In this document: positions 1-64,000 of the stretch, piece after piece
How positions within the stretch are numbered: the first letter of the stretch is position 1
Layout: each line of letters starts with the position of its first letter
Assembly (NCBI RefSeq): GCF_030734285.1
Contig: NZ_CP132294.1
Location: forward strand, 2,852,001 to 2,916,000
Direction: 5' to 3'
DNA: 64,000 bases
Source: Natronococcus sp. AD-5
GTDB lineage: Archaea > Halobacteriota > Halobacteria > Halobacteriales > Natrialbaceae
Notes under the pieces: model-generated
What the model was told of the DNA's origin: nothing
What the model saw: the letters and a program-made list of their open reading frames with translations, nothing else
Databases searched by the model: none
Made by a program: the position numbers and the translations under genes

Positions 1-660
1 ACAGCAGTCGAGCACCTTCACCGCGTGCAGGGTGACGTCCGGCCGACGCCGAGGACGCTCCGGCCGTTGTCCGCGGCGCCCGCGGTGCCGGCGACGTGAG
101 TGCCGTGATCGTTGTCGTCGTCCCACTCCTCGTAACACGCGTCGATGTCGTTGGACGAACAAAGAAGCCGCCGCTACAGTCGTCCTGATAGGCGGCCGCT
201 ACCGCAGCCCACCCCTCGCCGAGGTTCGTCTCGAGCGTCTCGTGGCGGGCGTCGATCCCGGTGTCGATAATCGCGATGCTGACGCCGTCGCCGGTCTCGC
301 CCTCGTCGATGGCGACGTCGGCGTCGACCTGTTCGATCCCGTACGGCGTCTCCTGCTCGAGCGCGCGCATCCGGCCGTTCTCCTCGACGTACCGGACGTT
401 CGGGTTGTTCTCGAGGTTCGCGACGGCGTCGTCGGAGAACCGGCCGGCGACCGCCCGTCCGAGTCGCCGAAGTCCAGCTCCCGGCGTACCGACTCGGCGG
501 CCTCGCGGGCCCGTTCGAGCCCGCGGTCGGGACCGACGCCGACGACGTACTCGTCGCCGTCGCCCTCTCTCGCCGATGCCTGTCCGATCAGCGCCGTTCC
601 GGCGACTCCGGCACCGACACCCCGCAGAATCGTTCGACGTGAAACGGTATCGTTTGGCAT
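1..660 (-). pseudogene. Frameshifted subtilisin-like serine protease (S8, halolysin type), cut by window start
   Basis: Read from 660 downwards, the first frame gives a Tat signal (SRRTILRGVGAGVAGTAL) and the start of a propeptide. After about 70 codons the homology moves to another frame. That frame gives an inhibitor-like segment (RFSDDAVANLENNPNVRYVEE) and the catalytic Asp block AIIDTGID near 262-285. Near 145-155 the frame changes again, giving the catalytic His block DNDHGTHVAGTA near 85-120. A further one-base shift near 40-45 is needed to read PDVTLHAVKVLD. The catalytic Ser would lie beyond the window. Subtilases of this kind are secreted Tat substrates. A TATA-like element (TTTATAG on this strand, 698-704) still precedes the start. 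At least three frame changes argue for a decayed gene, although sequencing error cannot be excluded. Confidence 0.8.
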
Positions 661-851
661 GAGTTTTCAAACCGCGAAATGGAACAGTATACGTTACTAT
701 AAATATTTCCTGTATATTTCGAATAATGAAAGGAGTCAATGGGGTGCGAAGAAGGCCGTTCAGGACTTGTTCAGCCGCTGACGTCCGGTACTGAACCGTG
801 ACATTCCGTCTGACGTAAGAACTATACTGGCGGCCACGGAGGATAACGCCA

Positions 852-1202
852 ATGGGATTTATGGATAAGATCGTCGGCGGCGGGCAGTCCCGTTCCGTCG
901 ACGACTACGTCGAACTGAATCTCGACGACGTATCGAGGGAGTCGGCCGAGGCGGCGATGCAGGTACACATCGCCGAGATCGGCGGGCAGGCCGACGCCAT
1001 CGACATCAAGGACGCCGTCTACGACGGCGACATCGTGATCGCGGACATCACTCGACTGCGGACCAACGACAACACCGTCGAACACATCGTCGACGAACTC
1101 CGGCAGGTCGCCCACGAAGTCGACGGCGATATCGTCCGGAAGGGCGACGATCAGATCATCGTCACCCCGACGGCGATCCGGATCAGCCGCGAGAAACTCT
1201 GA
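852..1202 (+). CDS. sepF: Cell division protein SepF (archaeal)
   Basis: The 116-residue protein matches archaeal SepF, the membrane anchor of FtsZ at the division site. The N-terminus MGFMDKIVGG is a short amphipathic membrane-targeting helix. It is followed by a linker and a compact SepF fold (VDDYVELNLDD, then DIVIADITRL and DDQIIVTPTAIRIS). Upstream are a TATA-like ACTATAC at 821-827 and a GGAGG ribosome-binding site at 838-842, nine bases before the ATG. It is monocistronic, between a protease relic and a regulator relic. The length is typical of the archaeal family. Confidence 0.9.
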   Translation: MGFMDKIVGGGQSRSVDDYVELNLDDVSRESAEAAMQVHIAEIGGQADAIDIKDAVYDGDIVIADITRLRTNDNTVEHIVDELRQVAHEVDGDIVRKGDDQIIVTPTAIRISREKL

Positions 1203-1327
1203 CAGTAGGTCTGAACGGGTTCTACGCTGCTTTTCGGACCGATTCTATCGGCTCGCTTCGGGCATCTCGATCACGCCCACTTACTGGGGACGTCGAGAGC
1301 GGAGTCGCTAAACCCGACCCACGAGGG

Positions 1328-1849
1328 GTGTGCTACGGGAGACGATGCGAATCCGTCTGCCTGCTCCCTCCCTTCGCCACTGCACCGAGCATCGAGGCGA
1401 ATCGTTCGTTCCGCATTCGGCGTCGCGGCGAGGCGTGTATACCGGTTCGAACCGCCGACTGTGCGTCCGAACTCGTCGAAGGGACGGGAACGCTGGGTTC
1501 GCCGATGTGAACTCAGAGCGGCTCCCTGTTCCTGGCGTTCGATACGTTCGAACTCGAGTCGGTCGCCGAGATCGTCGACGCGCTCCGCGGAGCGTTCGAC
1601 GGCGTCGACGAGGTTCTCACGCAGGACCACGAGGAACCGTCGATCGATACGGTCGTCGTCGATCGGAACCGCCTCACCGCTCGTCAGCGAAAGGTTCTCG
1701 AGACGGCCTCCGAGAGGGGATACGTCGACTGCTCGAAAGGTGCGAACGCGACGAACGTCGCCGAGGAACTCGGACAGGCGCGGTCGGCGGTTACCGAGCA
1801 CCTGACGGCCGCCCAGACGAAACAGACGAGTGCGATCCTCGGGCGCTGA
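1328..1849 (+). pseudogene. Broken HTH_10 (Bat-type) transcriptional regulator
   Basis: Bases 1511-1849 encode, without any start codon, a coherent C-terminal part. It contains FLAFDTFELESVAEIVDALR and then a helix-turn-helix of the HTH_10 type (LTARQRKVLETASERGY, then NVAEELGQARSAVTEHL). A TGA at 1508-1510 lies in the same frame. The frame upstream of it is open from 1328 but only loosely resembles the sensory region of such proteins. Haloarchaeal HTH_10 regulators are usually over 200 residues with this helix-turn-helix at the end. I read this as a regulator inactivated by a nonsense codon and partly decayed in its N-terminal region. The upstream boundary is uncertain. Confidence 0.6.
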
Positions 1850-2011
1850 ACCGTCCGCTCGTGTCGATCGTGGTTCACGCGTGACGACTCGCGTGACGGG
1901 TGAAATCCACGGCCGGCCACCCAGCGGAACCGAATCCGGAACTTCGGCCGCGTTCGGTCGTCACAGCGTACAAACGATAATACTTTTCCATTACCGTGTG
2001 AAACTCCGACT

Positions 2012-3160
2012 ATGGCTGACGAGCTCGAAAAAGGGCTGGAAGGAGTTCTGGTCGCGGAGTCGGAACTCAGCTCGATCGACGGTGATGCCGGTCGACTGAT
2101 CTACCGGGGGTATCCGATCGAAGATCTCGCTCGTGGGGCGAGCTACGAAGAGGTCGTCTATCTCCTCTGGCACGGCCACCTCCCGGACGAGGAGGAACTC
2201 GCCTCGTTCACCGAGTCGATCAACGAGGAGCGATCGGTCGACGAGGACGTGCTCGCGACGATCGAACGCCTCGCCGACGCCGACGAACGCCCGATGGCCG
2301 CGCTGCGGACCGCGGTCTCGATGCTCTCGGCGTACGAACCCGAAGACGACGTCGACCCGGAGGACCTCGACGCCACGCTCCGGCAGGGGCGGCGGATCAC
2401 CGCCAAGGTCCCGACCGTCCTCGCGGCGTTCGAACGCTACCGGCTCGGCGAAGAGCCCGTCGATCCTCACTCCGACCTCGGACTGGCGGCGAACTTCCTC
2501 TACATGCTGACCGGCGAGGAGCCGGACGACCTCGCCGCCGAGACGTTCGACCAGGCGCTCATCCTCCACGCGGATCACGGGCTGAACGCCTCGACGTTCA
2601 CCTCGATGGTGATCGGCTCGACGATGGCCGACATTTACAGCGCCGTCACCGGCGGCATCAGCGCCCTCTCCGGCCCGCTACACGGCGGGGCGAATCAGGA
2701 CGTCATGGAAGTCCTGATGGAGATCGACGAGAGCGACCTCGACCACCGCGAGTGGATCGAACGGGCGACCGAGGAGGGTCGACGCATCCCCGGCTTCGGT
2801 CACCGCGTCTACAACGTCAAGGACCCGCGCGCGAAGATCCTCCAGGAACGCAGCGAGGAGCTCGCCGCCGACGGCGAGAACAAGTGGTACAACTACACGA
2901 CGACGATCGAACGGTACCTCACCGAGGAGAAGGGCCTCGTCGAGAAGGGGATCGCCCCGAACGTCGACTTCTACTCCGGCTCGGTCTACTACCAGCTCGG
3001 CATTCCGATCGACATGTACACGCCCATCTTCGCGATGAGCCGCGTGGGCGGCTGGATCGCTCACGTCCTCGAGTACCAGGAGGACAACCGGCTCATCCGC
3101 CCGCGGTCGCGCTACGTCGGACCGGACGACCAGGAGTTCGTTCCGCTCGAGGAGCGGTAA
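2012..3160 (+). CDS. gltA: Citrate synthase
   Basis: The 382-residue protein condenses acetyl-CoA and oxaloacetate to citrate at the entry to the TCA cycle, in the cytoplasm. Family motifs are present in order: HADHGLNASTF near residue 186, GPLHGGANQDV near 222 with an active-site His, GFGHRVY near 260 with the second His, and NVDFYSG near 315 with the catalytic Asp. The length fits the short archaeal/Gram-positive type I form. A TATA-like AT-rich stretch (about 1976-1987) is 25-35 bases from the ATG, suggesting a nearly leaderless transcript. The gene stands alone on this strand. Confidence 0.95.
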   Translation: MADELEKGLEGVLVAESELSSIDGDAGRLIYRGYPIEDLARGASYEEVVYLLWHGHLPDEEELASFTESINEERSVDEDVLATIERLADADERPMAALRTAVSMLSAYEPEDDVDPEDLDATLRQGRRITAKVPTVLAAFERYRLGEEPVDPHSDLGLAANFLYMLTGEEPDDLAAETFDQALILHADHGLNASTFTSMVIGSTMADIYSAVTGGISALSGPLHGGANQDVMEVLMEIDESDLDHREWIERATEEGRRIPGFGHRVYNVKDPRAKILQERSEELAADGENKWYNYTTTIERYLTEEKGLVEKGIAPNVDFYSGSVYYQLGIPIDMYTPIFAMSRVGGWIAHVLEYQEDNRLIRPRSRYVGPDDQEFVPLEER

Positions 3161-3350
3161 CGGCAGCAACCTACGGCGGTCGTTTTTGTGCGGCGTTCAT
3201 CTCCCGGCGTTATAACCGCCGGACCGGAGTCTCGGCTCTCGCGTCCGCAACTCCCGATCGCCGGCGGGCGCTCGGGTACCGCCCCGGCCAACGCGCAGAG
3301 CGTGAGGCCCGGAAGCGCGCTCTGCGATCGCGAGAGAAATACGCAAGCGG

Positions 3351-3791
3351 ATGGACGCCGAACGGCCGAGCGTGTACGTCTTCGTCTACGGCACGCTGAC
3401 CGATCCGAACCGGGTCGAAGCCGTCCTCGGGGCCATCCCCGACGCACGGTACGAACTCGAGTCCGACGCGGCGCTCGAGGGACTCCGTCGCGTCGAGGGC
3501 GAGTACCCGACGCTCGCTCCCGACGGCCGCGTCGAGGGACGACTGCTCGCGGTCGACGAACGGGGGCTCGAGGCCCTCGACCGGTACGAGGGCGTCGATC
3601 ACGGGCTGTACGAACGGATCGCGGTTCCGTGCGCCGACGAGAACGTCGACGATAGCGCCTGGATCTACGTCGGCGATCCCGACCGGCTCGGGGTTACGGA
3701 GCGCGTCGACTGGCCCGATGGGAAATCGCTGGCGGAACGCGTTCGAACCCACGTCTCGCGCCACGGTGTCGTGGTACGGCGTGACGAATGA
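3351..3791 (+). CDS. Gamma-glutamylcyclotransferase-like (AIG2/GGCT) protein
   Basis: The 146-residue protein has the GGCT fold signature YVFVYGTLTDPNRVEAVLG at its N-terminus. A central EGRLLAVDERGLEALDRYEGV segment follows, matching the family's conserved glycine-rich and Glu-containing core. Members release 5-oxoproline from gamma-glutamyl compounds or act on modified amines, but many prokaryotic members are uncharacterised. It follows citrate synthase at 190 bases and is probably separately transcribed. The substrate cannot be read from the sequence. Confidence 0.8.
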   Translation: MDAERPSVYVFVYGTLTDPNRVEAVLGAIPDARYELESDAALEGLRRVEGEYPTLAPDGRVEGRLLAVDERGLEALDRYEGVDHGLYERIAVPCADENVDDSAWIYVGDPDRLGVTERVDWPDGKSLAERVRTHVSRHGVVVRRDE

Positions 3792-3938
3792 CGAACGTCT
3801 GTCTCGCGTCTGACGCCGCGGTTCCCCCGCCGCAGTCTTGCGGTTTCACTTCCGCTCCGGGTACATGGGTTTTATGTTCCCCGCGTACGCGACTATACTC
3901 GCACGTCACACGCCGTGCAATACCCTGTATTCCCTGTC

Positions 3939-4014
3939 GTGTTGCCACCCCGGCAGCACAGTCCTATCGGGCGCGCAATGGTGGGGGGCCACTTCCGGGC
4001 CCCATTCCCGATAG
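3939..4014 (+). ncRNA. Candidate structured leader or small RNA upstream of ilvA (two hairpins)
   Basis: Two stem-loops follow each other. The first pairs 3939-3946 with 3952-3959 (8 pairs, one G-U, loop of 5). The second pairs 3964-3971 with 4007-4014 (8 perfect pairs). It is extended inside by 3977-3981 with 4002-4006 and by 3987-3990 with 3998-4001, leaving a seven-base loop. TATA-like elements at 3871-3876 and 3893-3898 could start an RNA through this region into ilvA at 4050. There is no convincing gene here. No known riboswitch class is recognised. Confidence 0.4.
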
Positions 4015-4049
4015 TAAATCCTTACAGTAAGTGACGACTAGTCTACCGT

Positions 4050-5261
4050 ATGCTGCAACTGCCGGATATTCTCGACGCTCGTGACCGCGTTCGCGAAACG
4101 TCGCGACACACGCCGCTCGAGTACTCGCACACGTACTCGTCGATGACCGGTGCCGACGTCCGCCTGAAACTCGAGAACGTCCAGCGAACTGGATCGTTCA
4201 AGATCCGCGGCGCGACGAACCGGATCGCGACGCTCTCCGCGGACGAGAAGGAGGCCGGCGTCGTCACGGCGAGCGCCGGCAACCACGCCCAGGGCGTCGC
4301 CCTCGCGGCGACGCGAGCGGGCGTCGACTCGAAGATCGTCATGCCCGAACACGCCCCGATCTCGAAGGTCAAGGCGACCAGAAACTACGGCGCGGAGGTC
4401 GTTCTCGAGGGCACCGACTACAGCCAAGCCGCCGACCGCGCCCACGGGCTCGAACGCGAAGAGAACCGAACCTACCTCCACGCGTTCGACGATCCGGACG
4501 TGATGGCCGGCCAGGGGACGATCGGCCTCGAGATCCTCGAGGACGAACCCGGCGTCGACACCATCGTCGTCCCGATCGGCGGCGGCGGGCTCATCAGCGG
4601 GGTCGCGACGGCGGTCAAGGAACGCAACCCTGACGCGCGCGTGATCGGCGTCCAGGCGGCGGGGGCTTCGAGCGCCGCGCCGTCGCTCGATAAGGGCGAG
4701 CGCGTCTCGCTCGACGGCGTCGACACCATCGCCGACGGGATCGCGACCCGCAGCCTCGGCGAGGGAACGTTCCCGATCATCCGGGAGCGCGTCGACGAGG
4801 TCGTCACCGTCTCCGATCCGGAGGTCGCGGTCGCGATCATCTACCTGCTCGAGCGCTCGAAGACCGTCGTCGAGGGCGCGGGCGCCGTCTCGCTCGCCGC
4901 CCTCCTGTTCGAGAAGTTCGACTACGAGGCGGACGAGACGATCGTACCCATCCTCAGCGGCGGCAACGTCGACCTCAACACGCTCACCAACGTCATCGTC
5001 CGCGGCCTCGTCGAGACCGGCCGCTACCTCAAGATCAGGACGGTGCTGAAAGATCAGCCGGGGGCCCTCGAGTCGCTGCTCGCGATCCTCACGGCCCACC
5101 GCGCGAACATCTACGCGATCCACCACGATCGCACCTCCCGTGACGTCGAGATGAACGACACCGAGGTCGAGATCGAACTCGAGATGCGCGGTTCCGACCA
5201 CGTCGAGCAGTTCCTCGAGGACCTCCGGGACGAGGGCTACGACGTCGACGTGCTCGCGTAG
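4050..5261 (+). CDS. ilvA: Threonine ammonia-lyase with C-terminal ACT domain
   Basis: This PLP enzyme deaminates threonine to 2-oxobutyrate, the first committed step to isoleucine, and can also act on serine. The fold-type II core covers about residues 1-315. It contains the PLP lysine in GSFKIRGA (K51), SAGNHAQGVALAA, the phosphate loop IGGGGLISG near 176, and the C-terminal SGGNVDL. An ACT domain (about 325-403, KIRTVLKDQPGALESLLAIL) suggests allosteric feedback, as in the shorter IlvA/TdcB-like enzymes. The ridA gene follows 73 bases downstream on the same strand, which is functionally coherent. A structured leader precedes it. Confidence 0.93.
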   Translation: MLQLPDILDARDRVRETSRHTPLEYSHTYSSMTGADVRLKLENVQRTGSFKIRGATNRIATLSADEKEAGVVTASAGNHAQGVALAATRAGVDSKIVMPEHAPISKVKATRNYGAEVVLEGTDYSQAADRAHGLEREENRTYLHAFDDPDVMAGQGTIGLEILEDEPGVDTIVVPIGGGGLISGVATAVKERNPDARVIGVQAAGASSAAPSLDKGERVSLDGVDTIADGIATRSLGEGTFPIIRERVDEVVTVSDPEVAVAIIYLLERSKTVVEGAGAVSLAALLFEKFDYEADETIVPILSGGNVDLNTLTNVIVRGLVETGRYLKIRTVLKDQPGALESLLAILTAHRANIYAIHHDRTSRDVEMNDTEVEIELEMRGSDHVEQFLEDLRDEGYDVDVLA

Positions 5262-5334
5262 GTTTTCCTGCCGCGGAGGGACGAACGGGTCCGACAACAG
5301 TATCATTAAGTTGTGCTGGACGGACAGTTCGATC

Positions 5335-5715
5335 ATGAAACGGATCATCAGCACGGACGAGGCGCCCGCGGCGGTCGGCGCCTACAGCCAGGCGACCACC
5401 GACGACTCGCTGGTGTTCACCGCCGGACAGATTCCGCTCACCGCGGACGGCGAACTGCTCGACGACGAGCCGATCGAGCGCCAGACCGAGCAGGCGCTCG
5501 ACAACCTCGTCGCCGTCCTCGAGGAGGGCGGCGCCGGAGTCGAGGACATCCTCAAGGTGACCATCTTCCTCGACGACATCGATGACTTCGACGCGATGAA
5601 CGAGACCTACGCCGGCTACTTCGACGACGAGCCGCCGGCCCGGAGCGCCGTCGAGGTCGCCGCGCTCCCGAAGGGCGTCGGCGTCGAGATCGAAGCCGTC
5701 GCCTCGCTCGAGTGA
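5335..5715 (+). CDS. ridA: RidA family reactive intermediate deaminase
   Basis: The 126-residue protein is a YjgF/YER057c/UK114 member. RidA hydrolyses enamine/imine intermediates such as 2-aminoacrylate released by PLP dehydratases. Motifs are PAAVGAYSQAT, FTAGQIPLTADGEL, KVTIFLDDIDDF and PARSAVEVAALPKGVGVEIEAVA. The last contains the conserved Arg (near residue 103) and Glu of the active site. The start is taken at ATG 5335 because the family begins MKRIIST; an upstream ATG at 5311 adds residues unlike the family. Its placement behind threonine ammonia-lyase matches a role in clearing that enzyme's by-products. Confidence 0.92.
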   Translation: MKRIISTDEAPAAVGAYSQATTDDSLVFTAGQIPLTADGELLDDEPIERQTEQALDNLVAVLEEGGAGVEDILKVTIFLDDIDDFDAMNETYAGYFDDEPPARSAVEVAALPKGVGVEIEAVASLE

Positions 5716-5723
5716 CGACGCGG

Positions 5724-5972
5724 ATGACCGAGGGCGCCGACGGAACGAAGTCCTCGCTCTCGCCGCGAGCGAAGTCGGCGCTGCTGTGGGGCGCCGTCGG
5801 CGCGCTCTCGTTCCTGGTGCTCGTCCAGGGGTACGCCCTGCTCGTCGAGCCGCTCGTGACGATCTCGCAGGGCGCGGTGATCGCGCTGTTCGTCGGCATC
5901 GGCGCCGGCGGCGCGGCCTATCTGCTCGAGCACCGGGTGGCCGAGTGGTCGACGCAACGGGCGTCGGAGTGA
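5724..5972 (+). CDS. Small two-helix membrane protein
   Basis: The 82-residue protein starts eight bases after the ridA stop, so it is probably co-transcribed. After a short hydrophilic N-terminus it has two hydrophobic segments, about residues 20-42 (LLWGAVGALSFLVLVQGYAL) and 48-68 (ISQGAVIALFVGIGAGGAA). A charged tail ends in WSTQRASE. I recognise it only as a conserved-looking small haloarchaeal membrane protein without an assigned function. Confidence 0.7.
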   Translation: MTEGADGTKSSLSPRAKSALLWGAVGALSFLVLVQGYALLVEPLVTISQGAVIALFVGIGAGGAAYLLEHRVAEWSTQRASE

Positions 5973-6019
5973 CCGCGTCTCGTAACAGTTAAACGACGGA
6001 CGTGGTTAGGGTGAGGTGA

Positions 6020-6100
6020 GCCAGGATGGCCGAACGGTAAGGCGCACGCCTGGAAAGCGTGTTCCCTTTGGGATTCTGGGTTCAAATCCCAGTCCTGGCG
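6020..6100 (+). tRNA. tRNA-Ser (GGA)
   Basis: The cloverleaf is complete. The acceptor GCCAGGA (6020-6026) pairs with TCCTGGC (6093-6099), with discriminator G at 6100. The D-arm is GGCCGAACGGTAAGGC, and the anticodon loop CTGGAAA has GGA at 6052-6054. A long class II variable arm (GTTCCCTTTGGGATT) fits serine, and the T-arm is CTGGGTTCAAATCCCAG. No intron and no encoded CCA are present. Its 3' 24 bases are repeated exactly at 6223-6246, marking it as an integration target. Confidence 0.96.
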
Positions 6101-6101
6101 T
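6078..6101 (+). repeat. att-like direct repeat, copy 1 (tRNA-Ser 3' end)
   Basis: The last 24 bases of the tRNA-Ser region (T-loop, acceptor and one flanking T) are identical to 6223-6246 and 19 of 22 bases match at 9283-9304. Integrases of archaeal elements commonly use tRNA 3' ends as attB and leave such a duplication. Confidence 0.75.
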
Positions 6102-6170
6102 ATTTTGCCACGAGCAAACTCGCGAGTGGCAAATACCCGACGAATGGGATTTGAAGCCCTGGAAGTCGCA

Positions 6171-6245
6171 GTCCCGGAACGGCCGAACGGAGTGAGGCCG
6201 CACGCCCGGAACGTCTTCCTACGGGTTCAAATCCCAGTCCTGGCG
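6171..6245 (+). pseudogene. Degenerate tRNA-Ser copy
   Basis: The stretch aligns with the intact tRNA-Ser upstream through GGCCGAACGG, AGGC, CACGCC, GGAA and TTCC to the perfect T-arm/acceptor 3' half. It lacks most of the variable arm and has a damaged 5' acceptor half (GTCCCGGA instead of GCCAGGA). It cannot fold as a normal tRNA. It is best explained as a decayed tRNA end left by an integration event 146 bases downstream of the functional gene. Confidence 0.65.
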
Positions 6246-6246
6246 T
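6223..6246 (+). repeat. att-like direct repeat, copy 2
   Basis: This is an exact 24-base copy of 6078-6101, at the end of the degenerate tRNA-Ser. Downstream bases (TCCGTGTT, then GACGAGCG) resemble those after copy 3 but not those after the real tRNA, so copies 2 and 3 share a closer history. Confidence 0.75.
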
Positions 6247-6394
6247 TCTCCGTGTTTTATACTGACGAGCGATGCATGGCGGTGCGAGCCAACCGACCGT
6301 TCAAAACGACACGAAGGGGAGATTTCCGCACGGCGTACCGCGGCTCGACGACTGCAATACTGGTCTCCGACGAATACACGCACACCGCGGAACG

Positions 6395-7288
6395 TCAACG
6401 TCGGAGAGATGCCGTCGGCCCCGCGTAGAGCTGCCGTCGAACTCGTCCGGAGAGGTTCTTCATCAGCGTTCGGCCCGCGAAGTCCAAACTGTGGCGGTGA
6501 GACCGATAGTAGAACTCGCCCAACTGCGCCTCGGGAACGGTCGTCGGTTCGAACGCCGGATCGCGCAGGTTGGCGACGCCCTCGGTCAACAGTCGGACTT
6601 GCAGCGTGACGATCGCCTCCCAGAGATCCCACAACGTGTAGCAGTCGCCGACGTCGATTTCGTCGAACGCGATGATCTCGCCGCCGTCGACCGTCTCGCT
6701 CAACCGCTGGACCGTCGCGCCGGCCCGCTCCCGCCCGTCGTAAAAAACCGTTTCAGGGCCCAGTCCTCGATACTTTCGGATGTCGGCGGGGTGAACGTTC
6801 AGGACCCCGTATTCCGGCGCGTTCAGGAGTTCGCCTCGGACGAGCCCGAATCCGAAGAGGATCACGGCGTCGCAACGTTCCGCGATCCGGGCGACGACGT
6901 CGTCGGGGAATTCGATCCAGCCGTCGTCTTTCTCCGGGTTGCAACGGACGTGTTCGGCGTCAGCGAGACACTCGACGTTCTCGAGGGAGTGGCGGTGCCA
7001 GAGCGTCCTCTTGTCACCGAGAATCCTTCCAACGGTTCGCTCGGCAAGAACGAGCGCCCACGCTTTCTGCTGTCGAAAGACGTCGAAAAACTGTACGACG
7101 TCGTCCATTTCGATTCGATTCTTCGTGTTCCACGATTCGGCTTCGTACTCCGTATTACGGGCGTTCCACACGACCAGCGGGATCTCCACGTCCAGCTCGG
7201 CCCGCAAGCGTTCGATCGCGCGAACATGCCACTCGTAGAGAAACGGTTCTGTAAGAACCCCAATCGTCGCCGGCTTCGCCGGTGCCAT
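6395..7288 (-). CDS. Formyltransferase-fold protein
   Basis: The 297-residue protein belongs to the formyltransferase N-domain fold shared by methionyl-tRNA, GAR and sugar N-formyltransferases. The signature block is GVLNVHPADIRKYRGLGPETV near residues 170-190, where N-x-HP is the formyl-site motif. It is followed by AGATVQRLSETVDGGEIIAF. The start ATG at 7288 is preferred because a TATA-like TACTATAAC lies about 30 bases upstream on this strand. It lies in the tRNA-bounded island beside an acyltransferase-like gene. Formylation of an amino sugar in a surface glycan is a reasonable but untested guess. Archaea do not formylate initiator methionine. Confidence 0.75.
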   Translation of the reverse strand: MAPAKPATIGVLTEPFLYEWHVRAIERLRAELDVEIPLVVWNARNTEYEAESWNTKNRIEMDDVVQFFDVFRQQKAWALVLAERTVGRILGDKRTLWHRHSLENVECLADAEHVRCNPEKDDGWIEFPDDVVARIAERCDAVILFGFGLVRGELLNAPEYGVLNVHPADIRKYRGLGPETVFYDGRERAGATVQRLSETVDGGEIIAFDEIDVGDCYTLWDLWEAIVTLQVRLLTEGVANLRDPAFEPTTVPEAQLGEFYYRSHRHSLDFAGRTLMKNLSGRVRRQLYAGPTASLRR

Positions 7289-7622
7289 ACGTGATACGTC
7301 TCGGAGTTTCGCTACATAGTTATAGTAACCATTTGCTCCCAATAAGCTCCGCGAACCGAGACAGAGCAGTTGTCGGCCCGTAAAATTAGGATATACGGAC
7401 GGTTCCGCTACGCTGGTTGTCGGCCGCCGCGGTGATCCGATCGAAATCCGTTCAACTCGAGTGGTACGAGAACCACGTCGTTCTTCGTCGAGTCGATCAA
7501 CGAACTCTTACGCGCGACTGCGTGCGTAGCGTATCGTTTCTCCATAGAGTAGCATCACACACACGTCAGTATATTTTGAGATGACTAATCCGGATCGTTC
7601 GCGTGGATAGTCGCAGTGGATT
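7289..7622. promoter_or_regulatory. Divergent intergenic region of the island (promoters only)
   Basis: The stretch is relatively AT-rich. On the minus strand a TATA-like element (about 7312-7322) serves the formyltransferase gene. On the plus strand TATATTTTG near 7570-7578 could serve the gene at 7623. The ten-base word GTTGTCGGCC occurs twice (about 7369 and 7420). No gene is seen. Confidence 0.4.
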
Positions 7623-8696
7623 ATGACTCAGCAAATGGGTACGTTACGAGCGGACCGTCCGAGGGACGAAACGCAATCCGGCCACGAGGTGAGCGTTATC
7701 GACTCGATCGAGGAGATGAGTAAATCGCAGTGGAACGAAGTCGTCGATCGGGCGTCAAACGGCAGCGTCTTCCACCGATACGAGTGGCTAGAGGCCGTCG
7801 AACGCGGGCTCGAGTATACGCCGAAACACATGGTGGTATCGAAGGACGGAAACACCATCGGGATCTTTCCGAATTTTGTCGTCGACATCCCGATGATTCC
7901 GTTTCGGCGGCTGTGCTCGAGTTACCCGGGATTCGGAGGGCCAGCGATAACGACGGATACGAACGAATCACTCTCGCTGATGGTCGAGACGATTCCGGAA
8001 CTCTGCACCGGGCGAACGATCGTACACGAGATCCGGACGTGTAACGCAGATTACCTCCGTTACGGCGATTTCCTTCGATCGAAGGGGTATCGTCCGGCCC
8101 GCCTGAAAGGACGGTTTCTTCTTCATCTTGACAAGGGATACGATGAAATATTCGCGGGGATGAGTAAGTCGAGGCGCAAGGGAATCGAGAAAGGGCGGAA
8201 AACCGATTACGAGATTGTCGAGGAGGAACTCACGAGGGCGAACGTGAGACGGTTTCACCGGGTGTACGAGCGACACATGAATCAGGTCGGCGGAGACGCG
8301 TATCCGATGGCGTTTTTCGAGAAGTTACTGGAGATTAAATCGCGGCTCCTCCTGCTCACGCTTCGCATCGAAGGGGAGTACGCGGGCGGCTTCCTGGAAC
8401 TGTTAGACGACGAACAATCCGCCGTACACGGGTTCTTCGCCGCCGTTCCCGAGGAGTATTACGAGTACTACGCGTCCGAACTGCTCTACGATCACGTGAT
8501 TCGGTGGGCGATCGAACACGGGTACGAGACGTACGATTTCGGCGGCGCGAGCGGAGACTTCGAAGACGGGGTATTCAGGTTCAAAGAGGGGTTCGGCGGT
8601 CGATTAGTCCCCAACCTCTACTGGGAACGCGGGAGCGGACTCGGCTGGAAACTGGCGAAAATCGGACGATCGCTCTACCTGCGAAACGCCAAATGA
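7623..8696 (+). CDS. FemAB-like / GNAT-fold acyltransferase
   Basis: The 357-residue protein resembles the FemAB/BioF2-like GNAT superfamily. It has an N-terminal half with SVFHRYEWLEAVERG and FPNFVVDIP, a central MSKSRRKGIEKGRKTDYEI block typical of the second GNAT-like domain, and a C-terminal EYYEYYASELLYDHVIRWAIEHGYETYDFGGASGD stretch. In bacteria these proteins transfer amino acids to peptidoglycan precursors. Archaeal members often lie near polysaccharide genes and their substrates are unknown. The codon choice is less GC-biased than the neighbours (ATA, AGG, AGT codons), consistent with transfer in the tRNA-bounded island. Confidence 0.75.
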   Translation: MTQQMGTLRADRPRDETQSGHEVSVIDSIEEMSKSQWNEVVDRASNGSVFHRYEWLEAVERGLEYTPKHMVVSKDGNTIGIFPNFVVDIPMIPFRRLCSSYPGFGGPAITTDTNESLSLMVETIPELCTGRTIVHEIRTCNADYLRYGDFLRSKGYRPARLKGRFLLHLDKGYDEIFAGMSKSRRKGIEKGRKTDYEIVEEELTRANVRRFHRVYERHMNQVGGDAYPMAFFEKLLEIKSRLLLLTLRIEGEYAGGFLELLDDEQSAVHGFFAAVPEEYYEYYASELLYDHVIRWAIEHGYETYDFGGASGDFEDGVFRFKEGFGGRLVPNLYWERGSGLGWKLAKIGRSLYLRNAK

Positions 8697-8835
8697 TCCG
8701 GCGTCGGTCCGCGGGACGCGATTTATTTCCCGGTGAGGAGGGTGCTTACCGACGCGAACACCGTCAATAACTAACTGTCGAACGGTCAGAGTGGAAAACG
8801 GGCGTCTCCTCGCGTGATGTAACTGCTCCCCGTGC

Positions 8836-8907
8836 GTCCGAGGTGGTCTAATGGTAAGATTCGACCCGTGTCGGTCGAGATACGCGGTTCGACTCCCGTC
8901 CTCGGAC
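8836..8907 (+). pseudogene. tRNA-like relic
   Basis: GTCCGAG (8836-8842) pairs perfectly with CTCGGAC (8901-8907) as an acceptor stem. Between them is a D-arm-like GGTCTAATGGTAAGATT, as in haloarchaeal tRNA-Gly, and a CGACC/GGTCG anticodon-like stem whose loop has only six bases. A GGTTCGACTCCC T-loop follows whose stem is mispaired. The short anticodon loop and broken T-stem make it unlikely to function. Confidence 0.5.
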
Positions 8908-9377
8908 CTCGACGGTACCCGCCGTCGCTTCGGTCTCCATTGGTCGTCAAACGGGTTGTCGACGAAGACGCGAGCGCTGCCGGTCGATCGTCGCAGCGAC
9001 GGAAACTTCGCGATCACTCGCGCCTCAGCGACGACCGAGACGCGCTAAGCGGCGACATCGCCCTCACGCGGCCACCTCCGGTGAGTCGAAGCGACGTCTC
9101 GCGGTCGAGGCGCGCGGTCCCGATGAGCGACGGAACGAAGGGAATCGCCGAACTCGAGGCACGGTTCTCGGTTCGTATCGGAAACCTCGTGCCATCCGCA
9201 AGTCGGTCGCAACGTCGCTCGAGTGCCAGCGCTTCTCCGACAGGCGGGACTCCCGTGTCGTACCGGACGGAGTGAAACTTCCGGTTCAAATCCCCACCCT
9301 GGCGCTTTCCGCGTTCAACGGTTCAACACCGACGAGCGGCGCGTAGGGGTACGGATCGCTCGAGCCGGCGCCGTCGC
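8908..9377. other. Island tail without a supported gene
   Basis: Open frames exist on both strands but none has a recognisable domain, a plausible start signal or coherent composition. The stretch contains the third, decayed copy of the tRNA-Ser end (9283-9304) and marks the end of the accessory island. Confidence 0.5.
9283..9304 (+). repeat. att-like direct repeat, copy 3 (decayed)
   Basis: GGTTCAAATCCC followed by CCTGGCG matches the tRNA-Ser end at 19 of 22 positions. Just upstream, ACGGAGTGA (about 9267-9275) also matches the degenerate copy at 6187-6195 but not the intact tRNA. It appears to be the distal boundary of the island. Confidence 0.6.
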
Positions 9378-9503
9378 CTACTGTTCGATCTCGACGGGCT
9401 GATCGCACGCGATCCAGCGGTTTGGGTCCTCGCACTCGCGAACTTCGAAGTAGCCGTCTTCGCTGAACGACGCCTCGTACTCCGGATCCTGGTTGGAGCT
9501 CAT
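9378..9503 (-). CDS. Small acidic hypothetical protein
   Basis: The 41-residue open frame has no long family match that I can name. The composition is acidic (pattern FSEDGYFEVRECEDPNRWIACD) and resembles short haloarchaeal proteins that end in a W-I-x-x-D turn. Two cysteines lie ten residues apart. It begins with ATG at 9503 and is divergent from the SRAP gene. Coding status is inferred from composition only. Confidence 0.5.
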   Translation of the reverse strand: MSSNQDPEYEASFSEDGYFEVRECEDPNRWIACDQPVEIEQ

Positions 9504-9733
9504 ACGCGAGGCGAGTACGGCACCCCCAATCAGTACGAGCGACTTACCGGCGTCAGCGGGCGGTAAATCGGCGCCTACACCCCCGTTTCGTCCCGCAAAA
9601 TCGTTCGCGGTCGATCGACCGGACGATCACGACGGCGAGACGGCGACGACCAGCGTCAGCCGGAGGGAGGTCGGGCAACGCGGTGACCGCTGGAAGCGAG
9701 ACAGCCTTCGGTATAGAGACCCTACCGAGGAGT

Positions 9734-10486
9734 ATGTGCGGCCGCTACACGCTATTCGTCGAGCAGGACGACCTCGAGGAGCGGTTCGACGCCCGGTTTA
9801 CCGGACCGTTCTCGCCGCGGTACAACGCCGCGCCGGGACAGAAGTTGCCGGTGATCACGAACGACGAGCCCGAGACGATCCGGCGCCTCGAGTGGGGTCT
9901 CGTTCCCTCCTGGGCCGACGACGCCACCAACGGGCTCGTCAACGCGCGTGCGGAGTCCGTCGCCGAGAAACCGAGCTTCCGGGCGGCTTACGAGCGTCGC
10001 AGGTGTCTGGTCCTCGCGGACGGCTTCTACGAGTGGGCCGAGACCGAAACCGGCGAGCGAATCGAGGATTCGCGATCCTCGTCGGACCGTCGATCTGACG
10101 GTGGAAAGCAGCCCTACCGGATCGCCTTCGAGGACGACCGACCGTTCGCGATGGCGGGGCTGTGGGAGCGGTGGGAACCCGAGACGACCCAGACCGGTCT
10201 CGACGTGTTTGGGGGCGGAGTCGAGGAGGAAGGCGACGACGGCGGCCCGCTCGAGACGTTCACCGTCATCACGACCGAGCCGAACGACCTGGTCGCGGAG
10301 TTGCACCATCGGATGGCCGTCATCCTCGAGCCCGATCGCGAGCGGGAGTGGCTGACGGCCGACGATCCGCGGGGTTGCCTCGAGCCGTATCCGGCCGCCG
10401 AGCTACGAGCGTACCCGGTTTCGACGGCGGTCAACGATCCCGCGACCGACGAGCCGTCGCTGGTCGAACCGCTCGAACCAGCGTAG
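9734..10486 (+). CDS. SRAP-domain protein (HMCES/YedK family)
   Basis: SRAP proteins form a covalent crosslink to abasic sites in single-stranded DNA and so protect them during replication. The start is at ATG 9734 because the family begins MCGRYTL, with Cys2 becoming the catalytic N-terminus after Met removal. Further family residues are RYNAAPGQ, LVNARAES with the conserved Asn, GFYEWA with the active-site Glu, and ELHHRMAVIL with the conserved His. The 250-residue length is slightly long. An insert (about residues 112-135, Ser/Asp/Arg-rich) and a Gly/Glu-rich loop near 160-172 interrupt the core. Confidence 0.93.
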   Translation: MCGRYTLFVEQDDLEERFDARFTGPFSPRYNAAPGQKLPVITNDEPETIRRLEWGLVPSWADDATNGLVNARAESVAEKPSFRAAYERRRCLVLADGFYEWAETETGERIEDSRSSSDRRSDGGKQPYRIAFEDDRPFAMAGLWERWEPETTQTGLDVFGGGVEEEGDDGGPLETFTVITTEPNDLVAELHHRMAVILEPDREREWLTADDPRGCLEPYPAAELRAYPVSTAVNDPATDEPSLVEPLEPA

Positions 10487-10550
10487 CGGCCGGACGGCGC
10501 ACCGGTACGTCGAATCGGGTTCGAGTCCGCGAGGCGAGCGCGGTCGGCGG

Positions 10551-12152
10551 CTAGAGCCCCTCGCGTCCGCCCTGCGAGAGGAGGACGACCATCGAGAGTC
10601 CGGAGACGAAGAGCAGGATCAGCGCGGGGATCGCGGCATACTGAAAGTAGGCGGCCTCCTGGGCGCGCCAGATGATCGTGACGAGCGTTTCGAAGCCGGT
10701 CGGACGGAGGATCAGGGTCGCCGGAAGCTCCTTCATCGTCGTCAGGAACACGAGCGCCGCGCCGGCGGTTATCCCCGGCGCGATGAGCGGAAGCGTGATC
10801 GACCGAAACGTGCGAAGCGGCGTCTCTCCCAGCGTGCGCGCGGCCTCGACGAGTCGCGGATCGACCTGCAGGGTCGTCGTCCGGATCGATCCGACCGCTT
10901 GCGGCATGAACCGAACGACGTAGGCGAACACCAGCAGCGGGATCGTCTGGTAGACCATCGGCGCGTAGCCCGCGCCGAAGTAGACGAGCGCGAGCGCCAG
11001 GACGATCCCCGGGACGGCGAAGCCGACGTACGTCGCCCGTTCGACGAGTCCCGCCAGCGGCGAGTCGTGTCTAGCCGCGAAGTACGCGACCGGCAGCGCC
11101 GCGAGCACGGCGACGGCCGCGGCGGCGGCGGCGACCGTCACGGAGTTTACCGCGTAGTCGAGCTCGAACGCGAGCGACGGTCGCGCGTCCGGATCGGCGG
11201 TCACGAGCCAGAGGCCGAGGATCCACAGCGGGACGACCAGCGACAGGCCCACGACCGACGCCGGTAGCGCCGTCGCCGGCCAGCGCCAGACGCCGAGCTC
11301 GATGACGGGGTCGGCCGACCCGGCCGAGCCGTCGCCGCGGACCGTCTCGTCGGGTCTGGCCCACCACTCGAGCGCCAACACGACGAGGACGATCGCGAGC
11401 AGCTGCAGGGAGAGAAACGCCGCGTAGTCCTGCCCCCAGGCGTTGTACTCGACGTAGATCTGCCGGGTGAACACCGGTAACTGCATGATCGCGGGCGTTC
11501 CGAAGTCCGAAACGGCGTACAGCGCCGCGAGCAGCGCGCCGGCGACGATCGCCGGACGGACCTGCGGGAGCGTCACCCGACGGAACGCCCCCCACTTGCC
11601 GTGGTTGAGCGTTCGGGCGGCGTCGAGGAGCGTGGTATCGAACGAGAGGAGCGCCGCGCGGGTCGTGAGGTAGACGTAGGGGTACGTATAGAGCGTAATG
11701 ACCAGCGTCGTGCCGGGAAGCCCGTAAATCTCCGGCAACCGCTCGATGCCGAGCGGCTGAAGGACGGACTGGAACTCGCCGCGGGGACCGAACGCGGAGA
11801 CGAACGCGAACGCGCCGATGTAGCTCGGAACCACGAGCGGGAGGGCGACGACGACCGACCAGAAGCGCCGGAGCGGGAGGTCCGTCTGGACGGTCAACCA
11901 CGCCAGCGGAACGCCGATCAGCACCGACAGGACGGTCACCGCCGTCATCAACAGGAGGCTGTTGCCGACGACCTCCGCCGTCTCCGGGCGAACGAGCATC
12001 CCTCGCGCGCGATCGAGATTCACCCGCGCCGCTTCGAGTACGAGCCACGAGAGGGGAAACAGCATACTCGCGGCGATCGCGCCGGACAAAAGCGCCAGGT
12101 CCAGCGGTACGTCGTCTCCGACGAACCGCCGAAGCGGAGCGGTAGATTTCAT
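10551..12152 (-). CDS. Fe(III)-type ABC transporter permease (fused double permease)
   Basis: The 533-residue protein has about 12 membrane segments and two tandem binding-protein-dependent permease domains, as in FbpB/FutB/SfuB. Each half carries an EAA loop for contact with the ATPase: DAARTLNHGKWGAFRRVTLPQVRP near residues 190-215 and EAARTLGETPLRTFRSITLPLIAP near 435-460. It is divergent from the gluconate-dehydrogenase-like pair, and the iron-box palindrome at 12255-12268 lies in the shared upstream region. The likely partner binding protein is at 17592-18719. No ATP-binding subunit is encoded in this window. Thiamine permease (ThiP) has a similar architecture, so substrate assignment rests on the binding protein and operators. 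Confidence 0.82.
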   Translation of the reverse strand: MKSTAPLRRFVGDDVPLDLALLSGAIAASMLFPLSWLVLEAARVNLDRARGMLVRPETAEVVGNSLLLMTAVTVLSVLIGVPLAWLTVQTDLPLRRFWSVVVALPLVVPSYIGAFAFVSAFGPRGEFQSVLQPLGIERLPEIYGLPGTTLVITLYTYPYVYLTTRAALLSFDTTLLDAARTLNHGKWGAFRRVTLPQVRPAIVAGALLAALYAVSDFGTPAIMQLPVFTRQIYVEYNAWGQDYAAFLSLQLLAIVLVVLALEWWARPDETVRGDGSAGSADPVIELGVWRWPATALPASVVGLSLVVPLWILGLWLVTADPDARPSLAFELDYAVNSVTVAAAAAAVAVLAALPVAYFAARHDSPLAGLVERATYVGFAVPGIVLALALVYFGAGYAPMVYQTIPLLVFAYVVRFMPQAVGSIRTTTLQVDPRLVEAARTLGETPLRTFRSITLPLIAPGITAGAALVFLTTMKELPATLILRPTGFETLVTIIWRAQEAAYFQYAAIPALILLFVSGLSMVVLLSQGGREGL

Positions 12153-12254
12153 GGTCGATCTCGGTATCGGTCACGGGCTCTCGACCGCTCGGGTAACGGC
12201 GATCGTCCGCCCTCGCGTACTCCTTCGAGGGTCTCGTTCCAACGAGTATAAGGT

Positions 12255-12268
12255 TTAGGTTTACCTAA
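12255..12268. promoter_or_regulatory. DtxR/IdeR-like iron box 1
   Basis: The palindrome TTAGGT-TT-ACCTAA has six perfect pairs per arm. It begins just after a TATA-like TATAAGG (12247-12253) and ends nine bases before ATG 12278. It therefore covers the expected transcription start, as a repressor site would. The core equals the TTAGGYNNRCCTAA heart of the DtxR/IdeR consensus. Confidence 0.75.
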
Positions 12269-12277
12269 TCCGCTCGC

Positions 12278-12805
12278 ATGGAGTTGACCAGGCGAGACGC
12301 GGTCGCCGCGCTGGCGGCGCTCGGCGCGGGTGGCGCGGTCGCGACCGGTCTCCGGCGATCCGATCGACGGGGGACGGACGCCGCGGTCGACGACGAGCAC
12401 CTTCGCGAGACGCTGATCGCCGCGGCCGAGGTCGTCTACCCCGACCGTGTAACCGGAACGGCGACGTTCGTCGAGGCGTTTCTCGAGGGACGACTGGAGA
12501 ACCCCGACCACGTAGACGGCCTGCGCGAGGCGGTCGCCGACCTCGAGCGGCTGTCGGAGGAGTGGTACGGCGACGCCGTCTCCGAACTGTCGCCGGCCGA
12601 GCGCGACTCGCTGTTGCGCGACGTCGGAGCGGATACCGCCGACGAGGATCCCGACGGAACGACCGCGGAGCGGGTGCGTTACTACGTCGTTAACGAGTTG
12701 CTGCTGGCGCTGTACGCGTCGCCGACGGGCGGCGAACTGGTCGGCATCGAGAACCCGCAGGGCCACGCGGGCGGAATCGACACCTACCAGCGGGGGCCGC
12801 AGTGA
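12278..12805 (+). CDS. Gluconate 2-dehydrogenase subunit 3-like Tat protein
   Basis: The 175-residue protein has a Tat-type N-terminus (LTRRDAVAALAALGAGGAVATG). A helical domain of the gluconate 2-dehydrogenase subunit 3 family follows, with the landmarks AAAEVVYPDRVTGTATFVEAFLEGRL and YYVVNELLLALYASPTGGELVGIENPQGHAGG. In bacteria this small subunit escorts and exports the GMC flavoprotein. The next gene is exactly such a flavoprotein and overlaps by four bases, so the two should form one complex at the cell surface. It is directly controlled by iron box 1. No cytochrome c subunit is nearby. Confidence 0.85.
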   Translation: MELTRRDAVAALAALGAGGAVATGLRRSDRRGTDAAVDDEHLRETLIAAAEVVYPDRVTGTATFVEAFLEGRLENPDHVDGLREAVADLERLSEEWYGDAVSELSPAERDSLLRDVGADTADEDPDGTTAERVRYYVVNELLLALYASPTGGELVGIENPQGHAGGIDTYQRGPQ

Positions 12806-14433
12806 GTTCCGAACGCCCGCCCGCCGAGGGACCGGAACCCGTCGACGGCGCCGATCGGGCGCCGATCGAGGACGCCGACGTCTGCGTTATCGGGGCGGGA
12901 CCGGCCGGCGGACTGATCGCGGATCGACTGGCTCGCGCCGACAAGCGGGTGGTCGTGCTCGAGGCGGGGCCGCGGTTCGATCCCGCCGACCGGCTCGCGC
13001 GCCAGGAACGGGCGATCCGCCCCGCCTACGATCGGCCGGACGTCTGGGACGGCGATCCCGAGCGGGACGACCACGCCGCGAGCGGCGAGCGGTTCTACCC
13101 GCTCAACCACGCCCGGGTGAAGGGCGTCGGCGGCTCGACGCTGCACTGGCAGGGGATGGTGATGCGACTCCACGAGGACGACTTCAACTCACGGAGTGCC
13201 CGCGGCGTCGGCGACGACTGGCCGATCGACTACGAGGATCTGCGACCGTACTACGCGGAGGCGGAGCGCGAACTCGGCGTCGCCGGCGCCGACGACAATC
13301 CCTTCGCGCCGCCCCGCGAGGAGCCCCATCCGATGCCCGCGTTCCCGCCCTCGTACAGCGACGGGCTGTTCGCAGAAGCCTGCGAGACCCTCGAGATCGC
13401 GATGCACTCGGTGCCGAACGCGCGCAACTCGGAGCGCTACGACGATCGCAGCGCCTGCGTCGGGTACGGCACCTGCCAGCCCGTCTGTCCGTCCGGCGCG
13501 AAGTACGACGCGACCGTCCACGTCGAGCGCGCCGAGCGCAGGGGCGCGACGGTGATCGATCGCGCGCCCGTCCAGCGGCTCGAGCACGGCCCCGACGCGA
13601 TCGAGGCCGCCGTCTACGCCACCCCCGACGACGAGGAACACCGCCAGGCGGCGGACGCCTTCGTCGTCGCCTGCGGCGGCGTCGAGACGCCGCGGCTCCT
13701 CCTCCTGTCGGACTCGCGTCACTACCCCGACGGGCTGGCCAACTCGAGCGGGCTCGTCGGGAGCTTCTTCATGGACCACCTGTTCGCGGGGATGGGCGGC
13801 GTGCTCGACGAACCGACCCGACAGAACCACGTCGGCTTTCTCACCAGCGAGTGTCACCAGTTCTACGACGAGGCCGACGAGGACGTCGGCCCGTTCAAAC
13901 TCGAGTTTTTCAACTACGACGGACCCTCACCGGTCGAGACGGCGCTGTCGGGGGACGACTGGGGCGACGACCTCCTCGAGCGTCTCCGGACGGAGTACGG
14001 CAACCACATCGGGATGGGCGCGCTGATCGAACAGCTCCCCCGCGAGGAGAGCTACGTCGCGCTCGATCCAGAGCGCACGGACGATCGCGGAAACCCCGTT
14101 CCCGACGTTCACTGGACGGTCGACGACCGCGCGCGCCGGACGATCGAGCGGGCGAACGAGATCCAGCGCGAGATTCTCGACGAACTCGGCGCCGAACGCA
14201 CCTGGGAAGTCGGCCCCGACGACACCGGGCCGGCGTACCACCACATGGGGACGACCCGGATGGGCGACGACCCGACCGAGAGCGTCGTCGATTCGCGCCT
14301 GCGAACGCACGACCTCGAGAACTGCTGGATCGCCTCGAGCAGCGTCTTTCCGACCGGCGGCGCGATGAACCCGACGCTGACGATCGCCGCGCTCGCGCTG
14401 AAGGCCGCGGATCACGTTCTCGAGGCGCTGTGA
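12802..14433 (+). CDS. GMC family flavin oxidoreductase (gluconate dehydrogenase large-subunit type)
   Basis: The 543-residue protein begins with GTG at 12802, overlapping the preceding stop. The FAD-binding VIGAGPAGGLIADRLA and VVVLEAG lie at about 30-55, and the second FAD contact GVGGSTLHWQGM near 112. The C-terminal catalytic block is YHHMGTTRMGDDP near 477-489, with AMNPTLTIAALAL near 520-532. A cysteine cluster (CVGYGTCQPVCPSG, about 219-232) resembles that of sugar-acid and long-chain alcohol dehydrogenases of this family. It lacks its own signal and would be carried out by the Tat-tagged small subunit. The substrate is unknown. Its iron-box control and glycosyltransferase neighbours suggest a sugar or glycan substrate, by inference. 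Confidence 0.88.
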   Translation: MSSERPPAEGPEPVDGADRAPIEDADVCVIGAGPAGGLIADRLARADKRVVVLEAGPRFDPADRLARQERAIRPAYDRPDVWDGDPERDDHAASGERFYPLNHARVKGVGGSTLHWQGMVMRLHEDDFNSRSARGVGDDWPIDYEDLRPYYAEAERELGVAGADDNPFAPPREEPHPMPAFPPSYSDGLFAEACETLEIAMHSVPNARNSERYDDRSACVGYGTCQPVCPSGAKYDATVHVERAERRGATVIDRAPVQRLEHGPDAIEAAVYATPDDEEHRQAADAFVVACGGVETPRLLLLSDSRHYPDGLANSSGLVGSFFMDHLFAGMGGVLDEPTRQNHVGFLTSECHQFYDEADEDVGPFKLEFFNYDGPSPVETALSGDDWGDDLLERLRTEYGNHIGMGALIEQLPREESYVALDPERTDDRGNPVPDVHWTVDDRARRTIERANEIQREILDELGAERTWEVGPDDTGPAYHHMGTTRMGDDPTESVVDSRLRTHDLENCWIASSSVFPTGGAMNPTLTIAALALKAADHVLEAL

Positions 14434-14449
14434 GTCCTGTTCCGTTGTT

Positions 14450-14463
14450 TTAGGCGAACCTAA
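14450..14463. promoter_or_regulatory. DtxR/IdeR-like iron box 2
   Basis: TTAGGC-GA-ACCTAA, flanked by further T and A so the arms extend outward. It sits immediately upstream of and touching the TATA-like AAAATATAAG (14463-14472), over the BRE/TFB site of the glycosyltransferase promoter (ATG at 14497). Confidence 0.75.
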
Positions 14464-14496
14464 AAATATAAGTGCGACGGGAAGAGAGTACCGCCG

Positions 14497-15255
14497 ATGG
14501 GTCACGCCGACGGGCGCGTCGGAGACGGCGCGGACGACACCGAGACCGCGGGCGGCGATCGGGACGCTGACGGCGACGCGTACACGTTCGAGGACGTCAG
14601 CGTCGTGATGGGAACGTACAACGAGGAGGAAGCGATCGGCAAGGTGCTCTCGGACGTCGAGGCGGTCACCGACGGAAACGCCGAGGTCGTCTGCGTCGAC
14701 GGCTCTTCGGATCGCACGCCGGAGATCGCCCGCGAACGCGGTGCGACGGTTATCGAACAGCGACCGCAGGGGTACGGCGTCGCCGTGCGCGCGGCGATCC
14801 TCGAACCGAATCGACCGATCGTCGTCACCACCGACTGCGACGACACCTACCCGATGGAGCAGCTTCCGGAGTTCCTCGAATGGCTCAACGAGGGCTACGA
14901 CGTCGTCAGCGGCGATCGCCTCTACCACGGCGCCGACGCGATGCCGGCGTTCAATCGGTTCGGCAATCGCGCGTTCGCCGCGGTCGCGAGCGTCCTGATG
15001 GGTACCCGCGTCCACGACACGACGACGGGGATGCGCGCGTACCGCCGCGAGGTCGTCGAGTCGATCCGCTGGACCGAGAACACCGGCCTCTCGGCGGAAC
15101 TGCTGATCCGCCCGCTGATGCGGGGGTACGAGGTCCGCGAACACCCGATCGAGTACCGCGAGCGCGCCGGCGAGACCAAACTCGACCCGATCGAGGGCGG
15201 CGCCGCCATCGCGAAGTCGATCGTCAAAGTTTGTCTCGAGGAGCGGTTCCGGTGA
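14497..15255 (+). CDS. GT2 glycosyltransferase, dolichyl-phosphate hexose synthase type
   Basis: The 252-residue protein has the GT-A fold of DPM1-like enzymes. These load a sugar from a nucleotide donor onto dolichyl phosphate at the inner membrane face. Motifs are VVMGTYNEEEAIGKVL, VCVDGSSDRTPEIAR, RPQGYGVAVRAAI and the acidic DCDDTYP near 110-116. The acceptor-side GMRAYRREVVESI and EHPIEYRERAGETKLDP complete the family pattern. There are no C-terminal membrane helices. An acidic N-terminal extension of about 28 residues is typical of halophiles. Its own iron box suggests induction with the neighbouring genes. It faces the PMT-like gene, which would be a logical user of its lipid-linked product. 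Confidence 0.85.
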   Translation: MGHADGRVGDGADDTETAGGDRDADGDAYTFEDVSVVMGTYNEEEAIGKVLSDVEAVTDGNAEVVCVDGSSDRTPEIARERGATVIEQRPQGYGVAVRAAILEPNRPIVVTTDCDDTYPMEQLPEFLEWLNEGYDVVSGDRLYHGADAMPAFNRFGNRAFAAVASVLMGTRVHDTTTGMRAYRREVVESIRWTENTGLSAELLIRPLMRGYEVREHPIEYRERAGETKLDPIEGGAAIAKSIVKVCLEERFR

Positions 15256-15368
15256 GGGACGATCCCGGCCCCGCGGAACCGACCGTCTTTCCGGGCCGCG
15301 GGAATAGCTGCATAACTGGGTGACTGAATAACTGGTTCTCGAGTTCCGCGACCGTCGTCGCCGTCCGG

Positions 15369-17576
15369 TCAGCGCTCCGCCTCGAGTCGGGTCTCGAAGT
15401 CGACCCACTCCGGGCGGGTATCAGGTCGATCGGGAAGGTAGGTTCCCTCGGTGCCGCAGTCGGCGACCAGCGGGCAGGCCGTCCGTTCCGGCGGCCAGAC
15501 GACCTCGATCCCGTCTCCGGTCGTCCGAACGGTCACCGCCTGTCGGTACGTGAACGTCCCGCCGTCGGACTGAATCAGCGTGATCTCCAGGACGAACTCG
15601 TCGGTCGGGGCGAGGGCAACCGTCGCGTCCCCTCCGGCCGTCAGCCGCGCGGTCCCGCCGCTCCCGTTCTCGGCGTCGGCACCGGGCTCGAGCGCCCACT
15701 CGACCGCGATTCGGTCCTCGGGATCGCCGATGCGGCTGGTGGCCGCCGCGCCGCTTTCGTTCTCGAGTCGAACCGTCGCCCGGTCGACTCGCCCGGGAAC
15801 GCCGACGGCGGTCTCGCCGTCGAACGACTCGCCCTCGCGCACGCTCAGGGGTTCGAGCGTCGGGATGACGGGATCGTCGGGAGCGGCCGTCCACTGGCCG
15901 CGGTACGCGTAGCGGTAGTGGGTCCGATCGGGGTAGGCGGCGAGCACCGCGAAGTCCCGACCGGGAGGGCCGTCGAGCGCGTAGACGACCTCCCCGTCGA
16001 AGCCGGGGTCGTTTCGGAGCGACTGGAAGGGGTGGTTCTGCCACTGACCGTACGGCGTCGGCAGGAACACGAGCGCGTTCTCGAGGTCCCGCTCTTCGAA
16101 CGGTTCGTAAGCCGACTCGAACCGATCGGTGTCCGCCGCGTTGCGCTCGATCGGCGTCGAGAGGAGCGCGGCGTTAGCCGCGCCGACCACGAGGAGGCTT
16201 GCGACGAGCACCGCGAGCGCGAGGCGTCGAGCCCTCGCCGGCGACCCGCAAGCGGCTAGCCGCTTGCGGGTCGCGTCGTCGCGAAGCCGCCGCCAACCGG
16301 TCACGAGCCCGAACGCGGCGAAGATCGACAGCGGCGCGAGTGCGTCGAAGTGATAGAACGGACCGAACAGGGAGAGCAGTCCGTTCGTCGGATCGTCCAT
16401 CGTCGCGAGGACGTTGAAGTTCCCCCAGAACGCGAGGTTGCCCAGCGGAACGGCGACCAGCAGGCCTGCCAAGAGGAGCCCCCCCGTCCGGCCCTCGGCC
16501 GTCGCTCCGTCGACTCTCGGATCGAGGGGGCGCCACCGCCGAAGGGCGAAGCCGAGTCCCGCGAGCGCGGCGACCGTCCCGATCGGTCCCGCGGTGAACC
16601 AGCGGGTCGCGAAGTACCACAGGACGTAGCCGTTGGCCTCGAGGGCGAGCGTCGGCGTGTACTCGATCGAGTGGCTGAGGATCTCTCGGCGTCCGAAGCC
16701 GAGCCCGTCGCGGGGCGCGAACGCCTCGTACGGGAAGACCAGGGGTGAGCCGGTGAGCCGGGCGTTGTACGCGAGCGCGAGGACGACGAACCCCAGCCCC
16801 ACGGCGGCGGTGAGCGCGTTTCGTCGAACCGGATCGGGAACCGGTCGGACGCCACGCGCCCGCCGCCGTCGGACCGATCGGAGGGCCGTCCAGAGGGCGT
16901 GGCAGACGAACGGCGCCGCGAACAGGACGGCGGTGTACGGGCGGGCGAAAAAGGCCAGGCCGATCGCCGCACCCGCCAGCGCCGCATCCCGGAGGCGCCC
17001 GTTTCGGACGCCGCGCAGGTACAGGATCGCGAAACAGAGGTTCAATAGCGTCGTCGGCGCGTACGGCAGGAACACCGACGAAGTGAGCAGCGCGAGCGGC
17101 GAGGCCGCGAAGACGGCCGCGGCGACGACGCCGATCCGCCGGTCGAAGACCATGGCTCCGAGTACGTACACCAGGGCGGCGTTCCCCGCCGCGACGGCCG
17201 CCAGGGCGACGCGCGGCTCGCCGACCAGCGCCATCGACGCGGCGAACACCGCCGCCGGAACCGGCGAGTACTTCGGGTAGAGCCGCCCCCCGTCCTCGAC
17301 GAAGAACCACGGCCGAAACGCGCCGGCGAGATCGCCCGCGTGGAGCTCGAGTTGCCCCTCGAGCAGCGTGGCCGCCTGCGTGAGATAGACGGCTTCGTCG
17401 TTGTTACTCGAGTGGTACGGAAACAGCTGCGTTGCGATCGCAAACACGGCGACGCCCGCGAGCGCGGCGACGCAGAGCGCGTACAGGTGCTCTCGCTCGG
17501 CGCCGTCGCGGACGCGGACACGCAGACGTCGGAACGGGGGCGACGGGGAGCGTCGGCGAAGCGGATCGAGGATCAC
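15369..17576 (-). CDS. PMT/ArnT-like integral membrane glycosyltransferase
   Basis: The 735-residue protein has about ten membrane helices in residues 30-480 and an exposed C-terminal domain of about 250 residues. The pattern after helix 1, YHSSNNDEAVYLTQAATLLEG, is the luminal loop with the acidic residue used by GT39/GT83 enzymes. It is followed by YPKYSPVPAAVFA and PYTAVLFAAPFV. Such enzymes transfer sugars from dolichyl phosphate to proteins or lipids outside the membrane. It starts 15 bases after the binding-protein stop, so the two share an iron-box-controlled transcript. A perfect 34-base palindrome interrupts the region coding for a cytoplasmic loop near residues 435-446. Confidence 0.75.
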   Translation of the reverse strand: MILDPLRRRSPSPPFRRLRVRVRDGAEREHLYALCVAALAGVAVFAIATQLFPYHSSNNDEAVYLTQAATLLEGQLELHAGDLAGAFRPWFFVEDGGRLYPKYSPVPAAVFAASMALVGEPRVALAAVAAGNAALVYVLGAMVFDRRIGVVAAAVFAASPLALLTSSVFLPYAPTTLLNLCFAILYLRGVRNGRLRDAALAGAAIGLAFFARPYTAVLFAAPFVCHALWTALRSVRRRRARGVRPVPDPVRRNALTAAVGLGFVVLALAYNARLTGSPLVFPYEAFAPRDGLGFGRREILSHSIEYTPTLALEANGYVLWYFATRWFTAGPIGTVAALAGLGFALRRWRPLDPRVDGATAEGRTGGLLLAGLLVAVPLGNLAFWGNFNVLATMDDPTNGLLSLFGPFYHFDALAPLSIFAAFGLVTGWRRLRDDATRKRLAACGSPARARRLALAVLVASLLVVGAANAALLSTPIERNAADTDRFESAYEPFEERDLENALVFLPTPYGQWQNHPFQSLRNDPGFDGEVVYALDGPPGRDFAVLAAYPDRTHYRYAYRGQWTAAPDDPVIPTLEPLSVREGESFDGETAVGVPGRVDRATVRLENESGAAATSRIGDPEDRIAVEWALEPGADAENGSGGTARLTAGGDATVALAPTDEFVLEITLIQSDGGTFTYRQAVTVRTTGDGIEVVWPPERTACPLVADCGTEGTYLPDRPDTRPEWVDFETRLEAER
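16241..16274. repeat. Perfect 34-base palindrome inside the membrane glycosyltransferase gene
   Basis: Fifteen-base arms (16241-16255 and 16260-16274) flank the centre CTAG, and every position pairs. It encodes part of the loop TRKRLAACGS and is in frame. The core arm word GCAAGCG...CGCTTGC recurs in a hairpin at 33343-33361. It may be an inserted palindromic repeat. Confidence 0.8.
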
Positions 17577-17591
17577 GGCGGCGGACGCCGA

Positions 17592-18719
17592 TCAGGTATC
17601 GATGCCGACCTCGCGCATGAGGTCGATCGTCGGCTCGAGGTCGGACAGCTCGGCCAGGTCGAGGCTCGGAACGTCGAGTTCGTCGATCGTCGGCAGATCG
17701 CCGACCGGCTCGACGCCGGAGATCAGCGGGTACTCGAACGTCGTGGTGGCGAAGTACTCCTGGGCCTGCGCCGAGAGCAGGTGCCGGACGAAGTTCTCCG
17801 CGAGCTCCGGATCGTCCGCGGCGTCCGTGACGGCCGCACCGGCGACGTCGAACGCCGCGCCCGCATCGCCCTCGGTGAACGAGGTGGCGATCGGCGCGTC
17901 GGACGAGCCGTCGCGGACGCGCTCGACGTAGTAGTGGTTCGTGAATCCGGCGTCGACCTCGCCGTCCGCGATCGCCTGACAGACCGCGAACTCGTCCGGG
18001 TAGTCGGTGATCCCCGAGGCGACGACGCCCTCGAGCCACTCGCGGGTGGCGTCGTCGCCCTCGAGCAGCCGCATCGCGGTGACGAACGCCTGACAGGAGC
18101 CGTACGAGGGGGCCCAGCCGAGGTCGCCGTCGAAGCCGGTCGCGTAGGCGTCGATGTCGTCGGGCATGTCGTCGTCCGAGAGCGCGTTCGTGTTGTACGG
18201 AACCGTCCGAGCGCGCCCGGACGTTCCGATCCAGTGGTCGGTCCGGAACTCCTCGCGAACCATCTCCAGGACGCCGTCGGAGAGTTCCCGAGTGCGACCC
18301 TCGTCCGCGAGCGCGCCGAGCGCGCCGGCGTCGACGGTGTAAAACACGTCGGCCGACGTTCCCGATCCTTCCTCCTCGATCTGGTTGACGAGGTCCGCGG
18401 AGTCGCCGTAGCGGGGATCGATCGAGAAGTCGTCGTAGTACGCCTCGAGATCGTCGATGAGCGTTCCGACGAGGAACTCGCCGCGGCCCGAGTAGACGGT
18501 GAGCTCACCCTCGAGGTCCGGCATCTCTTCGACCGGCGTTCCGCCGGGTTCGGGCCGTCCTTCGCGGCCGGAACCGATCTGACCGAAGACGGAACCCCCG
18601 TCCCCCTCGTCCTCACCGCCGCCGATCAGCCCGGTACAGCCCGCCAGCGCCGCCGCACCGAGCGCGGCCGAACCGACGAGAAATCCCCGGCGATCCGCCG
18701 AGCCGGTCTGTCGAGTCAT
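17592..18719 (-). CDS. Fe(III)-type ABC substrate-binding lipoprotein
   Basis: The 375-residue protein has a Tat lipoprotein signal (DRRGFLVGSAALGAAALAGC, lipobox Cys near residue 28) and an acidic linker. The fold is that of the FutA/FbpA class of periplasmic-binding-protein type II (ELTVYSGRGEFLVGTLIDDLEAYY, DVFYTVDAGALGALADEGR, FTNHYYVERV). FbpA-type proteins use paired tyrosines to hold Fe(III); NHYYVERV carries such a Tyr pair. The iron box at 18725-18738 is between the TATA-like CTATAAG and this start. The permease at 10551-12152 is the probable partner, although it is separated by five genes. Confidence 0.87.
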   Translation of the reverse strand: MTRQTGSADRRGFLVGSAALGAAALAGCTGLIGGGEDEGDGGSVFGQIGSGREGRPEPGGTPVEEMPDLEGELTVYSGRGEFLVGTLIDDLEAYYDDFSIDPRYGDSADLVNQIEEEGSGTSADVFYTVDAGALGALADEGRTRELSDGVLEMVREEFRTDHWIGTSGRARTVPYNTNALSDDDMPDDIDAYATGFDGDLGWAPSYGSCQAFVTAMRLLEGDDATREWLEGVVASGITDYPDEFAVCQAIADGEVDAGFTNHYYVERVRDGSSDAPIATSFTEGDAGAAFDVAGAAVTDAADDPELAENFVRHLLSAQAQEYFATTTFEYPLISGVEPVGDLPTIDELDVPSLDLAELSDLEPTIDLMREVGIDT

Positions 18720-18724
18720 GTTTT

Positions 18725-18738
18725 TTAGGCTTACCTAA
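18725..18738. promoter_or_regulatory. DtxR/IdeR-like iron box 3
   Basis: TTAGGC-TT-ACCTAA, with outer T/A extension. On the minus strand it lies between TATA-like CTATAAGTT (about 18742-18750) and the ATG at 18719, covering the start of transcription of the binding-protein operon. It also abuts the 3' end of the gene at 18740. Confidence 0.78.
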
Positions 18739-18739
18739 A

Positions 18740-19960
18740 TTAACTTATAGCCGTCGATTCGGCACGGGGAGCGGTCCGCTCGAGCGCGTCGAGGCAGGCG
18801 AGCCAATCGAGCATGTGCTCGCCGACGTGGTTGAAGAAGCCGCCGTTGGTGTAGTCCGACCAGTCGCTGTCGGCGAGTTTCCGCGCCACCGCCTCGAAAA
18901 CCTCGGCGTAGGCGTCCGCGTCTCCGCCGACGACCTCGGGCGGCTCTGCCGTCCGAGCGGCCCGCGGAGCCTCCGGTTCCACGCCGTCGATCACGCGCCA
19001 GAGGTGCTCGTTGAGTTCGAGACCGGACACCTCGTTGTTGAGATCGTCGAACGTGCTTCGCGGGGCCTTGTTGTGTTCGCACAGCGGCGCGCCGTTGTAG
19101 ATCCGCTTGCCGAGCACGTCGCAAGCGCGCTTCAGGAAGACGCCGCTCCAGATGTCGTCGAACCGGCCGACGTCCCACTCGTTGTCGTCCATCGGGAGCT
19201 GGTAGAACGCGGGAATCACCTCGCGGCGGAAGGCGAGGTTCATCGAGCAGACGGTGAGGTAGTTGCCCCGCGCGGCGACGAAGTCGTCGGCGAAGTCCTC
19301 GCGGCTCGTGCGGGTCTGGGCCTGTCCCTCGAGGTCACCGTCCATGAGGATTCGGACGGCGTCCAGGTCGGGGACGTTGGTCCAGAGACCCTGGGAAGCG
19401 ACGACCTCGCCGGCTTCGATCTCGGCCGTGCCGGTCTCGACGGTTTCGTCCATCGCGGAGTAGGGGTACCCCCGCGGGTACAGCCCGTGCTCGTCGGCGT
19501 TCTGGTAGAGAACGTTCACCCACCGCTCGTCGGAGGCGACCTCCTCGATCTCGCCCTCGAACGCGAGGTTCGCCACGTGCGTGCCGAAGAAGTCCTCGCC
19601 TTCGTGCGGAAGCGTGTCGTCGTCGATGAAGAAGCCGTACTCGAACTCCTCGTGGGCCCACATGTAGAGCAGTCCGAAGCTCGTCTCGGCGTGGCTCGCC
19701 GCCGGCACGACGTGACCGTACTCCGCGACGCCGCGGTCGGCGTACCACCGCTCGCGGCGAGTCCCGTCGAAAACGTCGCCGGAGACGCCCTCCTCCTCGA
19801 GCATCGCCGCCATCGCGTCGGTCTCGCAGAAATCCTCGGTGACGAGCACGACGTGGAGTCGCGAGAGGTCGAAGCCGTGTTCGCGCGCGTTCGCGAAGTA
19901 CGACCGCAGGCACTCGTACTCCCGTATCGTCGGGACGACGACGCAGATGTCCTGGCTCAT
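18740..19960 (-). CDS. GT75/reversibly glycosylated polypeptide-like glycosyltransferase
   Basis: The 406-residue cytoplasmic protein matches the RGP/UDP-arabinopyranose mutase family in its core order: CVVVPTIREYECLRSY at the N-terminus, FFIDDDTLP near 130 (the DxD-type metal site), RGYPYSAMDETV near 163-175, SQGLWTNVPDLDAVRILMDGD near 190-210, and SMNLAFRREVIPAFYQLPM then RFDDIWSGVFLKRACDVLG near 240-280. Plant members interconvert UDP-arabinose ring forms, and others are self-glycosylating. Archaeal members are little studied. The C-terminal 100 residues are an extra domain. Its upstream iron box is embedded in the end of the flippase gene, which suggests both shared and separate control. 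Confidence 0.78.
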   Translation of the reverse strand: MSQDICVVVPTIREYECLRSYFANAREHGFDLSRLHVVLVTEDFCETDAMAAMLEEEGVSGDVFDGTRRERWYADRGVAEYGHVVPAASHAETSFGLLYMWAHEEFEYGFFIDDDTLPHEGEDFFGTHVANLAFEGEIEEVASDERWVNVLYQNADEHGLYPRGYPYSAMDETVETGTAEIEAGEVVASQGLWTNVPDLDAVRILMDGDLEGQAQTRTSREDFADDFVAARGNYLTVCSMNLAFRREVIPAFYQLPMDDNEWDVGRFDDIWSGVFLKRACDVLGKRIYNGAPLCEHNKAPRSTFDDLNNEVSGLELNEHLWRVIDGVEPEAPRAARTAEPPEVVGGDADAYAEVFEAVARKLADSDWSDYTNGGFFNHVGEHMLDWLACLDALERTAPRAESTAIS

Positions 19961-19966
19961 TGGTCG

Positions 19967-21151
19967 CTATTTTTTAGGTCCGCCTAAAAAATTGGCGGTA
20001 TCGGTTTCGGTCGCCGATCGCGATCCCTCCGTCGCGGTCGACGGGGAGACGCCGAGCGATGCGACCGCCCCGGCGCCGCCGATCAGCGTCACCCCGTTTT
20101 TCAGCGCGTGGTCGACGATGGCGGCCGCAAACGCCGTACTCGCGCCGACGGGAGAGAGGCCGACGATCAGCGCCGCGAACGCGGCCTCGTAGAGCCCGAC
20201 GCCGCCCTGCGAGAGCGGAAGGACCTTCGCGAGGTTCCCGACGCTCACGGCGAGGGTCCCGATCGCCAGCAGCGTCCCGGCCGGTAGCCCGCTGTCGATC
20301 GCCGCGAGAACGAGCACCGCGGTGAGCACGTCGAGCGTCCACACCGCCAGGCTCGCGCCGCCGATCGCGACGAGCGCTCGCGGTCGACGCGCGACGACTC
20401 GAACGTCCGCCGCAAACTGGAGGGGGGGCTCGAGCGCGCGCTCGAGTCGCGGCGAGCCGTCGGCGCGCGTCCGGAGCCGCGCACCGAGACCGTAGTTCGA
20501 TCGGGCCGACGTCACGACGACGATCGCGACGCCGAGCGTCGCCGCGCTTACGGTGGCCGCAGCGGCGAGTGCGGTTCGCGCTCCCGCGGTCTCCGCACCG
20601 ACCTCGAGCGGATCGGTATCGCCCCCGAGCGCAACCCACGCCATCGCGGCGCCCGCGAGCGCGGCGAGCGCCGCCAGGTCGAAAACGCGCTCGACGGTCA
20701 ACGAGGCGAATCCCGACGCGTAGGGGACGTCTTCGTAGACGTTGACGACGTACGCACGCGCCGCATCACCCGCTCGAGCGGGGATCGCGAGGTTCGCCGT
20801 CTGGCTGACGAACACGGCCATCGTGAGCAGCGCCGTTCCGCCAGGGTGGCCGATCGACCGGAGGATCGATCCGTACCGGCGACCCCGAACCGGCCACGAG
20901 ACGGCGTAGACGGCGACCGCGGCGGCGAGTACGAGGGGATCGGCGGTTGCGACGTCGTCGGCGACCGCGCCGACGTCGATCTCTCGCGCCGCGACGACCA
21001 GACCGAGAACCGCGAGCGCCGTCCCCGCGAGCGTTAGTCGACGTCGCGTCGAACGCGCGGTGAATCCGCCGCTCGTCGCTCCGCCCTCGGCGCAGGACGA
21101 CGGCGGCTGGTCGCCGTCCCCTCGCGGGGTCGATCGCTCGCGGCCGTTCAT
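19967..21151 (-). CDS. UPF0104/lysylphosphatidylglycerol-synthase-TM-type membrane protein
   Basis: The 394-residue protein has eight or more membrane helices with family landmarks: SWPVRGRRYGSILRSIG, FVSQTANLAIPARAGDAARAYVV, SLTVERVFDLAALAALA and VSVGNLAKVLPLSQGGVGLYEAAFA. Haloarchaeal relatives (AglD/AglR-type C-terminal regions) are linked to translocation or handling of dolichol-linked sugars. ATG 21151 is chosen because a TATA-like CTTAAATATT lies about 25 bases upstream. The last codons (FLGGPKK then stop) are themselves written by the palindromic iron box of the next gene. The stop is seven bases from the next start, so it is probably also co-transcribed with that gene. Confidence 0.8.
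   Translation of the reverse strand: MNGRERSTPRGDGDQPPSSCAEGGATSGGFTARSTRRRLTLAGTALAVLGLVVAAREIDVGAVADDVATADPLVLAAAVAVYAVSWPVRGRRYGSILRSIGHPGGTALLTMAVFVSQTANLAIPARAGDAARAYVVNVYEDVPYASGFASLTVERVFDLAALAALAGAAMAWVALGGDTDPLEVGAETAGARTALAAAATVSAATLGVAIVVVTSARSNYGLGARLRTRADGSPRLERALEPPLQFAADVRVVARRPRALVAIGGASLAVWTLDVLTAVLVLAAIDSGLPAGTLLAIGTLAVSVGNLAKVLPLSQGGVGLYEAAFAALIVGLSPVGASTAFAAAIVDHALKNGVTLIGGAGAVASLGVSPSTATEGSRSATETDTANFLGGPKK
19974..19987. promoter_or_regulatory. DtxR/IdeR-like iron box 4, inside a coding 3' end
   Basis: TTAGGT-CC-GCCTAA, the most extended copy: nine-base arms at 19970-19978 and 19983-19991. It lies about 14-27 bases upstream of the GT75-like start (19960) and within the final codons of the flippase gene. 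Confidence 0.72.
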
Positions 21152-21176
21152 ACGGGAAGCCTTCCATCCCAAATAT

Positions 21177-21190
21177 TTAAGCCCACCTAA
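21177..21190. promoter_or_regulatory. DtxR/IdeR-like iron box 5 (one mismatch)
   Basis: TTAAGC-CC-ACCTAA. The right arm is perfect and the left arm has A for G at position 4. It overlaps the TATA-like AAATATTTAAG on which the flippase gene depends, as seen on the minus strand. Confidence 0.6.
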
Positions 21191-21405
21191 AACTCGCCGA
21201 AACCGTTGCCTCGGTCGCTCTCGGTGGAATTACCGCCGAGATAGAAGGTGGGATCGTCCCTCAGGCCGGCTCGGCGACGACGGTCCCGCTCCGATCGACC
21301 GACATCGTCGTCCGCGTTCCCAGGTTGAACGCGTTCGTCCGCGAGACGGGGTCCGATGAATCCGGCTCCACCGGTCACGAGAACGCGCCGGTTTGAAAGG
21401 GACAC
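21187..21405 (-). pseudogene. Truncated NAD-dependent nucleotide-sugar epimerase/dehydratase
   Basis: From GTG 21405 the frame reads SNRRVLVTGGAGFIG, the Rossmann fingerprint of UDP-glucose epimerase-type SDR enzymes. It then loses family similarity within about 20 residues and stops at 72 codons, where the whole family has over 300. A later fragment (DDPTFYLGG) has no catalytic YxxxK. It is read as a 5' remnant of a nucleotide-sugar gene at the edge of the glycosylation cluster. Confidence 0.65.
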
Positions 21406-21651
21406 GTTCGATGACTGGTGGTCGACGGATTACTGTTGATCGTTCGCCCGGCTGCGTCGGACGATGACGATCGCAGTCCGTTACGCGTTTCGAGACGCGC
21501 TCGGTAATATAAAACGCCGTTCTCGCGATCGACGCCCCCCGCTCGTCGATCGAGTCTGGTTGTGACAACGGTCAACAATCATATCTCCCTAACGCGATTT
21601 TACTGATCCGGACCGGACGCGGAATGGCGGAGCATTACGCGGATAGGGAAA

Positions 21652-21662
21652 TGCTTATATAG
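21652..21662 (+). promoter_or_regulatory. Thermosome promoter (TATA box)
   Basis: GCTTATATAGA is centred about 31 bases before ATG 21689, preceded by a purine-rich GGGAAAT that fits a BRE. Strong TATA elements are usual for archaeal chaperonin genes, which are heat-inducible. The 280 bases further upstream hold no other feature besides the epimerase remnant. Confidence 0.75.
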
Positions 21663-21688
21663 AATCACAATCAATCATTCGCTCGACT

Positions 21689-23353
21689 ATGAGTCAGCGA
21701 ATGCAGCAGGGACAGCCGATGATCGTGATGAGCGAAGACTCCCAGCGCGTCAAGGACCAGGACGCGCAGGATTACAACATCCGCGCCGCTCGAGCGGTCG
21801 CGGAGGCCGTTCGCTCCACGCTCGGCCCCAAGGGGATGGACAAGATGCTCGTCGACTCGATGGGATCGGTAACAATCACCAACGACGGCGTCACCATCCT
21901 CCAGGAGATGGACATCGACAACCCGACGGCCGAGATGATCATCGAAGTCGCCGAGACTCAGGAGGACGAAGCCGGCGACGGCACGACGACCGCCGTCGCG
22001 ATCGCCGGCGAACTCCTCAAGAACGCCGAGGACCTCCTCGAACAGGACATTCACCCGACGGCGATCATCAAGGGCTTCCACCTCGCCAGCGAGCAGGCCC
22101 GCGAGGAGATCGACGACATCGCCGTCGACGTCGACACCGAGGACGAGGACCTCCTGCGCTCGGTCGCCGAAACCTCGATGACCGGCAAGGGCACCGAAGT
22201 TAACAAGGAGTACCTCGCCGAGCTCATCGTCGAGGCCATCCGCCAGGTCACCGTCGAGAACGAAGCGGGCGAGAACGTCGTCGACCTCGAGTTCCTCAAC
22301 ATCGAGACCCAGACCGGCCGCAGCGCCGGCGAGTCTGACCTCCTCGAGGGCGGCATCGTGGACAAGGATCCGGTCCACGACAACATGCCCGTCGAGGCGA
22401 CCGACGCCGACATCCTGCTGCTGAACACGCCGATCGAGGTCGAGGAGACCGACGTCGACACCGAAGTCTCCGTGACGGACCCCGATCAGCTCCAGAAGTT
22501 CCTCGACCGCGAGGAGAAACAGCTCAAGGAGAAGGTCGACGCGATCGCCGACCTCGGCGCCGACGTCGTCTTCTGCCAGAAGGGCATCGACGACCTCGCA
22601 CAGCACTACCTCGCCAAGGAGGGCATCCTCGCCGTCCGCCGCGCGAAGAAGTCCGACCTCGAGTTCCTCAAGGAAGTCGTCGGCGCGAACATCGTCTCCG
22701 ACCTCGAGAACGCGACGGCCGAGGACCTCGGCTACGGTGACGTCACCCGCGACGAGGAGGACGAGCTGTTCTACGTCGAGGGCGACGACGCCCACGGCGT
22801 CACGCTCCTGCTGCGCGGCTCGACCGACCACGTCGTCGACGAACTCGAGCGCGGCGTCAACGACGCGCTCGACGTCGTCGCCCAGACCGTCTCCGACGGC
22901 CGCGTGCTGGCCGGCGGCGGTGCGATCGAGGTCGAACTCGCCTCGCGCCTGCGCGACTACGCCGACTCCGTCTCCGGACGCGAGCAGCTGGCCGTCGAGG
23001 CCTTCGCGGACTCGCTCGAGCTCGTCCCGCGCGTGCTCGCCGAGAACGCCGGTCTCGACTCCATCGACACGCTCGTCGACCTCCGCGCGGCTCACGACGA
23101 GGGCGACGCCAAGGCCGGCCTGAACGTCTTCTCGGGCGACGTCGAGGACACGTTCGACGCCGGCGTCGTCGAACCGGCTCACGCCAAGGAACAGGCCGTG
23201 ACCAGCGCGTCGGAAGCCGCGAACCTCGTGCTCAAGATCGACGACATCATCTCCGCCGGCGACCTGTCGACCGACAAGGGCGGCGACGAGGAAGGCGGCG
23301 CCCCCGGCGGCATGGGCGGCGGTATGGGTGGCGGCATGGGCGGCATGATGTAA
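21689..23353 (+). CDS. ths: Thermosome subunit (group II chaperonin)
   Basis: The 554-residue protein is a CCT/TF55-type chaperonin subunit, folding proteins in a double-ring ATP-driven complex in the cytoplasm. Motifs are [18 protein letters not shown] and TNDGVTIL at the N-terminus, [16 protein letters not shown] with the catalytic acidic residues near 90, [22 protein letters not shown] in the apical domain near 290, and [20 protein letters not shown] near 405. It ends in a Gly-Met-rich tail with GGMGGGMGG repeats, typical of haloarchaeal CCT proteins. Haloarchaea carry two or three paralogues, so I do not assign alpha or beta. Confidence 0.96.
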
Positions 23354-23500
23354 GATCGGCCGACGACCCACTGTCATCCAGATCGATACTCACGTCTCGC
23401 CTGCCGACCGACCGCAATTCTCGCATTTTTCGCGCCGATATCGCCTCGAGCTCGTAGCCGCGGCCAAAGGCTTTGCTTGCAGACGTCGCAGTCGTCCGCT

Positions 23501-24010
23501 ATGGCATCGCCGCTCGTCCTGCTGAAGACGGCCGTCTTCTCGGTGCTCGTTCCGGGAACGGTCGCCGGGCTCGTCCCGCAGTTGCTGGCCCGACGTGATC
23601 GACTCGCGCTTCCGATCGAGCCTCGAGTCGCTCGAGTCGCGGGCAGCGCCTCGCTCCTCGCGGGCCTCTCGCTGTATCTCCACACCGCCCGGCGGTTCTC
23701 GGACGAGGGCAGCGGGACGCCGTCGCCGTCCGACGAGCCGTCGGAGCTCGTGACGGGCGGCGTCTACGGCTCCGTGCGAAATCCGATGTACCTCGCGGTG
23801 CTCTGCTGTATCGGCGGGCAGGCGCTGCTGTACAGGTCGGTGCTCGTCTGCTGGTGGGCGGTGGGGTGTTGGCTCGGGTTCCACAACCGGATCCTCGAGT
23901 ACGAGGAACCGCACCTGGCGGCGAAACACGGCGAGGAGTACGAGCGGTATCGAGAACGCGTCCCCCGATGGCTTCCGCGGCCCGCTCGCGACGCGACCTC
24001 ACTTGACTAA
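23501..24010 (+). CDS. Isoprenylcysteine carboxyl methyltransferase-like membrane protein
   Basis: The 169-residue protein has four to five membrane helices and the C-terminal ICMT/PEMT signature: GVYGSVRNPMYLAVLCCIGG near 85-105, then NRILEYEEPHLAAKHGEEYERYRERVPRWLP near the end. The ExxLxxxxGxxYxxYxxxVPRW pattern binds S-adenosylmethionine and defines the fold. The acceptor is unknown; archaeal members may methylate lipids or small molecules. ATG 23501 is chosen because it opens directly into the first hydrophobic segment. Confidence 0.82.
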   Translation: MASPLVLLKTAVFSVLVPGTVAGLVPQLLARRDRLALPIEPRVARVAGSASLLAGLSLYLHTARRFSDEGSGTPSPSDEPSELVTGGVYGSVRNPMYLAVLCCIGGQALLYRSVLVCWWAVGCWLGFHNRILEYEEPHLAAKHGEEYERYRERVPRWLPRPARDATSLD

Positions 24011-24042
24011 CGGCCTCGACCGAACGGCGTCTCGAGGCGCGT

Positions 24043-25353
24043 TCAGAGGGGTTTTTGCATCGTCTGACTGAACACGTCGTACGGCCCGAGTTCCTCGTCG
24101 GCGTCCCAGCTCTGTTCGCCCGGCGTCTCGTGGTTCAGTTCGAGAACGGTCAGTCCTTTGCCGATGTCGCTGCCGACGGTGTAGGTGCGCGGCCCCTGGG
24201 TCTGCAGGTCGACCGCCGCCCAGTAGGCGGTCCCCGGCGGCGCCATCCCGGCCAGGTGCTCGGGATCCGTCGGGTCCTCGAGGCTGTACGCGTGGATGCC
24301 GCCCTGGTAGAACGACGAGTAAACCTTGTCGTTCGTGACGTCGAAGTTGTGGCTCGTCCGGAGCGCGTCGCCCTGCGGGACCTCCGGCGCGGGAACGTAC
24401 CCGACGTGGGAACGGTACGGGTCGCCGGGTTCGGAGTCGCGCGAAACGTCGCTCGTGTCGAAGACGCGGATCCCGCCGTGGTCTCCGGGGACGACGGTGT
24501 CCTCGAACGGCCCGGGGAACGTCTCGGCGCCGACGAGCGTCAGGTCCCCGTCCGGCGTCGGTTGTGCGTAGTGGGCGTTCGTCTCGTGACCGCCGAGGTA
24601 CTTCCGGTAGAACTCGAGGTCGTCCTCCGGCTCCGCCGCCGCGTAGTCGGCCGCGCCGAAGTGCGCGACGGCCGTCGGATCGGACGGATCGCTCACGTCA
24701 GCGACGACCACGCCGGCGTTCCAGAAGCACAGGTAGGCGAGGTCGTCCTGCACGTAGATGTCGTGAATGGGGTTGAACCCCGCTTCGGCCATCTCCGGCT
24801 CCTTGTCGCGGAGCATCCAGGCGCCCCCGGAGCCGCGCGCTTCGCCCTCGAGGGTCACGGGATTTTCCGGGTCGCTGACGTCGACGATCACCATCCGCGC
24901 GTACTCGAAGCTGTCGTTGATGCAGAGGTAGGCGCAGTCGCCGTCGAGGAAGCAGTTGTGGACGCCGCTGGCGGCGTCGTAGAACGACAGTTCGACGGGC
25001 GTCGCCGGATCGGACACGTCGTAGAAGGTGACGCCGCCGGCGCTGCCGTCGTCGGCCAGCGCCGCGAGGTCGCCGTCGACCTTCGCGTCCTTGTTGTCGT
25101 CGCCGTGGCCGGGGGCCGTTCCGCCGAGCACCGGCGCTTCGGGATCGCTCAGGTCGACCGTGGCGATAGCTGCCCCGTTCGCCGTGTACGCCCAGTCGCC
25201 CTGCACGACGACCTCCTGCGCGCCCGGATCCAGGGCCGTACTCACGAGTTCGTAGTTCCACGTCGATTCCGCCGAGGCGCTCGCGCTGGCGAGGCCGATT
25301 CCGCCGATAGCCGTCCCGACCGTCCTCAGGACCGTTCGTCTGTTCGCGGGCAT
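24043..25353 (-). CDS. LVIVD-repeat secreted protein
   Basis: The 436-residue protein has a Tat-like signal (NRRTVLRTVGTAIGGIGLASASASAE). It then has a beta-propeller made of repeats of the type VDLSDPEAPVLGG, YDVSDPATPVEL, VDVSDPENPVTLEG and ADVSDPSDPTAV. These LVIVD repeats often occur in surface proteins and the exact function is unknown. The ordering of Asp-Pro turns is regular, about 45 residues apart. The promoter contains a half-conserved iron box (25366-25379), so it may belong to the same regulon as the 12-21 kb genes. It is divergent from the ABC exporter. Confidence 0.82.
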   Translation of the reverse strand: MPANRRTVLRTVGTAIGGIGLASASASAESTWNYELVSTALDPGAQEVVVQGDWAYTANGAAIATVDLSDPEAPVLGGTAPGHGDDNKDAKVDGDLAALADDGSAGGVTFYDVSDPATPVELSFYDAASGVHNCFLDGDCAYLCINDSFEYARMVIVDVSDPENPVTLEGEARGSGGAWMLRDKEPEMAEAGFNPIHDIYVQDDLAYLCFWNAGVVVADVSDPSDPTAVAHFGAADYAAAEPEDDLEFYRKYLGGHETNAHYAQPTPDGDLTLVGAETFPGPFEDTVVPGDHGGIRVFDTSDVSRDSEPGDPYRSHVGYVPAPEVPQGDALRTSHNFDVTNDKVYSSFYQGGIHAYSLEDPTDPEHLAGMAPPGTAYWAAVDLQTQGPRTYTVGSDIGKGLTVLELNHETPGEQSWDADEELGPYDVFSQTMQKPL

Positions 25354-25365
25354 GGCTCACACTGT

Positions 25366-25379
25366 CACGGTCAGCCTAA
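25366..25379. promoter_or_regulatory. Possible iron box 6 (half-site)
   Basis: The right arm GCCTAA and the inner GGT are kept, but the outer left TTA is replaced by CAC. It lies between the TATA-like AATTAATATTTAGG (minus strand, about 25377-25390) and the start at 25353, the same spacing as boxes 1 and 3. Confidence is limited by the degenerate left arm. Confidence 0.4.
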
Positions 25380-25523
25380 ATATTAATTATGGCGAACTGT
25401 TCAAACGGCTGTACGATCGCGTGAGCGGATTCGGAGAGGGAAAACCGGCGTCGGCGGCCGCATCGGCGGCTACTCGAGGGGAACCGTTGCACGTTTACGA
25501 TTCGAAACGGTACCGAATCGTCA

Positions 25524-27452
25524 GTGAGTTCCCACGACGACGAGACGCCGTTCGACGCCTACCGCGAGGACGTCGACCGTCCGCTCTCGCGGCTCTTTCG
25601 CGAGTACGCGCCCGGACGGCTCGGCTGGTTCTCGGCGGGGATGATCGCCAACTTCGTCGCCCGGATGGCGAGTCTCGTCCCGCCGCTGTTGCTCGGGGTC
25701 GCCATCGACGCGGTTTTCAACGACGAGGGGCCGTTCGAACTTCCGCTCGTGCCCGACGCGTGGCTGCCGACCGGAGCGGTAGAACAGTTCTGGTTCACGG
25801 TCGTCGCCATCGCCGGTTCGTTCGTCGTCGTCGCCGTCTTCACGTGGATCTACGGCGTCACCGCCAACCTGTTCGCCCACGACGTGATGCACGCCGTCCG
25901 GGTCGACTGCTTCGAGAAGATGCAGCGACTCGACGCGGCTTTCTTCGACGAGAAACAGACCGGCGAGGTCATGGCCGTCCTGAACAACGATACCCAGAAC
26001 CTCGAGCTGTTCCTGGACAACGCGCTGATGAACTCGGCGCGACTGCTGGTGATGGTCGGCGGGATCGCCGCCGTCCTCTTCTACCAGAACTGGCAACTGG
26101 CGTTCGTCACGCTGTTCGCGGTGCCGGCGATGGTCGCCTTTACGGTCTGGTTCATGCGCGTCGTCGAACCCCGGTACGTCCGCCAGCGCTCGGCCGTCGG
26201 CCGACTGAACACCCGACTCGAGAACGCCATCGCCGGAATGGGCCTGACGAAGGCGACCTCGAGCGAGCGCTACGAGGTCGGTCGCGTTCGCGACTCCTCG
26301 CGGAACCTGTTCGAGCGGACGATGGACGTGCTGAAGCTGAGCTACGTCTACCGACCGGGGATGGAACTGCTCGCCGGACTGGCGTTCGGCGCGACCTTTC
26401 TCGTCGGCGGGCTGTGGCTCACGACGGGCACCGCACCCGGACCCCTGACCGGGACGCTCTCGGTCGGCGACTTCGTCGTCTTCCTCTTTCTGACCCAGCG
26501 GATCGTCGACCCGCTCGCGGAAGTTTCGAACATCGTCGATCAGTACGAGAACGCCAAGGCATCGAGCGAGCGCGTCTTCGGACTGATGGACATTCCCGTC
26601 CACGTCGACGATCCCGATGATCCCGTCGACGTCGAACCCGTCGAGGGGCGCGTGACGTATGAACGCGTCTCCTTCAGTTACGCGGAGACCGAGCGCGCGG
26701 ACGGGGGAGGGGCGCCAGACGCCGCGTTCGAGGAGGCTGTCCTCGAAAACATCTCCTTCGAGGCTGACCCGGGGGAGACGGTCGCCTTCGTCGGCCCGAC
26801 GGGGGCGGGGAAGTCGACGCTGCTAAAACTCCTGCTCCGGCTCTACGACGTCCGGGAGGGATCGGTGCGTATCGACGGTCACGACGTCCGCGACGTCGCG
26901 CTGGCGGACCTGCGTTCGGCCGTCGGCTACGTCAGCCAGGACACGTTCCTCTTCGACGGAACGATCGCCGAGAACGTTCGGTACGGCCGCTTCGACGCGT
27001 CCGACGAGGCCGTTCGCGAGGCCGCGAGCGCCGCCCAGGCCCACGACTTCATCAGCGAGCTTCCGGAGGGGTACGAAACGCGCGTCGGCGAGCGCGGCAT
27101 CAGGCTCTCCGGCGGCCAGCGCCAGCGGATCGCGCTCGCGCGGGCCGTCCTGGCCGACCCCGAGGTCCTCATCCTCGACGAGGCGACGAGCGCCGTCGAC
27201 ACGAAGACCGAACTCCGGATCCAGCGGTCGATCGACCGGCTGACCGAGGACCGCACGACGCTCGCCATCGCCCACCGGCTCTCGACGGTCAAGGACGCCG
27301 ACCAGATCCTCGTCCTCGAGGCCGGCCGGGTCGTCGAACGAGGGACGCACGAGGAACTGCTCGAGGCGAACGGGACGTACGCGCGTCTCTGGGCGGCACA
27401 GGCGGGCGACCGCGAGACGGCGGCGGAGGCGCTGATCGATACGGACGACTGA
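25524..27452 (+). CDS. ABC exporter, fused membrane and ATP-binding domains
   Basis: The 642-residue half-transporter starts at GTG 25524. The type I exporter membrane domain has six helices (about 35-345) with the coupling motif FDEKQTGEVMAVLNND. The nucleotide-binding domain (about 380-625) has Walker A GPTGAGKST near 425, Q-loop YVSQDTFLFDGTI, signature LSGGQRQRIALARAVL, Walker B VLILDEATSAVD and the H-loop IAHRLSTV. Such proteins dimerise to export lipids, peptides or drugs. The substrate is not evident. An Asp/Val-rich linker before the ATPase domain (VDDPDDPVDVEPV) is haloarchaeal in character. Confidence 0.93.
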   Translation: MSSHDDETPFDAYREDVDRPLSRLFREYAPGRLGWFSAGMIANFVARMASLVPPLLLGVAIDAVFNDEGPFELPLVPDAWLPTGAVEQFWFTVVAIAGSFVVVAVFTWIYGVTANLFAHDVMHAVRVDCFEKMQRLDAAFFDEKQTGEVMAVLNNDTQNLELFLDNALMNSARLLVMVGGIAAVLFYQNWQLAFVTLFAVPAMVAFTVWFMRVVEPRYVRQRSAVGRLNTRLENAIAGMGLTKATSSERYEVGRVRDSSRNLFERTMDVLKLSYVYRPGMELLAGLAFGATFLVGGLWLTTGTAPGPLTGTLSVGDFVVFLFLTQRIVDPLAEVSNIVDQYENAKASSERVFGLMDIPVHVDDPDDPVDVEPVEGRVTYERVSFSYAETERADGGGAPDAAFEEAVLENISFEADPGETVAFVGPTGAGKSTLLKLLLRLYDVREGSVRIDGHDVRDVALADLRSAVGYVSQDTFLFDGTIAENVRYGRFDASDEAVREAASAAQAHDFISELPEGYETRVGERGIRLSGGQRQRIALARAVLADPEVLILDEATSAVDTKTELRIQRSIDRLTEDRTTLAIAHRLSTVKDADQILVLEAGRVVERGTHEELLEANGTYARLWAAQAGDRETAAEALIDTDD

Positions 27453-27494
27453 CGGCTCGCGCGTGCGGAGAACAAGGTGCCGTTTTCGGACCGT

Positions 27495-27956
27495 TCAGTT
27501 GTCCTCGATCTCGAGTTCGAACTGCTCGTTCTCGGAGACGGCGTTGAGGACGACGCTCGTATTGGAGGCTTTGATGTCGGGATCGGTCAACAGCTGTTTG
27601 ATCTGATCGTTCATTCCGTCGGTATCCCTGAACTTTCCGATCGCGATCACGTCGTAGTCGCCGGTGACCTCGTAGACGCTGGTCATCTGGTGGTGTTCCC
27701 GAAGCGTCTCCGTGATGTCGGGGAGGGCGTTCCCCTCGACCTGGAGCTGGATGACGGCGGTTACGTCGTAGCCGACCGCGTCGTAATCGACGCGCGGGGT
27801 GTAGCCGTCGATCACGCCGTCTTTCTCGAGATCGGAGAGGTGATTCGAGACGGTCGTGACGGAGACGTCGAGTTCCTCCGCGAGACTCCGCAGACTCGCG
27901 CGACCGTCGCCCAGAAGTGCATTCACTAGCTTTGCATCGAGATTTTCGTACGTCAT
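27495..27956 (-). CDS. lrp: Lrp/AsnC family transcriptional regulator
   Basis: The 153-residue protein has an N-terminal winged helix ([44 protein letters not shown]) and a C-terminal ligand-sensing RAM/AsnC domain ([39 protein letters not shown]). ATG 27956 is used because the preceding GTG adds only one residue. It is divergent from glutamine synthetase across a 126-base promoter region. Haloarchaeal Lrp proteins in this position are tied to control of glnA, so regulation by glutamine or nitrogen status is a fair inference. Confidence 0.92.
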
Positions 27957-28040
27957 CACATTATTCCTCTCACCCTACCCTTTAGAAGTTTACGAATATC
28001 CAATTACATGCCGGAGAGCGAAGATTTGCTCGGAGCAGCA

Positions 28041-28050
28041 GCGTTTTAAT
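28041..28050 (+). promoter_or_regulatory. glnA promoter (TATA-like)
   Basis: GCGTTTTAAT is about 35 bases before ATG 28083, in the shared intergenic region with lrp. The region also contains the lrp promoter on the other strand (CTTCTAAAG, about 27981-27989). It is a likely Lrp binding region. Confidence 0.5.
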
Positions 28051-28082
28051 GGCGAGGATACTTGGAGAGCACGACGAGAAAG

Positions 28083-29438
28083 ATGACAAGCGGGAACATA
28101 TCCGCCACCGAACAGGCCGTACTAGACGAGATCGACGAGCGGGACATCGATTTTCTCCGATTGCAGTTTACGGACATTCTCGGGACTGTAAAAAACGTTT
28201 CTGTGCCGGCACGACAGGCCGAGAAAGCGTTCACCGAGGGGATCTACTTCGACGGATCGTCGATCGAGGGCTTCGTGCGCATTCAGGAGTCGGACATGCG
28301 GCTCAAGCCCGACCCCGAAACGTTCGCCGTCCTCCCCTGGAGAGAGCGTGAAGGCGGCGCCTCTGCTCGCCTCATCTGCGACGTGATCGACACCTCGACG
28401 GGCGACCCCTTTGAGGGCGACCCGCGCTACGTCCTCAAGCAGGCTCTCGAGCGCGCCGAGGAGATGGGTTACACGGTCAACGCCGCGCCCGAACCCGAGT
28501 TCTTCCTGTTCGAAGAGGACGAGGAGGGGCGCGCGACGACCGAAACCAACGACCACGGCGGTTACTTCGACCTCGCGCCCAAGGACCTCGCCAGCGACGT
28601 GCGTCGCGACATCATCTACGGCCTCGAGGACATGGGCTTCGAAGTCGAGGCCAGCCACCACGAGGTCGCCGAAGGGCAACACGAGATCAACTTCACCTAC
28701 GACGACGCGCTCACGACCGCCGACAACGTCGCCACCTTCCGCACCGTCGTCCGTGCAATCGCCGCCCAGCACGACTACCACGCGACGTTCATGCCCAAGC
28801 CGATCCCGAAAGTCAACGGCTCGGGTATGCACACCCACCTCTCGCTGTTCACCGAGGACGGCGAGAACGCCTTCCACGACGAAACCGACGAGTTCAACCT
28901 CTCCGAGGAGGCCCGCGCCTTCACCGCCGGGCTCCTCGAGCACGCCCCCGCGATCACCGCCGTCGCCAACCCGACGGTCAACAGCTACAAGCGCCTCGTT
29001 CCCGGCTACGAGGCGCCGGTCTACGTGGCGTGGTCCGACCGCAACCGTTCGTCCCTGATCCGCAAGCCCGCCGCGCGCGTTCCCGCGGCCTCGCGGGTCG
29101 AACTGCGCTCGCCCGACCCGTCCTGTAACCCCTACCTCGCGATCGCCGTCATGATCCACGCGGGTCTCGAGGGCATCGAAAACGACCTCGAGTGTCCGGA
29201 TCCGGTCCGCGAGAACATCTACGAGTTCGACGAGACCAAGCGCGAGGAGTACGGCATCGACACCCTGCCGTCGAACCTCGGCGGCGCCGTCGACGCCCTC
29301 GAAGAGGACGAGGTCGTCTCCGACGCCTTGGGCGAGCACATCAGCGAGAAGTTCGTCGAGGCCAAGCGCCAGGAGTTCGAGGAGTACCTCGTCGACGTCT
29401 CCCAGTGGGAGCTCGACCGCTACCTCGAGACGTTCTGA
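28083..29438 (+). CDS. glnA: Glutamine synthetase type I
   Basis: The enzyme makes glutamine from glutamate, ammonia and ATP and is the main ammonium-assimilation step. The 451-residue protein has the beta-Grasp N-domain ([16 protein letters not shown]), [21 protein letters not shown], and the catalytic region with [12 protein letters not shown] near 135. The signature [12 protein letters not shown] near 255, [15 protein letters not shown] near 300 and the Arg-rich [11 protein letters not shown] follow. ATG 28083 fits the haloarchaeal start [11 protein letters not shown]. There is no C-terminal adenylylation motif of the enterobacterial type, so control probably lies in the divergent Lrp and in PII or feedback factors not in this window. 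Confidence 0.95.
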
Positions 29439-29541
29439 GCGACGAATCCTCCGGCTCGATTCTTTTCCCGCGGTTCGCGTCGAACGACCCGCTAGCTCGC
29501 CGCTTCCGCCCGCGTCGCGTCCGGATCGAAGACGAACGACG

Positions 29542-30849
29542 TCAGGACCGCCACTCGCTGACGCGGTCGCGGAGTCGGCCGGGAACGCCGAGCAGCGAGA
29601 GGCCGGCGCCGAACAGCACCATCAGCACGTACACCCCGAGAGTCGACGTCCAGACGACGAACATCGCCAGGATCGCCCACCCGCCCGTGAGGAAATAGAA
29701 CGCCGCGATCGCCATCGCGGTTCCGTACAGCAAGACGAGGTACGGTCCCCAGCCGTGGGCGTGGCCTCGTCGAACGCGACGGCGGACGTACTGCTTGAGT
29801 TCGGCCTCGAGGGACTCCTTCCCGACGGTGCGGCTCTCGACTCCCTCTTCGAACTCGTCGACGCGGTCGCGCAGCCGTTCGATCTCCTCGCGGAGCGCGG
29901 CGGGATCGTCCGAGCGGTCCCGCGTTCGGGCGCTCGAGCGCGTTCCCGTTCGCTCCGCGTCGCCCGGATCCGGGCGGTCCTGCGCGGTCCCCTCGTCGGC
30001 ACCCGTGGCGTCGTCAGTCATCGCTTCTGTCGAAAGCTGTCGAGGTCGGGGACTTTGTAGCTGCCGATCCACTTCACGGTTGGCGAGCGCGGCGTTGAGG
30101 ATCGCACCGAAGATGAGGATGATCGAACCGACGTACAGCCACACGAGCACGAGGAAGACGGCCCCGAGCGCGCCGTAGAACGCGTACTCGTCCGCGATTC
30201 CGGCGTACAGCGAGAACGACCGGCTGAGCGCGTACCACCCGAGAGCGGCGACGAGCGTTCCGGGAACCGCCTCTCGGAGACCGACGTCGGCGTCCGGAAA
30301 GATCACGTACAACGGCCAGAACGTGACGACGAGCCCCAGCAGCACGAACGCCGGCTCGACGACTGCGAGTCCGCCGATCGGGGCGAACTCGCGGGCGAGA
30401 TCGAGGGCGCCGACCAGCCCGAGTCCGATCGTGATCGCGACGACGGCGATCGTCGCGTCCCAGAACGTCTCGACCAGGGACTTCGACGCCACGGTACCGT
30501 ACACCGCGGAGAACGCGCGGTCGAGTCCCCGGAGGACGCGACTCGAACCCCAGAGGAGTCCGAGCGCGCCGACGACCGTCGCCCCTCGACGGCCGGACTC
30601 GTCGACGAGCGACTCGGCGAGGAGTTGCTGGGCCGACGGCGTCAGCACGTCGTCGGCCGCGGCCGTGACCCGGGCTGCGAGCACTTCGCCGCCGATCGAC
30701 GCCGCGATCGCCAGCGAGAGCAACATCAGCGGGACGAGCGAGAGGAACCCGTAGAAGGCGACGCCGGCCGCGAGGAGCGTCAACTGTTCGGTCCGGGCGA
30801 GGCGCACGAGGCGCGTCGTGAACTCGAGTCCCCGTCTGTGATCGAGCAC
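29542..30849 (-). CDS. YihY/BrkB family membrane protein with C-terminal coiled coil and two helices
   Basis: The 435-residue protein has six helices in residues 20-255 matching the YihY (formerly RNase BN) family: LLAAGVAFYGFLSLVPLMLL, SSRVLRGLDRAFSAVYG, GLREAVPGTLVAALGWYAL and YAFYGALGAVFLVLVWLYVGSIILIFGAILNA. After residue 275 comes a charged, disordered segment beginning MTDDATGADEG and a coiled coil (LREEIERLRDRVDEFEEGV). Two further membrane helices near 365-415 end the protein. The C-terminal part could be an independent gene fused or read through, since it has its own internal Met. The family's transport or envelope role is undefined. Confidence 0.8.
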   Translation of the reverse strand: MLDHRRGLEFTTRLVRLARTEQLTLLAAGVAFYGFLSLVPLMLLSLAIAASIGGEVLAARVTAAADDVLTPSAQQLLAESLVDESGRRGATVVGALGLLWGSSRVLRGLDRAFSAVYGTVASKSLVETFWDATIAVVAITIGLGLVGALDLAREFAPIGGLAVVEPAFVLLGLVVTFWPLYVIFPDADVGLREAVPGTLVAALGWYALSRSFSLYAGIADEYAFYGALGAVFLVLVWLYVGSIILIFGAILNAALANREVDRQLQSPRPRQLSTEAMTDDATGADEGTAQDRPDPGDAERTGTRSSARTRDRSDDPAALREEIERLRDRVDEFEEGVESRTVGKESLEAELKQYVRRRVRRGHAHGWGPYLVLLYGTAMAIAAFYFLTGGWAILAMFVVWTSTLGVYVLMVLFGAGLSLLGVPGRLRDRVSEWRS

Positions 30850-30949
30850 GTGTCGACCCTCGTGATAGCACCAGATATGCCGTTGTGTGGCACAGGCCGG
30901 CAGTAGATAATCCGAGAGCGGAGTAGAACTCGGACGAAGCGTCCACTTA

Positions 30950-32062
30950 CTAGAGCGAGCCCGCAGTCGCCTCGCGAATCTCTCCGACAGAAGCGTCCGT
31001 CTTGAACGTCGTTCCGCCGTAGTGGGCTCGAGAGGCCGTATGTCCCGCTTCCCGCAGATCCGCGAGGAAGTCGTCCATCGCGTTCGCGGGCAGCCCCCAG
31101 TTCCGACAGAGTTTGTGCTGATCGTAGTGGGTCGGCTCGTCGAGTTCGGCCTCGAGCGTCTCGCAGAGGTCTCGCGCCTTCTCGGCGGTGCCGAACGAGT
31201 CCGGAACCCTCTCGCGAACGTCGGCGACGAACTCGCGGTTACGGATCGAACCGAGCCAGACCGGACCGGCGGCGAGGATCCGCGTTCCTCCGCAGTTCGG
31301 ACACGCCTCGAGCGGGTCGGCGATCAGCCCCGGATCGGCCTCCCGGTGCAGGCAGTCCTCGCAGTGGTAGAGGTGGCCGAGTTCGTCGATCGCCGCGTCG
31401 GCCGCGGTGGGCTTGTGCTCGAGTTCGAGGTAGGTCCGGACGTAGTGGCTGGTCGCGTGGGTCAACAGCGGTTCGACGCCGACGTCGAAGCGGGCGGCGC
31501 TGCGAGCGAGCGCCGAAAGCAGGATCCGGACGCCCATCTCGGCGTGGTAGTCGGTGTTGCGCGGGACGGCGGAGTACGATCGGACGCCGCTGTTGAAGTG
31601 TGCGCCACACAGCGGCGCGGTATCGGTCGCGGTCACGCAGAGCAGATCGCGGCAGTTCGAAAACGCCGCGTCGGCGAACGGCATCGGCGTCCCGTAGGGG
31701 TCGAGATCGATCACGTCGAACACGTCCTCGTGCATGAGGGCGTTGACGTCGCGGTGCTCGACGGTCGCCTGGCAGCCGTTTCGCTCGAGGTTCTCCCTGG
31801 CGAGGGCGACGGCCTCCTCGTCGACGTCACAGCAGGTGACCGCCCAGTCGTCGGCGGCGGCCCGGACGCCGCGGACGCCGCTTGCGGTCATCGCGTCGAG
31901 ATACGACGCGGCCCGCGACTCGCGCTCGCGGTAGGCTCGCAGCGTCGCGATCGTCAGGTCGCGGTTCAACTCCTGTCGCGGATTGTAGAACACCGACTCC
32001 TCGACGCCCTCGGTCTGTTCGCCGGGGACCTCGAGTTCGATCCCGCCCTCGGAGACGCGCAT
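30950..32062 (-). CDS. trm1: tRNA (guanine(26)-N2)-dimethyltransferase
   Basis: Trm1 methylates G26 of tRNA with S-adenosylmethionine. The 370-residue protein begins at ATG 32062 ([14 protein letters not shown]), where the family's [15 protein letters not shown] follows. The methyltransferase motif region includes [31 protein letters not shown] (catalytic) and [19 protein letters not shown] zinc-binding C-domain shows [12 protein letters not shown] followed by CPNCGG. A longer frame upstream exists but lacks similarity. It is divergent from the lipoprotein gene at 32263. Confidence 0.93.
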
Positions 32063-32262
32063 ACCCCCTCTCGTCGTCGGAGCTCGAAAAACGACGTGAT
32101 CTCGCTCCCGGATCGTTCCGGTCGAGATCGGGCATCGGTGTGGCACCCTATCACGGTGATCAACGTCACGCACGGCATTTCTCGACATCCGACAACTGAT
32201 ACCAACGAACAATTAGTAGGAAATCTTAAAGGTTTATCAGTGGGTGGTGGCTCTACGGAGGT

Positions 32263-32697
32263 ATGACGCAAGAATTGCTTTCCCGCCGCCAGTTCGGTAC
32301 GGCCGCTGTCGCCCTGACGACTGTCGGATTCGCGGGCTGTTCGGACGACGAGACGGCGAGTGAGGACGATGACGAGACGTTCGACGTGGACGACCCCGGC
32401 GATCTCACGATCTACTTCGAGAACGAGGACGGGGAAGCCGTCTCCAACGGCATCGAAGTCACCATCGAGAACGAAGCGGAGGACTTCAGTACCACCCAGG
32501 GCAGCGAAATCGAAGACGGTGAGCTCCTGGCTAGCGGCCTCATCTACGAAGGCGAGTACACGGTGACCGCCGAAAGCACCGACGACGAGTTCGACGCCGT
32601 CGAGGAGACCGTCACGCTGGAGGAAGGGGTGGACGAAGAACTCACGCTCACCCTCGAGGGCGCAACGCCCGACTCTGAAATCGACGACGAAGAATAA
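32263..32697 (+). CDS. Small acidic Tat lipoprotein
   Basis: The 144-residue protein has a Tat lipoprotein signal (SRRQFGTAAVALTTVGFAGCS, Cys near 26) followed by an Asp/Glu-rich tether. A beta-rich domain follows (DLTIYFENEDGEAVSNGIEVTIENEAEDF, GEYTVTAESTDDEFDAVEETVTL) with the look of a carboxypeptidase-regulatory or Ig-like fold. I do not recognise a specific family. A strong GGAGGT at 32257-32262 is directly against the ATG, which is unusually close. A TATA-like CTTAAAG lies at 32225-32231. Confidence 0.7.
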   Translation: MTQELLSRRQFGTAAVALTTVGFAGCSDDETASEDDDETFDVDDPGDLTIYFENEDGEAVSNGIEVTIENEAEDFSTTQGSEIEDGELLASGLIYEGEYTVTAESTDDEFDAVEETVTLEEGVDEELTLTLEGATPDSEIDDEE

Positions 32698-32849
32698 CGC
32701 TCACGACTGCGCGAATCGATCGATTTCTCGATACGCGTTTCGTCCTTTTTCGGTGTCCGCTGAAACGACAGTCCGTCGATACACGATAGGAGCGCCGAAG
32801 CGGGAGAGAGGATCCGACCAGAGACCGCGATCGAACGCCGTCGTGCCCG

Positions 32850-33251
32850 ATGAACAACCAAACCGATTTTACGGTCCGACACCGAGTTTCGGGCGTGTCG
32901 GAAGCGAATCCCGTCGAGCGCTGGCAGGCCCGACTCGAGGAGACAGGCGAGCTGACGCCGGCAGTCGTCGAGCGGATTTCGCACCTGCACGGCGACCGCG
33001 GGGTTCGCGCCATCGAAGCGGTCAGCGAGAACCGGGTGAAGAGCTACCGGGATTTCACGATCGTCGTCGGCTACGACGACGAGTACATCGTCGAGGACGG
33101 CGGCTGTACCTGCAAGGACAGCGAGTACAACCTCGACGCCGAGGACCCCACCGACCTCTGCTGGCACGTCCTCGCGGTGGCGATCGCCCGCCGCGTCGGC
33201 CACGTGGACTACCACGATATGTGGTACTCCGAGGTTCGCGAGTTTCTCTAA
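32850..33251 (+). CDS. SWIM zinc-finger protein
   Basis: The 133-residue protein has the SWIM pattern CxCx(n)CxH at the C-terminal half: GGCTCKDSEYNL, then DLCWHVLAVAIAR. The N-terminal half carries ERWQARLEETGEL and ERISHLHGDRGVRAIEAVSENRVKSY, resembling haloarchaeal single-domain SWIM proteins. SWIM domains bind DNA or proteins, often beside recombination factors. The actual role here is unknown. It is followed by a hairpin-rich intergenic segment. Confidence 0.82.
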   Translation: MNNQTDFTVRHRVSGVSEANPVERWQARLEETGELTPAVVERISHLHGDRGVRAIEAVSENRVKSYRDFTIVVGYDDEYIVEDGGCTCKDSEYNLDAEDPTDLCWHVLAVAIARRVGHVDYHDMWYSEVREFL

Positions 33252-33315
33252 CCGAACTTTTTGCGTCTCGGGTTCGCTCGCGTTGCTCGCTCACCGCTCG
33301 GCGCAAAAACGTCCT

Positions 33316-33361
33316 CAGAAATCTTTGATTTCTGCTGGGCCCGCAAGCGCTCCGCGCTTGC
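33316..33361. repeat. Two palindromic hairpins in a convergent intergenic region
   Basis: CAGAAATC (33316-33323) pairs with GATTTCTG (33327-33334), and GCAAGCGC (33343-33350) pairs with GCGCTTGC (33354-33361). Each has 8 perfect pairs and a 3-base loop. They lie between convergent genes and may terminate both transcripts. The second shares its core arms with the palindrome at 16241-16274. The surrounding 33262-33480 is also rich in CGCTCG motifs, with no gene. Confidence 0.6.
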
Positions 33362-33495
33362 GAACTTCGACGAAAAAGGCCGCTCACTCGCTTCGCTCGT
33401 TCGCGGGTGCAACGCTCGTGACCCGACCGCAACGGTACCTGCTCCGCCGATACTTGCCGCGTTTTTCGCGCTTCTATCCGATTAACGAAGCTGTG

Positions 33496-34329
33496 CTAGT
33501 CGGCCGCGACGGCCGGTTCGTCCTCCCGCAGCGTGCGGATCGTCTCCCGGACCGTCTCGGCGTCGTCCGGGTAGGTGCCGTAGACGATCGAATCGGCGTG
33601 GGGCTCGATCCGACGGGTGACGCCGGCGAGGCGGTCGGCGTCGATCTCGGCCGCCGACAGCTGGATCGCGAGCGACGCCTCGAGGTCCTCGAGTTCGCCG
33701 GCGAACCCGCGGGCGAGCGACTCGACCCAGTAGGTCGTCTCGTAGCCGGGGCCACACAGCGGGACGAGAAAGCCGTCGACGCGAGCCGCGATCGCGCGGG
33801 GATCGATCCCCGCCCGCTCTCGAAGGTTGCCCGGATACGGGTCCGGATACAGCGTAGCGATCAGGTCGTCCTCGACCCGAGTCGCCGCCTCGGCGACGAA
33901 CCCGGTGATAACGTCGGTGCGCCACGCGTCGCGGCCCTCGAACTCGCTCGCGTCGAATCGACGTTCACAGCGGTCGCAGCGACAGAACGAGCCGCCGGGA
34001 AAACCGAGCGTGGTGAGTCGCACGTCGCCGACCGCGCCGGCGCGGTCGATCCGCTCGAGTACTCCGGCGCGGTAGTCGGGATCGGTCGGGCAGACGGTTC
34101 CCCAGTGGTGGCCCTCCGCGTCCGGCGTCGCGCGCGTTCCGTCGTCGTCGACGGCCGCTCGGTCGGGCTCGTCGCGAACGGTCGCCGTGTCGCCCCAGCA
34201 GGCGACGGAGTTGATGGCTCCCTCGAGCAGCGCTTGACTCCGGCCGTCGACGTACTCGGCGAAGAAATGCGTGCGATCACCGATGTCCGCTCGAGCGAGG
34301 TCGCGATCGTCGGTGAGTACGTCGTACAT
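33496..34329 (-). CDS. Conserved-looking protein with Cys motif, function unknown
   Basis: The 277-residue protein is composed like a TIM-barrel glycosidase relative: CWGDTATVRDEPD near 44, HHWGTVCPTDPDYRAGVLERID near 75-95, and a CRCDRCERRFDASEFEG zinc-like cluster near 115. EDDLIATLYPDPYPGNL near 155 and FLVPLCGPGYETTYWVESLARGF near 185 follow. The CxCxxC arrangement after a sugar-binding-like strand is seen in some GH42-type hydrolases, but I see no proven catalytic pair. It may be a haloarchaeal orphan. No signal peptide is present, so it is cytoplasmic. Confidence 0.65.
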   Translation of the reverse strand: MYDVLTDDRDLARADIGDRTHFFAEYVDGRSQALLEGAINSVACWGDTATVRDEPDRAAVDDDGTRATPDAEGHHWGTVCPTDPDYRAGVLERIDRAGAVGDVRLTTLGFPGGSFCRCDRCERRFDASEFEGRDAWRTDVITGFVAEAATRVEDDLIATLYPDPYPGNLRERAGIDPRAIAARVDGFLVPLCGPGYETTYWVESLARGFAGELEDLEASLAIQLSAAEIDADRLAGVTRRIEPHADSIVYGTYPDDAETVRETIRTLREDEPAVAAD

Positions 34330-34385
34330 GACCGGTGATGCTCGGCGAACGGTCTTAAAATGGTATCACGGGTCGCCGGCCGGCG

Positions 34386-35048
34386 TCAGTCTCGACTGCA
34401 GATCTCGACGAAGTTCCGCAGAATCTGCAGCCCCGTCTCGCCGCTCTTCTCGGGGTGGAACTGCGTGCCGAAGACGGTGCCGTCCTCGTTGGCGACGATC
34501 GAGGGGAACTCGCGCTCGTAGTCGGTCGTCGCGACCGTCGCGCGCTCGTCGTCCGGGACGGCGTAGTAGGAGTGGACGAAGTAGGCGTACCGCCCGTCGA
34601 TACCGTCGACGAGCGGATGATCGCGTTCGACCGACAGCTCGTTCCAGCCCATGTGCGGGACCTTCTGGCCCTCGGCGAACCGGACGTTCGTCCCGGGGAT
34701 CAGATCGAGTCCCTGTACCGCGGACTCGCCTTCGTTCTCGCCCTCCTCGCTGGTCGTGAGCAGCATCTGCATGCCGAGACAGATGCCGAACAGCGGGGTG
34801 CCGGCCTCGGCGACCTCAAGGAGGTCCTCCCGAAGCGGGTCGGCGTTCTCGACGCCCTCGCGGAACGCGCCGACGCCGGGGAGGACGACCCCGTCGGCGT
34901 CGGCGAAGGCGTCCGGATCGTCGGTGATCTCCACGTCGGCGCCGGCTCGCTCTAAGCCGCGGGTAACGCTTCGGAGGTTCCCCAGCCCGTAGTCGACGAC
35001 CACGACGGAGGCGAGCGACTGCTGCCGATCGGCCGTAACGGTGCTCAT
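34386..35048 (-). CDS. hisH: Imidazole glycerol phosphate synthase glutaminase subunit HisH (paralogue A)
   Basis: HisH hydrolyses glutamine and channels ammonia to HisF in histidine biosynthesis. The 220-residue class I glutaminase has VVVDYGLGNLRSVTRGLERAG at the N-terminus and the nucleophile in FGICLGMQMLL near residue 94. VRFAEGQKVPHMGWNEL marks the HisF interface, and the His-Glu pair is in GTQFHPEKSGETGLQILRNF near 193-212. All three catalytic residues are present. A second homologue is at 38850-39500, so one of them probably has a different or redundant role. hisF is not in this window. Confidence 0.93.
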   Translation of the reverse strand: MSTVTADRQQSLASVVVVDYGLGNLRSVTRGLERAGADVEITDDPDAFADADGVVLPGVGAFREGVENADPLREDLLEVAEAGTPLFGICLGMQMLLTTSEEGENEGESAVQGLDLIPGTNVRFAEGQKVPHMGWNELSVERDHPLVDGIDGRYAYFVHSYYAVPDDERATVATTDYEREFPSIVANEDGTVFGTQFHPEKSGETGLQILRNFVEICSRD

Positions 35049-35177
35049 ACCCGTTCTCGGGCCGGCGGAAAGAAGTGTATTGCCATTCCCGCAGATAGCG
35101 TTGCGCGTAGCGCAGCGGAGAAATCGAGCGGGCGTCGCCGAACGCAGGAATTACGTGATCCACCTCGTAGCTACCGT

Positions 35178-35534
35178 ATGGTCGACAGCGAACCGGAAGC
35201 GGTGGTACGAGAGTATTACGAGGCCGTCGATGACGAACGGTACGACGACCTCGTCGAACTGTTCACCGAGGACGTTCGGTACGAACGCCCGGGTCAGGGC
35301 GCGATCACGGGCCGGGAGGAGCTTCGGGAATTCTACCTCGAGGGTCGGCCGCTCGAGGACGGCGCGCACGAGGTCCACGACGTCGTCGTCGACGGGAACA
35401 CCGTCGCGGTGCGCGGCTCCTTTTCGGGTCGGCAGGGTGGCGACACCGTCGAGTTCGAGTTCGCCGATTTCCACGAGTTCGAGGACGGCGCGATCGCGCG
35501 GCGCTACACGTTCACGGATCGGGACGAAGTATAA
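35178..35534 (+). CDS. SnoaL/NTF2-like protein
   Basis: The 118-residue protein has the cone-shaped NTF2 fold pattern: VVREYYEAVDDERYDDLVELFTEDVRYERPG, GREELREFYLEGRP, DVVVDGNTVAVRGSF, FEFADFHEFEDGAIARRYTFTD. The family includes polyketide cyclases, steroid isomerases and many scaffolds. Without a partner the activity cannot be assigned. A related gene is at 43312-43635. Its TATA signal and 130-base spacing from hisH suggest separate expression. Confidence 0.85.
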   Translation: MVDSEPEAVVREYYEAVDDERYDDLVELFTEDVRYERPGQGAITGREELREFYLEGRPLEDGAHEVHDVVVDGNTVAVRGSFSGRQGGDTVEFEFADFHEFEDGAIARRYTFTDRDEV

Positions 35535-36203
35535 CGGTAGTAGATAGCAGTACGGTTCGCTTATTCGAAAACATCCGTAAAACGTCTATTACGTACAGGC
35601 TCTACGGGTAGCACTCTACGGGAAATTTGTTCCCAACGGAGTTGAGAGACGAAAAAACGCTGGCCAAGGGAAGTGGGATCGAGATAGCGGCAGGAGCCTT
35701 CTTCTCCCTTGCGCGAGCATGGTAACCACCAGCATGCAGTGGATAATTCACAGGCGTGTGGTATCGATTCGTGAAACATCACCCCAGGATACATCGACTA
35801 TACGTCCACCGATAAAGCTTTCTGTCAGACTAAATACGACCCTTTATACTAAATACGAGGTCGAATGTTTACATATATGAGATATAATAATACATAAATC
35901 CATTCTTAAATTGCGTCTCGGGGTGTGAACTCCACATTTGAATACTACGACTCGCGATCGGACCGAATTCCAGTAGTGTGACCGTTTCTAGTGAAAACCG
36001 CTTACAGATGGTATCGAAGTGCAACGGACGTTGTTCGTGATACGAAGGCGAGCCTCGTCACATGTACGACCGAAATAGGTCGGACGGGACGTTCGGATCC
36101 GTACGTGACGAATCGCCCGATTTAGAGTCAACTGTAGTTCCGGACGAAGAACCCAGATCGCTGACCACCGGTAAGGAACTGACGGGGTGGACGAAAAAGG
36201 GAG
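35535..36203. other. AT-rich gene-poor stretch
   Basis: No gene here can be supported. Open frames at 35561-35794 (minus) and 36062-36451 (plus) have no family pattern, and the latter overlaps the glycosylase gene. The middle (35810-35910) is markedly AT-rich, unlike the window. It contains ACTAAATACGA twice, at 35829-35839 and 35848-35858 (19-base period). It may be a decayed insertion or a complex promoter region. Confidence 0.5.
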
Positions 36204-36800
36204 TTAGAAGCCGTCGAGTCGCGTCTGTCCGCCCTCGCTGCCGTCGACGTCGGCGAGCTCCGCGGCGCGCCGAATGGCGTTCTGAAACGTCTCCTCCTGA
36301 CTGCGGTCGTACAGCGTCGCCGCGGGGTGGACGCAGATCAGCACCCGATACGGCGTGCCGCCGATCCGCACGTCCTCGACGGAACCGGCCGCTTTCGTCA
36401 CCGCGACCGAGCGATCGAGCAGGTGTTCGGTCGGGACCTTGCCGAGCGTGACGATCACGTCCGGCTCGAGCAGGTCGATCTCCCGCATGAGGTAGCCGCG
36501 GCAGTTCTCGAGTTCGTCCTTCGTCGGGTCGCGGTTCTCCGGGGGACGACAGCGCACGCAGTTGCTGATGCGGACGGCGTCCCGATCCAGGCCGACGGTC
36601 CGGAGCTGTTCGTCGAGGACGGAACCGCTCCGACCGACGAACGGCTCGCCTCGTTCGTCTTCCCGCGCACCCGGCCCTTCGCCGACGAACACCACGTCGG
36701 GGTCCTCGGGACCGGTGCCGTTGACGATCTGGCTGCGCGACTCGACGAGCGCCGGACAGCGCGTACAGTCGGTGACACAGAGGTCCTCCATCTCTCCCAT
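36204..36800 (-). CDS. udg: Uracil-DNA glycosylase, family 4 (Fe-S)
   Basis: The 198-residue enzyme removes uracil arising from cytosine deamination and starts base excision repair. The start is ATG 36800 (MGEMEDLCVTDC); a long upstream extension is out of family. The motifs are CVTDCTRCPALVESRSQIV (two Fe-S cysteines), the catalytic GEGPGAREDERGEPFVGRSG near 45, NCVRCRPPENRDPTKDEL (the other cysteine pair) and the nucleotide-binding CVHPAATL near 165. Four cysteines are in the family-4 spacing, supporting a [4Fe-4S] cluster. Confidence 0.93.
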   Translation of the reverse strand: MGEMEDLCVTDCTRCPALVESRSQIVNGTGPEDPDVVFVGEGPGAREDERGEPFVGRSGSVLDEQLRTVGLDRDAVRISNCVRCRPPENRDPTKDELENCRGYLMREIDLLEPDVIVTLGKVPTEHLLDRSVAVTKAAGSVEDVRIGGTPYRVLICVHPAATLYDRSQEETFQNAIRRAAELADVDGSEGGQTRLDGF

Positions 36801-36859
36801 GGCGGTTCTCGGGCGGCTTCCTACTACGGCTTTCCGGTCACGACTCTCGGCGGCGCCGG

Positions 36860-37444
36860 TCACTCGAGCGAACTCGCGTACGAGTCCGCCGCTCGAGCCG
36901 CCTGCCGGGCGACCCGGATCGGCTCCGGACGGCCGCCTTCGGGGGTAAACGCCCGGACGACTACGTCGGCGTCCTCCGGTTCGATCCCGACGCTCCGGAC
37001 GTAGACGGTCTCGTCGTTGACCGACACCGGCCGTCGCTCCGGAAGCGCGCGATACGTCTCGAGGCGCTGCTCGAGTTCCCCGCCGGAAAAAGCGTCTTCG
37101 AGGCCGGCCTCGAGACCGGTGCTCGCCTCGAAGGTGACGGCGATCACCGGCCGCTGTGCGACCTCGTGGAGCCGCGAAAGATCGAGAACGTTGTACCACG
37201 CGGGGGCGACGGCGCCGAGCAGGAGATACCGGACGTCGGGCCGACCGAGTTCGTCGACGAGTCGGCGGACGGCCGTTGTCGCGTCGGTGCCGCCGACGGT
37301 ACATCGTTGGTACTCGAGGCCGTCAAATACGCGGTCGGCCCGGACGACGGCTCCGGCGACCGTACTTCGACACCCCTCGCGAGTACGGCCGGGTTCGTCG
37401 CGGTACGACTCGGCAACGCCCAGCGCCCGCGCCCCAGGCTTCAT
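36860..37444 (-). CDS. DUF99 family protein (endonuclease V-like fold)
   Basis: The 194-residue protein is recognised from KPGARALGVAESYR at the N-terminus, VAGAVVRADRVFDGLEYQRCTVGGTDAT, RYLLLGAVAPAWYNVLDLSRLHEVAQRPVIAVTFEAS and RPEPIRVARQAARAADSYASSLE. DUF99 proteins share a fold with endonuclease V, which acts at deaminated bases, but activity is not established. It is preceded directly by a DUF5786 gene, so the two are co-transcribed. Downstream in the same direction is family-4 UDG. This makes a small repair-like cluster, by inference. Confidence 0.8.
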   Translation of the reverse strand: MKPGARALGVAESYRDEPGRTREGCRSTVAGAVVRADRVFDGLEYQRCTVGGTDATTAVRRLVDELGRPDVRYLLLGAVAPAWYNVLDLSRLHEVAQRPVIAVTFEASTGLEAGLEDAFSGGELEQRLETYRALPERRPVSVNDETVYVRSVGIEPEDADVVVRAFTPEGGRPEPIRVARQAARAADSYASSLE

Positions 37445-37618
37445 TCAGGAATCGTCCTTGATCTCCTCCAGACGATCGAGTAGTTCGTCGCTCGAGGCGC
37501 CGTTTTCGAACTCGATCGTCCCTTTGTGGCTGTTCTCCGACGACTGAACGGCGTCATCGTCGTCAAAATCAGCGTCGACCTCTTGTTGCTCGGATTCGTC
37601 GTAGCTCCCGAATCCCAT
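37445..37618 (-). CDS. DUF5786-like small acidic protein
   Basis: The 57-residue protein begins MGFGSYDESEQQEVDADFDD and ends DELLDRLEEIKDDS, a pattern I recognise from haloarchaeal DUF5786 proteins. It is very acidic, probably disordered in the middle, with a short C-terminal amphipathic helix. The stop codon is immediately followed by the ATG of the DUF99 gene. Function unknown. Confidence 0.78.
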   Translation of the reverse strand: MGFGSYDESEQQEVDADFDDDDAVQSSENSHKGTIEFENGASSDELLDRLEEIKDDS

Positions 37619-37746
37619 ACAGTGTTCTATTGGGGACCGGGACTGAAAAATTTCGTGGTGGTCTGATCGTAGCTGAGTGAAACGTTGCTCGGGGAGACTC
37701 TCGTTCGGACGGCATCGTTTTGCCACCGGCTCACGATTGTCCCCGT

Positions 37747-38358
37747 ATGGAGGTCCATCACGTCACCGAAGACGCGGAGACGTTCACGTGTAACGCCTAC
37801 TTGACGACCGGCGATCGGACGACGCTCGTCGACGCCGGCGCGTGGGACGGTGTGGTCGACGAAATCCGCGATCACGCGGACGACCTCGACGCCGTCGTGA
37901 TGACCCACCAGCACGGCGACCACGTCGCCCAACTCGAGGCCCTCTGCGACGCCTTCGATCCCGAGGTGTACGCCTACGACCATCACCCGAAGCGAACGCA
38001 CTCGATGCAGGACGGCGACGCGGTCCGGATCGGCGACGAGGAGTTCGACGTGGTCTACACGCCGGGTCACGCCGACGACCACGTCTCGTTCGTCTCCGAG
38101 TCGACGCTGTTCTCGGGCGACGTGGTCGTCCACGACGACGGCGCCTTCGACTACGGCAGCTTCGGCCGAACCGACATGGCCGGCCAGTCCCGCGAGCGAC
38201 TCATCGAGAGTATCGAGGAGTTGCTCGGGCGGCTGCCCGATGGGGTCGAGCACATGTACTCGGGTCACGGCGGCGTCTTCCACGGGGACGTGCGGGACGT
38301 GGTGGAGACGGCGCTCGAGCGGGCCGAAAAGCGGGAGCCGAAGTATCCGGACGAGTAA
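37747..38358 (+). CDS. MBL-fold metallohydrolase (glyoxalase II-like)
   Basis: The 203-residue protein has the metallo-beta-lactamase signature THQHGDHVAQLEALC near residue 58 (HxHxDH type). The further ligands are in YTPGHADDHVSFVSESTLFSGDVVVHDD and the terminal YSGHGGVFH. Members hydrolyse thioesters, lactones or phosphodiesters. The start ATG 37747 opens directly to MEVHHVTEDAE, and the 27 bases upstream to another ATG lack similarity. No substrate is implied by neighbours. Confidence 0.87.
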   Translation: MEVHHVTEDAETFTCNAYLTTGDRTTLVDAGAWDGVVDEIRDHADDLDAVVMTHQHGDHVAQLEALCDAFDPEVYAYDHHPKRTHSMQDGDAVRIGDEEFDVVYTPGHADDHVSFVSESTLFSGDVVVHDDGAFDYGSFGRTDMAGQSRERLIESIEELLGRLPDGVEHMYSGHGGVFHGDVRDVVETALERAEKREPKYPDE

Positions 38359-38393
38359 CGTCCGCGAACAGCGATTCCTCGAAGAATAGGGGA

Positions 38394-38810
38394 TCAGTCC
38401 TCCGGGCCGACGACTTCGACCTTGATCCCTTCCGGATCCTCGCAGTAGAGCGCGTAGTAGCCGCCGGCGAACGGGTGCTCGTCCTCGTACAGCAGAGTCG
38501 CGTCCTCGCGGTCGCGAACCTGTCGCGCGAGGTCGTCGACCTGCTCGCGAGAGGCGGCGTGGAACGCGACGTGGTTCAACCCGGCGGCTCGGCGGTCGAA
38601 CGGCTGGTCGGAATCGGCGGCTTGCACGAGCACGACGTAGGTCGGGCCGTTGATCCAGGAGCGACCGCCGTCCCACTCGTTTTTCGTCTCGTAGCCGAGT
38701 TCGCCGAGCAGCCAGTCCCAGAACGGGAGCGAGGCCTCGAGGTCGGACGCGTACAGTTCGAGGTGGTGGAGGCCGCCGACGTGCTCGGGATCGGCGTGAT
38801 CGTCATTCAT
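38394..38810 (-). CDS. VOC-fold (glyoxalase/dioxygenase-like) protein
   Basis: The 138-residue protein has paired beta-alpha-beta-beta-beta modules of the vicinal-oxygen-chelate fold. It has GGLHHLELYASDLEASLPFWDWLLGELGYE with metal His at the start, GLNHVAFHAASREQVDDL with the second His, and GYYALYCEDPEGIKVEVVGPE with the metal Glu. The order matches glyoxalase/bleomycin-resistance relatives. It converges with the MBL hydrolase. The reaction is undefined. Confidence 0.86.
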   Translation of the reverse strand: MNDDHADPEHVGGLHHLELYASDLEASLPFWDWLLGELGYETKNEWDGGRSWINGPTYVVLVQAADSDQPFDRRAAGLNHVAFHAASREQVDDLARQVRDREDATLLYEDEHPFAGGYYALYCEDPEGIKVEVVGPED

Positions 38811-38849
38811 AGAAGGGGCGTGCAGACCGGAGGCGAAAAGAGGTGTCGC

Positions 38850-39500
38850 TCACTCGAGCGCCGCCTCGGGCGCGTCGGCGTGGTACGCGCGGGCGTAGTC
38901 GACGAAGTTCTCGAGTAGTTGCAGCCCCGTTTCGCCGCTCTTCTCGGGGTGGAACTGGGTTCCCATCACGTTCCCCGCCTCGTTGGTCGCGACGGCGGCG
39001 AACTCGAACCCGTAGTCACACGAAGCGATCGTATGCTCGTCGGCCGCACAGCAGTACGAGTGGACGAAGTACGCGAAATCGTCATCCGCGATGTCCGCAA
39101 CTAGCGGGTGGTCGCGCTCGATCGCGAGCTCGTTCCACCCCATGTGCGGAACTTTTACTTCCCCTCGCGGGAGCCGGACAACGCGGCCCGAAATCAGGTC
39201 GAGCCCCGAGATCGTCTCGCCCTCCGGAGCGCCCTCTTCGCTCTCGGTAAACATGAGCTGCAGCCCAACGCAGATGCCGAGGATCGGCGTATCCTCGGCT
39301 GCCTCGAGGAGCACGTCGTGGAAGGGCTTCGAGTTCCGTACGCACTCTTCGAATGCGCCGACCCCCGACAACACGAGGGCCTCGGCGGCGGCGATTTCCG
39401 CCGGATCGTCCGAGATAGAAACCGTGGCGTCGGCCCGCTCGAGTCCGCGCCGGAGGCTCCGGAGGTTGCCGACACCGTAGTCGATAATCGTAACGTTCAC
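38850..39500 (-). CDS. hisH: HisH-like glutaminase (paralogue B)
   Basis: The 216-residue protein starts with GTG 39500 (VNVTIIDYGVGNLRSLRRGLERA). It keeps the nucleophile in LGICVGLQLMF, the HisF-contact KVPHMGWNELAIERDHPL and the catalytic pair in GTQFHPEKSGETGLQLLENF. It differs from paralogue A at many positions (ICVGLQ for ICLGMQ, ends YARAYHADAPEAALE). Two intact copies within 5 kb are unusual, since one HisH normally serves one HisF. It may partner a different cyclase, or be a recent acquisition or duplication. Confidence 0.88.
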   Translation of the reverse strand: MNVTIIDYGVGNLRSLRRGLERADATVSISDDPAEIAAAEALVLSGVGAFEECVRNSKPFHDVLLEAAEDTPILGICVGLQLMFTESEEGAPEGETISGLDLISGRVVRLPRGEVKVPHMGWNELAIERDHPLVADIADDDFAYFVHSYCCAADEHTIASCDYGFEFAAVATNEAGNVMGTQFHPEKSGETGLQLLENFVDYARAYHADAPEAALE

Positions 39501-39640
39501 GCCGAAATTACGGGCCGGAACCGACAAAACCGTTATCGTCGACGCAAGTCGCACAGAACGACGTCTCGTCCGGACCCGCCCCTATTGGGAGCGTATCGAA
39601 CGGAAAATCGATGCCGGGTAAGTGACCCGTCCGTCGAGAA

Positions 39641-39790
39641 TTAGGCCGCGCGCTGCTCCTTCGCCTTGGGACGAAGATTCTTGTAGCCGCACTTGCGGCA
39701 GCGGTCGGCGTCCGGCGAGTTTCGCGCGTTACAGCGCATGCAGATCATCTTCTCGAGCGTCCGGTTTTCGGCGGCGTCGAAACTTGGCAT
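39641..39790 (-). CDS. rpl40e: Large-subunit ribosomal protein L40e
   Basis: The 49-residue protein has the L40e zinc ribbon in [22 protein letters not shown] (CxxCx10CxxC), followed by a basic RPKAKEQ tail. This is the archaeal/eukaryotic L40e core without the ubiquitin fusion. ATG 39790 is in the family frame. It lies downstream of the Tsr3 gene on the same strand. Confidence 0.93.
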
Positions 39791-39924
39791 GTCGCTTCGT
39801 TGGCCCGTAGTGCATATAACCGCTGTGATCCCGAATCCGATCAACTGGTCGAGAGGTATCGCCGACGGACGCGAATCCGTGATCCGGACGGCAGACCGAA
39901 AGCAGCGGGCCGGCCGGCGTTCGC

Positions 39925-40431
39925 TTACGCATCTTCGTCGACCAGGTACTCTTCTTGGACCGCGACGACCTCGCTCGAGTCCGCACACTCGCTGTACCGG
40001 CGCAGCGGCTCCTCGTTGAGCGTCAGGAACGTCTCCCCCCAGCGGAACGGCTTGAGGAGGTCCTCGGCGGCCTCCCGGTCGCCGAGGATGCAGAGCGCGG
40101 CCGCGAGCGCCTCGGCGGTCGTCAGCCGGAAGGGGCGGCCGTAGTTGACCGGGTTCGCGGCGACGAGGAAGGGCAGCGCCCGGTGGACGCCGTTCATCCG
40201 GAACGACGCCTCCTCGGCGGACTCCCACGAGCAGTCCAGCGCGACCAGCGTGCCGAGCGAGTCGCCGGCGTCGGCCGGCGAGAGCGCCCGCTCGGCGTGC
40301 GGATTGAGGACGACCCCGTAGGGCACCTGCGCCATGTTGCGGTAGAGCGTCGCTCTGTCGAACTTCTCGAGGCGGCGCGCGGTACACTTCTCGGGGTCGT
40401 CGTCGCCCTCGTAGTAGACGTGACACTCCAC
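39925..40431 (-). CDS. tsr3: Tsr3/DUF367 rRNA aminocarboxypropyltransferase
   Basis: Tsr3 transfers an aminocarboxypropyl group from S-adenosylmethionine to a pseudouridine in the small-subunit rRNA during maturation. The 168-residue protein begins at GTG 40431 ([18 protein letters not shown]). The family blocks [66 protein letters not shown] and [15 protein letters not shown] are present. The longer frame upstream is out of family. Its neighbour is the ribosomal protein L40e gene. Confidence 0.92.
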
Positions 40432-40478
40432 GGTCGAGCTACGGCCGGCGGCGAAAAAAGCCAGTCGATACCGACCCG

Positions 40479-41258
40479 TTAGTGCGACAACCGTTGCTGA
40501 CGCGACCCCGGCGACCGGCGGTACTCGAGCGCACCGAGGACGAGTGCGAGCGCGAGCGGAACGAACCAGACCACCGCGTAGACGATCATCGGCGACGGCG
40601 AGGCGCCGACGTGGACGGTTTCCTGTACGTAGCGCCACGTCCCGTACGTGGCGAACGCGAACCCGCCGGCGACGACCAGCGCCGGCAACCGCAGCCGCCA
40701 ACGAATGAACAGCAGCGCCGGAACCGCACCGAGAGCGACGAGTCCGATCAGCACGAGCGCGAGCATGGCGTGCTCGACCGGCTGTCCGTCGGGCAGTTCG
40801 GCGGCGATACCAAGGACGGCGTCGCCGGCCGCTTCGGCGACGAGAACGACCGCGAGGACGTGACCGATCCCGACCGCGAAGCTCCGGAGGAGCGTCTGCC
40901 TCGAGACCGAATCGACCACCCGTCGCCGGTTTCGAACCGCGTACTCGATGGCGATCAGTACGACGCCGCCGACGCAGGCGAACGCGAGCGCGTCGACGAC
41001 CGCGGCGAACGCGATGAAGTGCGGACCGAGCCCGAGGTCGCCGAGCCAGGGGACGAGCGCGAACCCCCCGAGCGAGACCGAAACGGAGATCCAGGCGCCG
41101 GCACGGACCGCGAGGGCGGCGGCGAGGGCGAATCCGCCCGTCGAAAGGAAGAATACGACGTCGGTCGGCGTCGTGAACGCAGGGTCGTAGCCGACCCCGA
41201 CGAGGTATGCGAGTATCGCGAACGGGAGGAGACCGAATCCGAGATAACGCAGTCGCAT
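40479..41258 (-). CDS. Seven-helix hypothetical membrane protein
   Basis: The 259-residue protein begins at ATG 41258 ([23 protein letters not shown]). It has about seven hydrophobic segments separated by short loops, with a conserved-looking [21 protein letters not shown] cytoplasmic loop. The end is basic ([19 protein letters not shown]). I do not recognise the family. It is upstream of the Tsr3 gene in the same direction. Confidence 0.7.
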
Positions 41259-41302
41259 ATGACGCTCACACGGACCCTCGCCGATTGCTTTGCTCCGCTT
41301 GC

Positions 41303-43156
41303 TCACCCTTCGTGGATCGCCTCGCCGCGGTTCAGTCGCGCGGCGATGGTGAACGTCTGCTCGGCTTCGCGTCTCGTCGGGAAATGCGCGGCCATGTACC
41401 GCGCCGTCGCGATCAGCGGGACGCGACGACGGGACTCGAGGTCGATACTCCCCTCGCTCTCTCGACCCGCGCGTTCATCGGCGAGGTCGAACCGTCGGAA
41501 CGCGGCCTCGAGGTTCTGGAGCGTGTGGAAGCCGGCGTCCTCGCGCAGGAGTCCGTGGCCGAGCCTCCGTTTCAGGTCGGCGGGGTCGCCGCCGCAGTCG
41601 AAGAACTCGCCGACGAGCCGGCCCGCCTCGTTCACCTCGCCCTCGGCGTCGAACGTCTCGAGGAGAGCCTCGAGAATCGCGTCGGGCTCGCGGCCCGTCT
41701 CGTTCGCCCCTGGCTCAGGAATCGGCGCCGGCGGCGTGTTGAGGAACCGGTCGAGGTAGACGCTGATCGCGGCGTCGAAGACGCCACGGTAGAGTTCGAT
41801 CGCGTCCGTCCGCCGCGTCGCCTGGTGGACCGCGTTGGCGTACGTGAACGTGTGGTGGACCGTGTTCCAGTCGGAGAACTCGTTGGCGGTGCCGAACTGG
41901 GCGACGCGCGCGGTGGCGGCGTGGACGACCTCGGCGGCGAGCTCCTCGGTCGTCGCTCCCCCGGAGACGGCCGTCGCGAGCGCGTCGACGATGGCCTCCG
42001 GATCGTCCGAGAGCAGCGTCTCCTGGAAGTCAGCGGGTGGCTCCCAGGACGCCTCCGAACCGTCGACGGCGAGGGCCTCGAGCCCGCTCATCTCGGTGAC
42101 GTCGCCGCCGTAGACGTCCTCGAGCAGGGCGACGAGGTCGACCGGCTGGCGCCACGACGACTGCTCGTCGCTGCGGGTCGCGGTGACGAGCGGGTCGACC
42201 AGACTCGAGAGCACACCGGCAGAGCCGGGCTCTGCCGAGCCTCCGCTCGCGCCGCTCGCGGAGACGTCGTCCGCGTGCTCCCAGCCGACGTGTTCGAGGG
42301 TCTCGAACGCTTTGTTCGCGAAATCGAGCACGTGGCCGGCGGAGAGGTACGGGTGGTCGGTCGCGGCGGCGAAGACCAGTTCGGCGACTTCGGCCTCCGA
42401 CCGGCCCGCCGCGACTGCGGTTCGGAGACACCGCTCCGCCCCGTCGGCGTCGCGCACCTCCACGCAGTCGCGGAACCAGCGCTTGAGGCGGTCGAACTCG
42501 ACCTCGCGCGTCGAAAACGACGGCTGATCGAAGTTCGGCGGCTCGTCCGCGCAGTCGCTGGCGACGCGTCGAACGCCGGTGTACAGCGCTCGCTTCCGGT
42601 CTTCGGGCTCGAGGACGTCGATCACGTTCGCCATGCAGCCGAGGATCGTCAGTCCCGGCCCCCAGCCCGCGTCGCGGTAACGGGTGCCGAACTCGAGCGT
42701 CGCCGCCGTCGGCTCCCGGTAGTCGACCCCGGCGTCCAGCAGGCCGATCGTCGACTTCGCGACGACGAGTCGGAGGTTCTCCTCGAGACCGGTCTCGAGG
42801 CGGTTCGCCCAGTGCTCCGCCGCCGGCAGTTCGCGCTCGGGGTTCGGATTCACGTAGACCATCCCGTCGCTGATCTCGACGGGGTAGGTCTGCACGTCGT
42901 CGGCCCACGGATCGAACGTGTCGCCGCAGGCGAGTTCGAACCGCGCGTGGTGCCAGTGACAGGTCAGGACGCCGTCCTCGACGCTCCCCTCCGAGAGGGG
43001 AAACCCCATGTGCGGACAGCGGTTGTCGACGACCCGAACCTCGTCCTCGTGGTAGAACGCCGCGAGCGGCGTTCCGTCGACGCTTACCTGTGCGCGCTCC
43101 CGTTCCCGCAGTTCCTCGAGCGGGAGGAGCTCTCGAAACCCGGCTGACGTTGCCAT
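41303..43156 (-). CDS. Rieske 2Fe-2S domain fused to a large helical domain
   Basis: The 617-residue protein has an N-terminal Rieske domain (about 1-110) with CPHMGFPLSEG and CHWHHARFELACG, the CxHx(n)CxxH cluster ligands. A C-terminal region of about 500 residues is almost all helix and has recurring His motifs: GCMANVIDVLEPED, DHPYLSAGHVLDFANKAFETLEHVGWEHAD, DWNTVHHTFTYANAVHQATRR. These resemble the questin-oxidase-like (DUF4243) families, which have His-rich helical folds, but that is only an inference. A Gly/Ser linker near 300-320 coincides with a 9-base inverted repeat. No signal peptide is seen, so the protein should be cytoplasmic. Confidence 0.75.
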   Translation of the reverse strand: MATSAGFRELLPLEELRERERAQVSVDGTPLAAFYHEDEVRVVDNRCPHMGFPLSEGSVEDGVLTCHWHHARFELACGDTFDPWADDVQTYPVEISDGMVYVNPNPERELPAAEHWANRLETGLEENLRLVVAKSTIGLLDAGVDYREPTAATLEFGTRYRDAGWGPGLTILGCMANVIDVLEPEDRKRALYTGVRRVASDCADEPPNFDQPSFSTREVEFDRLKRWFRDCVEVRDADGAERCLRTAVAAGRSEAEVAELVFAAATDHPYLSAGHVLDFANKAFETLEHVGWEHADDVSASGASGGSAEPGSAGVLSSLVDPLVTATRSDEQSSWRQPVDLVALLEDVYGGDVTEMSGLEALAVDGSEASWEPPADFQETLLSDDPEAIVDALATAVSGGATTEELAAEVVHAATARVAQFGTANEFSDWNTVHHTFTYANAVHQATRRTDAIELYRGVFDAAISVYLDRFLNTPPAPIPEPGANETGREPDAILEALLETFDAEGEVNEAGRLVGEFFDCGGDPADLKRRLGHGLLREDAGFHTLQNLEAAFRRFDLADERAGRESEGSIDLESRRRVPLIATARYMAAHFPTRREAEQTFTIAARLNRGEAIHEG

Positions 43157-43311
43157 GTGGGTGTGATAGGCACGCTCGGATGTAAGGGTTCGCTGAACGA
43201 CATTTTTGTAATAATTCAGAGAGAACGGTACCCGGGTCGTCCGGAGGCGCTCGAGACGGCAGACGAGGACGCGATGACGCTGCTTTTGACGATCGCACCG
43301 GTAAGGTCGGT

Positions 43312-43635
43312 ATGGACGCCGTCGCCCTCGTCGAACGATACTACGACGCCCTCGACGGACACGAGTACGAGACCCTCGAGGAACTCCTCGCCCCCGACTT
43401 CGTCCAGCACCGATCCGATCGGCGGTTCGAGAGCCGGGACGCGTTCGTCCGGTTCATGCGCGACGACCGGCCGAACCCCGACACCCAACACGAACTCGAG
43501 GAGGTGATCGACGACGGCGATCGGGTCGCGGTCCGCGGCCGCGTGGTCGGCGAAGGGGCGACGCTCTTCGAGTTCGCCGACTTCTTCGAGCTCGCGGACG
43601 GGAAAGTCGACCGGCTCGAGACCTACTCGCGCTGA
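43312..43635 (+). CDS. SnoaL-like (NTF2 fold) protein
   Basis: The 107-residue protein has MDAVALVERYYDALDGHEYETLEELLAPDFVQH, RDAFVRFMRDDRP, VIDDGDRVAVRGRVVGEGATLFEFADFFELADGKVDRLETY. It matches the NTF2/SnoaL fold and is a compact relative of the protein at 35178. The role is unassigned. It stands alone, facing the zinc-ribbon gene. Confidence 0.82.
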   Translation: MDAVALVERYYDALDGHEYETLEELLAPDFVQHRSDRRFESRDAFVRFMRDDRPNPDTQHELEEVIDDGDRVAVRGRVVGEGATLFEFADFFELADGKVDRLETYSR

Positions 43636-43685
43636 CGTCCGGTTCACCGCTCGGACTACCGTCGGTCGACCGAGCGACGGCGTCG

Positions 43686-43856
43686 CTAGCAGAAGTACAC
43701 CCAGTACCGGTGTCCGTTCGAACACGTGACCGTCGTGGACTCGCCGAACGCGGCGACCGACCGCCCGATCTTCAGTTCGACGTCCTCGTCGGGTACTCGG
43801 ACGCTCGCTCGCTCCGCACACCGCGGACACTGAACTTCTCTCGTCGACAGTTGCAT
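43686..43856 (-). CDS. Small zinc-ribbon protein
   Basis: The 56-residue protein from ATG 43856 has CPRCAERASVRVPDE and CSNGHRYWVYFC, giving a CxxC...CxxxH zinc-like set plus one terminal Cys. There is no family name I can support. It is likely cytoplasmic. Confidence 0.68.
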   Translation of the reverse strand: MQLSTREVQCPRCAERASVRVPDEDVELKIGRSVAAFGESTTVTCSNGHRYWVYFC

Positions 43857-43969
43857 TCGACCACCGGTGCTATCGTACGGCACGGTCGGAGATAACCCGT
43901 TCTCAGGAAACCGGACCGGTTTCGAGACGGAGCGGCGCATTCGAGTCTCGAGTCGTCTCGGGCGGCCGT

Positions 43970-45109
43970 TCACGCCGAGCAGTTGTTCGGCCCCAGCTCG
44001 AGCTCGACGCGATCCTCGGGCGGCAGTTCGAGGGCGCCCCGGTTGCGGTCGATGATCTCCTCGTAGTTCGAGGGCTTCTCGCCGGCGTCGGCCATCCGGT
44101 CGACGAACGCCTCCTCCTCGAGGTCGAGTACGTCGATGCCCGTGCGCGCGTCGCGGATCGTCGTCGCGATCGCCTCGCCCGGCGAGCCGTGGGAGAACTC
44201 GCCGTCCGCCGTGACGGTTACGTGTCCCGGCAGGACGACGACGCTCTCGGGTTCGGCCAGGATCGTTCGGTGAAGCGTCTCGTAGAGCATCCGCGCTCCC
44301 CGTTCACCTTCGTCGTCGCTGAATTCGAGTTCCGTTCGGCCGGTCGAGTCGACGTGGAGCGTGTCGGCGGTCAGCAGCGCCCGGTCGTCCACGAGGAGGT
44401 TGATCATCTCGCCGGTGTGGCCCGGCGCGGCGACGGCCTTGAGCTCGCGCTCGCCGACCTCGATCACCTCGTTGCGCTCGAGCGGCGCGTACTCGAACTC
44501 GACGTCGCGTTCCTCGGCGCGGTCGCCGAGATAGTAGGGGACGTCGAACTCGTCGGCGAGCTGGCGGCCGCCGGAGACGTGGTCGGCGTGGACGTGCGTG
44601 TCGACGACGCCGACGATCGAGAGGTCGGCCTCTTCGGCGGCGACCGCGAACTCGTCGGTGTCCGCCGTCGGATCGACGACGACCGCCTCGCCGGTCGACT
44701 CGCAGCCGACGACGTAGCTCAGACACCCCTTCGCGCGGCGCTGGACCTGGACGATCCGAGCGCCGCCGATGTCGACCTCGACGTGGTCGTAGACGCCGCT
44801 CCACCCCTTCATTCCGCCGTCGACGGTCTGGACGTCGTACGCGTCGGTGGCCGACTCGAGCCGGGTCGCCAGGTTCCCGGAGGAGAGCCCCTTCGCGCAG
44901 ATGGTGATCACCCGCTCGGCGTCGCCGACCAGCTCCTCGAACTCCTCGAGGCGGCCGTCGAGCTCCTCCTCGGGACCGAACGGGAAGTGAAGCGCCCCGG
45001 AGACGTGCCAGGATTCGTAGCTGTCTTCGGGCCGCGTGTCGACGAGCGCGAACTCCTCGTCGTCGTCCTGCAACTCCGCGAGCCGATCCGCAGAGAGTGT
45101 CGTAACCAT
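43970..45109 (-). CDS. Rhodanese-MBL fusion (persulfide dioxygenase-like)
   Basis: The 379-residue protein starts at ATG 45109. The N-terminal rhodanese domain (about 1-110) has the catalytic Cys in VITICAKGLSSGN near residue 73. The C-terminal metallo-beta-lactamase domain has THVHADHVSGGRQLADEF near 168, VAAPGHTGEMINLLV, LTADTLHVD and LPGHVTVT. Known rhodanese-MBL proteins (ETHE1/PRF type) handle glutathione persulfides or low-molecular-weight thiol persulfides in sulfide detoxification. Here the rhodanese comes first, the reverse of the usual PRF order. Confidence 0.85.
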   Translation of the reverse strand: MVTTLSADRLAELQDDDEEFALVDTRPEDSYESWHVSGALHFPFGPEEELDGRLEEFEELVGDAERVITICAKGLSSGNLATRLESATDAYDVQTVDGGMKGWSGVYDHVEVDIGGARIVQVQRRAKGCLSYVVGCESTGEAVVVDPTADTDEFAVAAEEADLSIVGVVDTHVHADHVSGGRQLADEFDVPYYLGDRAEERDVEFEYAPLERNEVIEVGERELKAVAAPGHTGEMINLLVDDRALLTADTLHVDSTGRTELEFSDDEGERGARMLYETLHRTILAEPESVVVLPGHVTVTADGEFSHGSPGEAIATTIRDARTGIDVLDLEEEAFVDRMADAGEKPSNYEEIIDRNRGALELPPEDRVELELGPNNCSA

Positions 45110-45326
45110 ACTCGCCAGTACGCGGTCGGGCCACGTAAACGTCGTCGCCACCCGCGCCGCGTCGATCGGCGGCGCTCGTCGTCGCCGTCGTCCTCACCGG
45201 CGGCTTCGCGCCTCGCCGTCGAATCGGAAGTCGGACGACCGCACCGACGAGTTCGACGATCGCACGTTCAACCGACGGGGATTCCGCGAACGGATGATTT
45301 AACTCCGAATCCGGGAACCTAGCTGT

Positions 45327-46868
45327 ATGACACTTTCCGAGTCGGTCTCCGCCGCCGTTGCCGTCCTGCGACGGCGGCCGGCCGACATCCTGCCGTTTTA
45401 TCTGCTCGGTGCGGCGATACCGGCGATCGTTCGCACCGTTCCGTTTCTCGGCCTCTTCGTCGGCTACCTCTACCTCGAGTGGACCGGTCGGCTCGCGCTC
45501 CTTCGGGCCGAACTCGAGGCGGGAACGCTCGAGCCGCCCGATCCCGAGGCCGAGCCCGACGCCTTCGAGGCGTGGGCGGACGGGCTCGAGCCGCTGGTCG
45601 AGCAGCTGGTCACGCCCGAACTCGCGCTCGGACTCGCCGCGCTCGGACTGGTGACGGTCGCCGCGACCGTCGCGGTCGGAATCGTGCTCTTCGCGGCGAC
45701 CTCCGCCGCGCAGTTCTCGGCCTGTTACGGGCGACTCCGCGACGATCGCGGGCTGATCGTCGGGCTCGCGGGCGCACGGCGGTTCTGGCTGCGGTTCGTC
45801 GGCCTCTACGTCCTCGAGTTCGTCCTCTGGGTCCTCGTCGGGGTGGTCGTCGTCATCGGCGCCACCCTGTTCGGTGCGGCGCTCGTCGCCGTTACCGGCT
45901 CGGAAATCGCGACACTCGCCGTCGTCCTGCCGGCGTTGCTTCTCGCCGGCCTCCTGCTCGTGGTCATCCGCGCGGTGTTCGCGTTCGCGCCGGTCGCGAT
46001 CGTCGTCGACGACGCGGGCGTGTTCGACTCGCTCTCTCGAGCCGCCGGCTTCGTCCGCAGACGGCCGGTCGACGCGGCGTTCTACTACGTCCTCGCCGTC
46101 GGCAGCGCGGTCACGCTGTCGGTCGTCACCGGTATCCTGGCAATCGTCGACGTCGTCTCCGTCGGAACGCTGTTCGCGACGCTCGTCCTGTTCCCGTTTC
46201 TCGACCTGCTGAAGACGGCGCTGTACGGCTCCACGAGGGGGCGACTCTCGCCACCCCCGATGCCGGTCCGGTCGATCCGCCGCCAGTTCGCCGGCGGTCT
46301 GCGACGGGGCTGGCGCGAGATGCTGACGTTCGTCCGGGCCACGCCGCTGTTGCACGCTTTCGTCGTCGTCGCCGCAGTCGCGTCGTTCTGGGCGGGCTGG
46401 GTGATCGCCGAGCCGTTCGTCGGCACCTTCGAAACGTCCGTCGACGCCCGACTCGAGGGGCACGTCCCGCCGGCGGCCGCCATCGAACTCTTCGGCAACA
46501 ACTGGACGGTCGCGTACACGACGGCCTACGCCGGGCTCGCGCTCGCGATTCCCGCGTTCGTCTCGCTCGCGTTCAACGGCTTCGTGATGGGGATCGTCGT
46601 CCGACTCGAGGTCGAACTCGTCGAACTCGCCGCCTTCGTCGCCCCACACGGGATCCTCGAGATACCGGCGATCTTCGTCGCCAGCGCGCTCGGCCTCTGG
46701 CTGGGGATCGTCGGCTGGCGGACCGTTCGCGGCAGCGCGGCGCCGCGAGACGTCGTCGACGCGCTCGAGCGCGCCTTCTGGATCGTCGTGGGCCTCGGTA
46801 TTCTGCTCGCCGTCGCGGCGTTTATCGAGGGATTCGTCAGTCCGTACTACTACGAACCCTTCCTCTGA
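45327..46868 (+). CDS. Multi-helix membrane protein with SpoIIM-like C-terminal domain
   Basis: The 513-residue protein has two parts. The first (about 1-320) has six hydrophobic segments, with RFWLRFVGLYVLEFVLWVLVGVVVV and SRAAGFVRRRPVDAAFYYVLAVG as in glycerophosphoryl-diester-related membrane domains. The second (about 335-500) has the SpoIIM/DUF95 pattern: RRGWREMLTFVRATPLLHAF, FGNNWTVAYTTAYAG and VAPHGILEIPAIFVASALGLWLGIVGWRTVRG. DUF95 proteins influence membrane structure, but in archaea the role is undefined. It lies divergent from the rhodanese-MBL gene. Confidence 0.78.
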   Translation: MTLSESVSAAVAVLRRRPADILPFYLLGAAIPAIVRTVPFLGLFVGYLYLEWTGRLALLRAELEAGTLEPPDPEAEPDAFEAWADGLEPLVEQLVTPELALGLAALGLVTVAATVAVGIVLFAATSAAQFSACYGRLRDDRGLIVGLAGARRFWLRFVGLYVLEFVLWVLVGVVVVIGATLFGAALVAVTGSEIATLAVVLPALLLAGLLLVVIRAVFAFAPVAIVVDDAGVFDSLSRAAGFVRRRPVDAAFYYVLAVGSAVTLSVVTGILAIVDVVSVGTLFATLVLFPFLDLLKTALYGSTRGRLSPPPMPVRSIRRQFAGGLRRGWREMLTFVRATPLLHAFVVVAAVASFWAGWVIAEPFVGTFETSVDARLEGHVPPAAAIELFGNNWTVAYTTAYAGLALAIPAFVSLAFNGFVMGIVVRLEVELVELAAFVAPHGILEIPAIFVASALGLWLGIVGWRTVRGSAAPRDVVDALERAFWIVVGLGILLAVAAFIEGFVSPYYYEPFL

Positions 46869-47051
46869 CGAGAGGGGAATCGGGTTCGGTGCTCGGCCTC
46901 GAGACTGAACTCGAGGTCGGCTCCGCGTTACCCGAACGCGCTCACCGGTCGTCCGGAGAGGGAACGGCACTTCCGTGAGAATCGTACGGAGAGCCGTCCG
47001 AAACTCGAGAAGGACGACGGCGCGGTCGTCCCCGCTGCGCGGCGAAACCGA

Positions 47052-48431
47052 TCAGGCGTAGGCCTCGAACTCCCTGCCGAACAGCAGGAAGTACGCGGTG
47101 CCGACGAGCCCGATGCCGGTCGCGACGGTGAAGGCGAGCGTCGGCGAACCGGCGAACAGTTCCTCGCCGGTCAGCGGGTTCGAGAACCCGCCCCAGACGA
47201 GTCCGCCCAGGGCCGCGCTCGGGACGACGATCAGGTTTCGGAGCAGGTAGTACGTCCCCGTCACGCGGCCGCCGGCGCCAGTCTCCGCGGGGCCGACGAT
47301 CAGCGCCTTGTGGGCCGGCAGCCCGGCGAATCGCAGGCCGGAGAAGGCGAAGAGCAGCGCGAGGACGGCGGCGCTCTCGGGGGCGTTGACGAGGACGATG
47401 GGAAAGATCGCGTAGACCGCGAAGCCGATCGCGACGACGGGTTTCAGGCCGATCCGCTCGGCGGCCTTGGCCGCGGGAACCATGATCAGCAGCGCGACGA
47501 GCATCTCGAGTCCCAGCAGGATCCCGAAGTACGACTGCGGCGAGAGCTCGAGCGTGCCGGCGGCCGGCAGCGAGAGGGAGAGACCGACCTCGAGGAAGCG
47601 GGTGACGACGATGACGAAGAAGACGTAGACCATGCCGTTGGCAAAGCGGACGAGGGTGTCGCCGACCAGCAGCGGGTGGAGTTCGTCGGGCATCGCCCGG
47701 AGGTCCGCGAGGATCTGCGAAACGCCCTCGAACTCCTTGCCGAAGCCGTCCTCGGCGGTCTCGTAGAGGAAATGCTGGACGATCGTTCCGAGGACGCCGA
47801 AGACGACTGCGACGACCAGGATCAGCTGGAAGGCGAAGACGACGTCGCCGTCGGTCGAGCCAAAGGGGAAGAACAGGGCGGCGGCGAGCAGCGGGCCGAC
47901 GAGGAAGGCCGTCCGGCGGAACGTCTCGGTGCTCGCGAAGCCGGCGGCCAACTGCGACGGCGAGACGGCCTGCTTGACGATGGCGAACGAGGCCCCGAGC
48001 CCGAAGGACTTCCAGGCCTGTGCGAGGACCAGTCCGGCGAAGATCGCGACGATGCCGAGCGACGTCGGTCCGACCGCGACGTCCGCGAGCGTCGGGGCGG
48101 CGAGCCAGACGCCGAAGCCGAGCGTCGAACACAGCCCGAACGCCGTCAGGGTGTACCGCGAGCCGATCCGGTCCGAGATCGCCCCGCCGGGGTAGGGATA
48201 GACGGCGCTGATGACGTTCCCGAAGGTTCCGAACAGGCCGATGACGAACGCCGTCGCGCCCAGCGCCGACATGTACTCGGCCATGTACCGGTTCGTCATC
48301 TGAAAGCCGAGGCTGAACGCGAGCATCGCCGCGGAGAGCACGAGCACGTCCCGCTCGAGCGCGAAGAACTGGCGGAAGGCGTCGAGCGGATCGGCCTCCT
48401 CCTCCGCGGGGGCGTTCCGTTGGATACTCAT
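47052..48431 (-). CDS. MFS transporter
   Basis: The 459-residue protein has 12 hydrophobic segments. The MFS loop 2-3 motif is present as GGAISDRIGSRYTLTAFG near residue 85. FVIGLFGTFGNVISAVYPYPG and GPAETGAGGRVTGTYYLLRNLIVVPSAALGGLVWG fit the drug/sugar efflux groups. ATG 48431 is chosen over two short upstream frames. No substrate can be named. It is divergent from the deacylase gene, with about 110 bases between. Confidence 0.87.
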   Translation of the reverse strand: MSIQRNAPAEEEADPLDAFRQFFALERDVLVLSAAMLAFSLGFQMTNRYMAEYMSALGATAFVIGLFGTFGNVISAVYPYPGGAISDRIGSRYTLTAFGLCSTLGFGVWLAAPTLADVAVGPTSLGIVAIFAGLVLAQAWKSFGLGASFAIVKQAVSPSQLAAGFASTETFRRTAFLVGPLLAAALFFPFGSTDGDVVFAFQLILVVAVVFGVLGTIVQHFLYETAEDGFGKEFEGVSQILADLRAMPDELHPLLVGDTLVRFANGMVYVFFVIVVTRFLEVGLSLSLPAAGTLELSPQSYFGILLGLEMLVALLIMVPAAKAAERIGLKPVVAIGFAVYAIFPIVLVNAPESAAVLALLFAFSGLRFAGLPAHKALIVGPAETGAGGRVTGTYYLLRNLIVVPSAALGGLVWGGFSNPLTGEELFAGSPTLAFTVATGIGLVGTAYFLLFGREFEAYA

Positions 48432-48541
48432 GGGAACGGATGTCCGCTGGAGGGGCTTCGCTTTTCCCCTCTCGGCCGATCGTTCCGGCGCTGCGGGGGC
48501 TAACCGAATCAATAAAGGCCGACGGGTTCAACCTCAGGCAC

Positions 48542-49501
48542 ATGACAACGACGCTCGGAACGGCGAGCGCGGACCCCGGCGAGATCGACACGGGTCGTCT
48601 CGAGGTCGGCGAAACTCGAGACGGCAGCCCGTTCGGTCTCCCCGTCGCCGTGGTCAACGGCGCGAGGTCCGGGAAGACCCTCTATATGCAGGCGGCGAGC
48701 GACGGCGACGAACTCAACGGCGTCGGCGTCCTCCAGCGCGTCGTCCCGCAACTCGATCCGGCCGAACTCAGCGGCACGATCCTGATCGTCGGCATCGTCA
48801 ACTACCACGCCTTCCAGATCGCCGAACACCGCAACCCGATCGACGACACGAAGATGAATCGCGCCTACCCCGGCAACGAGAGCGGCACCTCGAGCGAGCG
48901 GATCGCGGCCGCCACCTTCGACGTGGCAACGCGGGCCGATCTGATTCTCGACCTCCACCAGGGGTCGACCAGCCGGATGATCGACGAGGTGCGCGTCCGG
49001 TGCGGCTCGCGCCACCGCCTCCACGACGAGTGTCTCGAACTCGCGAAGGTCTTCGACTGCGGCTACGTCCTCGATCAGAAGGGGCCGGACGGCCAGCTCG
49101 CCCGCGCGGCGCCCGACGAGGGGATCCCCACGGTCGATCCCGAACTCGGCGGCTGCGTGGGCTGGGACGAGACGAGCATCCGGAAGGGCGCCGAGGGCGT
49201 CTTCAACGTGCTCCGGTACTACGGCTTCCTCGACGACGACACCACCCCCGACTCCCAGACTCGCGCGAAGGGGTTCGAACAGTTCGGCGCGCCAGCCGGC
49301 GGACTCGTCCGGTTCGAGGCCGACCTCGGCGACCGCGTCCGTCACGGCGAGACGCTGTTCACCGTGACGACGCCCTTCGGCGAACCGAAAAGCGAAGTGA
49401 CGGCCGACAGCGACGGCATCCTCTGGCGGATGCGCCGACTCCCCCAGGTCGCGACGGGAGAGTACGTCTGCTCGGTCGCGACCGACATCGACGAGTACTG
49501 A
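48542..49501 (+). CDS. AstE/AspA-type deacylase
   Basis: The 319-residue M14-family protein resembles succinylglutamate desuccinylase/aspartoacylase. The zinc-site region reads YMQAASDGDELNGVGVLQRV near residue 42; the usual first ligand His of HGxE is here Asp, while the Glu is retained. Further family blocks are NYHAFQIAEHRNPIDDTKMNRAYPGNESGT, DLILDLHQGS with the third ligand His, and the C-terminal barrel-sandwich domain VRFEADLGDRVRHGETLFTVTTPFGEP. The thrC stop-start context (one base apart) shows an operon with threonine synthase and a NUDIX gene. Confidence 0.85.
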   Translation: MTTTLGTASADPGEIDTGRLEVGETRDGSPFGLPVAVVNGARSGKTLYMQAASDGDELNGVGVLQRVVPQLDPAELSGTILIVGIVNYHAFQIAEHRNPIDDTKMNRAYPGNESGTSSERIAAATFDVATRADLILDLHQGSTSRMIDEVRVRCGSRHRLHDECLELAKVFDCGYVLDQKGPDGQLARAAPDEGIPTVDPELGGCVGWDETSIRKGAEGVFNVLRYYGFLDDDTTPDSQTRAKGFEQFGAPAGGLVRFEADLGDRVRHGETLFTVTTPFGEPKSEVTADSDGILWRMRRLPQVATGEYVCSVATDIDEY

Positions 49502-49502
49502 G

Positions 49503-50657
49503 ATGACGTCCGACCTCACCTGCCCCGAGTGCGGCACCGTCTACGAAGCCGGCCCCGACGAACCGTGGCGCTGCGCCTGCGGGCACGCCCTCGAGTTCAC
49601 CGAACGCCCGCACCCCCAGGGGGATCCGCTCCCGCTCTCGCAACTCGACACCAGCCAGGGGCTGTGGACGTTCTTTGAGTTCCTCCCGATCGAGCAACAC
49701 GTCACCTTCTACGAGGGGTTTACGCCGATCGTCGAGGCGCCCGAGTGGAACGCCGACTTCAAACTCGAGTACGTCTTCCCGACGGGGTCGTTCAAGGACC
49801 GCGGCGCGACGACGACGCTCTCGCGCGCGGTCGAACTCGGCGTCGAGAAAGTCATCGAAGACTCCTCCGGCAACGCCGGGGCCGCGATCGCGACCTACGC
49901 GGCCCGCGCGGGGATCGACGCGGACATCTACGTCCCGGCGGACGTCAAACAGTCGAAGCTGATGACGATCCAGCGGGCCGACGCCCGCCCGGTGCGGATC
50001 GAGGGGAGCCGGCAGGACGTCACCGACGCCTGCATCGAGGCCGTCGAAGGCGAGGGCGGAACTGCCTCGGGAGGCGACGGCGACGCGGCCCCCTACCAGA
50101 CCGGCGAGGGCTGGTACGCCAGCCACGCCTGGAACCCGGCCTTCTACGCCGGAACGATGACCTTCGCGTTCGAGATCGCCGCTCAGCGCGACTGGACGGT
50201 TCCCGACGCCGTCGTGCTCCCGGTCGGCCACGGCACGCTCTTCCTCGGCGCCTACCGCGGCTTCTCGCTGCTGAACGAGGCCGGCATCGTCGACGAGATG
50301 CCGCGACTGCTCGGCGCGCAGGCCGCGGGGTACGCCCCCATCGCCGACGCCGTCGGCGAGACGCCGGACGAGACCGCGACCGACGGAGAGACCATCGCCG
50401 ACGGTATCCAGATCGCCGACCCCGCTCGCGGGGACGAGATCCTCGAGGCGGTCGAGGCGACCGGCGGCGTCGTCATCGCGCTCGAGTCGGACCCGATCGA
50501 GACCGCGCTCGACCGGCTCCACCGCGGCGGCTTCTACGTCGAGCCGACCAGCGCGGCCGCTCCGGCGGCGTTGCTCCGCTACCGCGAGGCGGGCGTCGTC
50601 GACGACGGTGACGACGTCGTCGTGCCGCTGACCGGCAGCGGGCTGAAAACGCTCTGA
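49503..50657 (+). CDS. thrC: Threonine synthase
   Basis: The PLP enzyme converts O-phosphohomoserine to threonine, the substrate of the threonine ammonia-lyase seen at 4050. The 384-residue protein starts with a CPECGTVYEAGPDEPWRCACGHA zinc-like ribbon. It has the PLP Lys in FPTGSFKDRGATTTLSRA near residue 98, EDSSGNAGAAIATYAARAG and VLPVGHGTLFLGAYRGF with the phosphate loop. It ends VVVPLTGSGLKTL. A related cystathionine synthase or diaminopropionate lyase is possible, but the zinc ribbon and SFKDRG fit ThrC. Confidence 0.88.
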   Translation: MTSDLTCPECGTVYEAGPDEPWRCACGHALEFTERPHPQGDPLPLSQLDTSQGLWTFFEFLPIEQHVTFYEGFTPIVEAPEWNADFKLEYVFPTGSFKDRGATTTLSRAVELGVEKVIEDSSGNAGAAIATYAARAGIDADIYVPADVKQSKLMTIQRADARPVRIEGSRQDVTDACIEAVEGEGGTASGGDGDAAPYQTGEGWYASHAWNPAFYAGTMTFAFEIAAQRDWTVPDAVVLPVGHGTLFLGAYRGFSLLNEAGIVDEMPRLLGAQAAGYAPIADAVGETPDETATDGETIADGIQIADPARGDEILEAVEATGGVVIALESDPIETALDRLHRGGFYVEPTSAAAPAALLRYREAGVVDDGDDVVVPLTGSGLKTL

Positions 50658-50658
50658 G

Positions 50659-51195
50659 ATGGTGAGTCGCCCACCCCGGTTCTGTCCCCGCTGCGGCGAC
50701 GGCCTCGAGTCGATCCGCGTCGAGGAGCGCGAGCGCGAGCGCTGTCCGGGCTGCGAGCGGGTGATCTGGCACAATCCCGTCCCCTGCGCGACCGTCGCCG
50801 TCGTCGATCGAACCGGCTCCGAACCCGCCGTACTGTGCGTCGAGCGCGGCGTGCCGCCGGGAGTCGGCGAGTGGACGCTCCCCGGCGGACACATGGAGAT
50901 CGACGAACAGCCCGAGACGGCCGCCGCCCGCGAACTCGAGGAGGAGACCGGCGTCGCGGTCGATCCCGACGCGCTCGAGGTGTTCGACGCGGTTTCGCTG
51001 CCGCCTCGCAACGGGAAACGGGTGATGACCGTCTACTACGTCGTCGACCGCGCCGAGACCGACGGCGAACCGGTGGCGGGGAGCGACGCGACGAAGGCGC
51101 GGTTCTGGACGCTCGAGGCGTTCGGCGGCGCCGACGAGACGTTCCGTCCGGTCCACGAGTCGCGGTTTAGAGCGATCGCTACGCGAGGTCCGTAG
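50659..51195 (+). CDS. NUDIX hydrolase with N-terminal zinc ribbon
   Basis: The 178-residue protein has a zinc ribbon (FCPRCGDGLES, RCPGCERVIWHNPVPC) and then the Nudix box GGHMEIDEQPETAAARELEEETG (Gx5Ex7REUxEExGU) near residues 78-100. NudC-like or ADP-ribose hydrolases have this arrangement. It starts one base after thrC stops, so it is the last gene of that operon. The substrate is not clear. Confidence 0.9.
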   Translation: MVSRPPRFCPRCGDGLESIRVEERERERCPGCERVIWHNPVPCATVAVVDRTGSEPAVLCVERGVPPGVGEWTLPGGHMEIDEQPETAAARELEEETGVAVDPDALEVFDAVSLPPRNGKRVMTVYYVVDRAETDGEPVAGSDATKARFWTLEAFGGADETFRPVHESRFRAIATRGP

Positions 51196-51242
51196 TCGGT
51201 CCGACCGAAGAAAAATCGCCGCCGACGCTCGGGGTGAGGCCG

Positions 51243-51512
51243 TTACTTGAACGACAGGCCATCCTCGATCCGCGCGTAGAGTTCCTTCTGCTGGAGGTAC
51301 GAGGAGGCGCCGAGCAGCGTCGGTGCCCAGAGACCGACGAAGATCCCGGCCGTCTCGTCCTCTCGGACGTAGAACTGGTACCACGAGAACGCGACGGAGA
51401 GCGCCGCCATGATCGTGACGGGATCGCCGGTCGACAGCGGCGTCTCTTCGAGTAGTTTCGATTCGTCGGATTCAGCCCGTTCTGTTTGTTCAGTATCGGT
51501 TAACGACTTCAT
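51243..51512 (-). CDS. Small membrane protein
   Basis: The 89-residue protein has an acidic N-terminus (LTDTEQTERAESDESKLLEE), two hydrophobic segments (about 35-50 and 58-72, GIFVGLWAPTLLGASSYL) and a charged tail with QQKELYARIEDGL. It converges with the NUDIX gene and is divergent from argS. No known family is identified. Confidence 0.65.
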   Translation of the reverse strand: MKSLTDTEQTERAESDESKLLEETPLSTGDPVTIMAALSVAFSWYQFYVREDETAGIFVGLWAPTLLGASSYLQQKELYARIEDGLSFK

Positions 51513-51646
51513 GCACCTGATAAACGTCGTGACTGTCTTTCACGCTGGTGCCGTCTCACGCAGGGAGGACGCGGCCGCTGCTGGCGGAGAAATCGAGCGC
51601 GACGAAACCCGACATTCCTTTAGTCGCCCCCTGAATACGGGCGGGT

Positions 51647-53428
51647 ATGTTCCTCGCCCTACGCGCGGAAGTCGAGAGCGCCCTCGAGAGGGCGCTCTCG
51701 ACGCTCGACTTTCCTACGGAGGACCTCGGGATCGAAGAACCGCCGGAAGACGTCGAAAGCGTGCTCGCCTCGAGCGTGGCCTTCCGACTCGCCGGCGAGG
51801 CCGGCGCAGCCCCGCCGCAGGTCGCCGGCCGGATCGCCGACGAGATCGGCGCCGACGACCTGACCTACGTCTCCGAGGTGCAGACCCAGGGGCCGTACCT
51901 CAACTTCCTGCCGAGCGACGCCTACCTCGACGAGACGATCGCGACCGCGACCGACGCGGGCTACGGTGCGCTCGAGGACCGCGAGGAGTCCGTCGTCGTC
52001 GAACACACGAGCGCGAACCCGACGGGGCCGGTCCACGTGGGCCGCGCGCGGAACCCGATCATCGGCGACGCGGTGGCGAACCTGCTCGACTACGCCGGCT
52101 ACGACGTCGACCGCCACTACTACGTCAACGACGCCGGCCGGCAGATGGCCGTCTTCACCTGGGCCTACGAGACCTTCGACGAGGAGGACCTCGAGGAAGA
52201 GCCCGAACGCGATCGCGTCGAGTACGACCTCGTGCGTTACTACCGCAAGGGCAACGCCTTCCTCGAGAACGGCCCCGAAGCGGAGGTCGCCGAGGCCGAA
52301 GCCGAGATCGAGTCAATCATGCAGGGCCTCGAGGCGGGCGACGACGAGGCCTACGAGCGCGTCAGCGAGGTCGTCGATCAGGTGCTCGGCGGCATGAAGG
52401 AGTGTCTCGCGCGCCTGCCCGCCGAGTTCGACGAGTTCGTCAAGGAGACGAGGTTCATGCGCAACGGCGATACCGACGACCTCGTGGGCCGACTGCAGGA
52501 CCTCGACGAGGCCGTCTACGAGGAGGACGCCTGGCAACTCGAGCTCGACGAGTACGGCATCGACAAGAACCTCGTCTTCCTGCGCGCCGACGGCACCTCG
52601 CTGTATCCGACTCGCGACCTGGCCCACCACGAGTGGAAGTTCGACGAGTACGACCGCGCGGTGACGGTGCTGGGCGAGGATCACAAGCTCCAGGCCAAAC
52701 AGCTCCGGACGACGCTCGAGTTGCTCGGCAACGACACCGAGCCGCTCCGGCAGGTGCTCTACTCCTACGTGAACCTCCCCGAGGGAAAGATGTCGACGCG
52801 GCGGGGAACCGGCGTCGACCTGGACGACCTGCTCGACGAGGCGATCGACCGCGCTCGCACGGAGGTCGAGGACCGCCTCGACGATCGCATCCGCGACGAC
52901 GACTTGGACGAGGAGGACATCGAGCGCATTGCCCACCAGGTCGGCATCGGCGCGGTCCGGTACGACATCGTCTCAAAGCAGCCCACGAAGGCGATCACCT
53001 TCGAGTGGGACCAGGCGCTCGACTTCGAGGCGCAGTCCGCGCCGTACGTCCAGTACGTGCACGCGCGCTGCTGTGGCATCCTGGAGGAAGGTGGCGTCGA
53101 TCCCGAGGGCGACCTCGAGTCGCTGGGTCTCGAGGCCGCGGACGCCGACCCGCTCGAGGTGTCCGAAGAGCGGGACCTGCTCGAGACGATCGCCCGCTTC
53201 CCCGCGGTCGTCGACGAGGCGGCCGACGACCTGGAGCCCCACCAGGTCGCGACCTACACCCGGGAGTTCGGCGACCGGTTCAACGCCTTCTACCGCGAGT
53301 GTCCCGTCCTCGCGGACGACGTCGACCCCGACGTCCGCGAGGCGCGGCTCGCACTCGTGGCCGCCTCGAAGCACACGGTCGCGAACGCGCTCTCGATCCT
53401 CGGCGTCGACGCGCCGCGGTCGATGTAG
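51647..53428 (+). CDS. argS: Arginyl-tRNA synthetase
   Basis: The 593-residue class I synthetase charges tRNA-Arg. The N-terminal Add1 domain (about 1-100) is followed by [19 protein letters not shown] near 120 (the HIGH-type site). [28 protein letters not shown] follows, then [19 protein letters not shown] near 383 (KMSKS variant). The DALR anticodon-binding domain ends in [15 protein letters not shown]. The first codons contain a strong hairpin (51671-51702). It is single-copy and complete. Confidence 0.95.
51671..51702. repeat. Inverted repeat at the 5' end of argS
   Basis: Fifteen-base perfect arms (51671-51685 and 51688-51702) with a two-base centre. They code for codons 9-19 ([10 protein letters not shown] region). 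On the mRNA the hairpin would begin 24 bases after the start codon. Confidence 0.72.
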
Positions 53429-53539
53429 CGACGGAACGGTCGCCGGCGCCATCGCTTCCGGTGCGGGCTCCAAACGTGATCCGTCGGTCGAAAGAACGTC
53501 GTGGTCGAGTCGCGACGGACTCGAGCGGCTCCCGCGTCG

Positions 53540-54112
53540 CTACTCCTGGGCCGTCGCCGCGACCTTGTCGAGGAGTTCCTCTTGCGAGAGGTCGCCCTTC
53601 TGGTACGCGATGAGCCACTCGACCTCGACGTAGAACGAGGTGACCAGCTTCTTCTCGTGCTCGATGTACCAGTAGACGGTGTCGATCTCCGCGGCGAACT
53701 TCTCGGGATCGACGACCGCGTCCGCGTGAGCGTTCGCGAGGTGTTCGAGTTCGGCGGCCAGCTTGTTCTCGTCGAGCGTCTTCGTATCGATGACGACGAA
53801 GAGTTCCCTCCCGTCGCGCTTGATATCCTTGATCGAGAGGAGGTCGCTATCGAGTTCGATCTTCCCCTTCTTGAATCCGGGAATCTTTTGATGGTCGTCT
53901 TTCCCGTTCTTGTCGTCCGTCTTTCCGTCGTCTTTCTTGTCGTCTTTCTTGTCGTCGCCGTTCTCGTCCTTGCCGTTCTTGTCGTCCGTGTTACCGAACG
54001 TGTCGTCGTCCGAGTCGTCCGACTTCGGGTCGTCGGTCTCGGAACTCGAGCAGCCGGCGAGTACGGTTGCGAGCACCGTTCCACTACCAAGGAGGATCTT
54101 TCGTCGCTCCAT
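53540..54112 (-). CDS. Lipoprotein with Lys/Asp-rich tether
   Basis: The 190-residue protein has a lipoprotein-type N-terminus (MERRKILLGSGTVLATVLAGC, Cys near 21). About 55 residues of Asp/Lys-rich low complexity follow (KDDKKDDGKTDDKNGKDD), then a compact alpha/beta domain (KIELDSDLLSIKDIKRDGRELFVVIDTKTLDENKLAAELEHLANAHADAV). The family is unknown. The basic-acidic tether is unlike the purely acidic tethers of other lipoproteins here. Confidence 0.7.
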   Translation of the reverse strand: MERRKILLGSGTVLATVLAGCSSSETDDPKSDDSDDDTFGNTDDKNGKDENGDDKKDDKKDDGKTDDKNGKDDHQKIPGFKKGKIELDSDLLSIKDIKRDGRELFVVIDTKTLDENKLAAELEHLANAHADAVVDPEKFAAEIDTVYWYIEHEKKLVTSFYVEVEWLIAYQKGDLSQEELLDKVAATAQE

Positions 54113-54445
54113 GCGAGAGCCGTCGAGCAGGACCCCGATTAGTAATCGCCTCGTTCCAATTGAAAATATGATAGAAACCGACTATCTCGAGTCGATCACA
54201 GTCGTCGAAGGCGATAGACGGCCTATGACAGCCCCTCAGAGCCTGTACTCCCCGATTACGGGTTCGGGAGGACCGATCTCGCAACGGTAGCTCCCGACGA
54301 GAGTCGGCGACTCGTAGTAGTCCCACCTTTCGACACGTTCCGGCCGTAGACGGGTCCTACCATCCCGTCCAGACGCCCCCTACCGTCGCGTTAGTGGCCG
54401 ACAACCGGCCTCGTTGCGGCGACCGAACTTCGCCGCTACCGCTCG
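54113..54445. other. Intergenic stretch, nothing recognised
   Basis: It separates the lipoprotein promoter from the end of the MinD-like gene. A short minus-strand frame ending about 54240 reads like a peptide tail but has no start codon. No RNA or repeat is apparent. Confidence 0.4.
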
Positions 54446-55309
54446 CTACTGCTCGGACTCGGCTTCCGTGATCGCGCTCGAGACGTCGTCCCGTTCGGCT
54501 TCGTCGTCGCCGTTCTCGGCCGAATTTCGCGCGGCATCCGGCGTCGATCCGGAGCGGTCGCCCGACCCGCGTCCGCCGTCCGCGCGTTCGTTCGGGACCT
54601 CGACGCCGGCCAGGTCGGCCGCGAGTCGCCGGTACGCGGCGGGCGCGGGGCCGTCGGGCGCGTGGACGACCAGCGGCGTCCCGGCGTAGACGCTCTCGCG
54701 GGCCGCGGGATCCTCCGGGATCGCCCCCAGCAGCGGGAGTTCGAGCCGGTCGGCGATTTCCTCGTAAGAGACGTCGGTGTCCGGGCGCGTCCGAGTGACG
54801 ACGAGACCGGCGACCTCGCCGCCGGCGCGCTCGGTTAGCTCGAGCGTCTTCCTCGAGTCGTGGACGGACGCGGGTTCGGGCGTCGAGACGACGATCACGG
54901 CGTCGGCGAGACCGAGCGGGAGCACGGTTTCGTGGGTGACCCCGGCGCCGACGTCGAGGAGGACGACGTCGTACTGCGACCGGAGTTCGTCGACGACGTC
55001 GCGGAGCCCCTCCGGCGAGGTCTCGGCGTAGTCGTCGAGGCTGGTTCCGCTCGGGACGGCGACGGCGTTCTCCGCCAGTCGGTAGGTCGCGTCGTCGACC
55101 GACGCGTTCCCGGATAGAACGTCGGACAGCGTCGTCGAGTCGGAGTTCAGCCCGACGAATCCCGCCAGGTTCGCCATACCGAGGTCGGCGTCGACGACGG
55201 CGACGCGTTCGCCCGCCCGGGCCAGCACCATTCCCAGATTCACCGTCGTCGTCGTCTTTCCGACGCCGCCCTTGCCGCTCGCGACGGCATATACAGTTTC
55301 GTGAGACAT
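54446..55309 (-). CDS. MinD/ParA-type ATPase
   Basis: The 287-residue deviant Walker ATPase has ASGKGGVGKTTTTVNLG near residues 10-26, DADLGMANLAGF near 40 (A-prime) and VVLLDVGAGVTHETVLPL near 114. MinD homologues in haloarchaea position surface structures and chemosensory arrays rather than FtsZ. The last 65 residues are acidic and disordered, without a clear membrane-targeting amphipathic helix. It faces away from the aRF1 gene. Confidence 0.87.
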   Translation of the reverse strand: MSHETVYAVASGKGGVGKTTTTVNLGMVLARAGERVAVVDADLGMANLAGFVGLNSDSTTLSDVLSGNASVDDATYRLAENAVAVPSGTSLDDYAETSPEGLRDVVDELRSQYDVVLLDVGAGVTHETVLPLGLADAVIVVSTPEPASVHDSRKTLELTERAGGEVAGLVVTRTRPDTDVSYEEIADRLELPLLGAIPEDPAARESVYAGTPLVVHAPDGPAPAAYRRLAADLAGVEVPNERADGGRGSGDRSGSTPDAARNSAENGDDEAERDDVSSAITEAESEQ

Positions 55310-55483
55310 ACTCGAATACTGTCCTGACTGTGGGACGGAAGCCCCTTAAATCGTCACCTCGAGAATCGCACCGGTATCGGAAGCGGTTCGGCGGCGACGG
55401 TCGCGACGCGACCGCCGCGGCACGCTCACGCTAACTGGAGCGTGTCAAAGAATACTTAGCCACAGCTCCGTTTTGTACGGCTA

Positions 55484-56743
55484 ATGAGCCAGGAGGGCGA
55501 GCAGGAGCAATCCGACCGGAAGAAATACGAGTTCCGGAAGGTCATCGAGGATCTCAAGGACTACGAGGGCTCTGGCACGCAGCTCGTGACGATCTACATC
55601 CCCGAGGACAGACAGGTCAGTGACGTCGTGCAACACGTCACCCAGGAACACAGCGAAGCTGCCAACATCAAGTCCAAGCAGACCCGGACGAACGTCCAGG
55701 ACGCGCTGACGAGCATCAAAGACCGCCTCCGGTACTACGACACCTATCCGCCGGAGAACGGGATGGTACTGTTCTCCGGCGCCGTCGACTCCGGCGGCGG
55801 TCAGACCGAGATGGTCACGCGGGTGCTCGAGAGCCCGCCCCAGCCCGTCGAGTCGTTCCGCTATCACTGCGACTCCGACTTCCTCACCGGACCGCTCGAG
55901 GAGATGATGGCGGACAAGGGCCTCTACGGCTTGGTTGTCCTCGACCGGCGCGAGGCCAACGTCGGCTGGCTGAAGGGCAAACGCGTCGAGGCGGTCAAGT
56001 CCGCGTCCTCGCTCGTCCCCGGCAAGCAGCGTAAAGGGGGTCAGTCCGCCCAGCGATTCGCCCGCCTGCGCCTCGAGGCGATCGACAACTTCTACCAGGA
56101 GGTCGCGGGGATGGCGAACGACCTGTTCGTTCCCAAGCGCCACGAACTCGACGGGATCCTCGTCGGCGGTCCCTCGCCCACCAAGGACGAGTTCTTGGAC
56201 GGCGACTACCTCCACCACGAGATCCAGGACAACGTGATCGGGAAGTTCGACGTCGCCTACACCGACGAATCCGGCCTGAAAGACCTCGTCGACAACGCCG
56301 AGGAGGCGCTGGCCGACGCCGAGGTGATGAAGGACAAACAGCAGATGGAGGAGTTCTTCGAGGAACTCAACGCGGGCGACCTCGCCACCTACGGGTTCGA
56401 ACAGACCCGGCGAAATCTCGTGATGGGTGCGGTCGACCGCCTGCTGATCAGCGAGGACCTCCGGAAGGACGTCGTCACCTACGACTGCGGAGAGTGCGGC
56501 AACACGGATCGGGAAGTCATCGACCGACGCAAGTCCACGCCGGCACACACCTGCACCGAGTGCGGCTCCGACGTCGAGGCCACCGAAGAGGACCGCGAGG
56601 ACGCCATCGATCACCTCATCGAGATCGCCGAACAGCGCGGCACCGAGACGAAGTTTATCTCGACCGACTTCGAGAAGGGCGAACAGCTCTACAACGCCTT
56701 CGGCGGCTTCGCCGGCATTCTGCGGTACAGCACCGGCGTCTGA
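55484..56743 (+). CDS. prf1: Peptide chain release factor aRF1
   Basis: aRF1 recognises all three stop codons and releases the nascent chain. The 419-residue protein contains NIKSKQTR near residue 62 (the stop-codon decoding motif), YDTYPPENGMVLFSGAV, and KGGQSAQRFARLR near 184 with the catalytic GGQ. A C-terminal domain with CGECGNTDREV and CTECGSDVEA zinc pairs follows. Length and order match archaeal aRF1. Confidence 0.96.
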   Translation: MSQEGEQEQSDRKKYEFRKVIEDLKDYEGSGTQLVTIYIPEDRQVSDVVQHVTQEHSEAANIKSKQTRTNVQDALTSIKDRLRYYDTYPPENGMVLFSGAVDSGGGQTEMVTRVLESPPQPVESFRYHCDSDFLTGPLEEMMADKGLYGLVVLDRREANVGWLKGKRVEAVKSASSLVPGKQRKGGQSAQRFARLRLEAIDNFYQEVAGMANDLFVPKRHELDGILVGGPSPTKDEFLDGDYLHHEIQDNVIGKFDVAYTDESGLKDLVDNAEEALADAEVMKDKQQMEEFFEELNAGDLATYGFEQTRRNLVMGAVDRLLISEDLRKDVVTYDCGECGNTDREVIDRRKSTPAHTCTECGSDVEATEEDREDAIDHLIEIAEQRGTETKFISTDFEKGEQLYNAFGGFAGILRYSTGV

Positions 56744-56922
56744 TCTCGAGCGAAAACGATCCTCGCTCGCCTTCCACCCGTTTTCGGCGGCCGACGACTC
56801 CGATCCACCCGTTGCAACGACCGAACCGACCCGTTCGCACCGCCTACCGTACGTGAATCGGTCCTTTCGGGCGGAACGGTCGCGTGTTCTTATCGACGTT
56901 CGGTAGCGAAGAGTCGACGACC

Positions 56923-58248
56923 ATGTGGTGGGACAGTCCACGCAGACGGCGCGTCCTTCAGGGAGTCACGGCCGGGACCGCGGCCGCGCTCGTCCCGAGC
57001 GCTGTCAGGAGGGCCGAGACCGCCACGGAACCGACCGTTTGGATCCTCGAGACGAACGACCCCGTCGGAGCGGGCGATCGGCTCGAGGTGACGGCCGCCC
57101 TCGAGAACCCCGGCTCCGAGCGGGTCACCATCGACGCCCGACTCGTCGTCGGTCACGATCCCGACACCGTCGACGGCGCGAGGGTCGCCGTCGATCCCGA
57201 CTCGAGCGAGACGATCGTGCTAGGCTACGAGACCGCCCGCGTCGCGAACACCCAGCAGTTTCCCGTCCGGATCGAGGCGGCCGGCGGGAGCGACGAGCGA
57301 ACCGCGACGGTAATCGGGCTCGACGACGGCGGCTCCGCGCCGATCCGACCCGCGAGCGGCGAGGTGACGGTTCGACCGGACACGTCGGTGGTGTTCGAGG
57401 TCGCGGCGACGGAGCCGCTCGAGCCCGGCGACGTCGAGTGGGACGTCGACGACGAGATCGCCGGCGATCTCGCGCTGGCGTACGACTACACCTACGCGAC
57501 CGGAATCGCGGCGTATTTCGCCGAACCCGACTCCGCGGGCACGTACGACGTGCGCGCCACCGTTCCGACGGGGGACGACTCTGCGACTCACCGGTGGACG
57601 CTGCGGGTCGCGTCCGACGGAGCGGGGCGGCCGACGGTCGCCGACCTCTCCACCGACCCCGCTGCGGACGCGGTCGTCGGCGTCGACGAGACGATCGAGA
57701 TCGGGCTGACGGCCCGCGACGCCGACGGAACGCTCGATCGCGCGATCTGGGTCGAGGGACAGAATCACACGGTCGTCCGCGTCGACGATCTCGTCGGGAC
57801 GGAGGACGGCGCGACGCTCGCGCGGGAGAATCCGGGGTGGATCGCCGCCGGATACCCGACGATGGTGCGGGTCGTCTGCGAGGACGGTCGAACGAGCGAT
57901 CTCGCGACGGACGACGGCCCCGAAATCCGTCCCCCGTTCGCGGTCGAGATCGTCGAGACGAACGCGCCCGTTACCGGCGGCGAGCGCCTCGAGGTCACCG
58001 CCGAAATCGAAAACGAGGGCCACCTGATGATGATCGGCGACACGAGCCAGGAGATCGAACTGATCGTCGGACGGGAGCCGGAACGAGTCGATTCGGAAAC
58101 CGTGACGGTGATCGCCGGGACGACCGAAACGGTAACGCTGGGGTACGAGACCTACCCGGTCGAGCGGGACGACGAGTTCCCGGTTCGCGTCGAGAGCGCC
58201 GACGATTCGGACGAGCGGACCGTCAGGGTGTTCGGGATCGACGGCTGA
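56923..58248 (+). CDS. Secreted protein with duplicated CARDB-like domains
   Basis: The 441-residue protein has a Tat-type signal (PRRRRVLQGVTAGTAAALVPSAV). A first beta-sandwich (about 32-125, ILETNDPVGAGDRLEVTAALENPGSE) and a second related copy (about 345-441, IVETNAPVTGGERLEVTAEIENEGH) resemble CARDB adhesion modules. Between them is another beta-rich region (about 130-335). The first and last modules both end in a GYETxxxxxxxxFPVR strand. It is likely surface-exposed. The start ATG 56923 puts the twin arginine near the N-terminus. Confidence 0.7.
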   Translation: MWWDSPRRRRVLQGVTAGTAAALVPSAVRRAETATEPTVWILETNDPVGAGDRLEVTAALENPGSERVTIDARLVVGHDPDTVDGARVAVDPDSSETIVLGYETARVANTQQFPVRIEAAGGSDERTATVIGLDDGGSAPIRPASGEVTVRPDTSVVFEVAATEPLEPGDVEWDVDDEIAGDLALAYDYTYATGIAAYFAEPDSAGTYDVRATVPTGDDSATHRWTLRVASDGAGRPTVADLSTDPAADAVVGVDETIEIGLTARDADGTLDRAIWVEGQNHTVVRVDDLVGTEDGATLARENPGWIAAGYPTMVRVVCEDGRTSDLATDDGPEIRPPFAVEIVETNAPVTGGERLEVTAEIENEGHLMMIGDTSQEIELIVGREPERVDSETVTVIAGTTETVTLGYETYPVERDDEFPVRVESADDSDERTVRVFGIDG

Positions 58249-58309
58249 CGGCGAGACGCTCGGACGATCAAGGCTTATCCCGGTCCGGACGGTTATCGTC
58301 GGTACGCTG

Positions 58310-59095
58310 ATGCGCCCGCCCAGTTCAACGCTCGACGTCCTCCGGACCGTCACTCGGCGTCGCCCCCTCCTCGAGGCGCTCGAGACCGAGCCGCGCGACA
58401 AGCGGGCGCTCTGCGAGGCGCTCGAGTGCTCCCGGTCGACCATCGATCGCGGGATCCGCGAACTCGAGTGGTTACACTTCGTCGGGCGCGACGACGGCAC
58501 CTACCGCCTGACGGTCGCCGGCCGGCTCGCGCTCGCGGAGCAGCGGCGCAGCGCCGGCGTGCTCGAGTCGATCGGCGGCGCCACCGAACTGCTCGCGGAC
58601 GTCCCTCGAGACGCCCCGATGTCGACCGCATTACTGGCCGGGGCGCGGACGATCGAGCCGCCGTCTCACGCGCCCACCAGGCCGCTCCAGGCCGTCGTCG
58701 ATCTCGTCGGCGAGGCCGATCGGGTGCGCGGCGTCACCGCCGCCGAACGGATCCCGCAACTGCGGCCGCGGCTGTACGACCGCGTCGTCGACGGCGACCT
58801 CGAGGGTGAAGCGGTGATCACCCCGGCGTTCGCCCGGTTCATCCGCGAGGAGTATCCGGACTGGCTCGCCGACGTCGTGATCGACGGCGCGTTCGACCTG
58901 TACGTGATCGAGTCGATCCCCTACGAGCTCGCGCTCGTCGAAACGCCGACGGAGTCGCGCGTGTTCGTGTTCGTTCTCGACGAATCGACCGCGATCCGAG
59001 GGATCATCGAGAACGAGACGCCGGCGGCGTTCGAGTGGGGAGAGCGCGCCTACCGGCAGCTCAGGGACGCATCGACGCCGCTACCGTCGACGTGA
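58310..59095 (+). CDS. Winged-helix transcriptional regulator
   Basis: The 261-residue protein has an N-terminal HTH (LLEALETEPRDKRALCEALECSRSTIDRGIRELEWLHFVGRDDGTYRLTVAGRLAL) of the ArsR/IclR-like archaeal type. The C-terminal ligand-sensor-like region contains PQLRPRLYDRVVDGDLEGEAVITPAF and FDLYVIESIPYELALVETPTE, as in DUF1724-type regulators. Its neighbour is a universal stress protein gene 58 bases downstream. Confidence 0.82.
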   Translation: MRPPSSTLDVLRTVTRRRPLLEALETEPRDKRALCEALECSRSTIDRGIRELEWLHFVGRDDGTYRLTVAGRLALAEQRRSAGVLESIGGATELLADVPRDAPMSTALLAGARTIEPPSHAPTRPLQAVVDLVGEADRVRGVTAAERIPQLRPRLYDRVVDGDLEGEAVITPAFARFIREEYPDWLADVVIDGAFDLYVIESIPYELALVETPTESRVFVFVLDESTAIRGIIENETPAAFEWGERAYRQLRDASTPLPST

Positions 59096-59153
59096 CGAGA
59101 CGGGGCTTCGGCCGCCGGGTGAACCTTTTGCTCGTTGCGAGCGAAGGACGCGT

Positions 59154-60035
59154 ATGGCGAGCGAGCGGTACACGATCGTCGTCGCGCTCGCGAACCCCGC
59201 GACCGTCGAGCAGTTGCTGCGGACCGCGTCGGACCTGGCGAACCGACACGGCGGGCGCGTTCACGCGGTCGCGGTCGAACACAAGCCCGCTTCCTCCCCG
59301 TTCTTGCTGTTCTCCGACGAGCACGTCACCGCCGAGTACGCCGACGAGAGCACGCGGATCCTCGAGCGGGCGACGGCGGTCTCGGACGCCGCGATCACGA
59401 CGGACCTGCGGATCGACAGCGACGTCCCTGGCGCGATTCGGGCGGTCGTCGACGATGTCGACGCCGACGCCTTGCTCCTCGGCTGGCGCGAGCCGTCGAC
59501 CGCCGCGGACGCGGTCCTCGGCACGTCGGTCGATCCGATCCTTCGGCGACCCCCGTGTGACACGCTCGTCGAGCGCATGGGGACGGTCGCCGACGGCGTC
59601 GACCGCGTGCTGATGCCGACCGTCGGCGGCCCTCACGTCGAACTCGCGGCCGACGTCGTCGGCGCGGTCGCCCTCGCGAACGAGGCGCGCGTGACCGTCC
59701 TCTCGATCGTGACGCCCGAGGGACGGATGGCCGACGAGGAGGCCGCCCGCCGAGAGGTTCGAGCGGCCGCCGCGCACCTGCCGGAGGTTCCGGTCGACCG
59801 ACGGGTCGAGGACGCGCCCTCGTCGACGACGGGAATCCTCGAGGCCGCCGCGGACCACGACTTCGTCGTGCTGGGCGCGACCGGAACCGGACGGATCCGC
59901 CCGCCGGTGATCGGATCGGTTGCGAGAACAGTCGGGCGGGAAGCGACCTGTCCGGTTCTCATCGCAAAACGCCGGACCGATTCGTGGGCCGAACGCGCGC
60001 TCGAGCGGGTGCGATCGGCGCCGTTCGCCCGGTAG
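59154..60035 (+). CDS. Universal stress protein, two UspA domains
   Basis: The 293-residue protein has two tandem Usp folds (about 1-135 and 140-280). The second keeps the ATP-binding-like VLGATGTGRIRPPVIGSVARTVGREATCPVLIAK. The first has a less typical GWREPSTAADAVLGTSVDPILRRPPCDTLV. Usp proteins bind nucleotides and respond to stress. It probably forms a transcription unit with, or is regulated by, the preceding HTH gene. Confidence 0.88.
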   Translation: MASERYTIVVALANPATVEQLLRTASDLANRHGGRVHAVAVEHKPASSPFLLFSDEHVTAEYADESTRILERATAVSDAAITTDLRIDSDVPGAIRAVVDDVDADALLLGWREPSTAADAVLGTSVDPILRRPPCDTLVERMGTVADGVDRVLMPTVGGPHVELAADVVGAVALANEARVTVLSIVTPEGRMADEEAARREVRAAAAHLPEVPVDRRVEDAPSSTTGILEAAADHDFVVLGATGTGRIRPPVIGSVARTVGREATCPVLIAKRRTDSWAERALERVRSAPFAR

Positions 60036-60048
60036 CGACGATGGCTGT

Positions 60049-60294
60049 TCACATCGTGCCGCGAAGATAGACGGCGTCGTCGGTAATCTTCTCGATACTT
60101 CCCTCGTCGAGGGGATGCGCGTCCGCGTTGACCTCGCCCCAGCCGAGTTTGGCCTTGATCGTGTCCGTGATGCTCGGATTCGGATCGACGTAGCCGCGAC
60201 CGTCGCTCACCTCCACGATCCGACCGACCTCCGTGCCGTCGGTGTTCAGAACCCGCTTTCCTTCGTCCGCTTTCGTGATCGTCTCTCGTGTCAT
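60049..60294 (-). CDS. PRC-barrel domain protein
   Basis: The 81-residue protein has TITKADEGKRVLNTDGTEVGRIVEVSDGRGYVDPNPSITDTI, then GSIEKITDDAVYLRG, the PRC-barrel beta pattern. Haloarchaeal PRC-barrel proteins such as CdpB1/2 bind SepF in division, but this short form (81 residues with a TIKAKLGWG insert) may be a different branch. It converges with the Usp gene. Confidence 0.83.
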   Translation of the reverse strand: MTRETITKADEGKRVLNTDGTEVGRIVEVSDGRGYVDPNPSITDTIKAKLGWGEVNADAHPLDEGSIEKITDDAVYLRGTM

Positions 60295-60520
60295 GGTTGT
60301 GCCCCGATCGATCCGTGAGCCCCGTTCGCGTTTTCGAACGGACGATTCAGCGGGCAATAAATCGGCAAAATCGTTTTGGCGAACACCGATCCGTTACGGT
60401 GTTTCGGCAGCCTAACGCGAGCTTTGACGTCCCGTCTTCGGTCGCGCGTTCGCGCCAACCGATCGTTGTGCAGCGACAACGGAAGGGTTATACCGGTAGT
60501 CTCGTATTACCAGTCGACCA

Positions 60521-61255
60521 ATGGAGCGGTCCCCGACCTTCGCCGCATCGTTTGACGATCCACGAATCACCGAACAGTTCTGCCGGAGAATCGCCGGAGC
60601 GACGGACGACCTCGTCCTCCTCGGCGTCGTCCACGATCACCCGGCCAGCGTCGCCCGCGTCGAGCGCGTCCTCGAGGCGGTCGAACCGGACGTCCTCGCG
60701 CTCGAACTGCCGCCCGCCGCGGTGCCGCTGTACCGAGCGTACGCCCGCGACGGCGCCTCTCCGCCGCGATTCGGCGGCGAGATGAGCGCCGCGATCGGCG
60801 CCGCGTCCGGCGCGACCGTTACCGGAATCGACGCCCCGAACTGGACGTTCCTGCGTCGCCTCGTCGATCGACTGGTCGCCGACCGCGCCTCGGCGGCGAC
60901 GGTGCGCCGCCTCTTCTCGAGTCTCGGCGGTGCGACGCGGGAAGCGCTGCGCTGCCGTCTCGCCGCGACGCTGACCCGCGCGACGTCGATGACCGTCGCC
61001 CGCGACGATTCGATCGAGTACGACTGCGATCACGACGACCCGCCGGAACGCCAGGCCGCCCACGAGCGGTCGCACGTCGCCAGCGTGCAAGCCCTCCTCG
61101 GGAGCGTCGCCGACGACGACGCGCTCGTCTACCGGGACGAGACGCGCGAGGAGTGTATGATCGATCGACTCGAGGAGATTCGATCGCGCGGCGACGTCGT
61201 CGCAGTGGTCGGCGTCGATCACCTCGAACCGCTCGCGACGGCGCTTTCGGCGTAG
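60521..61255 (+). CDS. TraB/PrgY-domain protein
   Basis: The 244-residue protein has LLGVVHDHPASVARVERVLEAVEPDVLALELPPAAVPLY near residues 33-70, matching the GxxH...E pattern of the TraB/TikiA fold. A terminal GDVVAVVGVDHLEPLATAL provides the second GxxH. TraB-family members are thought to be metallo-hydrolases. It lacks the C-terminal membrane helices of the larger archaeal proteins. Confidence 0.75.
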   Translation: MERSPTFAASFDDPRITEQFCRRIAGATDDLVLLGVVHDHPASVARVERVLEAVEPDVLALELPPAAVPLYRAYARDGASPPRFGGEMSAAIGAASGATVTGIDAPNWTFLRRLVDRLVADRASAATVRRLFSSLGGATREALRCRLAATLTRATSMTVARDDSIEYDCDHDDPPERQAAHERSHVASVQALLGSVADDDALVYRDETREECMIDRLEEIRSRGDVVAVVGVDHLEPLATALSA

Positions 61256-61299
61256 CTGATCGTCGCTCGAGCGGCGCGATGGGTCGAGGATTCGGAGCG

Positions 61300-61617
61300 T
61301 CAGTACCGGTCGGTCGGCGGTTCGACGACGACTTCGCCGTCGGCGTAGACCGTCACGTAGTAGCCGTCGACGACGAACGAAAGCATCCCGCCGGTTCGCG
61401 GCGCGCCGTCGTGGCGCGGTCGAAAGAGCCTGTCGAGCGCCGTCGGGTCGACGCTGTCGTAAAGCGAAACGCGACCGTCGGTGACGTCGATTCCCATGCA
61501 GTCGGCCAGCGCGTGTGCGACCGTCGTGCTGAGCGTCGCCGGCCCACCGGGATCGTGAACGGTACGATATACTGATGAAACGCCCGGGTTCGGTTCGCTG
61601 GGTGCCCGTCGAGACAT
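61300..61617 (-). CDS. HalOD1 output-domain protein
   Basis: The 105-residue protein matches the haloarchaeal output domain HalOD1: LSTTVAHALADCMGIDVTDGRVSLYDSVDPTALDRLFRP, then GGMLSFVVDGYYVTVYADGEVVVEPP. HalOD1 is a halobacterial signal-output domain, usually stand-alone as here. Function unassigned. Confidence 0.88.
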   Translation of the reverse strand: MSRRAPSEPNPGVSSVYRTVHDPGGPATLSTTVAHALADCMGIDVTDGRVSLYDSVDPTALDRLFRPRHDGAPRTGGMLSFVVDGYYVTVYADGEVVVEPPTDRY

Positions 61618-61700
61618 GCGCTGTTCGCTCTCCTCACGTCAGGAACAAAAGTGTAATCGTTGCTTACCGGCCGAGCGCCAGCGCCTCGAGGCGCTGGCTG

Positions 61701-62024
61701 TCACTGCCGAAGCGCCGAAATGCAGTTCCAGCAGTAGGTGAACGTCTGATCGGCCTCGTTGCGGGCGCCGCAGTGGGGACACCGAATGGTCTCTCCGTCG
61801 AACTCGATCCCGTCTTCGAGTTCCTCGGGGTCGCTGGCGCCGTCGGGTGCGTGCGGGTAGCGGTCGGAACCGGGCGAAGAGCGCGACTGGGTCCGGCCGG
61901 CGTCGGTAAAGGAGGGTGACTGGACGCCCTCCCCGTCTTCACGTCGAACGTAGACGTAGTACAGTAACAGGTGTAAGAGGGCGAATAACGCCACGTATCC
62001 GATGAGCCAGCCCCAGAGCTCCAT
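61701..62024 (-). CDS. Membrane protein with C-terminal zinc ribbon
   Basis: The 107-residue protein begins at ATG 62024 (MELWGWLIGYVALFALLHLLLYYVYVRRED), one membrane helix. An acidic, Ser-rich middle follows, then the ribbon IRCPHCGARNEADQTFTYCWNCISAL. The two CxxC pairs fit a zinc knuckle. Cytoplasmic side inferred from the basic residues after the helix. Confidence 0.8.
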   Translation of the reverse strand: MELWGWLIGYVALFALLHLLLYYVYVRREDGEGVQSPSFTDAGRTQSRSSPGSDRYPHAPDGASDPEELEDGIEFDGETIRCPHCGARNEADQTFTYCWNCISALRQ

Positions 62025-62098
62025 CGGCGTGATATACGTTCTCAACCCACTTGGGTATTCCCTGCCTCATCGAGACGTGACAGTTCGGTCGATTCGAC

Positions 62099-62998
62099 TT
62101 ACTCGGGCGATTCGAGATCGCGCTGGAACTCGTCGAAGACCTCGAAATCCTCGGGCAGTTCGTACTCGAGGTGGCGCTGCTCCTGCCGGTTGACGCCGGC
62201 TTCCTCGATCGGCGTCGCGACGCCCTCCCAGCCGGGCTTGATCTTGACGCTCTTGGCGGGCATTCCGACGGCGATGTGGTGGGCGGGGATGTCGTGCTGG
62301 ACGACGCCGCGCGCGCCGACGATGGCGTTCTCCCCCACTTTGTTCCCGGCGCGAACCATCGAGTCGTAGGTGAGTCGCACGTCGTCCTCGACGATGGTGT
62401 GGTAGTTGCGGACCTCCGTCTGGTCGACGACGTCGTGGTCGTGGCTGTAGACGTGGACGCCGTCCGAGACCGAGACGCGGTTGCCGATGGTCAGTTTGCC
62501 GCGGTCGTCGAGGTGGACGTCGTCGTGGACGATGGTGTTGTCGCCGATCGAAATGTTGTGGCCGTAGGTGAACGAGATCCCCTTGAAGAAGCGACAGTTG
62601 TCCCCGCACTCCTCGAAGAGATGGTTCGCGAGCATCTGCCGGAATCGAAGCGCGAACTCGACGTTGTCCGCGATCGGCAGGCTGTCGAACTGGCGCCAGA
62701 GCCACTGGAGGTGTTTCGAGCGGCGGAACTTTTCTTCGTCCTTCTCGGCGTAGTACTCGCTCTCGAGGGTCGTGTTACACGGGTCGTAACTCTGCAGTCG
62801 AACGCGCTCGGCCGGCGAGACCGATTCGCCGCTCTGCCAGCGCTCGTAGGCCTCGCGGTCGCCCGAAAGGTCGATCAGCACGTCCTCGACGACCGTACAG
62901 GTGTCCTCGGCGCCCGACAGCCGTCGATCGACCTCGTCGATGAACTCGCGCATACCCGCTTCCGCCTCGTCGGGGAGCGAGACGTACCGCTTTGTCAT
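62099..62998 (-). CDS. Left-handed beta-helix acyltransferase
   Basis: The 299-residue protein starts at ATG 62998. Its C-terminal part (about 140-260) has the hexapeptide beta-helix used by maltose/galactoside O-acetyltransferases: HNISIGDNTIVHDDVHLDDRGKLTIGNRVSVSDGVHVYSHDHDVVD with the catalytic-type His, then NKVGENAIVGARGVVQHDIPAHHIAVGMPAKSVK. The N-terminal 130 residues are helical and more than the basic family needs. An acetyl-CoA-dependent sugar or small-molecule acetyltransferase is likely. The substrate is unknown. Confidence 0.87.
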   Translation of the reverse strand: MTKRYVSLPDEAEAGMREFIDEVDRRLSGAEDTCTVVEDVLIDLSGDREAYERWQSGESVSPAERVRLQSYDPCNTTLESEYYAEKDEEKFRRSKHLQWLWRQFDSLPIADNVEFALRFRQMLANHLFEECGDNCRFFKGISFTYGHNISIGDNTIVHDDVHLDDRGKLTIGNRVSVSDGVHVYSHDHDVVDQTEVRNYHTIVEDDVRLTYDSMVRAGNKVGENAIVGARGVVQHDIPAHHIAVGMPAKSVKIKPGWEGVATPIEEAGVNRQEQRHLEYELPEDFEVFDEFQRDLESPE

Positions 62999-63214
62999 AC
63001 GCCGATGTACTGCGTCGGAGTTGATAGGCATTCGGTTGTCCGTTTACGCTTGCCTTACCCGGTGGCACGGATGTCAGTAGTCGATTACCGATCGGCGTGC
63101 GCGGATCGGCAGCGCTCGCTCGCACCCTCGACGTCGACCGGGCCGAGCGGTGCCGAATCCAGCGGGCCGGGAACTTCCGTACTCGCTAAGTGCCTCCGCT
63201 CCCAATCCGCGGAC

Positions 63215-64000
63215 ATGCACTACCGGGAACTGGGCGACTCCGGGCTCGAGGTCAGCGAGATCGGCTTCGGCGCGTGGGTCGTCGGCACAGACTGGTGGGG
63301 TGACCGCTCCGAGGACGACGCCGTCGAGATGATCGAGTACGCCGTCGACCGGGGGATCACCTACTTCGACACGGGCGACGTCTACGGACACGGCCGCAGC
63401 GAGGAACTGATCGGTCGGGCGCTGGCCGACGTCCGGGACGAGGTCACCGTCGCGACCAAGGTCGGCTACGACTTCTACAACAACCCGCAGGCCGGCCACG
63501 GCGAACTCCCCAAGGAGATGGATCCGGAGTACCTCCGGGAGGCCGTCGAGAAGAGCCTCGAGCGCCTCGGGATGGACTCGATCGACGTCCTGCAGCTGCA
63601 CAACGCCAACGTCGACGAGATCACGCCCGACGTGCTCGAGTTGCTCGACGAACTCGAGGAAGAGGGGACGATCGAGGCGACGGGCCTCGCGCTCGGCCCG
63701 TCGATCGGCTGGCTCGCCGAGGGCGACCTGGCGATCGAGGAGGAGTTCGACGCCGTGCAACTGGTCTGGAACGTGCTCGAACGGGAGGTCGGCAACCACT
63801 TCCTCGAGACGATCGAGGAGACCGGTTCCTCGACCAGCCTGATCCCCCGCGTCCCCCACTCCTCGGGCGTGCTGAACGAGCAGGTCACGCCCGAGACCGA
63901 ACTCGGCGAGGGCGACCACCGCGGCTTCCGCCCCGACGAGTGGTACGAGACCGGCTGGGAGAAACTCGAGAAGCTGCGCTTTCTCGAACGTGACGGGGAA
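63215..64000 (+). CDS. Aldo/keto reductase (partial, runs off window)
   Basis: From ATG 63215 the frame is open for 262 codons to the window end. The protein has FDTGDVYGHGRSEELIGRAL near residues 50-70 with the catalytic Asp and Tyr, TVATKVGYDFY near 78-88 with the Lys, and DVLQLHNANVDE near 125-136 with the His. The AKR tetrad is therefore complete. The NADPH-binding end is beyond the window. Members reduce aldehydes and sugars. The upstream acyltransferase is on the other strand. Confidence 0.9.
   Translation, partial: MHYRELGDSGLEVSEIGFGAWVVGTDWWGDRSEDDAVEMIEYAVDRGITYFDTGDVYGHGRSEELIGRALADVRDEVTVATKVGYDFYNNPQAGHGELPKEMDPEYLREAVEKSLERLGMDSIDVLQLHNANVDEITPDVLELLDELEEEGTIEATGLALGPSIGWLAEGDLAIEEEFDAVQLVWNVLEREVGNHFLETIEETGSSTSLIPRVPHSSGVLNEQVTPETELGEGDHRGFRPDEWYETGWEKLEKLRFLERDGE

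Follow-up and report, generated by a model that had tools for sequence, protein, structure and literature searches.

Gene content of the locus

The window analysed here is a stretch of 64,000 nucleotides from the Natronococcus sp. AD-5 genome (contig NZ_CP132294.1), and the part of it between positions 10551 and 21172 is occupied by a gene module. The module comprises genes for a GT75 protein, an FbpA-type protein, an ABC permease, an ATPase, a GT-C transferase, a dolichyl-phosphate hexose transferase and a GMC oxidase with its Tat-signal subunit. The GT75/RGP-family gene (18740-19960, reverse strand) encodes 406 amino acids, and the product is predicted to be an NDP-pyranose mutase from its match to PF03214, its MtdL-like fold and its invariant catalytic residues. 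Directly upstream, as in many other loci, lies the gene for a UPF0104/LPG_synthase_TM flippase-like membrane protein (19967-21172, reverse strand; PF03706, E = 9.8e-40).

The adjoining gene (17592-18719, reverse strand) encodes a solute-binding lipoprotein (SBP) with a twin-arginine start and the iron-ligand motif FTNHYY. Its best solved match was the Fe3+-binding SBP 7w3w (E = 1.3e-59), about 25-28 iron-binding structures being matched, and the protein is, judged by this homology and by its paired tyrosines, an FbpA-type ferric-binding protein. It is followed by a PMT/GT39-like GT-C membrane glycosyltransferase (15369-17576, reverse strand; PF13231, E = 3.9e-8), which has the same phyletic pattern as GT75. 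The C-terminal domain of the GT-C protein, DUF7846 (PF25230, E = 1.6e-51), is functionally uncharacterised and may determine which acceptor or sugar the pathway uses.

On the forward strand are encoded a GT2 dolichyl-phosphate hexose transferase (14497-15255; NCBIfam equivalog NF041391, 409 bits against a cut-off of 375), a GMC-family FAD sugar/alcohol oxidoreductase (12802-14433; PF05199, E = 3.6e-26; PF00732, E = 7e-11) and its partner, a gluconate 2-dehydrogenase subunit 3-like protein (12278-12805; PF13618, E = 1.7e-9) that starts with the twin-arginine signal MELTRRDAVAALAALGAGG. A fused, FbpB-like ABC permease (10551-12152, reverse strand; two PF00528 matches, E = 1.1e-28), whose orthologues carry the annotation 'iron ABC transporter permease', completes the module in the window. 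The FbpC-type ATPase is encoded elsewhere in the same genome (L138; G000:C1:503461-504633), is preceded by one of the palindromic boxes described below and shares 70-74% identity with the ATPases that other genera encode within the cluster.

In 80 named loci, which represent about 25 genera, the GT75 gene almost always adjoins the SBP gene, and genes for the permease, ATPase, GT-C protein, hexose transferase, GMC oxidase and subunit 3 recur nearby in several arrangements; the ATPase gene of the present genome and the oxidase gene of some genomes lie outside the cluster. The pairing of GT75 and SBP was found in all 11 haloarchaeal families sampled. On the Salarchaeum plasmid pJOR178 the genes form one same-strand run in the order GT75, SBP, iron permease, ATPase, GT39, subunit 3, GMC and hexose transferase. 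A GalE-like epimerase gene lies just upstream in many Natrinema-type loci; this SDR was discarded as a diagnostic co-inherited gene, an orthologue being present in 234 of 234 genomes of the class. The FAD-type UDP-galactopyranose mutase (PF03275), an alternative source of furanose, was not found in the genome of the window.

Family assignment and predicted fold

Pfam RGP (PF03214) matched residues 4-391 of the protein with 67.9 bits (E = 1.1e-18; curated cut-off 23.8 bits), no second Pfam family was matched at E < 1 and no NCBIfam model matched. All 24 haloarchaeal orthologues sampled in a first alignment matched PF03214 as well, and a profile of the orthologues searched against the PDB retrieved MtdL (E = 7.3e-29) and rice UAM (8cid, E = 2.9e-7). 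The landmarks from which the first-pass annotation had recognised the family were located in the protein: GLWTNVPDLDA, claimed near residue 192, occupies residues 191-201, and the motif claimed near 241, MNLAFRREVIPAFYQLP, occupies residues 240-256. The DDD triad is also present, but at residues 113-115 and not near 130. Residue 163 is the arginine of a PRGYPY motif, and GRFDDIWSG and CEHNK occupy residues 265-273 and 294-298, respectively.

An AlphaFold2 model built from 36 window and locus sequences had a mean pLDDT of 76 and a pTM of 0.82, with low-confidence stretches at residues 145-172 and 195-218 that include the catalytic Arg163 and Asp198. The predicted model shows a GT-A fold with the GT75 core and a C-terminal helical domain. 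In a fold search it was superposed on MtdL over 336 residues (Z = 32.7; model residues 2-396 onto chain residues 5-376) and on rice UAM2 (8cid) with Z = 25.2, whereas the best unrelated GT-A enzymes following these reached only Z = 14, with which Foldseek concurred. Membership of GT75 is thus well supported by the Pfam match, the PDB profile match, the fold and an Arg/Asp/His active-site set that is intact in all 36 sequences; an unrelated GT-A family scoring higher and a missing Arg/Asp set had been named as grounds for rejecting it, and on each count the outcome favoured GT75.

The C-terminal 100 or so residues had been described as an extra domain. This description was dropped: the segment aligns with the C-terminal helices of MtdL in both the PDB profile alignment and the fold match, and because the model aligns to MtdL end to end, it is the ordinary GT75 helical domain. 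The PGAP name for this clade, 'alpha-1 4-glucan-protein synthase', is an automatic one that we judge misleading and that the present findings can replace. To our knowledge, GT75 enzymes have been characterised only from plants and from two antibiotic pathways. The remark that the family is best known from plants is fair, but the bacterial MtdL and Hyg20 are characterised members and archaeal entries were already counted within GT75 (PMC9937993).

Reaction centre and substrate-side residues

By sequence alignment, DDD109-111 of MtdL correspond to D113-115 of the haloarchaeal protein, R159 to R163, D195 to D198, S228 to S239, R257 to R266, D260 to D269 and H287 to H296, and each of these haloarchaeal residues is invariant in 36/36 sequences. 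In MtdL, Arg159 is the nucleophile and autoglycosylated position, Asp260 the proposed base and His287 a metal ligand, and mutase activity requires each of D109, R159, D195, R257 and D260 (Du et al., PMC9937993).

Four substrate-side positions are exchanged relative to MtdL, namely Asp87 to His90, Gln229 to Met240, Arg289 to Lys298 and His292 to Arg301, and the replacements are equally invariant (36/36). The plant residue at MtdL position 87 is Ser (PMC9937993), and the position of Met240 is also Met in plant-type RGP, as against Gln229 in MtdL. The plant-type specificity set, taken after PMC9937993 (Ser at MtdL position 87, Asp at 86 and Gly at 228), is absent, with His90, Ser89 and Ser239 in its place; likewise absent are the Asp87 and Gln229 of the MtdL/Hyg20 type, which are needed for activity and are represented by His90 and Met240 in all 36 sequences. 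The nucleobase region is distinct as well, with Pro10 and Ser89 and, from an ungapped comparison, Glu42 and Phe44. As the reaction centre is kept and the substrate-side residues are changed, the donor cannot be read from either known type, and the changed contact positions suggest that the donor, and even the reaction, could differ from those of the characterised GT75 types.

Palindromic iron-type boxes

The box is an exact palindrome, TTAGGNNNNCCTAA, of which the window holds four exact copies; shuffled window sequences gave none. The copy before the GT75 gene, TTAGGCGGACCTAA (19974-19987, reverse strand), is contained in the final codons (FLGGPKK-stop) of the UPF0104 gene upstream, and 76 of 80 orthologous loci have an exact box at this position. 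A second copy, just downstream of the TATA-like CTATAAG, precedes the SBP gene (18725-18738, reverse strand; exact in 73/79 orthologues), a third adjoins a TATA-like sequence before the hexose transferase gene (14450-14463, forward strand; 46/63) and a fourth lies between the divergent oxidase and permease genes (12255-12268; exact in 23/31 subunit 3 and 26/65 permease orthologues). In Haloferax-like genomes the box before GT75 is inexact and that before the SBP gene exact. A reversed control motif preceded none of the orthologous genes in the 80 loci. When these loci and the window were taken together, 285 of 302 exact boxes fell inside the module span, which makes up half of the sequence. 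The four central bases vary freely across loci, so the box is kept beyond mere conservation of the DNA.

The whole genome (5.17 Mb) contains 12 exact boxes. Besides the four in the GT75 module and the one before the FbpC-type ATPase gene, four surround the genes for a FecCD/Peripla_BP_2 siderophore transporter and a class-III aminotransferase; the palindrome thus also marks the promoters of recognised iron genes in this genome, as expected of a DtxR-type regulon. The earlier claim that the GT75 gene stands under an iron box is borne out far more strongly than it had been put, and co-regulation of the module through the boxes is well supported by the sequence comparisons. The boxes of the window touch TATA-like elements, at which a bound repressor would block transcription. 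One further genome box is flanked by genes for a Dps-type ferritin and a macro-domain protein (L139:2078-3665). Two others (L140:2962 and L141:2957), by a gene for a 97-residue protein without a Pfam match and between DUF7090 and methyltransferase genes, have no obvious iron function.

Archaeal DtxR-family iron regulons (FerR/Idr/SirR/TroR) likewise include iron-transport genes with a palindromic TTAGG-N4-CCTAA box close to the TATA element; the difference is that here the box also precedes nucleotide-sugar and glycosyl-transfer genes. In Haloferax volcanii, the fhu genes carry a 'ferR regulon signal', and iron starvation raised HVO_1859 (UPF0104) 11.6-fold and HVO_0655 (GalE family) 12.7-fold at the protein level (PMC11349517). 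Neither protein was retained as expression support: HVO_1859 is not visibly in the cluster, HVO_1861 being ThiL and HVO_1862 a protease, and the name of HVO_0655 does not establish its orthology.

Distribution and co-inheritance

A PF03214 match was present in 196 of 242 sampled genomes of the class Halobacteria, with H. volcanii among the named controls, and in 40 of 295 genomes in a survey of the phylum, all 40 belonging to the order of the window. The divergent GT75 clade is therefore a regular gene of this class, in a genetic setting that points to iron, and is very uniform, with a mean column identity of 74-77%. The GT-C protein was found in 191 of 234 class genomes; the listed genomes without GT75 also lacked it, save for one weak match (G120, E = 2e-4).

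Within the family of the window, orthologues of GT75, SBP, GMC and hexose transferase (bit thresholds for the last three: >325, >800 and >380, respectively) occurred in an identical set of 25 out of 61 genomes with no exceptions (Fisher p = 1e-17, relatedness ignored). Five genera are mixed for presence and absence of the set, and the unit has therefore been gained or lost repeatedly. The plasmid location of the whole iron/GT75 module in Halobaculum and Salarchaeum (L163 and L164) is consistent with repeated en bloc gain and loss. In at least four genomes (G239, G204, G214 and G215) the GMC gene lies on another contig or tens of kb to more than 100 kb away and still tracks GT75; this speaks for a functional connection in addition to linkage.

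Proposed role and alternatives

The explanation that we favour, and hold with roughly even confidence, is that an iron-repressed GT75 NDP-pyranose/furanose mutase provides the donor sugar from which a surface glycan with a function in ferric-iron uptake is built. GT75 membership, the intact catalytic set, the module, its boxes and its co-inheritance are established computationally, whereas we infer the mutase reaction, the direction of regulation and the order of the sugar steps as follows. When iron is scarce, a DtxR-type repressor would leave the TTAGGNNNNCCTAA boxes and derepress FbpABC together with GT75, the hexose transferase, the flippase-like protein, the GT-C transferase and the Tat-exported GMC oxidase. 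The cytoplasmic, Mn/Mg-dependent GT75 enzyme would then convert an NDP-pyranose to the NDP-furanose; following GT75 biochemistry, Arg163 would attack the anomeric carbon of the NDP-sugar to form a transient arginine-sugar bond, the ring opening and re-closing, with Asp269 as the base and Asp115 and His296 holding Mn or Mg. The gene content suggests that the sugar would be loaded on dolichyl phosphate, flipped and moved by the GT-C transferase onto a surface acceptor, and that the GMC oxidase, exported with its Tat-signal partner, would oxidise it outside the cell. From the co-inheritance with the FbpABC importer, the product may make Fe(III) available to the FbpA protein by capturing or mobilising it.

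The identity of the sugar, its acceptor and the manner in which the glycan would aid iron uptake are the least certain parts. The first-pass suggestion that the neighbours could use or provide an unusual pentose or hexose donor gains support from the sugar-transfer and iron-uptake genes around GT75, although which sugar this might be is conjectural. A more specific version, which we consider unlikely, is that iron-starved haloarchaea make a dedicated surface glycan, possibly with furanose and subsequently oxidised, that traps or reduces Fe(III) for FbpABC in a siderophore-like manner, with GT75 as the committed donor-making step. Several points count against the favoured explanation: the substrate-contacting residues differ from those of both known types, we know of no furanose in the N-glycans of H. 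volcanii, the ATPase gene and, for some genomes, that of the oxidase are found away from the cluster, and the box before GT75 is inexact in Haloferax-like genomes.

The module might instead be devoted to iron-regulated glycosylation of the surface, for example of the S-layer or of a lipoprotein, that has no direct role in iron binding and merely belongs to a surface co-induced by starvation. Terminal sugars in haloarchaea are transferred by the dolichyl-phosphate hexose transferase AglD and the GT-C transferase AglS, and the hexose transferase and GT-C protein of the module follow the same logic; the presence of a box before each sub-operon agrees with such co-induction too. We nevertheless place this reading on the improbable side, since the ferric-binding and sugar genes behave as one unit of gain and loss in 61/61 genomes, and joint gain and loss suggests joint function and not shared regulation only. 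It is very improbable that the boxes serve another metal or a general starvation regulator and that the FbpA-like protein binds something other than iron. DtxR-family regulators sense Fe or Mn and two of the genome boxes have no obvious iron gene, but the SBP matches about 28 solved iron-binding proteins and the same box precedes the siderophore transporter and the FbpC-type ATPase.

A further account keeps the GT75 fold and changes the chemistry, the protein being an arginine-autoglycosylating primer or an ordinary inverting glycosyltransferase and not a mutase. His90 replaces Asp87 of MtdL and Ser91 of AtRGP2, at which exchange abolishes mutase activity in both enzymes (PMC9937993), Lys298 and Arg301 lie in the diphosphate loop, the score to the RGP model is 68 bits as against 452 for a canonical haloarchaeal RGP, and AtRGP2 given UDP-glucose carries out transfer without mutase action (PMC9937993). 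Opposed to this are the nucleophile, general base, metal and beta-phosphate residues, all kept in 36/36 sequences, and the invariance of His90 itself, which suggests another substrate rather than decay. We regard altered chemistry as unlikely.

Relation to characterised systems

The closest characterised proteins are MtdL and Hyg20, bacterial GT75 GDP-L-fucose/L-galactose pyranose mutases. The haloarchaeal protein is about 21% identical to MtdL, and it has the fold in common with these enzymes including the C-terminal helices and keeps their DDD, catalytic Arg, two Asp, beta-phosphate Arg and metal His; their genes lie in an antibiotic cluster, whereas the haloarchaeal gene lies among iron-uptake and dolichyl-phosphate genes. 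Plant RGP/UDP-arabinopyranose mutases (OsUAM and AtRGP), which serve wall arabinofuranose, have in common with it the P-T-I-R start, Met at the Gln229 position and the autoglycosylated Arg position, but they are the poorer profile match (E = 3e-7 versus 7e-29) and are set apart by the haloarchaeal Ser239 and His90.

The SBP with its YY motif, the fused permease and the TOBE ATPase are features of FbpABC ferric transporters, the haloarchaeal version differing in its genetic tie to GT75 and to a dolichyl-phosphate/GT-C sugar pathway. That pathway in turn has the hexose transferase, the GT-C protein and a UPF0104-type membrane protein in common with AglD/AglS terminal-sugar transfer, but consists of box-controlled paralogues and adds a nucleotide-sugar mutase and an exported sugar oxidase. 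Across most of the class, nucleotide-sugar chemistry, dolichyl-phosphate glycosylation, sugar oxidation and ferric uptake are thus joined under one switch. This suggests a so far uncharacterised connection of iron uptake with the glycosylation of the cell surface. Searches of the literature for haloarchaeal RGP or 'glucan-protein synthase' returned nothing on archaea, and no description of a GT75 clade in an iron-box ferric-uptake/glycosylation module was found; archaeal DtxR regulon tables, which were outside the scope of the search, might list the genes. With the module in hand, the way in which haloarchaea obtain Fe(III) without a siderophore becomes testable; H. volcanii has the gene and is open to genetic manipulation.

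Other family members

Salarchaeum sp. JOR-1 carries, besides the divergent GT75 of its plasmid-borne iron module, a separate canonical RGP of the plant/bacteria type on the chromosome (L002/L153:9547-10527; 452 bits). The canonical gene lies outside any such iron cluster and near two distant GalE-like genes. A hypothetical protein encoded on a plasmid of Planctomyces sp. SH-PL62 (hit H9, NZ_CP011275.1:75128-75673) aligns to the central half of the haloarchaeal GT75 protein with 36% identity and is a possible bacterial relative of the clade.
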